NCBI GenBank assembly: GCA_003223295.1
Contig: QHYM01000107.1
Location: forward strand, 1 to 45,798
Source: Acidobacteriota bacterium
GTDB lineage: Bacteria; Acidobacteriota; Terriglobia; Acidiferrales; UBA7541
Reading direction: 5' to 3'
Length of the DNA: 45,798 bases
Below, piece by piece: positions 1 to 45,798 of the stretch (position 1 is the stretch's first letter; every line of letters starts with the position of its first letter). Under the pieces are notes generated by a model, which was not told the origin of the DNA, made no database searches, and saw only the letters and a program-made list of their open reading frames with translations. The translations under genes were made by a program, and so were the position numbers.

Positions 1-279
1 TTCCGGAGTTAAATCACGTTGCGTAAGGCCTTGCTGTTCGATGAGAAGCCGCACGACGGAAACTGCATCCGCTTCTGGAATTGCGTAGTGCGCTTGCTCG
101 TAGCGTTCCACGAGTAAGGTCAGAAGTTCGATTGCTTCCACTTCTGCGGAAGACGGGTCCTCAAGAGCTGTCAATTGGAAGAGGGTGTTTGTATACACTT
201 CCAGTTCTTTGTCATTGTGTATGACGCGGGGAGCACCCTTCGCAATCATTTTTGCCGGGTCTGAGAGAACTGTATTCAT
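1..279 (-). CDS. higA: HigA-type antitoxin, partial (cut by window start)
   Basis: This is the antitoxin half of a HigB/HigA toxin-antitoxin pair. It is expected to bind and neutralise HigB and to repress the shared promoter. The ATG at 279-277 overlaps the HigB stop as ATGA, so the two are translationally coupled. The frame stays open for 93 codons to the window edge. The segment ELLTLLVERYEQAHY followed by IPEADAVSVVRLLIEQQ and GLTQRDL is the conserved entry to the HigA helix-turn-helix region (COG5499 type); the rest of the DNA-binding domain lies outside the window. The assignment is from visible family resemblance plus operon position and is fairly secure. Confidence 0.8.
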   Translation of the reverse strand, partial: MNTVLSDPAKMIAKGAPRVIHNDKELEVYTNTLFQLTALEDPSSAEVEAIELLTLLVERYEQAHYAIPEADAVSVVRLLIEQQGLTQRDLTPE

Positions 280-605
280 TTTGCACCAAATCTCCGATCC
301 CATTTTCGGGGATCGTTGTACTCTTTGTGTGTCAGGAAAGACCGAATGTGGACGTGTCCTTCCGTCCGTTTCTCATCTGTTGTCTTTGCATAGTGAATGA
401 CCGTGATGAGCCTGTACCGGTTTCGCCGGATGTTGAACACCACGTATCCGTTGATGTAGTCGGCGTCGCGAAACATGAGCCGAACTTCCGCAAAATTGTG
501 CCATCGGACGCCTTCGACTATAGCAACCCATGCCTTGATTTCATTCGCAGCATCTGGATACTCCTGCATGGCCTCCCTCAGATGCTTGCGCGTCACAATA
601 TGCAC
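276..605 (-). CDS. higB: HigB-type mRNA interferase toxin
   Basis: Small RelE/HigB-fold toxin of about 109 residues, predicted to cleave mRNA on the ribosome. Visible HigB family features are the N-terminal MHIVTRKHLREAM helix, the WHNFAEVRLMFRDAD segment, FNIRRNRYRLITVI and the C-terminal HVHIRSFLTHKEYN. I chose the GTG at 605 because family members begin at MHxVTRK. The frame could open at a TTG at 641, but that codon coincides with a TTGACT -35 box and the operator. No ribosome binding site is visible, and the predicted transcription start falls on or next to the GTG, suggesting a leaderless mRNA. It overlaps higA by 4 bases. Expression is probably autoregulated through the 616-636 inverted repeat. 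Confidence 0.85.
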   Translation of the reverse strand: MHIVTRKHLREAMQEYPDAANEIKAWVAIVEGVRWHNFAEVRLMFRDADYINGYVVFNIRRNRYRLITVIHYAKTTDEKRTEGHVHIRSFLTHKEYNDPRKWDRRFGAK

Positions 606-611
606 TGACCA

Positions 612-641
612 ATGATACTTCACAATATGTGAAGTAGTCAA
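612..641 (-). promoter_or_regulatory. higBA promoter
   Basis: On the minus strand TTGACT (641-636) and TATCAT (617-612) are separated by 18 bp. The predicted start of transcription is 6-7 bp downstream of the -10 box, which is the GTG of higB at 605. The whole element is overlapped by the 616-636 inverted repeat. The boxes were read by eye; no transcript evidence is available. Confidence 0.6.
616..636. promoter_or_regulatory. HigA operator: 9-bp perfect inverted repeat
   Basis: TACTTCACA (616-624) and TGTGAAGTA (628-636) are perfect inverted arms around a 3-bp centre. They occupy the spacer between the higBA -35 and -10 boxes. Antitoxins of this family bind such palindromes to repress their own operon, so this is very likely the autoregulatory operator. 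It also argues that the toxin starts downstream of it, at 605. Confidence 0.7.
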
Positions 642-835
642 GCGCGATTGCGCGCCACAAAATGAAGCTTGCTCGGGAAAGCCAGTGAAAGGGCTAAGCG
701 ATCCGCAATTGCTGTTAGGCGACTGCAGGAATTGGTTCGGCTAGTCTTCCAGGCGGGAACAGTCTGTCATCATGAGGACTCCTCCACCTAGTTGGGTGTT
801 GCGCCCCCAAAACGAGTCGCGTATTCTCGTGCGGG
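642..835. other. intergenic region between higBA promoter and Sel1 gene
   Basis: About 190 bp between the divergent higBA promoter and the Sel1-repeat gene. I see no convincing coding frame, hairpin or consensus promoter for the plus-strand gene here. Confidence 0.4.
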
Positions 836-1948
836 ATGCTGGCTTCGATTATCAGTTTGGCGATTACCCTCCTTAGTTGCCAAGCTCCTGCGAATTCCCT
901 GACGCTCCAGGGGGATGTTCGCCTCCAGGACAGCCCACGCCAACTGCCTGCCCAAGATTTTGCACAGCTGCAGGCTCAGGCTGAGGGTGGCAACGCTACA
1001 GCGCAGTTGAAGTTGGCACGGACCTATGAATCTGGCGTGGGCGTTCCCCGGGATGACCGACTGGCTGCACAGTGGTATCGAAGGGCTGCTGAACAAGGCA
1101 ACTCTGAAGCGCAGGACGCACTGGGTACCAAGTATCTCGTCGGTCACGGTCTGGAACAAAATAAGGAAGAGGCTGTGAAATGGTTCCGAAAATCGGCTCG
1201 CCAGGGAAATGGAAGCGCGATGTACCACTTGGGCGTCGCCTATTATAACGGCGACGGAGTGGCAGTCGACGACAGCCTCTCTTACGCTTGGTTTATATTG
1301 GCAAGTGAAGCTGGCAATCAGAGCGCGCCGGAGGCCGTAAAGAGAGCCGAATCGGAACTGAAGCCAGTGACCATCGACAAGGCTTTTAAGAAAATTGCAG
1401 AAATGTACGAAAATGGTGGAAGCCTGCCTGAAAACCAGGCCGAGGCGGCTCGTTGGTGGTCGAGGGCTGCGGCCAGAGGAGATCAGGATGCCCAGGTCGG
1501 GCTTGGCCTCACATTAGTCAGCGGACAAGGAGCCCCGTCAGACGTCGCCAGGGGGCGGCACTTGTGCAATGAAGCTGCGAAGAAGAACAACCACCGCGCG
1601 GAATATTGCATGGGCTATATATACCAGCGTGGCCTTGGCGTTACGCGGGACGCGAAGAAAGCCAGGTCTTGGTATGGACGCTCTGCAGCAAAGGGCGAGA
1701 TTCAGGCAATAAGGACATTGGCCCTAATGGAAGCAACCGGCGATGGCGGAAAAATTGATCGCGTGGATGCATTTCTGCTCTACGCGAAACTCGCCGAAAC
1801 GGGCGATCAGGATGCGCTGCATAGCCTGGCCAAACTCAAGAAGGAAATTACTCCAAAGGAGTGGGAACTGTTGCAGAAGCCCCTCCTACATCTGCGCATC
1901 GACCCTGCAAAGTTAGACCTCGTCCTACAAAAGATGGACACTAGCTGA
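836..1948 (+). CDS. Sel1-repeat (TPR-like) exported lipoprotein
   Basis: Protein of 370 residues made of Sel1-like helical repeats, a scaffold for protein-protein contacts. The N-terminus MLASIISLAITLLSCQ is a short signal peptide ending in a lipobox-like LLSC, so it is probably anchored in a membrane facing the periplasm. Sel1 repeats are recognisable by A-x-W-Y/F-R-A-A-x-Q-G-N and G-x-G-V patterns: GVGVPRDDRLAAQWYRRAAEQGN, then GHGLEQNKEEAVKWFRKSARQGN, GDGVAVDDSLSYAWF, a degenerate middle repeat, and GLGVTRDAKKARSWYGRSAAKGE. The start is the only reasonable ATG before the hydrophobic core. It stands alone on the plus strand. The specific partner or pathway cannot be told from sequence. Confidence 0.85.
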   Translation: MLASIISLAITLLSCQAPANSLTLQGDVRLQDSPRQLPAQDFAQLQAQAEGGNATAQLKLARTYESGVGVPRDDRLAAQWYRRAAEQGNSEAQDALGTKYLVGHGLEQNKEEAVKWFRKSARQGNGSAMYHLGVAYYNGDGVAVDDSLSYAWFILASEAGNQSAPEAVKRAESELKPVTIDKAFKKIAEMYENGGSLPENQAEAARWWSRAAARGDQDAQVGLGLTLVSGQGAPSDVARGRHLCNEAAKKNNHRAEYCMGYIYQRGLGVTRDAKKARSWYGRSAAKGEIQAIRTLALMEATGDGGKIDRVDAFLLYAKLAETGDQDALHSLAKLKKEITPKEWELLQKPLLHLRIDPAKLDLVLQKMDTS

Positions 1949-2032
1949 AGTTCATCGTCTTGTACCTAGGAAGGCTGTTGAATTCAGCGATGATCCTATT
2001 TCCCCACTGTGGCTCCTTACTCGGAATGTTCA

Positions 2033-2080
2033 GAACTTCCCAAGGTTCGGACGTGGGTTCGATTCCCATCGCCCGCTCCA
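2033..2080 (+). pseudogene. tRNA-Gly 3'-half fragment, probable attachment-site remnant
   Basis: The segment contains a complete T arm (GTGGG, TTCGATT, CCCAT), the 3' acceptor strand CGCCCGC, discriminator T and encoded CCA, which match bacterial tRNA-Gly. An anticodon loop TTCCCAA (CCC anticodon) is flanked by GAAC and GGTTC; the stem lacks one base relative to a regular 5-bp stem. The 5' half (acceptor GCGGGCG and D arm) is absent upstream. Together with the adjacent tyrosine recombinase remnant this looks like the att copy left by an element that integrated into a tRNA-Gly gene. Confidence 0.65.
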
Positions 2081-2105
2081 ACAAAAGAACAACTTAGCGC
2101 ACGCT

Positions 2106-2333
2106 TTACGCTGCTACGGCTGCCCCATTTGGCTCCAATTGAAGGAAATTCTTTACCACTTCAGTTGGGATTTTACCTGTGTAGAGCGCCGTCATGTCAG
2201 ATGACGTGTGGCCCATCTGCTGACGAATCACTGCGGATGAGACTCGCGTAAGTTCCCATCTTCTATTGCAACCGCGCCTAAACGCGTGCATTCCGCCCTT
2301 TGGTAAGCCGAGACTCTTCAGAGCCGGAAGGTT
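2106..2333 (-). pseudogene. tyrosine recombinase (phage-type integrase) C-terminal remnant
   Basis: The reading frame encodes only the last ~75 residues of a tyrosine recombinase. The catalytic box HAFRR (His-x-x-Arg), QQMGHTSS (Gly-His) and the nucleophile tyrosine in TALYTG are all present, preceded by GLPKGGM, which is typical of the approach to the HxxR box. An in-frame stop at 2336-2334 closes the frame upstream and no N-terminal or core-binding domain is found. It lies 25 bp from the tRNA-Gly fragment, the usual place for an integrase, and is antisense to the start of the serine recombinase remnant. It cannot be functional as it stands. Confidence 0.75.
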
Positions 2334-2379
2334 TCAGATAACTCAAAGGCTGTGGGGATCCGGTGTCACTGGAACTGGC

Positions 2380-3139
2380 CTCACGCGGGGGCAGGCAAAG
2401 CGAGTCTACTTGTTCTCGGGCTTGCTGGTTTGTGGTGAGTGCGGAGGAAGCATCACCTTGGTTGGCGGACGGGGGAAGACTTCGCGGTCGGAATACGGTT
2501 GCTCGCTTCACGCGCAGCGAGGCAACAGCGTTTGCAAGAACGATCTCAGGATTCAGCGGCAGCAGATGGAAGACCGTCTTCTGGCTGGATTGCAGGACAA
2601 AGTGCTCCGCGAGCAGTTTATCGATTACGTGATTTGCGGACTCCAAGAGGAACTTCGCCAGCGGCATGAAGCATTCGAATTGGGACTCAAGGCACTTCGG
2701 GATGAGAGGCAGCGCATCGAGGCGGAACTGAGGCGCCTGGTTGAATCCATCGCCGTGGGGAATGGTTCGCCCACAGTCATGGCCGCAATCGCTGAGCGAG
2801 AGGCTAGGCTTCGGGAAATCATGAATCAGGTGATCGAACCCGGCCCTGGGTTGCTCCAAGAAAAACTCGAGGAGCTACGGACTTTTGCAGTCTCCCGATT
2901 GACGCGCTTGCGCGAGCTACTGACGAACCCCGGCGCAATCCACGAGGCGAGAGCACTGCTAGCCGAACAGATCGGGAAGTTTACACTGGAGCGCGTCGAG
3001 GAAAATGGCAAGGTCAGCTTTAAGGCCAAATGGAAACATAGACTTCTTCGGGGAAGAGGCACTTACACAACTGAGTGGTGCCGGGGGCCAGAATCGAACT
3101 GGCTACGCCCGCCTTTTCAGGGCGGCGCTCTACCAATGA
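2380..3139 (+). pseudogene. large serine recombinase remnant (zinc ribbon and coiled coil only)
   Basis: This encodes the C-terminal half of a large serine recombinase. It begins near GLTRGQAKRVYLFSG, followed by a zinc beta-ribbon with CGEC and two further cysteines (YGCS and VCKN), then a long charged coiled coil (about 2630-2990). The N-terminal resolvase catalytic domain with its serine is missing; upstream sequence is antisense to an integrase fragment. Near 3022-3034 the frame shifts: the other frame continues with IDFFGEEALTQ and ends at a TGA at 3137-3139, inside the tRNA-Phe gene on the opposite strand. It is a decayed recombinase. The frame-shifted tail is inferred from the way it reads on. 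Confidence 0.75.
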
Positions 3140-3150
3140 GCTACCCCGGC
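3076..3150 (-). tRNA. tRNA-Phe (GAA)
   Basis: Complete cloverleaf on the minus strand: acceptor GCCGGGG/CCCCGGC, D arm GCTC/GAGC, anticodon stem CCGCC/GGCGG with loop CTGAAAA (anticodon GAA), T arm GCCAG/CTGGC with TTCGATT, discriminator A, and CCA encoded in the DNA. A consensus promoter lies just upstream. The 3' half overlaps the end of the serine recombinase remnant on the other strand. Confidence 0.95.
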
Positions 3151-3167
3151 GTTTTGGGAGCTTTTCA

Positions 3168-3196
3168 ATTTTAGGGGCGTTGCCCAGAGGTGTCAA
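3168..3196 (-). promoter_or_regulatory. tRNA-Phe promoter
   Basis: On the minus strand a perfect TTGACA (3196-3191) and TAAAAT (3173-3168) are spaced by 17 bp, ending 17 bp before the tRNA 5' end. This is a near-consensus housekeeping sigma promoter. It gives tRNA-Phe its own transcription start even though it follows the ftsK cluster on the same strand. Confidence 0.75.
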
Positions 3197-3232
3197 TTCG
3201 GCGCGCTCCGGCACTTGCGACAAGATGCGTCA

Positions 3233-3631
3233 TTACGCCCGCGAGAGGGAAATCAACCCAATATAGCTTCGCCAACTGCGCCCGGCCAGACCGAGGGGTG
3301 GCTCTGCCATGAAAGCCAATAGTAAGGGGGCGGCAGAAATCAGGATGAGCAAGGAACCAACAGTTTGCAAAGCCTGCCGCCAGCTTGACTGGTGTAGTTG
3401 GAAATAGAGCCCCAGGGTCACGTTCACAAGGGCTGCAGCAAGCAAATAAATGTGCCGCGATACGTACATCATGCGCAGTTCCGCGGGCAATTGCTTCATG
3501 TCGGGATGATGGTGGCCCAGCACCTGTCCCGTCAGCAAAAACGCTACCACGGCCATGATTCCAACGATGAGGTGAGCGCGACGCAGCATGGGCGGGACGG
3601 ATACTAGCACGAAGCGCGCCAAGCGCATCAT
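3233..3631 (-). CDS. small four-helix membrane protein of unknown function
   Basis: Protein of 132 residues with about four hydrophobic segments (around residues 20-40, 58-78, 85-105 and 112-128) separated by short charged loops, including a histidine-rich turn GHHHPDMKQ after the first helix. Its start overlaps the ftsK stop (ATGATGA context; ATG at 3631 or 3628), so it is translationally coupled to ftsK and most likely the last gene of that operon. I do not recognise the family and give no function. Confidence 0.65.
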   Translation of the reverse strand: MMRLARFVLVSVPPMLRRAHLIVGIMAVVAFLLTGQVLGHHHPDMKQLPAELRMMYVSRHIYLLAAALVNVTLGLYFQLHQSSWRQALQTVGSLLILISAAPLLLAFMAEPPLGLAGRSWRSYIGLISLSRA

Positions 3632-6000
3632 TGCTGCGATTCGTCAAATTCCTTCATCCAGTTGCGGTTCTTCAGGACTTCGCGGGGCTTGGTGCCATCG
3701 GGCGGGCCGACGATGCCGTCCTTCTCCATGAGATCGATCAAGCGCGCAGCCCGGCCATAGCCAATCCGCAAGCGGCGTTGCAAGGTTGATGTGGAAGCGC
3801 GGCCAGCGTCGCAAACCACGCGAATCGCGTCCTGGTACAAATCATCATCCACATCCGCGCCGCCATCGGCGTCCGCCTCATCGGCGCCTCCGCCAGCCTT
3901 GCCATTCTCCTCTTTCGGCGCTTCCAGCAGTTCTTCCTGATACTTCGCTTGCGCCTGCTCGCGCCAGAAATCGCAAACTTCGCTGATCTCATCTTCGCTG
4001 ACCAGCGGTCCGTGAATGCGATGTAGCCGCGCCGAACCTGCCGGCAAGTAGAGCATGTCGCCACGGCCGAGCAACGACTCGGCGCCGTTCGAATCGAGAA
4101 TCGTGCGCGAGTCCACTTTGCTGGCCACGCGGAAAGAAATCCGGGCAGGGAAGTTGGCCTTGATCAAGCCGGTGATCACGTCCACCGACGGCCGCTGTGT
4201 CGCGAGAATCAGATGAATTCCTACAGCGCGTGCCATCTGTGCCAGCCGCGTGATGGATTCTTCCACGTTATTTGTGTCTACCATCATCAGGTCGGCCAGT
4301 TCGTCGATGACAATGATGAGGTAAGGGAGTGGCTTGTGCTGGGGCTCTTCGACGTTTTCGAAAAGCGAGAGCGATTGCTCTTTCTTGAAGGTCCGGTTGT
4401 ACTGATCGATATTGCGAACACCGCGCTGCGCCAGCAGCTTTAGACGGTTCTCCATCTCGCGTGTGGCGTTGCGCAGGACGTTCGAAGCAACCTTTGGATC
4501 CGTCACGACCGGCGCGATCAAGTGGGGAATATTTTCATAAAGACTCAGCTCCAGCCGCTTCGGATCGACGAGCACCATCTTCACGTCGTCCGGACTCGCC
4601 TTGTACAAAATCGACATCATGAGCGAGTTGATGAAAACGCTCTTGCCCGTGCCCGTAGAGCCGGCGATCAGCAGATGGGGCATGGCGGCCAGTTCGGTCA
4701 CGCGAATCCGGCCGTGGAGGTCACGCCCCATGGCCAGTGTCAGCTTGCTCGGCGAATGGATGAATTCCGGCGCTTCGATAATTTCGCGCAGCGCGATGGT
4801 TTGCCGTTTATCGTTCGGAACTTCGATGCCGATGGTGGACTTCCCGGGAATGCGCTCGATGAGGATGGATTCCGCTTGCAGAGCAAGGCACAAGTCTTCC
4901 GTCAGACTGATAATGCGGCTGTACTTGATGCCGGCTTCGGGCTTGAATTCGAACGTGGTGACGACCGGCCCCGGGTTGATCTGCGTGACGCGCCCCTGGA
5001 CGTCAAATTCGAGGCACTTGGCTTCAATCGCCCGCGCGCGCTGCTTCAGTTCGTCTTCATCGAGTTTCTGGCTGCGCTCACCTTCGCGCAGCAGCGCGGG
5101 GGGAGGGAGCTTGTAATTCGGGCTGCCCCTCGCAATCTTGGGCTCGGCTGCTTTCTTGGCTGAGGGCTTTTCCGTGTCGCGGTGGAAAACGAAAATCGGC
5201 GCCTTCACGACGCTAGACTTGTCCTTCTTGTCGTCCGCTTCTTCGGCCTCGAGCTCATCGTTTAGCGTGCTGCCTGTATCCAGCAGGGCAGTCTTGCTGA
5301 TGGCTTGCGGTGGCACGGGCTTCCTTCCCGAGAGGCGCGATTCTTCCACGCGACGCCGCATGCGTTGTTGCTCGCGTTCTTCTTGCCAGGCGTGCCAGCG
5401 TGCTTGTGCCTTCTGGAGAAGGCCCAGGCGCTCCACGGCTCCGATAGGCCCTTTCGGCCCAGTGGCCCAGGCATGCGTGCCGGCAAAGGAAAATCGCGTG
5501 GTCATAAACAGCGAAGTGAAGAAGAGAGCCACGGCAACCAAGAGGGCTCCCCAAAAGTTAAAGCCCGCGAGCAGTTCGCTGGAAATCAGCGAGCCCACAA
5601 TCCCGCCCGCGGGAATTGTTCCGCGCACGGCAGGGAAGGGAAACAGAGCTAGCAGGGACGGCAGGGAAACCAATAAGAGGAAGTAGCCGGCCACGGTGGC
5701 GCCTTGTGAGTCAATGGCGCGGCTTCGGCACCACCGCCAGCCAATGACCAATACCGCTGCCGGCAAGAGAAACGCCGCAAACCCAAAGACCTGAAAGAGC
5801 AGATCCGAAGCATTTGCGCCAACCGGGCCCATCCAATTGTTGGTTACGGCGACATCGGATGGCTGCGCGCTGACGTTGAACGAAGCATCGCGCGGAAAGT
5901 ACGAAAGCAGCGCCAGCGCGATTAAAACCGCCAGCGAGATGCACAAGAAGCCCACTAACTCGTTCAGCCGCTTGTTTTGAGTCGGAGTAAGAAAGCGCAC
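3628..6000 (-). CDS. ftsK: DNA translocase FtsK/SpoIIIE
   Basis: Hexameric ATP-driven DNA pump at the division septum that moves and decatenates chromosome termini. Of 790 residues, four membrane helices lie within the first ~165, then a charged linker (about 200-300), then the motor. Walker A GSTGTGKS is near residue 447 and Walker B LIIVIDELAD near 561. The C-terminal ~70 residues form the winged-helix gamma domain (AIRVVCDAGRASTSTLQRRL, GYGRAARLIDLMEKDGIVGP) that reads oriented chromosomal sequences. Length and order are normal for a short-linker FtsK. It sits between uppP and a small membrane protein on the same strand, linking wall-lipid recycling and division. Confidence 0.96.
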   Translation of the reverse strand: MRFLTPTQNKRLNELVGFLCISLAVLIALALLSYFPRDASFNVSAQPSDVAVTNNWMGPVGANASDLLFQVFGFAAFLLPAAVLVIGWRWCRSRAIDSQGATVAGYFLLLVSLPSLLALFPFPAVRGTIPAGGIVGSLISSELLAGFNFWGALLVAVALFFTSLFMTTRFSFAGTHAWATGPKGPIGAVERLGLLQKAQARWHAWQEEREQQRMRRRVEESRLSGRKPVPPQAISKTALLDTGSTLNDELEAEEADDKKDKSSVVKAPIFVFHRDTEKPSAKKAAEPKIARGSPNYKLPPPALLREGERSQKLDEDELKQRARAIEAKCLEFDVQGRVTQINPGPVVTTFEFKPEAGIKYSRIISLTEDLCLALQAESILIERIPGKSTIGIEVPNDKRQTIALREIIEAPEFIHSPSKLTLAMGRDLHGRIRVTELAAMPHLLIAGSTGTGKSVFINSLMMSILYKASPDDVKMVLVDPKRLELSLYENIPHLIAPVVTDPKVASNVLRNATREMENRLKLLAQRGVRNIDQYNRTFKKEQSLSLFENVEEPQHKPLPYLIIVIDELADLMMVDTNNVEESITRLAQMARAVGIHLILATQRPSVDVITGLIKANFPARISFRVASKVDSRTILDSNGAESLLGRGDMLYLPAGSARLHRIHGPLVSEDEISEVCDFWREQAQAKYQEELLEAPKEENGKAGGGADEADADGGADVDDDLYQDAIRVVCDAGRASTSTLQRRLRIGYGRAARLIDLMEKDGIVGPPDGTKPREVLKNRNWMKEFDESQQ

Positions 6001-6052
6001 GTAGATCTCCTCAGCTTCTGGGGAAGGCTAAGTGTTGCGGCAGGTGCCGGCG

Positions 6053-6895
6053 CTATCGCAATCCTGCCTGGAGGAACGCCCAAACCAAGATGATGATACC
6101 AAACACGAGCCGGTAGACAACAAATACTTTCAAGGTGCGTGTGCGCAGGTAACGTAGGAAAAAAGCGATGACAAAATACCCCGCGACGCCCGAAACGAGC
6201 ACGCTGATCGCCAGCGTGGAAAGCGGCAAATCCAGGCCACCAGCCTTGTGCATCTTGAGCAACTTGGGGACTTCCGTGAGTACGGCACCGGCGACCACCG
6301 GCGCAGACAGAAGAAACGAAAAGCGAGTGGCAGCCTCGCGCGTGAAGTTTCGGAAAAGCCCGGTCGTGATGGTAATTCCAGAGCGCGATACTCCGGGCCA
6401 CAATGCAATGGCCTGGGCCGTTCCGATACCTACCGCATCGCGCAGATTCGATTGCCAAAGAGTTCGTGTCAGGTTTGTGCGCGAGTCTGCCCACGACATT
6501 AGCAGCGCCACCACAACCAAGGATACCCCGATGATCATCGGCTGGCGCAATTCGTCTTCGATGTAATGATGAAAAGCCTTTCCTAGAACGGCCGCTGGGA
6601 GTGTTCCAATGACCATGTACCAGAACATTCGGCGATTCTGTGCCACCTGCTCGGTGGTTGCACTCGCGGGGTACGTGATCCCCACTCCGCACAATGCCAG
6701 CGTCAGCCAATCCTTGAAGAAGTACATAACGACGGCTGCCAATGTTCCTGCGTGCAGCGCCACGTCGAAAGCGAGCCCGGGATCCCGCCAATGCAGCATC
6801 CACGGGAACAAGGTCAGGTGGGCTGTGCTGCTGATGGGCAGGAATTCCGTGAGCGCCTGCACCAGAGCCAGAATGATTGCCTGATAGAGGGGCAT
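6053..6895 (-). CDS. uppP: undecaprenyl-diphosphatase UppP/BacA
   Basis: Integral membrane phosphatase that recycles undecaprenyl pyrophosphate to the carrier lipid used for peptidoglycan and other envelope polymers; overproduction of the family gives bacitracin resistance. Of 280 residues, the first signature QALTEFLPISSTAHL (residues 13-27, with the conserved Glu) and the second, PGVSRSG with its arginine, are intact. About eight hydrophobic helices cover the protein. It starts 5 bp after the upstream acetyltransferase stop and precedes ftsK by about 50 bp, all on the minus strand, so the three are probably cotranscribed. Confidence 0.95.
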   Translation of the reverse strand: MPLYQAIILALVQALTEFLPISSTAHLTLFPWMLHWRDPGLAFDVALHAGTLAAVVMYFFKDWLTLALCGVGITYPASATTEQVAQNRRMFWYMVIGTLPAAVLGKAFHHYIEDELRQPMIIGVSLVVVALLMSWADSRTNLTRTLWQSNLRDAVGIGTAQAIALWPGVSRSGITITTGLFRNFTREAATRFSFLLSAPVVAGAVLTEVPKLLKMHKAGGLDLPLSTLAISVLVSGVAGYFVIAFFLRYLRTRTLKVFVVYRLVFGIIILVWAFLQAGLR

Positions 6896-6900
6896 GAAGA

Positions 6901-7383
6901 TTATGATTCCTTTTGCGCCGGCTTCGCTTTCGAAGTGCCCGGCAGGATTTTGCGCATCTCGTAAGCGTCGATGTGCTTCAGATAATAGCGTTTCAAAGTC
7001 GCCTCGATACGATAGCCGCGACTCTTCCAGAAGGCAACCGCCGCATCATTATCGACGGCCGTCTCCAACAAAATGGACCGCACGCCGCGCGCCGCAAGAT
7101 TCGATTCCAGCATTTCCAACAGTGCGGCTCCAATGCCGTGCCTGCGGTGCTTCGCATCCACGTCCAGTGTAATAATGTGGGCCAACGGGGGATTTTCCTC
7201 GCTCAAGATGAACCCGACGATCTTCCCGCCCTGTTCGGCGATGACACAGTCGGCGGAAGCGAGTGTCAAAAAATAACGAAGCGTTGTCTTCGAGTAGGAA
7301 ATCCCCGGTGGGAAGCACGACTGGTCCAGCTTGTATAGCGCTGCGAAGTCGCGCGGGTCATACGAGCGGAGCGAGGGCGGCAT
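6901..7383 (-). CDS. GNAT N-acetyltransferase, RimI-like
   Basis: Protein of 160 residues of the GNAT fold, using acetyl-CoA to acetylate an amine, by family resemblance possibly the N-terminus of a protein such as S18. The acetyl-CoA loop is RRHGIGAAL (R-x-x-G-x-G/A), preceded by the beta strand IITLDVD. The C-terminal LETAVDNDAAVAFWKSRGY resembles RimI proteins (N-x-x-A-x-x-F-Y/W-x-x-x-G-F/Y). It begins an apparent minus-strand operon with uppP and ftsK. GNAT substrates cannot be fixed from sequence, so the RimI label is only a likeness. Confidence 0.8.
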   Translation of the reverse strand: MPPSLRSYDPRDFAALYKLDQSCFPPGISYSKTTLRYFLTLASADCVIAEQGGKIVGFILSEENPPLAHIITLDVDAKHRRHGIGAALLEMLESNLAARGVRSILLETAVDNDAAVAFWKSRGYRIEATLKRYYLKHIDAYEMRKILPGTSKAKPAQKES

Positions 7384-7466
7384 GGCGGGATTGTAGCCCA
7401 GAACGTCGTCGAGTTGCCGATTGCGGGCAGGCCGTACCGGTCTCGGTTCGGTAGGTCAATTCAAAA

Positions 7467-7495
7467 TGACTAGACATCTGACTAGTCTTTATGTA
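7467..7495 (+). promoter_or_regulatory. candidate promoter/operator of the Phd-VapC pair
   Basis: The heptamer TGACTAG occurs twice in direct orientation (7467-7473 and 7479-7485), 12 bp apart, the second extended to the palindrome GACTAGTC. A weak -35/-10 pair can be drawn as TGACTA (7467-7472) and TATGTA (7490-7495) with 17 bp between them. Phd/VapB antitoxins autoregulate through such repeats. The boxes are poor, so this is a moderate-confidence call. Confidence 0.4.
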
Positions 7496-7519
7496 AAACT
7501 ACACGAGAGGAGAACAATC

Positions 7520-7747
7520 ATGGCTTCTTGGCAATTGCAGGACGCAAAAGCGCGCTTCACGAAGTTTCTCAATACCGCCCTCAAGAAAGGTCCGCAAATC
7601 GTTACCCGCCGAGGAGTGGAGACTGCTGTACTTGTTCCCATCCACGCATGGAGGTCTCTGCAACAGACCACGCAACCCACTTTGAAGAAGTTGCTGCTTG
7701 ATCCCGGTCCTCGCTTTCCAAACATGGCTCCCAAGAGGGCGCGTTGA
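7520..7747 (+). CDS. Phd/YefM-family antitoxin
   Basis: Antitoxin of 75 residues. The MASWQLQDAKARF start, followed by GPQIVTRRGVETAVLVP and HAWRSL, is the classic Phd/YefM DNA-binding fold, and the C-terminal LLLDPGPRF tail should wrap the toxin. I chose the ATG at 7520 because an AGAGGAG ribosome binding site (about 7505-7511) precedes it and homologues begin at this methionine, although the frame is open further upstream. The PIN toxin gene follows after 26 bp. Together they form a type II toxin-antitoxin unit, probably self-repressed through the repeats at 7467-7487. Confidence 0.88.
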   Translation: MASWQLQDAKARFTKFLNTALKKGPQIVTRRGVETAVLVPIHAWRSLQQTTQPTLKKLLLDPGPRFPNMAPKRAR

Positions 7748-7773
7748 AGCGTTCGTAAGCGCGTGGAATTCAA

Positions 7774-8184
7774 ATGATTCGTTACCTGCTCGATACCAAC
7801 GTGGTTTCCGAGCTTCGCAAACCGAAACCACACGGCGCCGTCGTCGCATGGCTGCAGAGTCTTCGCGAGAATCAAATCTACATCTCGGCCGTTACTCTCG
7901 GCGAACTCCAGCGGGGTATCGAGAGGACCCGAAAGCAAGATGCGGACAAAGCTCGCGAAATACAAGCCTGGCTCGATCAAGTTGAGGCTTCACAAAACCT
8001 GCTTTTGATGGATGCAGCTTGCTTTCGCGAATGGGCTCGGCTCATGGAGGGCAAATCCGAGCATCTCCTCGAAGGTGCCATGATTGCCGCCACCGCGCGA
8101 GTTCACCGCTTGGAGGTGGCTACGCGCAATACTCGCGATTTCTCTCTCCTAAAGGTGGATCTCTTTAATCCATTCAAGAATTGA
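7774..8184 (+). CDS. vapC: PIN-domain ribonuclease toxin, VapC/FitB type
   Basis: Metal-dependent RNase toxin of 136 residues. The PIN start MIRYLLDTNVVSEL carries the first catalytic Asp (residue 7), AVTLGELQRGIERT carries the conserved Glu, and VATRNTRDF is the C-terminal signature with the last Asp. One oddity: in most relatives the third acidic residue sits three positions before IAATA (D-x-x-IAATA), whereas here the sequence is LLEGAMIAATA, with Gly at that position and Glu one earlier. It may be active with a displaced carboxylate or weakened. It follows its Phd-type antitoxin on the same strand. Confidence 0.87.
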   Translation: MIRYLLDTNVVSELRKPKPHGAVVAWLQSLRENQIYISAVTLGELQRGIERTRKQDADKAREIQAWLDQVEASQNLLLMDAACFREWARLMEGKSEHLLEGAMIAATARVHRLEVATRNTRDFSLLKVDLFNPFKN

Positions 8185-8234
8185 CGCGAGAGGGACTCGA
8201 TAACGAGAAATCCGGCGGCCACCGCTATGGGTGT

Positions 8235-9428
8235 TCACTGATGTGAGTTGGCGGGAGGCATCGTTCGACCCAGCGCTTTCACCGTCACTTCATCCGGCAA
8301 TGCCTTTCCGTCCTGCTTGACCGCCACCGCGAAGCCGCCGCTGTAATCCCACATCGTCCACCCGATGCCATATTTCTCGAGCGTGGTCCGCACGTCGGAG
8401 ATCCATGCGGCGCGATCTTTTGGCAGCGCCGTCTTGCGATAAACACCGAACTCATTGCAAGTCAGCGGCACGTTCCAATGTTTCCCCCATGTCGCGATCT
8501 GGCCAATCTCTTCGTCGATGCGTCCGGCGTTCCACCGGTCCATGCCATACCGGATGACCTGAAGGCGATTGACAGCGTCGGGAACTAACGCGGCGGGTGG
8601 CTGCACGTTTTCAGGATTCGAAGGATAGGGCAGGTCCTTCAGGTAATGGACGAAGTTCGTGCTCCAGTTTGCACCTTGGTGAGTGAAGACGTGCGGATCG
8701 TAAAAATGAAAATTGTAAATAATGTTCGGATCGCGCAGCGGCTCGATGAAAAGCAGTTCGTTGTCGGCTGACCAATTGGCGCCCGCGACGACAATGGTCT
8801 GCGCGGGAGCGCCTTCGCGAATGGCGGTGGCGAGCTTCGATTGCACGCCCTCCCAGCGATAGCGATCGCGAAATTCCGGCTCATTCAGGATTTCGAAGAA
8901 CACCATGTCCGCGTTCCAAGAAGAATAATGCTTCGCCAGCGCCCGCCAGTAATCTGTGAACTGTTCCACAAAGTCATTGTCATTCGTCAGTTTTTCCTTG
9001 AAGTCTGAATCCGGGTGCACGTCAATAATCACCGCCAGCCCTTGATCGAGAATCATCTTTACCGCGGCATCCAGGTAACCAAGGTAATCCTCGGGAATGC
9101 GGTCTGCCTGCTTTCGCCGGAACATTGGCTGTGGATTCACGCTCAGCCGCACGTGATCGAACTGCATGGCCTTGATCAGCGCGATATCTTGCGCCGTGGT
9201 CCATGTCTCGAAGTGCTCCTTGGTGTATCCCTTCTGGTCATACACCTGCGCAAACCACTCGCTCAGATTGATGCCATGCCGCAGATGGGCCGCGCGCCGT
9301 TGCGCCAGACCGGAATCTTGCGACGTTTGCGCAAAACCTGTACTCGCCCCAAGAAGTAATGTCCCAGCGAGCATTGCTGTAAAAAGGCGGGACTGCTTCT
9401 TTCTAACATGCAAGGCCTGATCAGTCAT
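8235..9428 (-). CDS. secreted glycoside hydrolase family 5 (cellulase-like)
   Basis: Exported glycosidase of 397 residues. A signal peptide (about residues 14-34, ending GFAQ) precedes a (beta/alpha)8 GH5 domain. The acid/base Glu lies in FFEILNEPEF, the nucleophile Glu in LTCNEFGVYR, with HVRLSVNP, VIIDVHPDSD and YNFHFYDPHVFTH as further active-site strands and WTMWDYSGGFAV closing the barrel. It probably cleaves beta-1,4-linked glucans or mannans in the periplasm or outside. It is single and minus-strand; no carbohydrate transport genes are adjacent. Substrate within GH5 cannot be read from the motifs. Confidence 0.9.
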   Translation of the reverse strand: MTDQALHVRKKQSRLFTAMLAGTLLLGASTGFAQTSQDSGLAQRRAAHLRHGINLSEWFAQVYDQKGYTKEHFETWTTAQDIALIKAMQFDHVRLSVNPQPMFRRKQADRIPEDYLGYLDAAVKMILDQGLAVIIDVHPDSDFKEKLTNDNDFVEQFTDYWRALAKHYSSWNADMVFFEILNEPEFRDRYRWEGVQSKLATAIREGAPAQTIVVAGANWSADNELLFIEPLRDPNIIYNFHFYDPHVFTHQGANWSTNFVHYLKDLPYPSNPENVQPPAALVPDAVNRLQVIRYGMDRWNAGRIDEEIGQIATWGKHWNVPLTCNEFGVYRKTALPKDRAAWISDVRTTLEKYGIGWTMWDYSGGFAVAVKQDGKALPDEVTVKALGRTMPPANSHQ

Positions 9429-9741
9429 GTTTCGTCACTCTGCGTTCATCGAGTTGTGTTCTAAAGGCCAGAAGGCTACAACGTCGAATGGAGGCACGCA
9501 AGACAAAGTAAGCAAGCACGGATAGCGGCCATTAACGTTGCGCCTTCCATCAACCTTCTCGTTCCAGGCGGCACCTGCTCCAGCCAGATTCACCTAAAAT
9601 CCGGATGCGTTAGGGTGTTTCCATGATTGACAGACCGCAGAGTCTCGTGGAACCTACAGCCTGAATCTCAGTTAAAGCATTGCAGACAAGACGCACCCAG
9701 CCGCGCGTTTCCCAGCCAGAAAATCGTAACGAGGTATGGTT
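9429..9741. other. divergent intergenic region between GH5 and phosphoesterase genes
   Basis: About 310 bp between divergently transcribed genes. It must carry both promoters, but I see no near-consensus -35/-10 pair and no stable hairpin. A GAGG ribosome binding site at 9731-9734 serves the plus-strand gene. Confidence 0.4.
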
Positions 9742-11184
9742 ATGCGCATTCGCACACTGGCCGGTTTGCTGGCCATCCCTGCCATGGGAGTTTTTTTCGC
9801 CGGATGCTCGGGTACCACGATTTCAAATCCTCACGCCGCCCCCAGAATCACCGTTCAACCAGCCAACCAAAGCGTCACGACGGGGCAATCTGCGTCTTTC
9901 AGTGTGACCGCCACCGGAACTGCGCCTTTGAGCTATCAGTGGCAGAAGCACGGGTCCGCCATCAGCGGGGCAACTTCCACCACGTACACCACACCGCCAA
10001 CCACGTCAGTAGACAACGGCGCGCAATTTGACGTAGTCGTCAGCAATTCCCTAGGAAGCGTCACGAGCGCTGCGGCCACACTTACCGTGACTGCCGCGTC
10101 TCCCGTGAAAATCGCTACCACGAGCTTGCCTAATGGTCAGGTGCAGGTGGCATACTCCGCGACGCTGCAGGCCACGGGAGGCACTACGCCCTACACCTGG
10201 TCGGTGGCGAGCGGGAGCCTTCCAGCGGGTCTCAGCCTCGGCTCCACGTCAGGGACCATCTCCGGAACGCCTACGACCGCGGGGCAGGCGAGTTTCACTA
10301 TTCAATTGGCGGACAGTGCGGGCAACAAGGCCTCCGCGGGTTTTTCAATCGACATCACCTCGGCAACACAAGGTGGCGCCCCGTTCGGGCACATCATCAT
10401 TGTGGTGGAGGAGAACACGGACTATGCCAGCGTTGTCGGCAGCAGCTCGGCGCCTTATTTGAACAGCCTCATCAACCAGTACGGCTTGGCCACGCAGTAT
10501 TATGCGAACACCCATCCGTCGATCGGCAACTACTTCATGCTCACCACTGGCCAGATTCTGACTAACGATGACGGACAGACACCGCAAAGCTTTCCCGTCT
10601 CGTCAGACAATGTTGTGAGGGAACTGCTGGCTGCGGGCAAAACCTGGAAGGGCTACGCTGAAGACCTCCCTTCGGTGGGATACACGGGCGACAGCATCGG
10701 CAACTATGCCGTGCGGCATTTCCCACTGGCCTATCTGACCGACGTGCAGAATGACGCCACTCAAAAGCAGAATCTTGTTCCCTTCACGCAGTTTGCGTCG
10801 GACCTGTCTTCCAGCAAGCTGCCCAACTATTCCTTTGTCACCCCCAACTTATGTAACGACGCGCATGATTGCTCATTCAGTACCGCCGACACCTGGCTGC
10901 ACAACAACATCGATCCGCTGATCAAGAGCCCGCTGTTCATGAAAGATGGCTTGCTGATTATCGTTTTTGACGAGTCCGGAGGCGACAATACGCATGGAGG
11001 CGGGCGCGTCGTTTGCGCGCTAATCTCTGGCGCGGTATCGAAGAAGGCCTTTCAATCTACTACGCTCTACCAGCATCAAAATACGCTGCGGTTGACTCTC
11101 GAGGGGCTCGGGGTCAAAACTTTGCCTGGCTCCGCCTCCAGCGCGCCCGCCATGTGGGAGTTCTTCAACATCACTCCCCCATAG
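9742..11184 (+). CDS. Ig-like/He_PIG phosphoesterase lipoprotein
   Basis: Lipoprotein of about 480 residues. The signal peptide ends in the lipobox FAGC. Then come an Ig-like domain (ITVQPANQSVTTGQSASFSV, YQWQKHGSAI), a putative Ig (He_PIG) domain (TPYTWSVASGSLPAGL, GTISGTPTTAG), and a C-terminal phosphoesterase of the acid phosphatase/phospholipase C superfamily (PF04185 type): FGHIIIVVEENTDY, YYANTHPSIGNYF and LLIIVFDESGGDN carry the metal and nucleophile positions. It likely hydrolyses phosphate esters at the cell surface. I chose the ATG at 9742 because GAGG lies 7 bp before it; the ATG at 9736 is too close to that site. The Ig modules probably mediate surface attachment. Confidence 0.85.
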   Translation: MRIRTLAGLLAIPAMGVFFAGCSGTTISNPHAAPRITVQPANQSVTTGQSASFSVTATGTAPLSYQWQKHGSAISGATSTTYTTPPTTSVDNGAQFDVVVSNSLGSVTSAAATLTVTAASPVKIATTSLPNGQVQVAYSATLQATGGTTPYTWSVASGSLPAGLSLGSTSGTISGTPTTAGQASFTIQLADSAGNKASAGFSIDITSATQGGAPFGHIIIVVEENTDYASVVGSSSAPYLNSLINQYGLATQYYANTHPSIGNYFMLTTGQILTNDDGQTPQSFPVSSDNVVRELLAAGKTWKGYAEDLPSVGYTGDSIGNYAVRHFPLAYLTDVQNDATQKQNLVPFTQFASDLSSSKLPNYSFVTPNLCNDAHDCSFSTADTWLHNNIDPLIKSPLFMKDGLLIIVFDESGGDNTHGGGRVVCALISGAVSKKAFQSTTLYQHQNTLRLTLEGLGVKTLPGSASSAPAMWEFFNITPP

Positions 11185-11229
11185 GCCGAGTGGGAAATCA
11201 ATGGGAATGGAGAAATCTCCGGATTGTCT

Positions 11230-11502
11230 TTACTCGGGCTTGGCGCTTGCGGTCACTTTCGATCGTTCCACAGCGCGTAATCTTTTTCCGACGGGCGAAT
11301 TCCTTGCGATAAACCGCATGCACTCGCAGAATCCCTTGCGTTCGCCGGGCGCCTGGCACGCATACCGATAAGCAGCGTGGACAGTGGCCCGATGGCCGCA
11401 CAGGCACAATTCGCGCGAAGGCTCAGGCGCACGCGCACGCCTCCGGCCATTGCCATCTCCAGATGTTCCCGACTTCTTCTTTTCTGGCTTGCTCTCGCTC
11501 AC
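11230..11502 (-). CDS. small Cys/His-rich protein, possible zinc binding
   Basis: Protein of 90 residues with a basic, low-complexity N-terminus and a compact core CLCGHRATVHAAY, YACQAP and FCECMRFI. Five cysteines and two histidines in C-x-C-G-H-(4)-H-(6)-C-(8)-C-x-C spacing suggest a structural zinc or metal site. It is convergent with the phosphoesterase gene, with only 45 bp between the two stops. I do not recognise a named family, and give no function; the regular Cys/His spacing is the main reason to believe it is real. Confidence 0.55.
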   Translation of the reverse strand: MSESKPEKKKSGTSGDGNGRRRARAPEPSRELCLCGHRATVHAAYRYACQAPGERKGFCECMRFIARNSPVGKRLRAVERSKVTASAKPE

Positions 11503-11683
11503 AGGACTCCTCCGTCTCGTCTTCGGAAGGGAATGATTGCCTGACCCGGTGGTGCAGTAGCTTGCCCGAGATTATCTCCTTTAATCGCGATGCGTTTCAA
11601 TAGCTTGCTCGTCAGGGGAGGTTAACGGTTTGTTGTCACGGCTTCGTTAGGGCCGAAAAAGATTGCTACGCCAATGGCCCTGT

Positions 11684-12979
11684 TCAATCAGATGGCTCGA
11701 ACGAAGCGGTAGGCTGTTGTTCGGTCCCTTCAGTTATAGAGCTGGGTCGCGTCACATACGCTGCCAGGAGCAAGCTCGAAAGCAGTAGAACTGCGGCGAG
11801 GTAGTATGGCGCGCCGGGAAGATGGATACTCGCGCGCGGCGAAATCGCCAGCGCAAAAATTTGCGTGAATAAAACGGGCCCGACCATTCCGGTGATCGCC
11901 CGCAAAGAATTGATCGCCCCTTGCAGCTTTCCTTGTGAGGAAGGATCGACCCGCCGCGACATGAGCGATTGGATCGCGGGAGCGGCGATGCCCCACAGAG
12001 CGATAAAAGGAATCACGGAGTACAGCACCCATCCGCGAGGGGCCAGCGCAAACCCTGCGAAACCAAGAGTGCCGCAGAGCAGTCCGAAGAGAACGCTGCG
12101 GCGTTCTCCGAAACGCTTCACGAAGGGACCGACGAGTATGCCGGAAATCAGGGAAGCACAAACCCCGACAGTCGCTAGCGAAAAGCCAACATCGCGCCGG
12201 CTCCAACCATAACGCTCCTCGGTATACAGGGCCCACATCGAGGGGAGGGACGTGTGAGCAAGATAATAGAGCGTAACAACCGTAGCGAGGCCCGCGAGAA
12301 CTCGATGCGAACGAAGCAGGTTCAGCGATCCTAGAGGATTGGCCATGTGCCACGCCGACTTGGCGCGCCTCTCCGGGGGCAATGATTCAGGGAGGACAAA
12401 AAAACCATAGAGGGAGTTCGCTAGGCTGAGGATGGCGGCGGCCCAGAAGGGAGCGCGCAGATTGGAATTGCCCAGATACCCCCCCACGGCGGGACCAATC
12501 ACGAAGCCAAGGCCAAAGGCGGCGCTGATGTACCCGAAGGGTTTGGCGCGCTTTTCCGGCGGCGTGACATCCGTCACATAGGCGAAAGCAGTCGAGACGT
12601 TGGAGGCGGTAATCCCGGAAATAATGCGTCCCACGAAGAGCCACCGGAGCGTAGGAGCGAGGGCCATAAAGATGTAATCGATTCCCAGCCCGAAGCAGGA
12701 AAGAAGAATAATGGGGCGTCGTCCAAATCGATCAGACCAAGCGCCCAAGATCGGCGAAAACAGGAATTGCATCACGTTCCAGACCAATAGGAGGTAACCG
12801 GTGATGTCGGACGCGCGCGCGAAATCCCCGCCCTCGAATTGACGGATGAGATCGGGCATCACTGGCGCGATGATCCCGAAGGCCAAGAAATCGAATGCCA
12901 CCATGACCAGGATGAAAACAAAAGCAGCGTTGCCGGGGCCAGAGGAAGAAAGTGGCGGGGGTGTGGTCGTCTTCGCCAT
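11684..12979 (-). CDS. MFS efflux transporter, TetA-like
   Basis: Twelve-helix major facilitator of 431 residues, closest in style to the TetA/TCR drug:proton antiporters. Motif A after helix 2 reads GAWSDRFGRRP, the helix 4 region is FVGRIISGITASNVSTAFAYVTDVT, and motif C lies in AAFGLGFVIGPAVGGYLG of helix 5. Expected role: proton-driven export of a small hydrophobic compound across the cytoplasmic membrane. It lies directly downstream of RNase J on the minus strand with a 15 bp gap, so the two may be cotranscribed. Motif A and C support efflux, but a tetracycline substrate should not be assumed. Confidence 0.88.
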   Translation of the reverse strand: MAKTTTPPPLSSSGPGNAAFVFILVMVAFDFLAFGIIAPVMPDLIRQFEGGDFARASDITGYLLLVWNVMQFLFSPILGAWSDRFGRRPIILLSCFGLGIDYIFMALAPTLRWLFVGRIISGITASNVSTAFAYVTDVTPPEKRAKPFGYISAAFGLGFVIGPAVGGYLGNSNLRAPFWAAAILSLANSLYGFFVLPESLPPERRAKSAWHMANPLGSLNLLRSHRVLAGLATVVTLYYLAHTSLPSMWALYTEERYGWSRRDVGFSLATVGVCASLISGILVGPFVKRFGERRSVLFGLLCGTLGFAGFALAPRGWVLYSVIPFIALWGIAAPAIQSLMSRRVDPSSQGKLQGAINSLRAITGMVGPVLFTQIFALAISPRASIHLPGAPYYLAAVLLLSSLLLAAYVTRPSSITEGTEQQPTASFEPSD

Positions 12980-12994
12980 CAGGATTTCAGCCGC

Positions 12995-14710
12995 CTACAC
13001 CTCGAGGATCACGGGAAGAATCAGGGGCCGCTTGGAAGTTTGCTTGTTGATGTAGCGTTTCAGGTCGACACGAATCTTTTCTTTGATCACGCCCCAGTCG
13101 GAATTTTCCACGGCGCTCGATTCGGCCACGGTCTTCATCAACACTTCGCGTGCGCCGATAAGAAGTTCCTGGCCGTTCTCGCTCATCACGCCGCGGGTCA
13201 CGATTTCCGGTTGGGATTCCAGTTTTCCGGTGTGCTTGTCGATGGCAATGATCGGCACCACGACCCCGTCTTCCGAAAGGTGCTTTCGGTCGCGAATCAC
13301 CACCTCTTCGATTTCCTCGAGCGAGCCGGAATCCACAAGCACGCGGCCTGCCGGTACCGGGTCGCGCCGATAGGCTCTGTCTTCCGCGAATTCGATCGCC
13401 TGGCCATCTTCCAGTAGAAAAATCTCCTCGGAAACGGCGCCAAGCTGATGCGCCAGCGCCGCGTGACGGAAAAGATGGCGGTATTCGCCATGGACGGGAA
13501 CAAAATATTTCGGCTTTACGAGCTGCAGAATTAACTTTTGCTCTTCCTGGCTGGCGTGTCCGGAAACATGAATCACGCCCCCGGAATTGTCGTAATACAC
13601 CAGCGCGCGGCGGCGGAACATGTGGTCGAGCATGCGAAAGATGGATCTTTCGTTGCCCGGAATGATGCGCGCCGAGAGAATTACAGTGTCATTTTCATCT
13701 ACCGAAACATGACGGTGATTGTCCACGGCAATGCGCGAGAGCGAGGACATTGGCTCGGCTTGGCTCCCGCTTGCCAGAATGACCAGGCGTTTGGGATCGA
13801 AGCCCCGAATGTCCTGCGGCCGCACCACCATGCCGTCGGGAATGCGAAGCAGCTCGAGCGAATGCGCGATTTCGACGTTGTCGACCATGCTGCGCCCGAC
13901 AAACGCCACCTTGCGGTTGACGCGCACAGCGATGTCAATCACCTGCTGAATCCGGTGAATCGAGGAGGCGAAGCAAGATAAGATCACACGCCGTGGCGCT
14001 GAGCGGCACAACTCTTCAATGCGTGGGACGATGGCGCGCTCGGACGGCGTAAAACCCGGACGCTCGACATTGGTGGAATCACTGAAGAGCGCAAGCACGC
14101 CCTCTCTTCCGTACTTTGCGAGTGCATGCAGATCGAATGCCGCACCGTCCACCGGCGTTTGATCGATCTTGAAATCTCCGGTGTGAATCACGACGCCAAG
14201 CGGCGTTCGAATGGCCAGCGCCACGCAATCCAGCGTGCTGTGCGTGACAGAAATGAACTCGATCTCATAGGGCCCGATTTCAACGAGCCGGCCCGGAATG
14301 ACTTCGCGTAGTGTGGTGGAATCCAGCAGTCCCGCTTCTTCGAGCCGCTTTCTCACCAGGGCGAGCGTGAAGCGCGTTCCATAAATTGGAACGTTCAGAT
14401 CGCGCAGTATGTACCGAAGCGCGCCGATGTGATCTTCGTGGCCGTGCGTCAGCACAATGGCGTGAACTTTTGCTCGGTTCTGCTTCAGGTAGGAAATGTC
14501 GGGAATGACGAGGTCGACGCCAAGCAGCTCGGATTCCGGGAACATCATGCCGGCGTCGATCACAATGATGTCGTCGCCAAGACGCAACACCATCATGTTC
14601 ATGCCGAATTCGCCGAGTCCACCGAGTGGAATGGCCGTGAGAGCTTGTGCTGTCTTAGCCGCGGTTTTACTTGGGGTCTTGCTCAAGGAAGCGTCGACTC
14701 CGGCACGCAA
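12995..14710 (-). CDS. rnj: ribonuclease J
   Basis: Beta-CASP metallo-beta-lactamase ribonuclease of 571 residues with 5'-3' exo- and endonuclease activity in RNA maturation and decay. The zinc motif is LTHGHEDHIGAL, with the further ligand in VIHTGDFKID. The beta-CASP core includes LFSDSTNVERPG and LSCFASSIHR, and HVSGHASQEE carries a late ligand. PLGGLGEFGMNMM is the typical RNase J opening. The start is uncertain: the frame opens at a TTG at 14710 and a second TTG nine codons in is preceded by GGAG; no ATG precedes the core. It is upstream of the MFS gene on the same strand. Confidence 0.93.
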   Translation of the reverse strand: MRAGVDASLSKTPSKTAAKTAQALTAIPLGGLGEFGMNMMVLRLGDDIIVIDAGMMFPESELLGVDLVIPDISYLKQNRAKVHAIVLTHGHEDHIGALRYILRDLNVPIYGTRFTLALVRKRLEEAGLLDSTTLREVIPGRLVEIGPYEIEFISVTHSTLDCVALAIRTPLGVVIHTGDFKIDQTPVDGAAFDLHALAKYGREGVLALFSDSTNVERPGFTPSERAIVPRIEELCRSAPRRVILSCFASSIHRIQQVIDIAVRVNRKVAFVGRSMVDNVEIAHSLELLRIPDGMVVRPQDIRGFDPKRLVILASGSQAEPMSSLSRIAVDNHRHVSVDENDTVILSARIIPGNERSIFRMLDHMFRRRALVYYDNSGGVIHVSGHASQEEQKLILQLVKPKYFVPVHGEYRHLFRHAALAHQLGAVSEEIFLLEDGQAIEFAEDRAYRRDPVPAGRVLVDSGSLEEIEEVVIRDRKHLSEDGVVVPIIAIDKHTGKLESQPEIVTRGVMSENGQELLIGAREVLMKTVAESSAVENSDWGVIKEKIRVDLKRYINKQTSKRPLILPVILEV

Positions 14711-14792
14711 ACGAGCATCGTATCACACGGGAGCGGGTCGTGACGGATGGATGCGGGCCTGAATAGCAGAAAGGAAGAGACCTGTCGCGGCC

Positions 14793-15098
14793 TCAGTGAT
14801 GGGATTCACCAGCGAAGAGATGAGCGATGGAGACAAGGATTACGGCTCCAAGCGTGGCCGCGGCCAGCGAGTACCAGAAGCCGCCGCCGAAAATTCCTAG
14901 CTTGGTGAAGACCCAGCCGCCGATAAAGGAACCGACCAAGCCCAGAACAATGTCCGCGATGCAACCGAAGCCACGGCCTCGCGCGATTTTCCCCGCGAGC
15001 CAGCCGGCGACCAAGCCAAGGATAAGCCACGAAACAATGCCATGTGTTTCGAACCAGACTCCATAAACTCTCTGCGCAAGTAGATAAGGCGCTGGCAT
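14793..15098 (-). CDS. GlsB/YeaQ/YmgE-family small membrane protein
   Basis: Protein of 101 residues of the transglycosylase-associated (GlsB/YeaQ) family, a stress-related membrane protein of unknown activity. Three glycine-rich helices are visible: IVSWLILGLVAGWLAGKI, then GCIADIVLGLVGSFIGGWVF and FWYSLAAATLGAVILVSIAH. The GKIARGRGFG turn between helices one and two is the family hallmark. The start at 15098 is preceded by CAAGGAGG in the minus sense. It stands alone between RNase J and the agmatine genes. Confidence 0.85.
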   Translation of the reverse strand: MPAPYLLAQRVYGVWFETHGIVSWLILGLVAGWLAGKIARGRGFGCIADIVLGLVGSFIGGWVFTKLGIFGGGFWYSLAAATLGAVILVSIAHLFAGESHH

Positions 15099-15218
15099 GA
15101 AGCCTCCTTGGGGAAGAAAGATTGTATCTGACTCTATGACTCAGGCAAGTCGCATAGACCATTTATGTCGACGGCAGAAAAGATCCTTCTCCTTGTTGCG
15201 CTCGCAGGACGCGCATCA

Positions 15219-16292
15219 TTATCGGCCGCTCGGTTGCTGCTGCGTCATGCAGTGGATCGTCCCCAGGCCGAGCACCAAATCGCGGCAAGGAATGCCAACA
15301 ATTTCACGGTCTGGAAATAGCCGCGCCAGCGTGTTCAGAGCAACACGATCATTCGAATCGTTGAAGGTTGGCAGAAGCGCGAGTCTGTTGGCGATGTAGA
15401 AATTCGCGTAGCTGGCCGGAAGCCGGAAGTCCTCGAAATAGACAGGCGCGGGCATTGGCAGTGTTTCCACGCGCAAAGGCTTGCCTTCCTGGTCCTTCAT
15501 GGTTTTCAGCAGCACGAGGTTTTCCTGCAGCGGGGCGTAGTTGGCGTCGTTCGAATCGCCTTCGACGATGGTCACCACGGTAGATGGACTCACGAAGCGC
15601 GTGAGGTCGTCCACATGTCCGTGGGTGTCGTCGCCGGCAATGCCGCTCTTGAGCCAGAGGACGTTTGTCACGCCCAGGTATTCACGAAAAACGTCCGCGT
15701 AGTCTTGCTTTGTAAAGCCGGGATTCCTTTCCTGAATTTTGCTCAACAAGCATTCCTCGGTGGTGAGGAGCGTGCCGCGGCCGTTGACGTCAATGCTGCC
15801 GCCTTCGAGAACAACGCGACGGCCTTTGTGTTCGGGCTGCCAGAGGCGACGTTTCAGTTTCTTATTTGCTTTCGCAACCACCGCCGCGTCTTTTTTGTGA
15901 TTCGGATACTTGGCCCAGCCGTTGAACTGGAAATTGTTGAATGCAACCTCGCTGGATTCGTTGCGCACGCAGATGGGGCCAGAATCGCGCATCCATCCGC
16001 GATCGGTGGGCGCAACGAAGAAATCCACGGCGTCAAGATTTGCCCCGGATTTTTTCAGCATAGAGCGCACGCGCACTTGTGCTTCGCGGCTTTCCACGAG
16101 CAGGAAGACGCGCTCCACTCGAGATAAATGACGCACGATTTCCGCGAAAGCCCAAGGAATGGGTGCGAATTTCCCGGGCCAGTCCGTCAATTCGTGCGGC
16201 CAGCCGAGCCATGTGGCCTCGTGAGGCTCCCACTCGGCGGGCATGCGAAAGCCCAGCGCGTGTGGAGTAGAGGAACTGGTGATCGTGGTCAT
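15219..16292 (-). CDS. aguA: agmatine deiminase
   Basis: Hydrolyses agmatine to N-carbamoylputrescine and ammonia in the cytoplasm. Of 357 residues, the pentein-fold signatures are all visible: MPAEWEPHEATWLGWP near the start, RGWMRDSGPICV, LEGGSIDVNGRGTLLTTEECLL, GDDTHGHVDDLTRF, and the nucleophile cysteine in GLGTIHCMTQQQP near the C-terminus. It lies 75 bp downstream of aguB on the same strand, and the two enzymes act in sequence, so an operon is likely. The arginine decarboxylase that would supply agmatine is 4 kb away at 19918-20475. Confidence 0.95.
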   Translation of the reverse strand: MTTITSSSTPHALGFRMPAEWEPHEATWLGWPHELTDWPGKFAPIPWAFAEIVRHLSRVERVFLLVESREAQVRVRSMLKKSGANLDAVDFFVAPTDRGWMRDSGPICVRNESSEVAFNNFQFNGWAKYPNHKKDAAVVAKANKKLKRRLWQPEHKGRRVVLEGGSIDVNGRGTLLTTEECLLSKIQERNPGFTKQDYADVFREYLGVTNVLWLKSGIAGDDTHGHVDDLTRFVSPSTVVTIVEGDSNDANYAPLQENLVLLKTMKDQEGKPLRVETLPMPAPVYFEDFRLPASYANFYIANRLALLPTFNDSNDRVALNTLARLFPDREIVGIPCRDLVLGLGTIHCMTQQQPSGR

Positions 16293-16367
16293 GATTCGGC
16301 TTTGAGGAGCGGCTGTTGTTTTAACACAGAGCTCGCGGAGAACACAGAGAAGATCAAAAGCAGCGCG

Positions 16368-17261
16368 TTATTTTTCGCCCAGCCAGCGGTTCAGGATAGG
16401 CTGGTACGCATCAATGCGGCGATCGCGAAGGAATGGCCAATTGCGCCGAGTCTCTTCGCTCTTTACCGGGTCGCATTCCACGACGAGGATTTCCTCTTTG
16501 CAGTTGGAGGCTTCCGAGACGATTTGGCCAAACGGATCTGCCACAAATGAGTTGCCCCAGAATTCCAGTCCAGGATCGCCATTTTCCGGATGGCCTTCGA
16601 ATCCGACGCGATTGATCACCGCGGCGTATACGCCGTTGGCAATGGCGTGACTGCGCTGAATGGTGCGCCAGGCGTCGAGCTGCGCCGCACCGAATTGCGC
16701 CTTCTCGTGAGGATGCCAGCCAATGCTTGTGGGATAAAAAATTACCTGAGCGCCACTAAGCGCTGTGAGACGTGAGCCCTCAGGGTACCACTGGTCCCAA
16801 CAGATTTGTACGCCGATGCGCGCATACTTCGTGTTGAAATTCGGGAAGCCCAGATCGCCGGGCGTAAAATAAAACTTTTCGTAATAGAGCGGATCGTCGG
16901 GAATGTGCATCTTGCGGTACTTCCCGAGGAAACTTCCATCGGCATCCAAAACGGCGCAAGTGTTGTGATACACGCCAGGCGCACGGCGTTCGAAAAGGGA
17001 TACGACGAGCGCGACTTTCTTTTCTTTGGCGACTTGCGCCAGTCCTTCCGTCGTGGGCCCGGGCACGGGTTCCGCTAGATTGAAAAGCTCCGCGTCTTCG
17101 GTGCGGCAAAAGTATTCGCCGCGGAACAGTTCATGAAGGCAAATGATTTGCGCGCCGCGTCCGGCAGTTTCGCAGATTTTCTCCTTCGCTCGCGCAAGAT
17201 TTTCCTCCGCATTCGTCGTGCATTTCATCTGCACGAGCCCAATGGTGAATTTGCCTGCCAT
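16368..17261 (-). CDS. aguB: N-carbamoylputrescine amidase
   Basis: Nitrilase-superfamily amidase converting N-carbamoylputrescine to putrescine, CO2 and ammonia. Of 297 residues from the ATG at 17261, the Glu-Lys-Cys triad is visible: E44 in CLHELFRGEYF, K117 in KYRKMHIPDDP and C154 in VQICWDQWYPEGSR. HPENGDPGLEFWGNSF is the usual AguB C-terminal segment. The frame is open 32 codons further upstream, but MAGKFTIGLVQM matches the normal start of the family, so I take 17261. It is first in the aguB-aguA operon and divergent from the deoxyhypusine-synthase-like gene. Confidence 0.94.
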   Translation of the reverse strand: MAGKFTIGLVQMKCTTNAEENLARAKEKICETAGRGAQIICLHELFRGEYFCRTEDAELFNLAEPVPGPTTEGLAQVAKEKKVALVVSLFERRAPGVYHNTCAVLDADGSFLGKYRKMHIPDDPLYYEKFYFTPGDLGFPNFNTKYARIGVQICWDQWYPEGSRLTALSGAQVIFYPTSIGWHPHEKAQFGAAQLDAWRTIQRSHAIANGVYAAVINRVGFEGHPENGDPGLEFWGNSFVADPFGQIVSEASNCKEEILVVECDPVKSEETRRNWPFLRDRRIDAYQPILNRWLGEK

Positions 17262-17433
17262 GGGTTTTAGTTTAGCATGAGCCAAGAAGTGGCTCTGCAT
17301 GCGCGATTTTGCTTTCCTTTGTGCCGCGTTTGTACTAAAAATCTTGCGAATGTTCAAGCATCATCACGAGCCACCGGCAAGATTGCCGTTCATTCGCTCC
17401 AGGAAATTTAACCTTCAAGTTTGAGGAGACACG
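17262..17433. promoter_or_regulatory. divergent regulatory region between aguB and the DHS-like gene
   Basis: These 172 bp must hold both promoters of the divergent polyamine genes. An inverted repeat GAGCCA-(5)-TGGCTC lies at 17279-17295, just 18 bp before the aguB ATG, and could be an operator or a leader hairpin. A GAGGAG ribosome binding site at 17422-17427 serves the plus-strand gene. I see no clean consensus promoter. Confidence 0.4.
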
Positions 17434-18507
17434 ATGGGGAGGCAGCAAAAGAAGACTGTGACGGGGCGGGTGTTGCACGACCCGGTAAAGGATAAGCTCC
17501 GGCCGATTTTCCCGCTGGACTTATCGCGCTGCCGAACGATTGATGAACTGGTTCGCGCTATGGGTAACACGGCTTTCACTGGGCGGCAGATCGGCGACGC
17601 CGCCGATGTTCTGGAAGCGATGGCGCGCGATAAAGATTGTTTCGTGGTGATGACCCTTTCGGGGGCGCTGACGGTTGGGAAGATGGGCCTGATTTTCTGC
17701 GACCTCATCGAGTCCGGCGTGGTCCACGCCATCGTCTCAACGGGTGCGCTGATGGCCCACGGCTTGGTAGAGGCCACGGGTCACTCGCACTTCCGTTATG
17801 ACCCGAAGATGGACGACAAGGAGCTGTTCGAGGCGGGGTACAACCGCGTTTACGATTCGCTGGAGCCCGAAGTCAATCTCGATCACGTCGAAGAAGTGAT
17901 GCAGCGCCTGCTCAACGAGTGGGAGGCGGAAGAAGTGGTGTGCAGTTGGAAGATTCACCGGCGCATCGGCGAGTATCTGCACAAGCAAGGGGCGGGGCGG
18001 GGAATCCTGAAATCGGCGTTCGAACACAACGTTCCTGTATTCGTGCCGGCGTTTAGTGATTCCGAATTGGGCATCGACTTCGCGTTGCATAAAATCGCGC
18101 GGCAAAGAGAAGGCCGACCAGTCCTGCGGTTCGATCCTTTTGAAGACTTCGAGAAATTTGCGGGCACGATGCTGGATACGAAGCGCATGGGAATCTTCAC
18201 CGTTGGCGGCGGCGTGCCGCGCAACTGGTCGCAGCAATTTGGCGTGTACGCGGAGCTGCTCGCGCGGCGCGGCTACAAAAAGCTGCCGCTGAAGCGCTAC
18301 AACTATGGGTTACGCATCTGTCCGGAGCCGGTGAGCTGGGGAGGACTGAGCGGCAGCACGTACACTGAAGCTGTTTCGTGGGGAAAGTTTGTTCCGCCGG
18401 AAGAAGGCGGGCGCTTTGCTGAGGTCTTCGATGATGCCACCGTGGCGTTGCCCCTGATCGTGGGCGCGGTGCTGGAGCGCATTGGCCACTTCAAACGCGA
18501 CAAGTAG
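17434..18507 (+). CDS. deoxyhypusine-synthase-like enzyme (probable polyamine synthase)
   Basis: Homologue (357 residues) of eukaryotic/archaeal deoxyhypusine synthase, an NAD-dependent aminobutyl transferase. Bacteria lack the eIF5A substrate, and bacterial members are thought to make homospermidine or related polyamines by moving an aminobutyl group onto putrescine. Visible motifs are VVMTLSGALTVGKMG, IVSTGALMAHGLVEATGH, the NAD-binding GIFTVGGGVPRNW, and EAVSWGKF with the lysine (about residue 318) that forms the covalent imine. Context fits strongly: putrescine-forming aguA/aguB are divergent beside it and arginine decarboxylase is 1.4 kb downstream. The exact product (homospermidine, spermidine or other) is inference. 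Confidence 0.88.
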   Translation: MGRQQKKTVTGRVLHDPVKDKLRPIFPLDLSRCRTIDELVRAMGNTAFTGRQIGDAADVLEAMARDKDCFVVMTLSGALTVGKMGLIFCDLIESGVVHAIVSTGALMAHGLVEATGHSHFRYDPKMDDKELFEAGYNRVYDSLEPEVNLDHVEEVMQRLLNEWEAEEVVCSWKIHRRIGEYLHKQGAGRGILKSAFEHNVPVFVPAFSDSELGIDFALHKIARQREGRPVLRFDPFEDFEKFAGTMLDTKRMGIFTVGGGVPRNWSQQFGVYAELLARRGYKKLPLKRYNYGLRICPEPVSWGGLSGSTYTEAVSWGKFVPPEEGGRFAEVFDDATVALPLIVGAVLERIGHFKRDK

Positions 18508-18597
18508 GCGGGACAGCAGTTCCATCCGGGTAAACAAATGCCTGGGAGGAGTCGGGCGAACCTAAGCCGTTCGAATCTCATTGACAGAGGAGGAATC

Positions 18598-19191
18598 ATG
18601 GCAAAACGAGTCGTGATTGCGGGGATCCTCGGTGGGCTGACGATGTTTGTCTGGTTGTTTGTGGCTCATGAATTTCTGCCCCTGGGTGAAATGGGCGTGG
18701 GCGAAATCTCCAACGAAGCCCCGGTGCTAAGCGCCATGCAGTCGTCGATACCGCAGGCTGGATTTTATATCTACCCCGGCTTCGGCCTCGGGCCAAAGCC
18801 AACCTCCGAGCAGCGCAACGCGGCCATGCCTGCGTACATGAAAAAGTTCGAACAGTCTCCGCACGGAATCTTGATTTACAATCCGCCGTCCGGGCCGTTC
18901 AACTTTGGCAAGCTGTTGGCGCGAGAAGGTACCTTGAATCTCTTGGAAGGCTTGCTGGCAGCGTGGCTGCTTTCCTGGGCCGCTGCGGGAAGAGGGTATC
19001 TCGCGCGCGTGGGGTTTGTTGTCCTCGTTGGGATTCTTGCATCGATGACCACCAATGTGGAGTACTGGAATTGGTACGAATTCCCCGGCATGTACGTTGC
19101 AGGCTACATAACTACGCAGATTTTGGGCTACGCGCTCGTGGGTCTCGTTGTCGCGGCTTTTGTAAAGAGTGAGAGTGCTGCAAGGAGTTGA
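18598..19191 (+). CDS. membrane protein of unknown function
   Basis: Protein of 197 residues from the ATG at 18598, preceded by AGAGGAGG. An N-terminal helix (MAKRVVIAGILGGLTMFVWLF) is followed by an extracytoplasmic stretch of about 90 residues including a Pro/Tyr-rich GFYIYPGFGLGPKP, then three further helices near 112-130, 135-152 and 170-190. It lies between the DHS-like gene and the DUF4287-type gene on the same strand. I do not recognise the family; no function is offered. The good ribosome binding site and regular topology support a real gene. Confidence 0.7.
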   Translation: MAKRVVIAGILGGLTMFVWLFVAHEFLPLGEMGVGEISNEAPVLSAMQSSIPQAGFYIYPGFGLGPKPTSEQRNAAMPAYMKKFEQSPHGILIYNPPSGPFNFGKLLAREGTLNLLEGLLAAWLLSWAAAGRGYLARVGFVVLVGILASMTTNVEYWNWYEFPGMYVAGYITTQILGYALVGLVVAAFVKSESAARS

Positions 19192-19195
19192 AGGC

Positions 19196-19822
19196 ATGGC
19201 CACAGCGAAGACGCAAGCGCTTTACGACGTGCATCCGGGCGTCTCCACGGTGCAAAAGTGGGTGGCCGAACTGAAAGGCAAAACGGGCCGCTCGCCCGAG
19301 GAATGGATTGCGCTTGTGAAGAAAGAAGGGCCCAAGGATGAGAAGTCGCGCCGCGAATGGCTCAAGAAAAAGCACAAGTTGGGCACCAATAGCGCGTGGT
19401 GGATCGCGGAGCGCGCTGATGGCAAAGGAGAGGACGATTCACCGGAGGCGTACCTGAAGACGGCCACGCAATACGTTGAAGAACAATACGCCGGTGCGAA
19501 GGAAAAACTGCGGCCAATCTTTGAAGAATTGGTGAGACTGGGGCGGTCGATGGGCAACGACGTGAAGGTCTGTCCCTGCAAGACGATCGTGCCCCTCTAT
19601 CGCGAGCACGTATTTGCGCAGATCAAGCCCACGACAAATTCACGCGTCGACTTCGGCTTTGCCCTGACGCATCACAAGGGAAAATTACCCAAACGCTTGA
19701 TTGATACCGGCGGGCTCGCGAAGAAGGACCGCATTACGCACAGGATCGAACTGGCTTCTCCTGCCCAAATCGACGGGGAAGTGAAGAAGTGGCTGAAAAC
19801 TGCCTACGATCTGGACGCTTGA
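19196..19822 (+). CDS. DUF4287/DUF5655-type protein
   Basis: Soluble protein of 208 residues. The N-terminal ~70 residues (VQKWVAELKGKTGRSPEEWIALVKK, EWLKKKHKLGTNSAWWIAER) match the DUF4287 pattern. The C-terminal half (EKLRPIFEELVRLGRSMGNDV through KRLIDTGGLAKKDRITHRIEL) resembles DUF5655. No catalytic function is known to me for either. I start at the ATG at 19196, with AAGGAG about 9 bp upstream, rather than at the GTG at 19169. Its start lies 5 bp after the stop of the upstream membrane protein gene, implying cotranscription. It converges on the arginine decarboxylase gene. Confidence 0.8.
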   Translation: MATAKTQALYDVHPGVSTVQKWVAELKGKTGRSPEEWIALVKKEGPKDEKSRREWLKKKHKLGTNSAWWIAERADGKGEDDSPEAYLKTATQYVEEQYAGAKEKLRPIFEELVRLGRSMGNDVKVCPCKTIVPLYREHVFAQIKPTTNSRVDFGFALTHHKGKLPKRLIDTGGLAKKDRITHRIELASPAQIDGEVKKWLKTAYDLDA

Positions 19823-19864
19823 TCCTTTCGGGATGAACCTCAAATACTGAGTGGGTTTGCTCGT

Positions 19865-19895
19865 ACAAAAAGAAAAGGCCGGACCAGCCGGCCTT
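19865..19895 (-). terminator. intrinsic terminator of the arginine decarboxylase gene
   Basis: The stem AAGGCCGG/CCGGCCTT (19875-19882 and 19888-19895) encloses a 5-nt loop. On the minus strand it is followed by a T-rich run (TTCTTTTTG). It lies 23 bp beyond the minus-strand stop at 19918 and so terminates that gene. The plus-strand side lacks a T run (the arm is followed by AGTTCG), so it is not clearly bidirectional. Confidence 0.8.
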
Positions 19896-19917
19896 AGTTC
19901 GAACCGCAGCGTGTGCC

Positions 19918-20475
19918 TCAGTCGTCTTCGCCAATCAAGATGGCGGCGCCCAGAACGGTGGTCCAAAGCCCGCGCTTGTCGCCCACCGCGGACTGCGTAA
20001 TGTTCATGGTGCGGACGATCTTATTCGAAATGCGGTAAACCTCTTTTTTTTCGTCAAACGACAAATCGGGGTCGAATTCCACGTTCAGCGTGGTTGCCAG
20101 CATTTCCGCAGCGAGTTCTTCCGCATACTCGCCAGCCACTTCTTCCGTTTCCCCAAATGAGTGATGCTCTGACAGATAACCGTACATGCTTTTGTCGCTC
20201 GGCAGCGCGAGGCCGATACTTGCGGCGATGAGGCGATGGGCTTCCTTCGTGGAATTTTCGCTGATGACGGTGAACGCCACCTGCCCGGGCCTGAGATGCT
20301 TTAAGCCCTCGCTGCGGGAAATCAATTTGCAATTGGGCGGGAAGATGGAGGAGACGCGGACGATGTTACAGGCGGCAATGCCCGCATTGCGCAGGGCCAG
20401 CTCGAAGCTGGAGAGCCTTTCTCGATGTTTCCCGACACCTTTCGTGAGGAAGATCTTCTTCGCGACGAACGCCAT
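19918..20475 (-). CDS. pdaD: pyruvoyl-dependent arginine decarboxylase
   Basis: Decarboxylates arginine to agmatine, the entry step of the polyamine route completed by AguA and AguB in this window. Of 185 residues (normal family size), the self-cleavage site is [13 protein letters not shown]: Ser42-Ser43 should split to give the small beta chain and a large alpha chain with an N-terminal pyruvoyl group. [18 protein letters not shown] and [25 protein letters not shown] are typical PvlArgDC segments. It has its own consensus promoter (20536-20564) and an intrinsic terminator, so it is monocistronic and can be controlled apart from aguBA. Confidence 0.95.
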
Positions 20476-20535
20476 GGTGCCGGTTTTTCGGGCCTCCCTG
20501 CCTGGATTGAGAGCAAAAAATTCTGGGGCAACGCA

Positions 20536-20564
20536 AAAGTAGCAAGAAGGTTTTCGAGTGTCAA
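20536..20564 (-). promoter_or_regulatory. promoter of the arginine decarboxylase gene
   Basis: On the minus strand TTGACA (20564-20559) and TACTTT (20541-20536) are 17 bp apart. The predicted start is near 20529, giving a 5' leader of roughly 54 nt. A GGGAGG tract about 22 bp before the ATG is the nearest purine-rich stretch. Confidence 0.7.
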
Positions 20565-20636
20565 TTTATTTCGAGGGGTTTCTTTCGAACGACCGACCGA
20601 ATTATGAACCGGGTTAACAAACACTTCGCCTGCGAA

Positions 20637-21176
20637 TCATTCCCCGGCGGCGCGGTGCACGAACTTTCCCAGCGGCTTGCAAAGAGCCAGCAGATTCCCG
20701 ACGTGTTCGGCGGTAAAGTCTGGGCCCGCGCCAGTCAGCGTTCTGCTTTTGCGGCTGATCTGGATGACGCCGATGACTTTGCCGCCGAAGAGGATCGGGG
20801 CGCTAATAATCTTTTGAATTAGTTCTGAAGCCTCTCCGCTGAGTTTTATGTTTTCAAAAACCACAGCATGCCGTGCGGCGCTGAAGTTATTGTCAATTTC
20901 CGGGCGGCTTTCCCGTACGGTTTTGGCCGCAAGGGCGGAATTGCTGGAAAGGGGGATGAAACCCACGTTCTTGAACGCCTCCGGTACCAGAAAATGCAGG
21001 TGTTTCCATCGGGTGGACACGGCCAGGATGGCTACTTCTTCGGTTCGGACGCCAATGATCTTTGCGATTTTCTCCGCTATGACCGGGAGAGAGGGTTGCG
21101 CAGTGCCTCCATCTTCGGTGTCGAGCGCGCGCGCAATGCGCTCCAGTTCCGACACAAGGCTGAGAGTTGTGCTCAT
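20637..21176 (-). CDS. GAF-domain protein
   Basis: Protein of 179 residues that is essentially one GAF domain, a small-molecule or redox sensor fold, without an attached output domain. After a helical N-terminus (LSLVSELERIARAL) the GAF core reads AEKIAKIIGVRTEEVAILAV through SLSSNSALAAKTV-like helices to APILFGGKVIGVIQISRKS, the usual closing strands, and a final helix with FTAEHVGNLLALC. Being a stand-alone GAF it may act in trans with a kinase or cyclase. It is divergent from sdhC, with a 260 bp gap, and upstream of the arginine decarboxylase gene on the same strand. Confidence 0.8.
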   Translation of the reverse strand: MSTTLSLVSELERIARALDTEDGGTAQPSLPVIAEKIAKIIGVRTEEVAILAVSTRWKHLHFLVPEAFKNVGFIPLSSNSALAAKTVRESRPEIDNNFSAARHAVVFENIKLSGEASELIQKIISAPILFGGKVIGVIQISRKSRTLTGAGPDFTAEHVGNLLALCKPLGKFVHRAAGE

Positions 21177-21333
21177 GGCGATTCCTTGGAATTCTGGGAG
21201 TGCAACCAGGAGGGGCTTTGACCCGGTGGATCCCGTCAGACGACGACCCTATTTTCTCGCGGTTCCGGGCGCGTTCTCAAGGAAAATGCAGGCGTGGTGT
21301 TCGTCGAAAAACCGTCCCACGGGACAGGTTGAG

Positions 21334-21362
21334 TTGCATCGATGGATGCATCTACCTATACT
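21334..21362 (+). promoter_or_regulatory. candidate sdhCAB promoter with internal palindrome
   Basis: TTGCAT (21334-21339) and TATACT (21357-21362) are separated by 17 bp. The spacer contains the inverted repeat TGCATC-(4)-GATGCA (21335-21350), well placed for a repressor. The predicted start is about 69 bp before the sdhC ATG at 21438. The -35 is weak, so this is a candidate only. Confidence 0.45.
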
Positions 21363-21437
21363 GGTTTCGCCGCGATTCTCATCGCTCCTCCGGTTCCTCA
21401 ACGGTGAACCGGCACGGAAACCCGCGGCGGAGAGGGA

Positions 21438-22094
21438 ATGTCTGCCACGGCAAGCCAGCCTGACGCAAGTTATCTTCTCCGAAAACTTCATTCCTTTACC
21501 GGCGTACTTCCCGTTGGTGCATTTTTGGCGGAACACTTCTGGTCGAACAGCGCGGCGCTCGTAAATGCCGCGAAGTACGACGAAGTTTCGCGGGATCTGC
21601 AAACGATTCCGTTCCGCCCGCTCGTCGAATGGGGCGTCATCTTTCTGCCCATGCTGTTTCACGCAGTCTACGGCGTGTATATCTGGGTGCGGGGGAAGTC
21701 CAACGTCTCCGCCTATCCCTGGGTGGGGAATTGGCTGTACGTGGCGCAACGTTACACCGGGCTGATCGCCTTTGCCTACATCGGCTGGCATCTATACACC
21801 GAGCGCTGGCTGACGCATGGCCATTCGACGTACGCGACGGTGGAGACTGATTTACGGAATCCGTGGTACTTGACGTTCTTCGTTGTCGGGATTCTCGCCT
21901 CTTCGTTTCATCTCGGCGTGGGAATTTGGAATTTTCTCTGCAAATGGGGATTGGCCGCCACCGCCAAAGCGCAGCAGGCCGCTGGCCGCTTGGGAGTCGT
22001 GATTGGAGTGGCGTTCAGCGTCGTAGGGATCCTCATCGTGCTTAGCTTCCGCTTGAACTGGCATCCCTTCTCTTCCTATTACCTACCTAAATGA
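21438..22094 (+). CDS. sdhC: succinate dehydrogenase cytochrome b subunit
   Basis: Membrane anchor of complex II, 218 residues with five helices and conserved histidines for two b hemes (HSFTGVLPVGAFLAEHF, LFHAVYGVYIW, YIGWHLYTERW, SSFHLGVGIW). This single-subunit form is the type B anchor found with menaquinone-linked enzymes (as in Bacillus and Wolinella), so electrons probably pass between succinate/fumarate and a low-potential quinone. It overlaps sdhA by 4 bp (ATGA). The order sdhC-sdhA-sdhB is typical for this class. A candidate promoter lies about 70 bp upstream. Confidence 0.93.
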   Translation: MSATASQPDASYLLRKLHSFTGVLPVGAFLAEHFWSNSAALVNAAKYDEVSRDLQTIPFRPLVEWGVIFLPMLFHAVYGVYIWVRGKSNVSAYPWVGNWLYVAQRYTGLIAFAYIGWHLYTERWLTHGHSTYATVETDLRNPWYLTFFVVGILASSFHLGVGIWNFLCKWGLAATAKAQQAAGRLGVVIGVAFSVVGILIVLSFRLNWHPFSSYYLPK

Positions 22095-23875
22095 GACAGC
22101 CAAAGATCATCGTCGTAGGTGGAGGTCTGGCCGGACTGATGGCCACGATTCGCGCGGCGGAGTCGGGAATTCCCGTTGAGCTTTTTTCCATTGTGCCGGT
22201 TAAGCGCTCGCATTCGGTTTGCGCGCAGGGCGGCATCAACGCAGCGAAAAACCAGAAGGGCGAAGGCGACACCACCGACAAGCACTTCGACGACACCATT
22301 TACGGCGGCGATTTCCTGGCCAATCAGCCGTTGGTGAAGCGCATGTGCGAAGCGGCGCCCGGCATCATCGATCTGCTCGACCGCATGGGCGTCATGTTCA
22401 ATCGCACGCCGGAAGGACTGTTGGATTACCGGCGGTTCGGCGGCACCCTGTATCACCGCACAGCTTTTGCGGGCGCGACCACGGGGCAGCAACTGTTATA
22501 CGCCCTCGATGAGCAGGTGCGACGCCACGAAGCCGAAGGCAGAGTCAAAAAGTTTGAAGGCTGGACGTTCCTTTCCGCGGTGATTGACGGCGGTGGCGTG
22601 GGCCGCGGCGTCTGCGCCATGGATTTGCGCACCATGGAATTGAAAACGTTCCCCGCTGATGCCGCCATTTTTGCCACCGGCGGAATCGGCGCGATCTTCG
22701 GGCGCTCTACGAATTCGGTTGTCTGCACAGGCTCCGCGCAGTCGGCTCTGTTTCAACAGGGCGTGGACTACGCCAACGGTGAATTTATCCAGGTGCATCC
22801 GACGGCTATTCCCGGCGAAGACAAACTTCGCCTGATGAGCGAATCCGCGCGCGGAGAAGGCGGACGCGTTTGGGTGCCGCGCAATCCCGCCGAAAAACGC
22901 CGTCCCAAGGACATCCCCCAGTCGGACCGCTTCTACTTCTTGGAAGAGTGGTATCCCAAGTATGGCAACCTCGTTCCGCGTGACATCGCTACGCGCGCGA
23001 TTCACCGGATCGTATATCAGGAGAAACTCGGAGTGGACGGTCAGGCCGCCGTGTATCTGGACGTCACGGAAATTCCGCGCGAGACGCTGAACCGCAAGCT
23101 CGAAGGCATCCTCGAAATCTACGAAAAATTCCTTGGCGTCGACCCGCGCGAAGAACCCATGAAAGTTTTTCCTGGGATGCATTACACCATGGGAGGCATT
23201 TGGGTAAACGGCGAGGATCAGGCTACCGCTGTCCCGGGAATTTATGCAGCGGGTGAATGCGAGTATCAGTATCACGGCGCGAATCGCCTGGGTGCGAACT
23301 CGCTCGTCTCGTGCATTTTTGGTGGCGGACTCGCCGGCTCGGCGGCCGTGAAGTTTGCGAAGAGCTTAGAAAAAGGTGCAGAGGCTGCACCAGCCTCGGT
23401 GTTCGAAGCAGAGCGGAAGCGTCAGGAAGAAAAGAATCGGAAACTGCTTACTCAGGACGGTTCGGAGAATCCCATCACCATCTGGCGCGAACTGGGCGAC
23501 TTAATGACCGAGCACGTTACCGTGACGCGCGTCAACAAGAACCTGCAAGCGGCGGATGCGAAGATTCTCGCGTTGCAGGAGCGCTACAAGAAGATCAATT
23601 TGAGCGACCGCACAAAGTGGTCGAACCAGACGCTGAACTTCGCGCTGGAACTGGAGAACATGCTGATCCTGGCCCGCGTGATTACGCTGGGGGCGCTGGC
23701 GCGCAACGAATCGCGCGGCGCTCATTACAAGCCGGAGTTTCCGGACCGCGACGATGCCAACTGGCTTAAGACCACGCGCGCCAAATGGGTGAATAACGAC
23801 ATTCAGCTTACCTATGAACCGGTGGACATTTCCTTGATCAAGCCGCGGGCGAGGCGGTACGACGCCGTGAAATGA
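22091..23875 (+). CDS. sdhA: succinate dehydrogenase/fumarate reductase flavoprotein subunit
   Basis: Catalytic subunit of complex II, 594 residues, oxidising succinate to fumarate. IIVVGGGLAGLMATIRAAE is the FAD dinucleotide fold, SHSVCAQGGINAA carries the histidine that binds FAD covalently, HPTAIPG and SESARGEGG hold active-site residues, and YHGANRLGANSL is the C-terminal FAD contact. FPGMHYTMGGIWVN provides the late substrate histidine. The start overlaps the sdhC stop by 4 bp. It matches the type B flavoproteins by length and context. Confidence 0.97.
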   Translation: MRQPKIIVVGGGLAGLMATIRAAESGIPVELFSIVPVKRSHSVCAQGGINAAKNQKGEGDTTDKHFDDTIYGGDFLANQPLVKRMCEAAPGIIDLLDRMGVMFNRTPEGLLDYRRFGGTLYHRTAFAGATTGQQLLYALDEQVRRHEAEGRVKKFEGWTFLSAVIDGGGVGRGVCAMDLRTMELKTFPADAAIFATGGIGAIFGRSTNSVVCTGSAQSALFQQGVDYANGEFIQVHPTAIPGEDKLRLMSESARGEGGRVWVPRNPAEKRRPKDIPQSDRFYFLEEWYPKYGNLVPRDIATRAIHRIVYQEKLGVDGQAAVYLDVTEIPRETLNRKLEGILEIYEKFLGVDPREEPMKVFPGMHYTMGGIWVNGEDQATAVPGIYAAGECEYQYHGANRLGANSLVSCIFGGGLAGSAAVKFAKSLEKGAEAAPASVFEAERKRQEEKNRKLLTQDGSENPITIWRELGDLMTEHVTVTRVNKNLQAADAKILALQERYKKINLSDRTKWSNQTLNFALELENMLILARVITLGALARNESRGAHYKPEFPDRDDANWLKTTRAKWVNNDIQLTYEPVDISLIKPRARRYDAVK

Positions 23876-23922
23876 TGGTGCACGTCCCCCTGGAGGCCGG
23901 TGCAATTGTTCTCTGAGGTGTT

Positions 23923-24675
23923 ATGGCAGAAACGAAGAGAGTCATCGTCAAAGTAAAGCGGCAAGCAGCCCCGAAGGAGCCATCGCGCTGGGAGGAATTC
24001 TCCCTGAACTGGCGTCCTTCGATGAATGTCATCATTTGTCTGCGCGACATTGCGGAAAATCCCGTCACGCGCGATGGCAAGAAGACCACGCCCATCACCT
24101 ACGATTCGAATTGCCTGGAAGAAATTTGCGGCTCCTGCGCCATGCTCATCAATGGAAAGGCCCGCATGGCCTGCTCCGCGCTCGTGGATCAGCTCGACCA
24201 GCCCATCCGGATCGAACCGCTAACAAAGTTTCCGCTCGTGCGCGATCTTGCTGTCGACCGGCAGTTTATGTTTGAAAGCCTCAAGCGCGTGAAAGCCTGG
24301 ATCCCCATTGATGGCACCTACCACCTCGGCGAGGGCCCGCGCGTGTCTCCCGAAGTTCAGGAAAAAGGGTATCCGCTTTCGAATTGCATCACTTGCGGTA
24401 ACTGCCTTGAAGTCTGTCCACAAGTGAACGAGCACAATCAATTCGTGGGTGCCGCTATCATCAGCCAAGTGCGTCTCTTCAACATGCACCCCACGGGCGC
24501 GATGAATAAGAGCGAGCGCCTGCAAGCGCTGATGGGCCCCGGCGGCGTTCAGGAATGCGCCAATGCGCAAAACTGCGTTCACGCTTGCCCCAAGGGCATT
24601 CCGCTTACAGAATCCATCGCGGAAGTGAATCGCGACGCGTGGAAACAGGCGCTGCTCGGCTGGCTTCTGGGGTAA
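23923..24675 (+). CDS. sdhB: succinate dehydrogenase iron-sulfur subunit
   Basis: Electron-transfer subunit of complex II, 250 residues. The [2Fe-2S] ligands lie in NCLEEICGSCAMLI and RMACSALV. The C-terminal ferredoxin-like domain has CITCGNCLEVCP and CANAQNCVHACPKGIP for the [4Fe-4S] and [3Fe-4S] clusters. It follows sdhA after 47 bp. All cluster cysteines appear present, so the complex should be functional. Confidence 0.96.
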   Translation: MAETKRVIVKVKRQAAPKEPSRWEEFSLNWRPSMNVIICLRDIAENPVTRDGKKTTPITYDSNCLEEICGSCAMLINGKARMACSALVDQLDQPIRIEPLTKFPLVRDLAVDRQFMFESLKRVKAWIPIDGTYHLGEGPRVSPEVQEKGYPLSNCITCGNCLEVCPQVNEHNQFVGAAIISQVRLFNMHPTGAMNKSERLQALMGPGGVQECANAQNCVHACPKGIPLTESIAEVNRDAWKQALLGWLLG

Positions 24676-24709
24676 ACTCTCTCCGCATTCCGTGTTCTGG
24701 GGGAACTCG

Positions 24710-25933
24710 ATGCGCCGCATCCTTACAATTCTGTGTGTCAGCACTTCCTTGGTGGCAGGAATCTTCTTGTCGCGCGGAGCGTCGGCAGACGACATCGCCG
24801 AGCGCGCGAAGAAGCTACACTTCTCTTCGATCGTACTCGACACCCACGACGACACCACGCAGCGCTTTTTCTCCAAGGACTACGACCTCGGCAAGCGCAA
24901 TCCCGACGGCCACGTGGACATTCCGCGCATGCGCGAAGGCGGCATGAATGCGATTTTCTTTTCTATTTGGATCGACGGGCGAATCATGGGTCCGCCCGCG
25001 GTCCAGAAAGCGCTCGACCAGATTGATGCCGTTCACGAAAATGTCGCCAGGTATTCGAAGGACTTGGCCTTCTGCCGCACCGCAGAAGAGGTACTCCGGG
25101 CCCACGCACAGGGAAAGATAGCAGCGCTTATCGGCGTCGAGGGCGGCCACATGATTGGCAATGACATTCGCATCCTCCGCATGTTCGGCGACCTGGGCGT
25201 GCGCTACATGACGCTTTCGCATTTCTATAACGACGAATGGGCGGACTCCTCGACTGACAAGCCCGTCCACAACGGCCTCACTGATTTCGGCAAGGATATT
25301 GTTCGTGAAATGAACCGTCAGGGAATCATGGTGGACATTTCCCACGTCAGCGACAAAACGTTCTATGACGCGCTGGAAGTGAGCAAAGCGCCTCTCATGG
25401 CCTCGCATTCCTCCTGCCGCGCGCTCTGCAATCATCCCCGGGATGTGTCCGACGACATGATCAAGGCCTTGGCTGCCAAAGGTGGTGTCATTCAAATTAA
25501 CTACGAGCGCAGCTTTATCGACCAGGCCTACAAAGACGCCTCCGACAAGTTGTCCGGAGGAGTGGTCGCGCAGTTCGACGCCATCACGAAAACTTGCGGC
25601 GACGATCAGGAATGCGTCACGCGGAAGATGACGGACGCACAAAAGCAATTGACTGCGGAAGGCAAACTTCCGCACGTGAGCTGGGAAAAGATCATCGAGC
25701 ACATTGACCACGTCGTGAAACTGGTCGGGCCGGATCACGTTGGCCTTGGCTCCGATTTCGATGGCGCGAGCATGCCTGACGGCATGGAAGATTGCTCGAA
25801 ACTCCCGAAAATCACTGAAGCCCTGATGCGCAAGGGCTACAAGGACGACGACATTCGCAAAATCCTCGGCGGCAATTTGCTGCGCGTAATGGAACAAACG
25901 GAAAAGGTCAGCAGGGAAATGCAAGCGCGGTAA
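24710..25933 (+). CDS. exported M19 membrane-dipeptidase-type peptidase, copy 1
   Basis: Zinc dipeptidase of the renal dipeptidase (M19) family with about 407 residues. A signal peptide (MRRILTILCVSTSLVAGIFLSRGASA) sends it to the periplasm. Zinc ligands are visible in VLDTHDDTTQRF (His-x-Asp), IGVEGGHMI (bridging Glu), ISHVSDKTFYDAL and SHSSCRAL (His), and GLGSDFDGA (Asp). It presumably releases amino acids from dipeptides, including D-amino-acid peptides. I start at the ATG at 24710, which gives a clean signal peptide and follows a GGGGGA tract; an upstream TTG-type start at 24692 is less likely. A close paralogue follows 25 bp downstream. Confidence 0.9.
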   Translation: MRRILTILCVSTSLVAGIFLSRGASADDIAERAKKLHFSSIVLDTHDDTTQRFFSKDYDLGKRNPDGHVDIPRMREGGMNAIFFSIWIDGRIMGPPAVQKALDQIDAVHENVARYSKDLAFCRTAEEVLRAHAQGKIAALIGVEGGHMIGNDIRILRMFGDLGVRYMTLSHFYNDEWADSSTDKPVHNGLTDFGKDIVREMNRQGIMVDISHVSDKTFYDALEVSKAPLMASHSSCRALCNHPRDVSDDMIKALAAKGGVIQINYERSFIDQAYKDASDKLSGGVVAQFDAITKTCGDDQECVTRKMTDAQKQLTAEGKLPHVSWEKIIEHIDHVVKLVGPDHVGLGSDFDGASMPDGMEDCSKLPKITEALMRKGYKDDDIRKILGGNLLRVMEQTEKVSREMQAR

Positions 25934-25958
25934 CAGCCTTTTGATGTTTCATGGAGAA

Positions 25959-27197
25959 ATGAGAATTGAGATGCTCGGAATCCTCTTTAGGTCCACACTC
26001 TGCGTTTCGACCGCTTTGCTGGTGGCGGCTGCCGTGAACTCCGACGATATTTCTACACGCGCCCGGAAACTACACTGTTCATCCATCGTTGTGGATACCC
26101 ACGACGACACGACCCAACGCTTTCTTGACGCAAAATTCGACATCGGCGCGCGCCATGCCGACGGCAGCATCGATGTTCCGCGCATGCGCGCAGGCGGTTT
26201 GGGCGCAATTTTCTTTTCCGTTTGGATTCCCAGCAAAGTCACAGGCCCGGACGCGGTTAATCGGGCACTTACACAGATAGACGCCGTTCGCGAGCAAGTG
26301 CGCGCGCACCCGAAAGACCTTGCCCTGGCGACCACCGCCGCGGAAGTTCGCACTGCGCACAAACAGGGCAAGATCGCGGCGCTTATGGGCGTCGAGGGCG
26401 GCCACATGATCAACTCCGACCTCGACGCGCTGCGCAAATTCGCCGGGCTTGGTGTTCGCTACGTGACGCTAACGCACAGCGGCAACTGCGAATGGGCGGA
26501 TTCTTCCACTGACAAGCCCGTTCACAATGGTCTTACCGATTTCGGCAAAGACGTCGTCCGCGAAATGAACCGCCTCGGTGTGATTGTGGACATTTCCCAC
26601 GTCAGCGACAAAACTTTCTACGACGCTCTCGAAATCAGCAAAGCTCCGATGATCGCATCGCACTCCTCATGCCGCGCCCTTTGCGACGCCCGCCGCAACA
26701 TGACTGACCAGATGATGAAGGACCTTGCCGCGAAGGGGGGCGTGGTGCAGATCAATTATCATTCGGGGTTCCTAAGCCAGGAATTCCTGAATGCGGAAGT
26801 GGCGAATCCGGAGATCAACAAGGCCATGGCTGCAGAAGTTCAGAAGCGGTGCGGAGACGACGAAGCCTGCCAGTTGATTGAAGGCGACCGTCTCACGCGC
26901 CAATACGTAGAGCAGGGAAAGTTGCCGCGCGTGGACTGGACGAAAATCATCGCACATATTGATCATGCCGTGAAAGTAGCGGGGGTAGACCACGTGGGCC
27001 TGGGCTCCGATTTCGACGGTGCCAATATGCCTTACGGCATGGAAGACGCTACCAAGCTTCCCAAAATCACCGATGCGCTTTTGAAAAAAGGCTATTCCGA
27101 AGGTGACGTAAAGAAGATTCTCGGCGAAAATACATTGCGCGTCATGGCTGAAGTGGAGGGCGTCAGCCGGGAACTGTCCAGGCAACCACGTAAATAG
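25959..27197 (+). CDS. exported M19 membrane-dipeptidase-type peptidase, copy 2
   Basis: Tandem paralogue of the preceding gene, about 412 residues, with the same signal-peptide layout (LFRSTLCVSTALLVAAA) and the same zinc motifs: VVDTHDDTTQRF, MGVEGGHMI, ISHVSDKTFYDAL, SHSSCRAL and GLGSDFDGA. The two copies are nearly identical around the metal site but diverge in the segments after KGGVxQINY, which line the substrate entrance. Different dipeptide preferences are therefore plausible. The start is uncertain: in-frame ATGs occur at 25944, 25959 and 25971, and all leave a signal peptide; I chose 25959. It is probably cotranscribed with copy 1. Confidence 0.88.
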   Translation: MRIEMLGILFRSTLCVSTALLVAAAVNSDDISTRARKLHCSSIVVDTHDDTTQRFLDAKFDIGARHADGSIDVPRMRAGGLGAIFFSVWIPSKVTGPDAVNRALTQIDAVREQVRAHPKDLALATTAAEVRTAHKQGKIAALMGVEGGHMINSDLDALRKFAGLGVRYVTLTHSGNCEWADSSTDKPVHNGLTDFGKDVVREMNRLGVIVDISHVSDKTFYDALEISKAPMIASHSSCRALCDARRNMTDQMMKDLAAKGGVVQINYHSGFLSQEFLNAEVANPEINKAMAAEVQKRCGDDEACQLIEGDRLTRQYVEQGKLPRVDWTKIIAHIDHAVKVAGVDHVGLGSDFDGANMPYGMEDATKLPKITDALLKKGYSEGDVKKILGENTLRVMAEVEGVSRELSRQPRK

Positions 27198-27240
27198 GAT
27201 TTGCTTCAACCCCGTTGACTCCAGAGGAGAAGGAACGACG

Positions 27241-28029
27241 ATGCGAAAATTAGCGGCAGTAATTCTTGTTGGTTTGTTTTATCTGACGATGCAAACGTGG
27301 GCGCAGACTTCCACGCAGGCTCCCGCAAAGCCGAAGCCAACGGCGCCCACCGCTGGCAAGCCTGCGGCGGCGGCAGCCACCTATGATCGAACTTTGCTTC
27401 GTCCCACGATGCTCAAAGAAACAGCTCCGGAAACGTTCCAGGTCAGATTCGAGACCACCCGCGGCGATTTCGTCATGACCGTCACCCGCTCCTGGGCGCC
27501 CATTGGAGTGGATCGCTTCTACAACCTCGTCAAGCATCATTTCTACGACAACATGGTGGTGTTCCGCGCCGTTCCGGGTTTCGTGGTGCAATTTGGTATC
27601 AGTTCCTACCCGGCCGTGTCTGCCGCCTGGAGCAAGGCCGATATAAAGGACGACCCCGTGACGCAGAGCAACAAGCGCGGGTTTGTGACCTACGCCAAAA
27701 CGCCGGCGCCCAACTCGCGCTCCACGCAGATCTTCATCAGCCTCCGGGACAACTCTTTTCTGGATACTCAGGGATTCGCGCCTTTTGGCGTGGTCGACGC
27801 GGCCGGCATGAAAGTTGTAGAGATGCTCTACGACCAGTATGGGGACCAGCCCACCAACGAGCAGGATCAGATCTCGAAGGCCGGAAAAGCCTATCTCGAC
27901 AGCAAGTACCCTAAGCTGGATGTCATTAAGCAAGCCACGGTGGTCGGCCCCGCGGCAGCGGCCACAGCTGCTCCCCCCAAGCCTGCGGCCCCCAAGGCCA
28001 CGGCTCCTCCGGCCCAAAAGCCGCAATAA
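27241..28029 (+). CDS. exported cyclophilin-type peptidyl-prolyl isomerase
   Basis: Periplasmic protein-folding catalyst of 262 residues. A signal peptide (to TWA, about residue 21) and a Lys/Pro/Ala-rich linker precede the cyclophilin domain (about 65-215): VRFETTRGDFVMTV, WAPIGVDRFYNLVKHHFYDNMVVFR, FVVQFGI, STQIFISLRDNSFLDTQGFAPFG. A second Ala/Pro/Lys-rich tail closes the protein, possibly contacting the wall. The catalytic Arg in VVFRAVPGF is present. An AGGAGAAGG ribosome binding site lies just upstream. It follows the two dipeptidases on the same strand and may share periplasmic proteostasis duty. Confidence 0.92.
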   Translation: MRKLAAVILVGLFYLTMQTWAQTSTQAPAKPKPTAPTAGKPAAAAATYDRTLLRPTMLKETAPETFQVRFETTRGDFVMTVTRSWAPIGVDRFYNLVKHHFYDNMVVFRAVPGFVVQFGISSYPAVSAAWSKADIKDDPVTQSNKRGFVTYAKTPAPNSRSTQIFISLRDNSFLDTQGFAPFGVVDAAGMKVVEMLYDQYGDQPTNEQDQISKAGKAYLDSKYPKLDVIKQATVVGPAAAATAAPPKPAAPKATAPPAQKPQ

Positions 28030-28092
28030 ATGATGCTCGGCATTGATTACTTTTTTGAATCTCATGCATCTAATCTTTTTGAGGTGGTCTCT

Positions 28093-28122
28093 TTGACAAG
28101 AACACCCCTCAGAAAGTATCCT
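28093..28122 (+). promoter_or_regulatory. promoter of the sulfite reductase leader
   Basis: A perfect TTGACA (28093-28098) and TATCCT (28117-28122) are 18 bp apart. The expected transcription start is about 28129-28131, at or within two bases of the ATGATG of the Cys-rich leader ORF, so the leader would be translated from an essentially leaderless mRNA. Confidence 0.75.
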
Positions 28123-28130
28123 GCTGCTTT

Positions 28131-28226
28131 ATGATGAACTGCGGCCAGATGATGTGTTGTCCCTGTGCGTGCAACGCTGCGTGTTGCATGTCACCCATCT
28201 CTGGCCAGAGGAGTTTCCGGACTTAG
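28131..28226 (+). CDS. Cys/Met-rich leader peptide (31 aa), candidate cysteine sensor
   Basis: Tiny ORF of 31 codons between a consensus promoter and an intrinsic terminator, ahead of the sulfite reductase genes. Cys occurs at positions 4, 9, 10, 12, 14, 18 and 19 and Met at 1, 2, 7, 8 and 20, so 12 of 31 residues contain sulfur; codons TGC and TGT cluster at 28155-28187. Such a density is not expected of a structural protein and resembles amino-acid leader peptides and the polycysteine leaderless ORFs described upstream of sulfur genes in mycobacteria. No ribosome binding site is well spaced, in keeping with leaderless translation. I infer that ribosome stalling at Cys codons senses cysteinyl-tRNA. 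Confidence 0.65.
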   Translation: MMNCGQMMCCPCACNAACCMSPISGQRSFRT

Positions 28227-28294
28227 CCTAGCTTAATCATCAAGTTCCGAAGCCCACTCGCCAGAAAAGCTGGTAAGTGGGCTTTTTTGTTTTT
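28143..28294 (+). promoter_or_regulatory. candidate ribosome-mediated attenuator (segments 1-4)
   Basis: By eye, four RNA segments give competing pairings. Segment 1 GGCCAGA (28143-28149) pairs perfectly with segment 2 TCTGGCC (28200-28206). Segment 2 (28201-28211, CTGGCCAGAGG) can instead pair imperfectly with segment 3 (28254-28264, which contains CTCGCCAG), nine pairs over eleven positions. Segment 3 is the 5' arm of the terminator closed by segment 4 (28270-28284). Segment 1 lies directly before the Cys codon cluster. This is the classic anti-antiterminator, antiterminator and terminator layout. It is inference from base pairing and has not been folded computationally. Confidence 0.5.
28250..28294 (+). 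terminator. intrinsic terminator in the sulfite reductase leader
   Basis: The outer stem AAGCCCACT/AGTGGGCTT (28250-28258 and 28276-28284) continues into the inner stem CCAG/CTGG (28261-28264 and 28270-28273) around an AAAAG loop. It is followed by a T-rich tract with a single G (28283-28294). It sits between the leader ORF and the sulfite reductase ATG at 28338, so unconditional termination would silence the operon; control by attenuation is the obvious reading. Confidence 0.9.
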
Positions 28295-28337
28295 AGTGAC
28301 GATCTTTCGCGAGGAATGGATTTGGGGGCCACGGTTT

Positions 28338-29573
28338 ATGACTGTCGCAACAACAAATGAAATCGAAGAAAGGCACAGCCGCGAAGCCATTGAAGCGGAG
28401 ATCGCGCATTTTGAAGAGCGCGCGCAGCAGCTTCGCAGCGGCACCATCACCGAAGAACAGTTCCGCCCGTTCCGCTTGAAGCACGGCACCTACGGTCAGC
28501 GCCAGCCGGGCTTCCAGATGTTGCGCGTAAAAGTCGCCGCGGGCGTGCTGAAGCCCTCGCACCTTCGCGTCTTGGCGCGGATTGCCGACGAATACTCCAC
28601 GGGCCGCGGTCATCTCACCACTCGCGAAAACGTCCAGTTTCATTTCGTCAAACTCGAGAATGTTCCCGCTGCCATGCGTTTGCTCGCGGACTGCGGGCTG
28701 ACCACGCGCGAAGCGTGCGGCAATACGGTGCGCAACGTGACCGCCTGCCCGGTCGCGGGCATTTGCCCCGGCGAGGCGTTTGACGTCACTCCGTACGCTT
28801 TGGGCGTTTCTCGTTACCTCCTGCGCCATCCGGATTTTCATGATTTGCCTCGCAAATTCAAAATCGCTTTCTCCGGATGCGCCGACGATGGAGGTTGCGC
28901 GGTTGCTGGCATCCACGATGTTGGTCTGATCGCACAGGTTCGCGGTTCGAACGGCACCGCCCACCGCGGCTTCAAAGTTCTTGTCGGCGGCGGGCTAGGA
29001 AGCCTGCCGACCGAAGCTGCCGTTCTCGTGGATTTCTTGCCAGAAGAGGAATTACTGCCGACGATTCAAGCCGTTCTCCGCGTCTTCAGCGAAACCGGCA
29101 ACCGCAAGAACAAGTTCAAAGCGCGCCTGAAATTCGTGCTGCGCGAAAAGGGCATCGACGAGCTCCGCCGCCTGGTCTTCGAGAAACGCAAAACCTCGCA
29201 AGCGCCTGCCGAAGTCTTCACCGCGCCTTCTCCGATCCAGCCGGCGCTCGTCAACATTTCTCCTGCTCCTTTGACCCTCGCTTTGGACAATGGCGCATCG
29301 GATTCCGAATACGACAGCTGGGCTGAACACAACCTGATGCCGCAGCGCCAGACGGGCTACGGCGCCATCTGGATCAAGCTCCCCGCTGGAACGTTTCACA
29401 GCCGTCAGATGCGCGGCCTCGCCAACCTTCTCGAAAGTCAAGATCTCACGGGCGTGCGCATCGCCGTCAATCAGGACCTGGTGATTCCGTGGGTGCCGTT
29501 CGACCGCGTGCGCGCCATCTACAATGAACTTCGCGCCCTCGACTTGGCTATTCCCGGCGCTCACCATTTCTGA
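28338..29573 (+). CDS. nitrite/sulfite reductase hemoprotein, N-terminal part (frameshifted)
   Basis: First ~410 residues of a siroheme nitrite/sulfite reductase, probably the assimilatory sulfite reductase that makes sulfide for cysteine synthesis. Ferredoxin-like half-domains are visible (FRPFRLKHGTYGQRQPGFQMLRVKV, GRGHLTTRENVQFHFVK, ACGNTVRNVTACP, FKIAFSGCADDGGCAV), then the second repeat (RQTGYGAIWIKLPAGTFHS). The frame stops at TGA 29571-29573 just after IPGAHH, immediately before the siroheme-cluster cysteines, which continue in the +1 frame. I start at ATG 28338, preceded by GGGGG; the frame is open upstream only through the terminator. As read, this piece alone cannot bind siroheme-[4Fe-4S]. 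Confidence 0.88.
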   Translation: MTVATTNEIEERHSREAIEAEIAHFEERAQQLRSGTITEEQFRPFRLKHGTYGQRQPGFQMLRVKVAAGVLKPSHLRVLARIADEYSTGRGHLTTRENVQFHFVKLENVPAAMRLLADCGLTTREACGNTVRNVTACPVAGICPGEAFDVTPYALGVSRYLLRHPDFHDLPRKFKIAFSGCADDGGCAVAGIHDVGLIAQVRGSNGTAHRGFKVLVGGGLGSLPTEAAVLVDFLPEEELLPTIQAVLRVFSETGNRKNKFKARLKFVLREKGIDELRRLVFEKRKTSQAPAEVFTAPSPIQPALVNISPAPLTLALDNGASDSEYDSWAEHNLMPQRQTGYGAIWIKLPAGTFHSRQMRGLANLLESQDLTGVRIAVNQDLVIPWVPFDRVRAIYNELRALDLAIPGAHHF

Positions 29574-30096
29574 TGTCACCGGCTGCCCGGGAGCCACCAC
29601 GTGTAACCTTGGCATCACGCGTTCGCTCACGTTGGCTGACGAACTCTCGCGCGCCCTGGAAGGCTACGACGATCCCGAAATCCAGAAGCTCCGCATCAAG
29701 ATCAGCGGCTGCCCAAATTCCTGCGGCCACCATCACATTGCGGATATCGGCTTTTACGGGAACATGCGGAAGATTGAAGACCAGCAGGCGCCCTACTATC
29801 AACTGCTCCTCGGAGGCAAAGTGAGTGCCGATGGCGTGCACTTTGGCCGTCAAATCATGGCTGTTCCTGCGCGCCCCATTCCTGCAATCATCCGCGAGCT
29901 CCTGGCCTTTTATCAGCGAGAGCGTCAGAGCGGCGAATCGTTCTCCTCTTGGGTGGGGCGTACGCCCGACAAAGCGATTGTCGAGCGGCTTCATCCGCTG
30001 ACGGAAGTCACGAACTCTACCGAAGACATTTTTCTCGATTGGGGCGATACCGAGACTTTTTCTCTTAAACTGGGCCGCGGCGAGTGCGCCGCCTAA
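29566..30096 (+). CDS. nitrite/sulfite reductase hemoprotein, C-terminal part (other frame)
   Basis: Continuation of the reductase in the +1 frame. It opens ISDVTGCPGATTCNLGITRS (Cys-x5-Cys) and goes on to KISGCPNSCGHHHIADIGFYG (Cys-x3-Cys), the four ligands of the siroheme-bridged [4Fe-4S] cluster. The C-terminal end LDWGDTETFSLKLGRGECAA completes a protein of about 585 residues in total, normal for the family. An ATG in this frame exists at 29524, but the residues it would add are not family-like. Either a base is lost or gained near 29560-29572, the site is recoded, or the gene is newly broken; the well-preserved C-terminal codons favour a recent event or a sequence error. Confidence 0.85.
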   Translation: MSDVTGCPGATTCNLGITRSLTLADELSRALEGYDDPEIQKLRIKISGCPNSCGHHHIADIGFYGNMRKIEDQQAPYYQLLLGGKVSADGVHFGRQIMAVPARPIPAIIRELLAFYQRERQSGESFSSWVGRTPDKAIVERLHPLTEVTNSTEDIFLDWGDTETFSLKLGRGECAA

Positions 30097-30108
30097 AGGA
30101 GCACATCG

Positions 30109-30252
30109 ATGAGTGCAGCACCAAATTCGAACGCAAACGCTGTAAAGGCTGGCCAACGCTGGAAGTTATCGCTCGACTCTTGGGCCGTCGTTGTTGCGCT
30201 TCTGGCGGCGCTGCTGGTTCGTGCGGGAATCTTCAAACACATTCCGTGGTGA
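30109..30252 (+). CDS. 47-aa single-helix membrane peptide
   Basis: Short gene with a good AAAGGA ribosome binding site (30095-30100). The product begins with a polar MSAAPNSNANAVKAGQ and has one transmembrane helix, WAVVVALLAALLVRAGIF, ending in KHIPW. It sits 12 bp after the sulfite reductase and 26 bp before the YeiH-type exporter, all in one direction. It may be a small subunit or assembly factor of the exporter; that is inference from position only. It is too short to assign by family resemblance. Confidence 0.65.
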   Translation: MSAAPNSNANAVKAGQRWKLSLDSWAVVVALLAALLVRAGIFKHIPW

Positions 30253-30278
30253 GAAATCCGCTCACGAGGAGATGACAG

Positions 30279-31364
30279 ATGGCTGATGTGCTTACGGTTC
30301 CCCAGGTCCAACCGGTGCAGCCTGCTTTGCGCTATTTGCGCGTGATACCGGGAGTGCTGCTGCTCTTTGCCATCGGCTACGCGGGAAAATTGCTCGAACA
30401 AAATGTCGGCGGGTACGCCAAATCGCACCACTGGACGTTTCCCAACATCGAATACGTTTTGTGGGCCATCGTCCTTGGCCTCCTCATTTCCAATACAGCG
30501 GGCGTCCCGGAGATTTTTCGTAGCGGCGTCGCCACCTACGAGTTCTGGCTCAAGGCCGGCATCGTGCTTCTGGGCTCGCGGTTTCTACTCGGCGACATTC
30601 TCAAGCTCGGTGGCGTCAGCCTCGTGCTCGTGGCCATCGAAATCACCGGCTCCATCGCCTTCATGACCTTCCTGGGCCGCGCTTTCAAACTCAAACCCAA
30701 GCTGACGTCGCTTCTCGCCGTGGGTTCCGCGGTTTGCGGCGTGAGCGCCATCATCGCTACGAAAGGCGCTATCGAAGCCGACGACGAGGAATCTTCTTTC
30801 TCCATCGCCGCGATCCTTGCGCTCGGCGCTTTCGCGCTCTTCACGTTTCCTGTGATTGGCCACTTCCTCCATCTCAGCGACAAGGCCTATGGCCTCTGGG
30901 CCGGCCTCGGTGTGGACAATACCGCGGAAGCCACCGCCGCTGGCGCGCTCTACTCTGACGCCGCAGGCAAGCTCGCCGTCCTCGTCAAGTCCACGCGCAA
31001 CGCCATGATCGGTTTCGTCGTTCTTGCCTACGCCATCTACTGGGCAAGCAAGGGAAAAGCTCAGGTGGTAGGGAACAAGCCCGCATTTCTCTGGCAGAAA
31101 TTCCCCAAGTTCGTGCTGGGTTTCCTGCTCATCTCCGTGCTCGCCACTTATGGCTTTTTCAGCAAGGATCAAGTCGGCGCGCTGGCCAATCTTTCCCGTT
31201 GGGCGTTCCTCTTGACTTTTGCAGGCGTTGGTCTCCGCACGAATTTTCAGGAAATGCGCAAGCAGGGGCTTCGGCCTTTCGCGGTGGGCGCGATCGGCGA
31301 GGTGGTCATCGCAGGGTTTACACTCGGTTTGGTTTACGGCGCAGGCAAAATCTTCGGCTGGTAG
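30279..31364 (+). CDS. YeiH/UPF0324-family putative sulfate exporter
   Basis: Ten- to eleven-helix membrane protein of 361 residues of the YeiH (UPF0324, Cons_hypoth698) family, annotated as putative sulfate or sulfite exporters. Recognisable family segments are YVLWAIVLGLLISNT, AGIVLLGSRFLLGDILKLGG, SLLAVGSAVCGVSAIIATKGAI, LGVDNTAEATAAGALYSDAAG, VKSTRNAMIGFVVL and AGVGLRTNFQEMRKQGLRPFAVG. A GAGGAG ribosome binding site is at 30266-30271. Being downstream of sulfite reductase and the same leader, it probably exports excess sulfite or sulfate. The transported species is not proven for the family as a whole. Confidence 0.9.
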   Translation: MADVLTVPQVQPVQPALRYLRVIPGVLLLFAIGYAGKLLEQNVGGYAKSHHWTFPNIEYVLWAIVLGLLISNTAGVPEIFRSGVATYEFWLKAGIVLLGSRFLLGDILKLGGVSLVLVAIEITGSIAFMTFLGRAFKLKPKLTSLLAVGSAVCGVSAIIATKGAIEADDEESSFSIAAILALGAFALFTFPVIGHFLHLSDKAYGLWAGLGVDNTAEATAAGALYSDAAGKLAVLVKSTRNAMIGFVVLAYAIYWASKGKAQVVGNKPAFLWQKFPKFVLGFLLISVLATYGFFSKDQVGALANLSRWAFLLTFAGVGLRTNFQEMRKQGLRPFAVGAIGEVVIAGFTLGLVYGAGKIFGW

Positions 31365-31436
31365 TTGGATTCAACGCAAGCAAATTGGCGATGAAGTGAT
31401 CCTGTGGTGCAGCTGGTTTCGTTCTGACGCCGTGCG

Positions 31437-32444
31437 CTATTCGCTTTTCCGCTGTTGCACGCCCTTCACCGCCCCGAGGATGAGGTTGTAGGCCGCCTGC
31501 CGCGAAATGCCAGTCTTGTCGTGATCGTCGTAAGGCATAGCTGCTACTCCGAACGCGCCCACCTTTTCGTACTTGAACATTTCCGTCAACGCCGCCGCTA
31601 ACTCCGCGCTCGTGGGCCCGTTCGGCACCGGAAGAGCCACGCCTGGCACTTCACGCGGATCAAGCCCGTCCATGTCCACGTGAACGTAAATCACGTCGGT
31701 AAGATCAGAGAGCCGCTTCATCTCACGGTGCAGGTTCGCCGAACGCGTACGCACATCCTCAAGCGTGAGTTGCTGAATCTCCGAGCGGTCCAACAGTTCT
31801 TGTTCAAGTGGGTCGGTATCGCGCACGCAAACTTCGACGATATGCCGCGTCGGCAGCGCCGGTTCCAGCCCAGCTTTCATGCGCATCCGGGTAAGGCATT
31901 GGCCCGCCGCGATGGCCACCGGCATTCCGCCGAGCATCCCGCTCAGGGTCGTCTCCGGCGTGTTGAAGTCGCCGTGCGCGTCAATAAACACCATGCCCAC
32001 GCGCAGCGGCTTCGCAGAAGGCCCGGAATGCTGCAAGCCGCTCAGCATTCCCAAAAGCCCGTTGCAGTTCGCCAGCAGCCCGAGGGGAAGAGAACCACGA
32101 CGCCGTTCGTCCACCAGCAACTTCGCCATGTCGCCGCTCGCCAGCGCCAGGTGATTCCATGAACCGTACGCCTTCTCTTCCTCCGTGCTTAACGCCACCG
32201 TCGCTGTCGGCTGCACCTGCACACCTTGCTGCTCTAGCAGCTTGCGAATGCCGCCTTCTTCCAAGTAGTCCGGCCCGCGCGACGTGTCCGGAACATTCCG
32301 TTCACCCACGTACGGCATCTTCACCAGCGCCACGCGCACCGGCTTCGTCTCGCTCTCGTGGCTCCTTGCTAGCGACATGGCTACAAATCCAAGCAGACCT
32401 GCAAAAACGAAAGCCTTCCAATGCCTCATTGCTTTTCTCGCCAT
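31437..32444 (-). CDS. exported arginase/agmatinase-family protein, divergent active site
   Basis: Ureohydrolase-fold protein of 335 residues with an N-terminal hydrophobic segment (FVFAGLLGFVAMSLA, about 12-26), unusual for this normally cytosolic family, implying export or membrane anchoring. Manganese motifs IDAHGDFNTPETT (about 154) and VHVDMDGLDPREVPGVALPVP (about 260) are intact. The first motif, normally G-G-D-H-S, reads LLANCNGLLG (about 123-132), so the first metal-binding His is absent. It may therefore hold one metal or act on a different substrate. The gene starts 4 bp after a small membrane protein gene downstream of mdh, all minus strand. Family membership is sure; arginine as substrate is not. 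Confidence 0.85.
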   Translation of the reverse strand: MARKAMRHWKAFVFAGLLGFVAMSLARSHESETKPVRVALVKMPYVGERNVPDTSRGPDYLEEGGIRKLLEQQGVQVQPTATVALSTEEEKAYGSWNHLALASGDMAKLLVDERRRGSLPLGLLANCNGLLGMLSGLQHSGPSAKPLRVGMVFIDAHGDFNTPETTLSGMLGGMPVAIAAGQCLTRMRMKAGLEPALPTRHIVEVCVRDTDPLEQELLDRSEIQQLTLEDVRTRSANLHREMKRLSDLTDVIYVHVDMDGLDPREVPGVALPVPNGPTSAELAAALTEMFKYEKVGAFGVAAMPYDDHDKTGISRQAAYNLILGAVKGVQQRKSE

Positions 32445-32448
32445 TCCT

Positions 32449-32691
32449 TCACGATTGCTGATCTTTCAAGCCAATGGATTTCTCCAACGCCGCAAGCCTT
32501 CGATTGAGAATAGTGATCGCCACAAACGTGCCAAAACCCAGAAGTCCTGCGATCCCTGCCACAGAATCGAGATTGATTCTCAGCACCGGCTGCAATTCGT
32601 GGCCCGTTGCCTGATGGTAGAACGGCATGGCAATCAGAAACAGAGAAAGCAGCAGGACGTAATAGTGAATAATGAACTTCGACGGCTTCAT
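32449..32691 (-). CDS. small two-helix membrane protein
   Basis: Protein of 80 residues from the ATG at 32691 (preceded by GGGGG in the minus sense), with hydrophobic segments FIIHYYVLLLSLFLIAMPFY and VAGIAGLLGFGTFVAITIL and a charged C-terminal helix NRRLAALEKSIGLKD. It starts 40 bp after mdh and ends 4 bp before the arginase-like gene, so it is likely part of that operon. I do not recognise the family. Confidence 0.6.
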   Translation of the reverse strand: MKPSKFIIHYYVLLLSLFLIAMPFYHQATGHELQPVLRINLDSVAGIAGLLGFGTFVAITILNRRLAALEKSIGLKDQQS

Positions 32692-32731
32692 GGATCCCCC
32701 CACGCCGAATCAATGAAGATAAGCTACTACC

Positions 32732-33673
32732 TTACAGCCCCAGAACTGTGACGAGTTCTTTCACCGAACTCGCCGATTTATGCAGCGCCGCATTTTCTTC
32801 CGGCGTAAGTTTGATCTGGATAATCTCGTCAACGCCTTTTGCGCCGAGCTTTACCGGCACGCCGACGAACAACCCCTTGATTCCATACTCGCCTTCGAGG
32901 TACACGCAGCAGGGCAGGATTTTCTTCTTGTCCTTAAGGATCGCTTCCACCATTTCCACGGCTGCCGCCGACGGCGCGTAGTACGCCGACCCCGTCTTCA
33001 GCAGATTCACGATTTCCGCTCCGCCTTTGCGCGTGCGATCGACGATCGCGTCAATGCGCTCCTTCGGCAGCAAATCGGGGAGGGGAATTCCCGCAACCGT
33101 CGAATATCGCGGCAGTGGCACCATGTCGTCGCCATGTCCGCCCAGCACAAACGAGTGCACATTCTCCACGCTCACTTTGCATTCCATCGCCACGAAAGAG
33201 CTCATCCGCGCCGAGTCCAGCACGCCCGCCATGCCCATCACGCGGTTTTTCGGAAACTTGCTGACTTTCAGCGCCGCTTGCGCCATCGCGTCCAGCGGGT
33301 TCGTCACCATGATGAGGATGCAGTTCGGCGAATGCTTCACAATCTGCTCGACGACGCCTTTCACCACATCATAATTCGCCTTCAGCAAATCGTCGCGGCT
33401 CATCCCCGGCTTGCGCGGAAATCCCGCGGTGATCACCACCACGTCGCTGTTGGCCGTGGCGGAATAATCTCCGCTCGCCGTGGAAATTCCGACCGCGTTC
33501 GAATCGGTTCCCGTAATCGGCCCGGACTCCAGCATGTCCAGTCCTTTTCCCGCCGGAGGCCCGTCCAGAATATCCGTCAGCACCACGTCCGCCAGCTCCT
33601 TGTCCACAATGCGCTGCGCCGTGGTCGACCCCACAAAACCGCCGCCTACCACCGTGACCTTTTTTCTGCCCAT
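32732..33673 (-). CDS. mdh: malate dehydrogenase (lactate-dehydrogenase-like type)
   Basis: NAD-dependent TCA-cycle enzyme, about 313 residues, interconverting malate and oxaloacetate. [15 protein letters not shown] is the Rossmann loop, Asp in VVLTDILDG selects [18 protein letters not shown] bears the substrate-binding arginines of malate rather than lactate enzymes, [10 protein letters not shown] and [12 protein letters not shown] carry the catalytic Asp region and His. The ATG at 33673 is preceded by AAGGAGAGG; the upstream open frame is discarded. icd lies 82 bp upstream on the same strand, giving an icd-mdh pair. Confidence 0.95.
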
Positions 33674-33755
33674 GCCTCTCCTTGTCTCCTCCAAATCCTT
33701 CTCTGCGAGCCTCCTGTGGGCGCTGCTTTATCTTTATCCTTTCTTGCTCTTGAGA

Positions 33756-35177
33756 CTATCTCGCCGTTGCCACACCCTTCATATTTTCTATGATCGCCGA
33801 CGCAAACGCCGAAGTTCCCAGCTTGGTCGCGCCGGGCATCAGTCGTTCGAGGTCGTACGTCACACGCTTTTGCTGAATCGTACGCGCGATGCCATCCTCA
33901 ATCAGCCGCGCCGCTTCTTTCCATCCCATAAACTCAAACATCATCGCGCCCGAGAGCATCACCGAACTCGGATTGATGACGTCTTTGTCCGCGTACTTCG
34001 GCGCCGTTCCGTGCGTGGCTTCGAACACGCCGTAACCGTCGCCAATGTTCGATCCCGGCGCCATCCCCAAGCCGCCAACCTGCGCCGCGCACGCATCGGA
34101 AAGATAGTCGCCGTTCAAGTTGGAGGTCGCCAGCACGCTGTACTCATCCGCGCGCATCAGCACCTGCTGAAACACGGAGTCCGCAATGCGATCGTTGATC
34201 ATCAGCTTCTTCTTCCACTGCCCCTTGCCGTGCGTCGCGTAAATCGCGTCCAGCGTTTTCTTGGCCTCGTCATACACGGTTTTCTTGAACGCCTCCGTCG
34301 CCTGCTCGAGTCCCGGCTCGATCATGGCCGCATTTTGCTCGACGGTCAGAGCTGAGTTCTTGTCCTTGTTGTCGATAATCCAGCTCTCCCGCTCCGTCAC
34401 CGTTTGCGCGCGAAACTCTTCGCGCGCCAATTCATAGCCCCAATCGCGAAAAGCACCTTCGGTAAATTTCTGGATGTTCCCCTTGTGCACCAGCGTGACG
34501 CTCTTCCGCCCATTCGCCAGCGCGTACTTGATCGCCCGCCGCACCAGCCGCTTCGTGCCCGTCGGCGAAATCGGTTTGATGCCCACGCCGGAATCCCAGC
34601 GAATCTGCTTCTTCCCATCCTTCAACATTTCGCCGTTCAGAAACTCCAGCAGCTTCTTCACTTCCGGCGTTCCCGACTTCCATTCGATCCCGATGTAAAC
34701 GTCTTCGGTGTTTTCCCGGAAAATGAAAACATCCATTTTTTCCGGCGCCTTCACGGGGGAGGGAACTCCGGCAAAATACTTCACCGGGCGTTCGCAGGAG
34801 TACAGGTCTAGAATCTGCCGCAGGGCGACGTTCAACGAGCGAATTCCGCCGCCGACTGGCGTTGTCAGCGGACCCTTAATGGCGATGCGAAAATCGCGGA
34901 TGGCGTCGACCGTGTCGTTCGGCAGCCATTCCCTAAACGCGTTGAACGCTTTTTCTCCTGCGAAAACTTCAAACCACGCAACGCGCCGTTTCCCGCCGAA
35001 GGCCTGGTCCACCGCTGCGTCAAACACGCGCCGCGACGCTTTCCAGATATCGCGCCCCGTGCCGTCTCCCTCGATAAACGGAATGATCGGTGTGTCCGGC
35101 ACTTGCAGCTCGCCGCCGCTATAGCCGATTGCTTTTCCGTCCGCTGGTACGGGATTCCCGTTATACGAACTCTTCAT
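33756..35177 (-). CDS. icd: NADP-dependent isocitrate dehydrogenase
   Basis: TCA-cycle enzyme of 473 residues oxidising isocitrate to 2-oxoglutarate. [16 protein letters not shown] is the start of the fold, [21 protein letters not shown] carries the substrate serine and arginines, [14 protein letters not shown] and [16 protein letters not shown] follow, [14 protein letters not shown] has the catalytic lysine, and [24 protein letters not shown] is the coenzyme and metal-binding C-terminal segment. Length is somewhat above the E. coli enzyme (about 416) owing to inserted loops, as seen in other phyla. It heads the icd-mdh run on the minus strand. Confidence 0.95.
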
Positions 35178-35220
35178 GGAAACGACTCCTTGCTCCGTTG
35201 GTCGACTTCTTTGCGGGCAT

Positions 35221-35268
35221 GTAGGGGGCGCGTTTTAGTTTACCCTGAGGAACGAAGGGCGCGTCCCC
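35221..35268. repeat. dispersed palindromic repeat, family A copy 1
   Basis: An imperfect inverted repeat: GGGGGCGCG at the left end pairs with the CGCGTCCCC end, with TTTAGTTTACCC and AACGAAGG inside. The same layout recurs at 37337-37382 and 39034-39080, with shorter relatives at 35852-35878, 37451-37474 and 41131-41155. It lies upstream of icd in a non-coding gap. Confidence 0.7.
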
Positions 35269-35382
35269 GGTTATGTCCGTCGCGGGCATGAAAGGAAAGG
35301 GCAGCGCCGCTCTGCAACAAGCGCCCCGATCTGAGGCAGCCAGGGTGAACTGGAGAAGATATCACATTCGTCATGCGACGAG

Positions 35383-35388
35383 TATAAT
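35383..35388 (+). promoter_or_regulatory. candidate -10 box before the AhpD-like gene
   Basis: A perfect TATAAT lies 41 bp before the ATG at 35429, with a CAGGAG ribosome binding site following at 35415-35420. No good -35 hexamer is found at the right distance, so the promoter is tentative. Confidence 0.35.
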
Positions 35389-35428
35389 GCCAGCCCGTTA
35401 CCCATTCTCTCGTACAGGAGAAACACAC

Positions 35429-35785
35429 ATGGTCATGGATTGGAACCAATATCACAAGGAAATCGGCGCCCGCGTCGGCGAACTCGGCAAGCTATCCCCC
35501 GACACTTTGAAGGGATACCTGACTCTGAATGGCGCGAATTCACAAACCAGCAAGCTTGGTGAAAAGACCCGACAACTCATCTCGCTGGCCGTTGCCGTCA
35601 CCACGCGTTGCGACGGCTGCATCGTGTTTCACACCGATGCCGCGTTGAAGGCGGGCGCGAGCAGGGAAGAAATCTCAGAGGCCCTGGGAGTCGCCGTCAG
35701 CATGAACGCCGGCGCGGCGCTGATTTACTCCGCCCGCGTCCTCGATGCGGTCGAAGCCAAGTCCGCCGCCGCTCACGGCGCCTGA
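35429..35785 (+). CDS. AhpD-like carboxymuconolactone decarboxylase-family protein
   Basis: Protein of 118 residues of the AhpD/CMD all-helical fold. The redox motif CDGCIVFH (Cys-x-x-Cys with the downstream His) in TTRCDGCIVFHTDAALKAGAS indicates a peroxidase or disulfide-relay function rather than decarboxylation. The start at 35429 is set by CAGGAG eight bases upstream and by family length; the open frame before it is not family-like. It is divergent from icd and flanked by repeats on both sides. Confidence 0.88.
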   Translation: MVMDWNQYHKEIGARVGELGKLSPDTLKGYLTLNGANSQTSKLGEKTRQLISLAVAVTTRCDGCIVFHTDAALKAGASREEISEALGVAVSMNAGAALIYSARVLDAVEAKSAAAHGA

Positions 35786-35798
35786 GATCCATCATGTT

Positions 35799-35835
35799 GT
35801 CATTCCGAGGGCGAAGTCTGCGCGAGGAATCTGCT
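35799..35835. repeat. dispersed repeat, family B copy 1
   Basis: GTCATTCCGAG at the left and GAGGAATCTGCT at the right bracket a short variable centre. The same ends occur at 37492-37543 with a longer centre. A family A half-element follows directly, so repeats are clustered in these gaps. Confidence 0.6.
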
Positions 35836-35851
35836 GTTTTTGGTTTGCATT

Positions 35852-35878
35852 GTAGGGACGCGTTTCAGCGCATCCCCC
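35852..35878. repeat. dispersed repeat, family A partial copy
   Basis: GTAGGGACGCGTTTCAGCGC followed by ATCCCCC: a shortened form of the family A palindrome, in which GGGACGCG faces GCGCATCCC. Confidence 0.5.
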
Positions 35879-36012
35879 ATCTTCTGTCGGGAGCCGATTC
35901 CTTGCTTCGCTCGGAATCCTGATTTATCGCGTCCTGCTAGAGACGTGCGTAGAGAAAACTACGAACCAAAACTAAGAACTGAAAACTGAGTACTGATGAC
36001 TGAAAACTGCCT

Positions 36013-37326
36013 TCAGTCGTAATACTCCTGCCCCAAATGCGTAATCAGCTCCTCGCCCATCATCCAGCGCAGTGTGTTCTTCAGCTTCATCGACTGGATG
36101 AACAAATCATGCTCGGGATAAAGTCCGGGCGCCGTCATGGGCGACTTGAAATAGAAGCTCAGCCATTCCTGAATGCCGCGCAGCCCTGCGCGCTGCGCCA
36201 GATCCAGGAACAAAACCAGGTCGAGCACGATCGGCGCCGCGAGAATCGAGTCGCGGCACAGGAAGTCCACTTTGATCTGCATGGGGTAGCCGAGCCAGCC
36301 GAAAATATCAATGTTGTCCCAGCCCTCTTTGTTGTCGCCGCGCGGCGGATAGTAGTTGATGCGCACCTTGTGGTGAATCTTCCCGTAAAGCGACGGGTAA
36401 AGCTGCGGCTGAAGAATGTATTCGAGTGCGCCTAGCTTCGATTCTTCCTTGGTCTTGAACGACCCCGGATCGTCCAGCACTTCGCCATCGCGGTTGCCAA
36501 GGATATTCGTCGAATACCAGCCTTCCAGCCCCAGCATCCGCGCCTTGAATCCCGGCGCGAGAATAGTCTTCATCAGCGTTTGCCCGGTCTTGAAATCTTT
36601 TCCGCAGACGGCCACGTTGTTGTCGTGCGCCAGTTCCTGAATCGCCGGAATGTCCACGGTCAAGTTGGGCGCGCCGTTGGCAAAAGGAACTCCGCTGGTC
36701 ACCGATGCCCACGCGTACAACATCGAAGGCGCGATCGCCAGGTGATTATTTTTCATCGCCTCGACAAATTTCTCCGGCGTCGAGTGCACCTCTTCCGGCT
36801 TAATGAACACTTCCGTGGACCCGCACCAACAAGTTACCAGCCGCGAGACTTTCTTCGTCCTCTTGAAGTTCGCGATGTCTTCCTTGATTTGGAGCGCCAG
36901 CTCGTACTTGTTCTTGGCCTTCTTCACGTGCGAGCCTTCGAGCCGCTTCACGTACTCGTGGTCAAACGCCGCTTTCATCGGCTGAATGCCCGAAAGAAAC
37001 GTCTTCACGTGCGCGAGATGTTCGTGATTCAGCACGCCGGCTTTTGCCGCCGCCTGATACGCGTTGTCCTTGAAGATGTCCCATCCGCCGAACACGAGCT
37101 CTTTCGGGTCGGCCAATGGAACGAATTTCTTGATCAGCGGCGAACGCCCCTCGGTGCGTTTGCCCAGGCGAATCGTGCCCATCTGCGTCAGCGACCCTAC
37201 CGGGCTCGCCTTGTTTCTGCGGATCAGCTCGACTCCCGCCATAAACGTCGTGCTCACAGCGCCCATTCCTGGCAGCAAGATGCCCAGTTTTCCCTTCGCG
37301 GGCGCGATTTTAGCTGGCTTTTCCAT
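36013..37326 (-). CDS. ino1: inositol-3-phosphate synthase
   Basis: NAD-dependent enzyme of 437 residues turning glucose 6-phosphate into 1L-myo-inositol 1-phosphate, first step towards inositol lipids, solutes or thiols. LGILLPGMGAVSTTFMAGVEL is the Rossmann loop. VTCWCGSTEVF, SVTSGVPFANGAPNLTVD, CGKDFKTGQTLMKTILAPGFKAR, GWYSTNILGNRDGEVLDDPGSFKTKEESKLG and VDFLCRDSILAAPIVLDL contain the conserved lysines, asparagines and aspartates of the active site. It is a long, eukaryote-like member, as in other soil bacteria. It stands alone; no inositol monophosphatase is adjacent. A family A repeat lies immediately upstream. Confidence 0.94.
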   Translation of the reverse strand: MEKPAKIAPAKGKLGILLPGMGAVSTTFMAGVELIRRNKASPVGSLTQMGTIRLGKRTEGRSPLIKKFVPLADPKELVFGGWDIFKDNAYQAAAKAGVLNHEHLAHVKTFLSGIQPMKAAFDHEYVKRLEGSHVKKAKNKYELALQIKEDIANFKRTKKVSRLVTCWCGSTEVFIKPEEVHSTPEKFVEAMKNNHLAIAPSMLYAWASVTSGVPFANGAPNLTVDIPAIQELAHDNNVAVCGKDFKTGQTLMKTILAPGFKARMLGLEGWYSTNILGNRDGEVLDDPGSFKTKEESKLGALEYILQPQLYPSLYGKIHHKVRINYYPPRGDNKEGWDNIDIFGWLGYPMQIKVDFLCRDSILAAPIVLDLVLFLDLAQRAGLRGIQEWLSFYFKSPMTAPGLYPEHDLFIQSMKLKNTLRWMMGEELITHLGQEYYD

Positions 37327-37336
37327 GCCGCTCCTT

Positions 37337-37382
37337 GTAGGGGCGCGCTTTAGTTTACCCAGAGCAACGAAGGGCGCGTCCC
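37337..37382. repeat. dispersed palindromic repeat, family A copy 2
   Basis: Second full copy: GTAGGGGCGCGCTTTAGTTT then ACCC and ending AACGAAGGGCGCGTCCC. The left GGGGCGCG pairs with the right CGCGTCCC. It is 10 bp upstream of the inositol-phosphate synthase start and could affect its leader. Confidence 0.7.
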
Positions 37383-37450
37383 TTAGATTCCTTTAGTGTC
37401 TTACTCTAATCCCTAAAATTCGTCGGCAATGCTTGCCGTCGTAAGCCTTT

Positions 37451-37474
37451 GTAGGGGCGCAGCAGGCCGCGCCC
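37451..37474. repeat. dispersed repeat, family A short copy
   Basis: GTAGGGGCGC followed by AGCAGGCCGCGCCC: a short palindrome of the family A kind, with a T run on the plus strand immediately after it. Confidence 0.5.
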
Positions 37475-37491
37475 TTTTTTTGTCATTCCGA

Positions 37492-37543
37492 GCAAAGCGC
37501 GCTTCTTGCGCCCCGGTCGATTCTATGGAGCGAGGAATCTGCT
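37492..37543. repeat. dispersed repeat, family B copy 2
   Basis: GTCATTCCGAG and GAGGAATCTGCT ends as in 35799-35835, with a longer centre of different sequence. Confidence 0.5.
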
Positions 37544-37782
37544 CTCTCATTAGCCTGTTACAGCACGATCAGAATCCCAGCGCGGTCCGACCGACGAAAA
37601 ATTGGAATTGAAAACAATTGAATCAAGGATGGCAGCAGCAGAAGCGCGCTGCCGCCCCAAACAAACCATTAATGATGAGGGAACCGCCCACGTTTTGCAA
37701 ATCCGCATAAGGAAACTGAAGCGATTAGCTTCTGGTTGGCGGACGAGTCGGGATCTCACGCGGTCTTTTTGTCTGTCCCTTC
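37544..37782. other. gene-poor stretch
   Basis: About 240 bp without a convincing gene. Short frames in both directions have no ribosome binding site and no family resemblance that I can see. Confidence 0.4.
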
Positions 37783-38085
37783 CTACGGCGCCGTGGATGG
37801 CGGCGGGGGGGCACTGATGATCTCTCCCGTGCTCGTAGTCCAGTAATTTACCTCGATGGTGACTATGACTGGCACGGGGCTCCCAGCTCTACTTGCCGGC
37901 TTGAAGTGCCACGCGCTGACCGTTTTTTCCGTCTTCTTGTCGATCTCCTTGCTGATACTCTGCAGTATATGAGTACTGCACACGTAGCCCTTGTCACTGA
38001 TTACGGCCAGTAATGCCACCGTGCCAAAATACGTCTTGTCTGGAGTCGACGGCGGGGGAGGTGCGACCTTGTTCCGAGGTGCGCT
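37783..38085 (-). pseudogene. TonB C-terminal-domain fragment without its N-terminus
   Basis: The frame encodes a TonB-like C-terminal domain: TYFGTVALLAVISDKGYVCS, ISKEIDKKTEKTVSAWHFKPAS (the usual A-x-x-x-V-x-x-W-x-F-K-P-A pattern), and GSPVPVIVTIEVNYW. A short Pro-rich stretch (VAPPPPSTPD) precedes it and an in-frame TAA at 38088-38086 closes the frame. No signal anchor or ATG is present; the first possible start is a GTG at 38019, inside the domain. It looks like the tail of a degraded TonB-family protein. A short periplasmic remnant expressed from another start cannot be ruled out. Confidence 0.5.
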
Positions 38086-38376
38086 TTAGCAAGCGGAGGT
38101 TGAGGCGGACAAAAACCCCTATCCTGCGCACGGCATATAGTCCCGATTGCTAGAACGGCTAGCAGCGCTGACTTCAGCCTCGTGGGTACATTCTAAGACA
38201 GGACCTCACCAGAGGCAAAGGAGGGCATCCTCCGGTAAGTCCAGTCCACGTGGGCCGGGTCTTAGAAGGTATAGACGATTACGACAATTCAACTTCCTTT
38301 GCACGTTTTCGCGGCCTGATTCTGCCTTAAATTGAAGGGAATGAGGCGGAGCCATTCCGCCGCGGAGGAGTCTCGA

Positions 38377-39024
38377 ATGAAGCTCGTCAATCGCTATGCG
38401 ATGTTTCTCATTGCGGCTGTTTTCGTTGCCGCGGGAATCACTTTGTCCAGTGCCCCAGCGGGCGCCCAGGACGACGGTTGGCAGATCGTGCGCGCGGAGT
38501 ACGGCACCAGGAGCAAGCACAACGACGTCACCGATATCGTCAAAGACCTCGTTGAACGCGGCGGCGTGAATGGCCGCGTCGCAGTGAACAATCAAACCAT
38601 GGGCGGCGATCCCGCTGTCGGCGCGGAGAAACATTTGCGCATCGTGGCCAGGAACCGCAAATATGAAGAGCGCGAATTCGACTTTAAAGAGGGCGGCTTC
38701 ATCGAAGCGCGCACCTTCAACGTGAACTTTCGCCAGAACGACTGGGACGATCGCCGGGACAACTACGGCGACCGCGATCGCGATGATTACCGGGGTGTCC
38801 GCATCGTCCGCGCGTATTATGGATGGCATGCCAGCACTGTCAATGTGACCGAAGTGCTGCGCGGCAGAATGCGCGACGGTCAGATCAGCTTCGTGGTCAC
38901 CAACAGCGCCCTCGGCGGCGACCCGGCCGTCGGCGCGGATAAGATCCTCGTGGTCATCTACCGCTACCAAGGAAGGGAAGCAGCCGCCATCGTCCGCGAA
39001 GGCAATACGCTTGCGCTTCCATAA
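38377..39024 (+). CDS. exported protein with two DUF3395-like repeats
   Basis: Secreted protein of 215 residues. The signal peptide runs MKLVNRYAMFLIAAVFVAAG to about SAPAGAQ. Two homologous halves follow: WQIVRAEYGTRSKHNDVTDIV through GGDPAVGAEKHLRIV, and GVRIVRAYYGWHASTVNVTEVL through GGDPAVGADKILVVIYRY, joined by an Arg/Asp/Tyr-rich linker (DWDDRRDNYGDRDRDDYRG). The halves resemble DUF3395, the module at the end of DnaJC11-like proteins. The start at 38377 follows a GGAGGAG site. No catalytic residues can be named; a carbohydrate- or protein-binding role is possible. Confidence 0.75.
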   Translation: MKLVNRYAMFLIAAVFVAAGITLSSAPAGAQDDGWQIVRAEYGTRSKHNDVTDIVKDLVERGGVNGRVAVNNQTMGGDPAVGAEKHLRIVARNRKYEEREFDFKEGGFIEARTFNVNFRQNDWDDRRDNYGDRDRDDYRGVRIVRAYYGWHASTVNVTEVLRGRMRDGQISFVVTNSALGGDPAVGADKILVVIYRYQGREAAAIVREGNTLALP

Positions 39025-39033
39025 CACAACTTT

Positions 39034-39080
39034 GTGGGGCACGCTTTAGTTTATCCACAGGAACGAAGGGACGCGCCCCC
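39034..39080. repeat. dispersed palindromic repeat, family A copy 3
   Basis: Third full copy: GTGGGGCACGCTTTAGTTTA and the end AACGAAGGGACGCGCCCC, lying 9 bp after the stop of the DUF3395-like gene. Confidence 0.65.
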
Positions 39081-39172
39081 AACAGGCTTGGCTTTCAACA
39101 TGAGGCGGCCAGCAACCTTCGCCAGCTCTACTATTTTTTTGGCCTTTGTCGGGCGCGTGTGCTCTCATCCGG

Positions 39173-39640
39173 TCAGCGCTTGTTCGGATATCGCCGCAGC
39201 TCGAAAATCAAATACGCGACCACGGCAAGATTAATAAACAGGGCCAGGCTCCGGCCAACACTCACGCGCCTCGCGAGCTCATAAATCTCTATGGGCAGCA
39301 GGGAACTGGTCGTAATGATGGTGAAATACTCCGCCCAGCGTTTCTTCAGCGCCAGACCCACGCCTTCCACCAGAAAAACGGCCGCATAAGCAAACGTGCC
39401 AATGCTCAACTCCATCAGCCGGTGGTCATCCAGAATGGAAAGCTTGTCCAATAGGAGATCAATGAAGTGGTTGTGCGGATCCACCTGGAACATGTTGATC
39501 CAGTGTTCCACCACTCCTGCCACGTCTTTGTGAAGCAGCTTCAGCGTGCCCACGCCCACCGCGATCAGCGCCAACGCTTTCAGCAGCTTGAACGCGGCGA
39601 TGACCCGGAGGCCCCGGCCATGAATTGCTTTTACAGGCAT
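39173..39640 (-). CDS. DUF2127-like membrane protein
   Basis: Protein of about 155 residues from the ATG at 39640. It opens with basic residues (KAIHGRGLRVIAAFKLLKAL), as many DUF2127 proteins do, and has three to four hydrophobic segments: LLKALALIAVGVGTLKLL, TFAYAAVFLVEGVGLAL, YFTIITTSSLLPIEIYEL and LALFINLAVVAYLIFEL. The acidic EIYE motif and the C-terminal R-R-Y-P end are as seen in the family. The frame opens earlier (39697), but MPVKAIHGRGLR looks like the family start. Function unknown. Confidence 0.75.
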   Translation of the reverse strand: MPVKAIHGRGLRVIAAFKLLKALALIAVGVGTLKLLHKDVAGVVEHWINMFQVDPHNHFIDLLLDKLSILDDHRLMELSIGTFAYAAVFLVEGVGLALKKRWAEYFTIITTSSLLPIEIYELARRVSVGRSLALFINLAVVAYLIFELRRYPNKR

Positions 39641-39751
39641 TCCTCTGCGCGCACCTTTCTGACCAGCAAGGGGATCCTTTCCACGAACGGGGAACATTAC
39701 ACGGAAAGAAGGCCTAGTGGAACTGCGGTCATCTCAGAAGAGTTGCCAGGG

Positions 39752-39844
39752 CTAGTGGCGCTTTTCGTTGGTGAAATCCAGCGCACTGACGGCGGTGATG
39801 CCTACGAGCAGCAGGATGGCGGCGAGCAACGCGAAGACAATCAT
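39752..39844 (-). CDS. 30-aa single-helix microprotein
   Basis: Very short ORF, ATG at 39844-39842, with AGGAGA eight bases upstream. The product is almost all one helix, MIVFALLAAILLLVGITAVSA, followed by a short soluble tail ending KRH. It lies upstream of the DUF2127-like gene in the same direction (about 110 bp gap). A good ribosome binding site plus a clean membrane helix support translation. No known family is suggested, and chance cannot be excluded at this size. Confidence 0.45.
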   Translation of the reverse strand: MIVFALLAAILLLVGITAVSALDFTNEKRH

Positions 39845-40091
39845 CAATGGAGTCTCCTGGTCTTTGCTGCGCTCAAGAGGTGCAACTCAATCGCCAAGCC
39901 CTAACAGCTATAATTATCAGTGATTTGCGATTTGGACATGGCCAACAGAAGTAACGATACCAGGACACAAGCGGACACAAATTTCCTGCACCCAATGTAC
40001 TGGTACCGCCTCGTCCTAAGATTTCTGTCCCGTCGCGCACCAACGCAACAAAAAGATGCTTGGTTGGACAAGTCAGGGTAGCAACTGGGGG

Positions 40092-40111
40092 GTCGGACCT
40101 TTAGGTCCGAC
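40092..40111. repeat. perfect inverted repeat GTCGGACCT/AGGTCCGAC
   Basis: Nine-bp arms (40092-40100 and 40103-40111) around TT. It lacks a T run on either side, so it is not a regular terminator; it may be a REP-like unit. Confidence 0.55.
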
Positions 40112-40146
40112 ATCAAGATCAGCAGCAAATGAGCCGGTGTAGACCT

Positions 40147-40175
40147 TGGGCTTCAGCCCAGGGCGCGCAGCGCCC
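40147..40175. repeat. tandem hairpins TGGGCT/AGCCCA and GGGCGC/GCGCCC
   Basis: Two adjacent inverted repeats (40147-40160 and 40161-40175) about 30 bp after the DUF4097-like stop (minus strand). They could form stem-loops at the mRNA 3' end; no T run follows. Confidence 0.5.
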
Positions 40176-40206
40176 CTGAGGAAGTGATTCTGCCTCAAGA
40201 AACCAA

Positions 40207-41187
40207 CTAGCTCTTGTTCAGCCGGATCGAGCCATCGCCCGTGTGGATCGTAAGCGTCTGGCCCCCGCCATTCATCTTGCCACGAACTTCGGACCTCTTG
40301 AACGTGCCTTCCACGGTCACGGGGATGCCCAGGCTGATGTGCCCATCCCCGGTGGTGGCATTGATGTCCGCTTGAAAATCGGCAGGAAGGGCAACGTCCA
40401 CGCTGCCGTCCCCCGTGCGCAGGATCCAACTCGTAGCCATTTTGGAGCCGGGGAGTACTCGCGTATCGACGCTCCCGTCGCCGGTCTTCACGTTCAGCGC
40501 CTCGAACCGTCCCACCAGCCGGATATGCCCATCGCCGGAGTCCGCCTCGACCTTCCCATCCAAATCGCGGGCCTCAATCGAGCCGTCCCCTGTGCGGAGC
40601 TTGATATCGCCCTTCAAGGTGTCCACAGTGATGCTGCCGTCGCCGGTGTGTAGGTCTATGGTTCCGTTGAGCGTGTTGGCCTTCACCGACCCGTCACGCG
40701 TGTCCACATTGACCGACCCATTGATACCGCTGGATTCCACCGACCCGTCACCGCTATGGACTTGCAAATCGCCTTGTTGCGGCATTCGTACTTCAATGTG
40801 CAGCCGTCGGCCATTATGTCCCCAGTTCAATTGAATACCCCAATGCGCGGTGACTCGCGCGACAAGTTCAACCTTATCACCATCTTGCCGGGCATCTACG
40901 GTCAAGTTCCGGCCTAATTCGTAGCCCTGATACTCGACGCGAAATTCCACCTGTTTGGAATCCCCGGAAGTCACCCGCACGCTGCCGTCATTGGTTTCCA
41001 CGTGTACAGTGGGCCGCCCGGCCACTGTAAAGGACTTGGTGACCTCCTCAGCCCGGACCTGGGGCACCGCGAACGAAGCCACCAGCATGGCAACGCTCGC
41101 AAATCCCAGCCGATAGGCCCTTGCCGCTTGGTAGGGCCGCGCTTTAGAGCCTCCCCAGCGGCTTGCCGAGCGTAGAAGATCTCTCAT
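40207..41187 (-). CDS. exported DUF4097-like beta-strand repeat protein
   Basis: Protein of 326 residues with an N-terminal export signal (core LGFASVAMLVASFAVP, end QVRAEE) after an unusually long, basic n-region. The rest is a repetitive beta-helix-like array in which TGDGSI/V recurs about every 20 residues (VHSGDGSVESSG, VDTRDGSVKANT, LHTGDGSITVDT, LRTGDGSIEARD and so on), characteristic of DUF4097 putative adhesins. The ATG at 41187 is preceded by GGAGGG. The n-region WGGSKARPYQAARA is encoded by a family A-like repeat (41131-41155). It presumably works in the periplasm or outer membrane; no activity is known. Confidence 0.82.
   Translation of the reverse strand: MRDLLRSASRWGGSKARPYQAARAYRLGFASVAMLVASFAVPQVRAEEVTKSFTVAGRPTVHVETNDGSVRVTSGDSKQVEFRVEYQGYELGRNLTVDARQDGDKVELVARVTAHWGIQLNWGHNGRRLHIEVRMPQQGDLQVHSGDGSVESSGINGSVNVDTRDGSVKANTLNGTIDLHTGDGSITVDTLKGDIKLRTGDGSIEARDLDGKVEADSGDGHIRLVGRFEALNVKTGDGSVDTRVLPGSKMATSWILRTGDGSVDVALPADFQADINATTGDGHISLGIPVTVEGTFKRSEVRGKMNGGGQTLTIHTGDGSIRLNKS
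41131..41155. repeat. family A-like repeat inside a signal peptide coding region
   Basis: GTAGGGCCGCGCTTTAGAGC followed by CTCCCC resembles the first half of the family A repeats (GTAGGGGCGCGCTTTAG). Here it is within the N-terminal coding part of the DUF4097-like gene. Confidence 0.45.
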
Positions 41188-41284
41188 GTCTGCAATTCCC
41201 TCCGTAAGGCGCAAATCCCGCGTTCTGCTACAAGGTACGCAGTTCCGAAACGAAATGTTCCCCGGCCCGGGACACCCAGGTTCC

Positions 41285-43072
41285 TTACCGATGGCCCTTG
41301 GCAGCCTGTTTCCCATGTGCCGCGCCCGGTTTGCCGCGCAACGCTGCCAAAAACTCGTCAGCGGGCAGCGTATTGATAACGTTCTTTTTCTCCAGCCAGC
41401 CCCTCCGCGCCATGGTCACGCCGTAGCGGATGAACGAAAGATTGCCGGTGTTGTGTGCGTCCGTGGAGATGACCACCTTCACGCCGCGCTCCTTGCACAT
41501 CCGCAAATACACATCCTTCAAGTCAAGACGGTCCGGGTAGGAGTTGCATTCCATGGCCACACTGTGTTTGGCGCAGGCGTCCAGCACCTTCTCCATGTCG
41601 TAGTCGAAAGGATCGCGCCGCAACAGCAGACGCCCTGTGGGGTGCGCGATGATCTGTGTGTAAGGGTTTTCGATGGCCGCAAGAATGCGCTCCGTCATCG
41701 CCGCACGGTCCAGATTGAAGTACGAGTGCACGGAGCAAACGACGACATCAAGCTGCGCCAGGATTTCGTCCGAATAATCCAGCTCTCCATCTTTGAGGAT
41801 GTCGACTTCCGCGCCTGCAAGCACCCGGATCCCCAGCTCTTTCTCGCTTAGCCCGTGAATCTTCTTGATATGAGCGGTGGCCCGCTTTTCATCCAGCCCA
41901 TTCGCCACCGTCACCGCTTTCGAATGATCCGTAATCGCGATGAACTCGTGCCCGAGCTTGCGCGCCGCTTCCGCCATCTCTTCAATCGAATTCTTCCCGT
42001 CGCTCGCCGTCGAGTGCATCTGCAAATCGCCCTTGATGTCCTTCAAGGTCACCAGGTGCGGCAGTTTGTGCTGTTCCGCGGCGGCAATCTCACTCGTGTT
42101 TTCGCGCAATTCCGGAGGAACGTAATCCAGCTTCAGCTTCGCGTAAATCTCCTCTTCCGTGCGCCCCGCCACGCGCTTTTCGCCTTTCAGCGTCGCCAGC
42201 ACGTACTCGTTGAGCGTCAGCCCCATGTCGTTCGCGCGCCCGCGCAGCGCCACGTTGTGCTCTTTCGAGCCCGTGAAGTACATCAGCGCCGCGCCAAAGT
42301 TCTCTTTCTCCAGCAGCCGCACGTCCACCTGCAGCCCGTTCGAAACAGTGAAGCTGACTTTGTTCTCCCCATGCGCCAGCTTCTGGTCAATGTCCGGAAA
42401 CTTCAGAATGTGTTCGGCCAGCGCATCCACGTGCTTTTGCGACGTGAATCCGTCCCCCAGCGTCACCAGCAAATCCAAATCTCCAACCGTTTCTTTCCCT
42501 CGCCGCAGCGAACCCGCGGGCGTCACCGAAGCCACTGCTTTCCCTGCCTTTTCGATGTGCGCCGCAATCGCCAGCGCCGCATCTTCCGCCGTGCTGATGA
42601 GAAAACGCCCCGTGGACTTCTTGAAAACTTCCACCGCCTTCAAAATATTTTGTTCGCTCTTTTCGCCAAATCCCGGCAAGTCGCGCAGCTTGCCCTCTCT
42701 CGCGAGCTTCTCCACATCCGCTACGGTTCCGGCTTTGAAGTTGGACCACAGGAACGCCACTTTTTTTGGTCCCAGCGACTGCAGTTGCAGCACGTCCAGA
42801 ATCGTTGCCGGATATTTCTTCAAGAGTTTTTTCCGCAGCGAATAGTCTCCGGTCTTCACGATCTCCTGAAGATGCTCGACCATCCGCTCGCCGATTCCCG
42901 GCAATTCCTCAAGCTTCTCCGGCTCTTTGACCAGCTGCTCGATCGATTCCGGCAAGCTGTCGATCAACTCAGCAGCCTTTTCGTAACTGCGGTACCGGCC
43001 AATAATCGCGCCATCAATTTCCAGAAGCTGCGCCGTCTCGCGGAGAATCCGCGCAATCTGTTTGTTGTCCAT
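41285..43072 (-). CDS. polX: DNA polymerase X family with PHP domain
   Basis: Bacterial PolX, about 595 residues: an N-terminal gap-filling repair polymerase and a C-terminal PHP-domain 3'-5' exonuclease. The 8-kDa/HhH part includes LPGIGERMVEHL and LPGFGEKSEQNI; the nucleotidyltransferase motif is GSLRRGKETVGDLDLLVTL with the catalytic aspartates. The PHP part starts DLQMHSTASDGKNSIEEM and continues with FIAITDHSKAV, VLAGAEVDILKDGELDYSD, IIAHPTGR, MECNSYPDRLDL and ISTDAHNTGNL, the metal ligands. I start at ATG 43072 (MDNKQ); TATAAT is only 9-14 bases upstream, so the mRNA has little or no 5' leader. Length is slightly above the usual 570-580. Confidence 0.94.
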   Translation of the reverse strand: MDNKQIARILRETAQLLEIDGAIIGRYRSYEKAAELIDSLPESIEQLVKEPEKLEELPGIGERMVEHLQEIVKTGDYSLRKKLLKKYPATILDVLQLQSLGPKKVAFLWSNFKAGTVADVEKLAREGKLRDLPGFGEKSEQNILKAVEVFKKSTGRFLISTAEDAALAIAAHIEKAGKAVASVTPAGSLRRGKETVGDLDLLVTLGDGFTSQKHVDALAEHILKFPDIDQKLAHGENKVSFTVSNGLQVDVRLLEKENFGAALMYFTGSKEHNVALRGRANDMGLTLNEYVLATLKGEKRVAGRTEEEIYAKLKLDYVPPELRENTSEIAAAEQHKLPHLVTLKDIKGDLQMHSTASDGKNSIEEMAEAARKLGHEFIAITDHSKAVTVANGLDEKRATAHIKKIHGLSEKELGIRVLAGAEVDILKDGELDYSDEILAQLDVVVCSVHSYFNLDRAAMTERILAAIENPYTQIIAHPTGRLLLRRDPFDYDMEKVLDACAKHSVAMECNSYPDRLDLKDVYLRMCKERGVKVVISTDAHNTGNLSFIRYGVTMARRGWLEKKNVINTLPADEFLAALRGKPGAAHGKQAAKGHR

Positions 43073-43080
43073 GGCCGCCA

Positions 43081-43086
43081 ATTATA
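43081..43086 (-). promoter_or_regulatory. -10 box next to the polX start
   Basis: A perfect TATAAT on the minus strand (43086-43081). A start 6-7 bp beyond it would be within a few bases of the polX ATG at 43072. No good -35 box is present, so the element is provisional. Confidence 0.4.
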
Positions 43087-43205
43087 GCCCGATCAGTTTC
43101 CGAGTGCCCGACGACTCGCCCGGAACCTCATCCTTCGCTTCCTGCAACCCTATTTCGGGATAGTTTCCGAGTTGCCGGCCGGGAGGCGTTCGCCCGCCCG
43201 CCGAG

Positions 43206-44555
43206 TCAGGTAGAGCCCCTCGCCTGGATGGCGGAGGAGCGGCCACCGGCATTCGCATAAGCGGAGTAGAGCAGCGTGCGCTGGCAGAATGGAAGGTAAG
43301 CAAGTCCAGCGGCACACAACAGGACTAGCCCCTGAAGCTGGCCGAGGAAGAGCAATGGAGTGGCAGTCCAGACGGCGTCGAGCAACAGCACCGCCGGAAA
43401 CAGCATGCGGAACTTCACGCCGAGGTCAGCGTAGTCGAAGGCCAAGGCAGTGAACTGATAAAGCCGCACAGGTACGCCGAGGACGCCAGCCGTCAACAAG
43501 ACCCCGCCCAGCATAGGCGACGCGTAAAGCTCGTGGCTAACGCGGAGCACATCGTGGAATTTGTAGAGTGCCAGCGCGTACATCGCCAGGTAAGAGAGTT
43601 GGACGAGCATGAGCAGCGCCCGGACCGTCCCGCGCGATATCGAAAGCGGCGGTGCAGGGCCGGCAGCAATTACGTTAGCGGTTCGGCTCGACGGATCGAG
43701 ACTTCGACGCAAAGCTCCAAGGTCGAGAGCAAAATCGCGAGCCGACACGTAGCGCTCATCAATGCGCTTGCGCAGGCATTTCTGCAGAATGCGCCCGAGT
43801 TCGGGTGGAGCGACTGGATTCTGTTGCTCCAGGGATGGTACTTCTTCCTTCAGAATGTTGGCGATTGTGGAAGAAGGCGACTGGCCGAGAAAGGGGTTGC
43901 GGCCCGCGGCCATCTCGTACATCACGAGACCAAGTGCGTAAAGATCGGTACGCGGGTCCACGGGCTCTCCTTCCAGCTGCTCCGGAGCCATGTAGCCAAC
44001 GGTGCCGACGAGGAGGCCGGCCTCCGTGGAGCGCGTGGCCGTATCCGCTCCCGTGGCGCCAATACCCACTCTGGAGGCTAGCGGCCGAAGAAGTTTTGCC
44101 AGGCCAAAATCGAGGACCTTGACTTGGCCGCGGGATGTCACAAAGAGATTCGCTGGTTTGATATCGCGATGGACGATGCCCTTAGCGTGCGCGGCGTCCA
44201 GCGCGTCGGCAATCTGTGCGCCGACGTCCAGAAGCCAGGTCGTGTTGAAGGGCTTTTGTCCGATGTAATGCTTGAGCGTCTGGCCCTCGAGTAGTTCCAT
44301 GACGATAAAGGACACGCCCTCGTGCTCATCGATGGCGTGGATCGTGCAGATATGGGGGTGGTTCAAGGCCGATGCCGCACGGGCTTCCCGCCGAAAACGA
44401 TCGACAGCCTGGTGGTCCCTGGAAAGCTCTTCGGGGAGGAATTTCAGCGCCACGGAGCGACCGAGACTGGTGTCCTCGGCTCTGTAGACTACACCCATCC
44501 CTCCGCCACCTAGCTTCTCAAGAATTCGAAAATGCGAAATGGTCTGTCCGACCAT
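43206..44555 (-). CDS. membrane Ser/Thr protein kinase (PknB type)
   Basis: Protein of 449 residues. The kinase domain (about 1-275) has [10 protein letters not shown] (15-24), Lys38 in [14 protein letters not shown] (129-136), DFGLAK (149-154) and [13 protein letters not shown], so it should be active. Instead of sensor repeats, the C-terminal ~140 residues form about five hydrophobic helices ([62 protein letters not shown]). The signal it reads is unknown. The opening [20 protein letters not shown] is typical of Acidobacteriota kinases. It is divergent from the gene at 44891. Confidence 0.92.
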
Positions 44556-44890
44556 AATCAGGAGGAGCCTGCTCTTGGCGGGCCATGTTAGGCCCGGACC
44601 GCAGGCAAGTCAAACGAAGATAGATCCAAGCCCTTGGATTCTCTAAGCATATCCCCAAAAAGGACGACAGCGTAGTTTCCTCCCTGGGCGCCTAGTCGCT
44701 GGAGGCCCGAGTGTCCGGCCAAGATGACGATGTCAGGAGATTCTTGCGGCGTGGAGGCTCTAACTTGCAAGTTGGAACTGCGCCATTCGCTTTATTTCCT
44801 TCCACATTGGCTCGCAAGAGGTAAGGACTGAAGAGTGCCACGGACAGTGTCAGGCAGTTTGGCGATTTCGAGTGAACGGAGGAGGCAGCC
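44556..44890. other. divergent intergenic region
   Basis: About 335 bp between the kinase gene and the exported protein gene. It should contain both promoters. I see no consensus pair. A GGAGGAGG tract close to the ATG at 44891 serves the plus-strand gene. Confidence 0.4.
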
Positions 44891-45798
44891 ATGCGGAGAG
44901 TACTGTTAGCCGGGTTTTTGGCGTTCGCGTATCCGCTGCCAGAATCAGCAGGCGCGGCAGAATTAAGGCAAGAAACCACGGAGGCATTCAATCACTACGT
45001 TCGCGTAACCGAAGCTCGGATGGCTGAGGGCCTGCGGGACGGCCGGAGCTTCCTCTGGGTGGACAGCCTTCACGAGTTGCAACGAGATAGGCGCTACGCT
45101 CAGCTTCGGGAAGGGGAGATTGTCATCGAGCGGTTGGAAACGCTCGAAATAGAACAGCCCATTAAGGTGCCTGACGGCCTGGTCCACCATTGGGTGGCGC
45201 TAAGTTTTGTACCTGGCGTAACTCTTCAGCAAGTTCTGACTCTCTTGCAGGATTACGATCATCACGAGGCTATCTACAAGCCGGATGTGTTGCGCGCGAG
45301 ACTCCTCGTCGCGGATGGAAACTGCTTCAAAGTCTATCTGCGCCTTCACCAGAAGGCGATTATCACAGCGGTCTTTAATGCAGAATTCGATGTGACTTAT
45401 TTCCCTGTGGATCAGAGCCGTGTCTACAGCCGAACCTACTCCACGCGAATTGCAGAGGTGGAACACGCGGATCGATTGGATGAACGGGAAAAACCCATCG
45501 GTAAAGATCGGGGCTTTCTGTGGCGACTGAACAGCTATTGGCGATTTCAAGAGAAAGATGGCGGAGTCTACATCCAGCTCGAGTCCATGGCGCTAAGCCG
45601 CAGGGTCCCAGCACTTCTCGCGTGGATGGTTAATCCTCTCCTGAAGAGTATTCCAAGAGAGTATCTCTCGCGGCTGCTCACCTCCACACGCGCTGCCCTA
45701 ACCAATAGGAGCGCCGCCGCTTCGTTTGGCGCTTTCCCCTCGGTGAAGCAGCTCTCCACGCAGTTTTTCCTCGTTGCGCCGTCTTCTGGGCGGAGCAG
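44891..45798 (+). CDS. exported protein, possible START/SRPBCC-like, partial at window end
   Basis: Frame open from ATG 44891 to the window edge (302 codons and no stop), preceded by GGAGGAGG. A short signal peptide (MRRVLLAGFLAFAYPLPESAGA) is followed by a mature part with IKVPDGLVHHWVALSFVPGV, LTLLQDYDHHEAIYKPDVLR, FKVYLRLHQKAIITAVFN, VYSRTYSTRIAEVEHAD, GFLWRLNSYWRFQEKDGG and YIQLESMALS. The alternation of strands with a final helix recalls START/SRPBCC lipid-binding folds, but this is a weak likeness. I give no function. The C-terminus is missing from the window. Confidence 0.7.
   Translation, partial: MRRVLLAGFLAFAYPLPESAGAAELRQETTEAFNHYVRVTEARMAEGLRDGRSFLWVDSLHELQRDRRYAQLREGEIVIERLETLEIEQPIKVPDGLVHHWVALSFVPGVTLQQVLTLLQDYDHHEAIYKPDVLRARLLVADGNCFKVYLRLHQKAIITAVFNAEFDVTYFPVDQSRVYSRTYSTRIAEVEHADRLDEREKPIGKDRGFLWRLNSYWRFQEKDGGVYIQLESMALSRRVPALLAWMVNPLLKSIPREYLSRLLTSTRAALTNRSAAASFGAFPSVKQLSTQFFLVAPSSGRS

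Follow-up and report, generated by a model that had tools for sequence, protein, structure and literature searches.

The locus analysed here raises the question of how a short reading frame rich in cysteine codons could control the nitrite/sulfite reductase (NIR/SIR) gene that follows it in an acidobacterium. It lies on the forward strand of a stretch of 45,798 nucleotides (the window), and the same strand carries all the features of the window given below. Sulfate assimilation in well-studied bacteria is under the control of transcription factors or SAM riboswitches (CysB, CymR, S-box), and the Acidobacteriota are a phylum with few cultured members. Another form of control, known from trp attenuators, combines a leader ORF with control codons, competing hairpins and an intrinsic terminator. 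As judged from the sequence, the element is very probably a ribosome-mediated transcription attenuator of this trp type, leaderless and reading charged tRNA-Cys. The Cys-rich frame, the possible pairings, the terminator, the gene context and the regulon all appear in the sequences and their comparison. A cysteine-sensing attenuator had been proposed from the window alone (the original prediction), and that reading is supported by the conservation of the Cys codons, the pairings, the terminator and the gene context. The observation and, largely, the interpretation stood, while the antiterminator, the pairing of segments 1 and 2, the regulon and the sister leaders for other amino acids had been missed.

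Promoter and leader reading frame

A promoter scan placed the -35 box TTGACA at 28093..28098 and the -10 box TATCCT at 28117..28122, with 18-nt spacing and 8 nt between the -10 box and the start codon. Both boxes thus lie where they had been predicted, and they recur in 29 of the 30 aligned relatives (own sequence included), the L020 sequence ending too early to show TTGAC. The promoter-like match was unique in 27000-32000 and, with shuffles averaging 1.2, is weak taken alone. The terminator of the window would not stand out in a generic scan either, which found 6 against 6.4 expected. As both scans alone are at chance level, the case rests on comparison. The leader ORF (28131..28226), probably leaderless, contains 31 codons with the predicted seven Cys and five Met, translates as MMNCGQMMCCPCACNAACCMSPISGQRSFRT and ends with TAG at 28224-28226; its Cys-rich frame is found in the alignment as well.

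Upstream of the -35 box, the 30-leader alignment revealed a conserved block, GATTACTTTTTTGAAT..ATGCATCTAAT (28045..28074), which is a possible activator site. The block was present in many, not all, of the 30 aligned leaders, and a search of the own genome with its motif gave one match. Blastn of 28040-28340 against 'plasmids' returned no match.

Conservation and distribution

Blastn of 28080-28345 gave a match in 30 of 101 genomes (own included), in some of them with the 3' part only; 29 of these belong to the genus and one is another member of the family. The 30-sequence alignment keeps the place of the start codon (29 ATG, one GTG), the Cys-rich frame, the CTGGC motif and the terminator, and the stop codon stands at the same place in all sequences except L024. 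A covariance model built from the 30 aligned leaders (R1; 29 precede NIR/SIR genes and one a siroheme synthase gene) matched 63 of 89 family genomes at E <= 0.001, a tally which, like those of the second model, includes leaders for other amino acids. R1 sees RNA only, and still led to sulfurtransferase and CysD leaders. At E <= 1e-4, the second model (R2), made from 40 diverse leaders, was matched by 109 of 399 class genomes, spread over 34 of 136 genera; within the genus, 33 of 36 genomes matched, own included. When 396 genomes drawn from the phylum were searched with R2, 14 matched, and the three matches outside the class were all weak (E 9e-6 to 5e-5). From these covariance models a new RNA family could be defined, and Acidobacteriota genomes could be annotated with them.

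An exact short signature of the element was found on 20 named contigs, 19 of which are titled Acidobacteria, 10 of those 'gp2'. One contig with the signature is labelled Betaproteobacteria (L034, CAJCHZ010000039.1), and is probably a mislabelled record.

Cysteine codons of the leaders

Among the covariance-model matches that were opened, a part of all matches, 86 distinct Cys leaders were recognised. Non-Cys leaders were left out of this set (L133, L083, L086, L091, L095, L096, L104 and L105), and the His leader L112 and the three from outside the class (L159-L161) were read apart. The 86 leaders have 23-34 codons (median 30) with 3-10 Cys each, Cys making up 20% of the residues, and UGY triplets occur 514 times in frame versus 171 and 76 times in the other two frames; the Cys richness of leaders found by the models is not independent of them, and was counted against the result. 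CTGGC is placed 23 nt upstream of the leader stop in 74 of the 86, and in 83 its distance to the stop keeps the frame, while the distances from stop to terminator are divided among the three phases (33/31/22). The last Cys codon stands at a median of nt 51 and segment 2, described below, at a median of nt 67.

Of the 86 leaders, 70 have a TANNNT hexamer at a distance of 5-10 nt from the start codon, on its 5' side, whereas six control windows gave 1 to 11 of 86. The start codon of ten leaders had been shifted from the first base of the model, partly with the -10 in view. TTG occurs in the -35 region of 63 of those 70. The placement of the -10 hexamer suggests that the transcript probably begins at the start codon of the leader, and we infer leaderless initiation at these start sites and translation of the frame. 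Leaderless genes average 13.3% in three Acidobacteria genomes in the accessible part of a sequence-based survey (PMC3160421). With this element, leaderless initiation could be tested directly in a transcription attenuator.

A lack of Cys-codon conservation in relatives had been named beforehand as an outcome that would refute the prediction, and this test left the prediction standing. In 25 gap-free sequences of the genus, seven codon positions were mostly Cys, six of them being Cys in the window, and UGU and UGC were exchanged at several. Leaders of dissimilar sequence keep 3-10 Cys in varying arrangements. The Met codons, for which a second signal had been suggested, did not behave in this way: they are not conserved among the leaders, and internal Met is absent from 18 of the 86. 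Two of the four internal Met codons of the window leader lie in segment 1. A second signal is not supported.

Synonymous changes were not in excess in the leader frame of the genus set (0.304 vs 0.312 and 0.291), and general purifying selection on the peptide was thus tested for and not found. The result fits a peptide in which only the Cys codons matter and is no proof of translation. It would also suit a riboswitch or a protein-bound RNA that controls the terminator, the ORF being incidental, as would the structured leader and the strong nucleotide conservation in the 30-leader alignment. Such an RNA is nevertheless highly improbable. No Rfam family was found at gathering score, a permissive search gave nothing above the cut-off of any family, and none of the curated Rfam riboswitch or T-box models matched. 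Moreover, the frame is kept, the Cys codons persist in unlike sequences, most leaders have the stop codon where segment 2 ends, and in sister elements the place of Cys is taken by the amino acid of the pathway encoded downstream.

RNA segments and pairings

The fold of the window leader contains two helices. Segment 1 (GGCCAGATGATG, 28143..28154), located just 5' of most Cys codons, pairs with segment 2 (CATCTCTGGCC, 28196..28224), which ends on the first base of the stop codon. This pairing (GGCCAGA.GAUG with CAUC.UCUGGCC) was obtained in the fold and in the RNAalifold consensus, and agrees with the swap test described below. The other helix is the intrinsic terminator (28249..28294), composed of the hairpin of segments 3 and 4 at 28249-28285 and a U-rich tail, with an energy of -24.5 kcal/mol and z -5.25 against shuffles; the terminator is where the prediction had put it, and its hairpin is strong by this measure. 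When the RNA was cut before segment 4, one long antiterminator hairpin was formed by segment 2, through the strand CTCTGGC..GG..GTTTC.GGACTT, and segment 3 (AAGTTCC.GAAGC.CC.CT.GCCAGA, 28242..28265). Segment 3 serves as 3' strand in the antiterminator and as 5' arm in the terminator.

All 86 leaders gave the 2:3 antiterminator when folded from segment 2 onward, the median number of pairs to sequence 3' of the stop being 21. Mutually exclusive 1:2, 2:3 and 3:4 pairings are possible in the RNA, and are weaker in part of the 86. The GCCAG/CUGGC core hardly varies, which can be explained by its use in all three pairings. For the terminator, 93.1% of cells were paired over 40 leaders.

A strict terminator pattern has three separate hits in the own genome (6.03 Mb), and all three are attenuators; the pattern misses the terminator of the window and that of the aromatic leader. 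Its restriction to attenuators speaks against the idea that the product of the ORF is a functional peptide, acting through its thiols or by binding metal, and that the terminator is an ordinary one. The Cys content, up to 10 in 23-34 residues, would suit a peptide of that kind, but sub-families vary freely in peptide sequence and in the spacing of Cys, and non-Cys sister leaders exist, which makes this the least credible of the explanations considered.

Pair counts gave a mixed picture for the attenuator helices. None of 500 shuffles equalled 2:3 in cells paired or in covariation score, whereas the number of covarying pairs was not above shuffles (497 of 500 as high) and a 2:3 helix slid by -2 had the same covariation score. 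One edge pair of 2:3 was C-G in 20, U-A in 11, A-U in one and unpaired in 8 of 40 leaders. For 1:2, the covariation score was 0.097, a value reached by 11 of 500 shuffles, and two slid versions scored higher (0.134 and 0.104).

Swap tests, in which partners are exchanged among dissimilar leaders, are cleaner. Segment 2 was chosen by best pairing in the first of them, and 2:3 and 1:2 were repeated in fixed windows with those 24 of the 36 representatives that have the common geometry. No permutation in 20000 was as good as the true partners for 2:3 (z -4.9, n=24), for 1:2 (z -4.6, n=24) or for the stop-region helix (z -5.9, n=36). Without the terminator arm, the stop-region helix gave z -3.3, with 24 of 20000 permutations as good, and two control pairs of regions gave z +0.4 and +0.8. 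A swap test on 47 leaders, a set which mixed close relatives, agrees (0 of 5000 permutations as good).

Predicted operation of the switch

The effect of a ribosome was modelled as a footprint on the RNA. In the window leader, a footprint on any of the seven Cys codons led the RNA up to segment 3 to fold into the 2:3 antiterminator, and with a footprint on the stop codon 1:2 folded and then the terminator 3:4. Without a footprint, RNA up to segment 3 preferred 2:3 and the full-length fold contained 1:2 and the terminator. Over the 86 leaders, a stall at the first Cys codon gave 2:3 in 78 and a stall at the middle one in 62; 2:3 was also obtained in 43 with no ribosome. With the ribosome at the stop, the terminator was formed in 86 of 86, 2:3 was absent in 65 and 1:2 was formed in 53. 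In 82 leaders, segment 1 is touched by a ribosome whose A site holds the first Cys codon. In full-length folds, the terminator was formed despite a stall at the first Cys in 81 of the 86. This implies that antitermination must be kinetic, the antiterminator having to last for the time that the polymerase needs.

According to the mechanism proposed, RNA polymerase would initiate at or beside the leader AUG and a ribosome would load at the 5' end of the RNA. If Cys-tRNA were short, the ribosome would wait on the Cys codons, covering segment 1; segment 2, being free, could pair with segment 3 and sequester the 5' arm of the terminator, and the polymerase would continue into the sulfite reductase operon. 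With plentiful Cys-tRNA, the ribosome would get as far as the UAG, where segment 2 ends, and mask this segment, so that 3:4 would pair and transcription would stop. With no ribosome, 1:2 is made first and should favour termination. Ribosome stalling, the kinetics and the sign of the response are thus what we infer for this locus.

Cys stalling might also alter translation of the downstream gene without any effect on termination, by attenuation or coupling, and leaderless Cys ORFs of mycobacteria are so described in the accessible parts of two papers (PMC13236596, PMC9031893). For the present leaders this is very unlikely, because the terminator hairpin, formed in all 86 with the ribosome at the stop, stands between leader and gene, and in the window 111 nt separate the leader stop (28226) from the ATG at 28338. 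Transcription attenuation remains the preferred reading.

A G-rich, Shine-Dalgarno-like stretch was observed about 8-14 nt before the leader stop, at a fixed distance. A GGAGG in this place could hold the terminating ribosome on segment 2, a proposal which is compatible with the attenuator and is regarded as rather doubtful. Affinity for the anti-SD is highest 8-11 nt ahead of the stop, reaching -6 kcal/mol or better in 69 of the 86 leaders versus 11.2% of 374 control ORF stops; of 11 leaders that are non-Cys or from outside the class, most show the peak too. Antiterminator pairing, however, can explain the stretch without a ribosome, and mostly does: of 430 nucleotides, 289 are paired with the CCCAC arm or with the pre-terminator.

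Genes behind the leaders

The NIR/SIR gene of the window begins at 28338 (first frame, 28338..29573) and its remainder is in another frame (29524..30096), with a break near 29560. The reading frame is continuous in the relatives L156 and L157, and the break is an assembly error or a recent frameshift. A sulfite reductase had been predicted here; the gene is present, but its frame is broken and its family match, to nitrite/sulfite reductases in general, is below the NCBIfam cut-offs. NIR/SIR proteins may reduce nitrite, and the Cys leader itself is a main reason for calling this one a sulfite reductase. It is followed by a small protein of 47 aa (30109..30252), the "membrane peptide" of the prediction, which is kept in L156 and L157 and has no Pfam match, and by a putative exporter of the YeiH type (30279..31364; PF03601, with TIGR00698 below cut-off).

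The genes downstream of the 86 leaders fall into 12 clusters, each named from one or two members: nitrite/sulfite reductase family (43), two-domain sulfurtransferase (14), CysD (9), single rhodanese (7), siroheme synthase (5), and one each of CysK, YeiH-type (PF03601), TauE/SafE, DUF2292, outer-membrane beta-barrel protein, porin and PQQ dehydrogenase. One leader has no gene in the stretch downstream. Counting the rhodaneses and the YeiH gene, 81 of the 86 are sulfur-linked; four precede genes without a clear sulfur role and were counted against the result. The own genome has two further Cys leaders, before a sulfurtransferase gene (C140) and before cysD-cysN-cysH (C80). The phylum appears to sense cysteine at the ribosome, at many separate operons.

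YeiH-type (PF03601) and TauE-type genes were seen with Cys leaders of their own in L129 and L155, which links both transporter families to cysteine control. Cys leaders were also noticed before outer-membrane beta-barrel, Porin_5, PQQ dehydrogenase and DUF2292 proteins (L147, L148, L151 and L145); uptake or use of organic sulfur is a possible role of these genes.

Comparison with known systems

Canestrari is said to have described, in 2020, polycysteine leaderless short ORFs of mycobacteria; cysA2 is the gene of thiosulfate sulfurtransferase. The original prediction compared the locus with these ORFs. The likeness holds in that a Cys-rich ORF, leaderless there and probably so here, precedes sulfur genes, cysA2 included in mycobacteria, in the parts accessible of the papers on them (PMC9031893, PMC13236596, PMC4633059). 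It does not extend to the terminator: the mycobacterial Cys run is C-terminal with no conserved terminator hairpin (PMC1262725), and translation attenuation is described in the accessible text (PMC13236596), whereas here the last Cys codon stands at a median of nt 51 and a terminator is present.

Attenuators of the trp and his type share with the present leaders the control-codon leader ORF, the competing hairpins and the terminator before cognate genes (his: PMC4046918, in its accessible part), and a codon-rich leader ORF, an intervening terminator (by computed hairpins) and exclusive pairings were all found here. The present leaders differ in their Cys codons, in probably having no 5' untranslated leader, in belonging to Acidobacteriota and in serving many separate sulfur operons. 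Cys-codon attenuation with an intrinsic terminator has been predicted for uORFC-8-2, before cysS in Rhodobacterales; it has two tandem Cys codons, a tRNA synthetase gene and an alphaproteobacterial host, compared with 3-10 Cys and sulfate assimilation genes here (PMC8632094, accessible part). A tandem Cys pair before cysS was not found, none of the 12 clusters of genes behind the leaders being cysS. In Streptomyces lividans, LeuL2 and TrpL1 resemble the present leaders in having a leader peptide, leaderless there and probably so here, followed by one or more hairpins and a U-rich stretch, and differ in amino acids and phylum, going by the available text (PMC8079986).

According to the accessible part of a 2010 survey, hardly any of the attenuators predicted in phyla such as Acidobacteria has an associated function (PMC2965389). 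A cysteine attenuator in Acidobacteriota was not found in our literature search, with most subscription papers outside its reach. The ingredients are each known elsewhere; their combination and the regulon were not found in the searchable literature. The leaders give a regulatory meaning to short ORFs that annotation likely misses, and tie YeiH-type and TauE-type genes to cysteine control.

Sister leaders for other amino acids

Among the matches opened, nine non-Cys leaders of like build had control codons fitting the gene behind. Three of them are in the own genome: a Trp/Tyr leader before DAHP synthase (L083/L164), a Thr leader before aspartokinase (L086/L165) and a His leader before hisG (L112/L166), which starts about 0.4 kb past the terminator. 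Ile-Val-Val-Val-x-Leu-Val leaders precede ilvB in four cases, one of them checked by model, and a Thr-Thr-Ile-Met leader precedes asd and a Leu/Val/Ile leader ilvD. The ilvB, asd and ilvD leaders of family and class relatives are L091, L095, L096, L104, L105 and L133.

This match of codon to gene is the strongest argument for amino-acid sensing. We give about even credence to the wider proposal that sulfate assimilation is under direct cysteinyl-tRNA control across the class through one shared leaderless module, with a threefold use of GCCAG/CUGGC and a CCCAC..GTGGG terminator, which would have been copied to other operons and re-aimed at His, Thr, aromatic and branched-chain amino acids by exchange of the control codons.

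Outside the class, an O-acetylhomoserine sulfhydrylase-like (metY-like) gene follows a Met-rich leader (L160, G580), and a cysteine synthase-like gene follows a Cys-Cys-Cys leader (L161, G685). By eye, a metX-like gene was also identified behind the former leader, and JAMM-like and MoaD-like genes were seen to follow the cysteine synthase-like gene in the latter.
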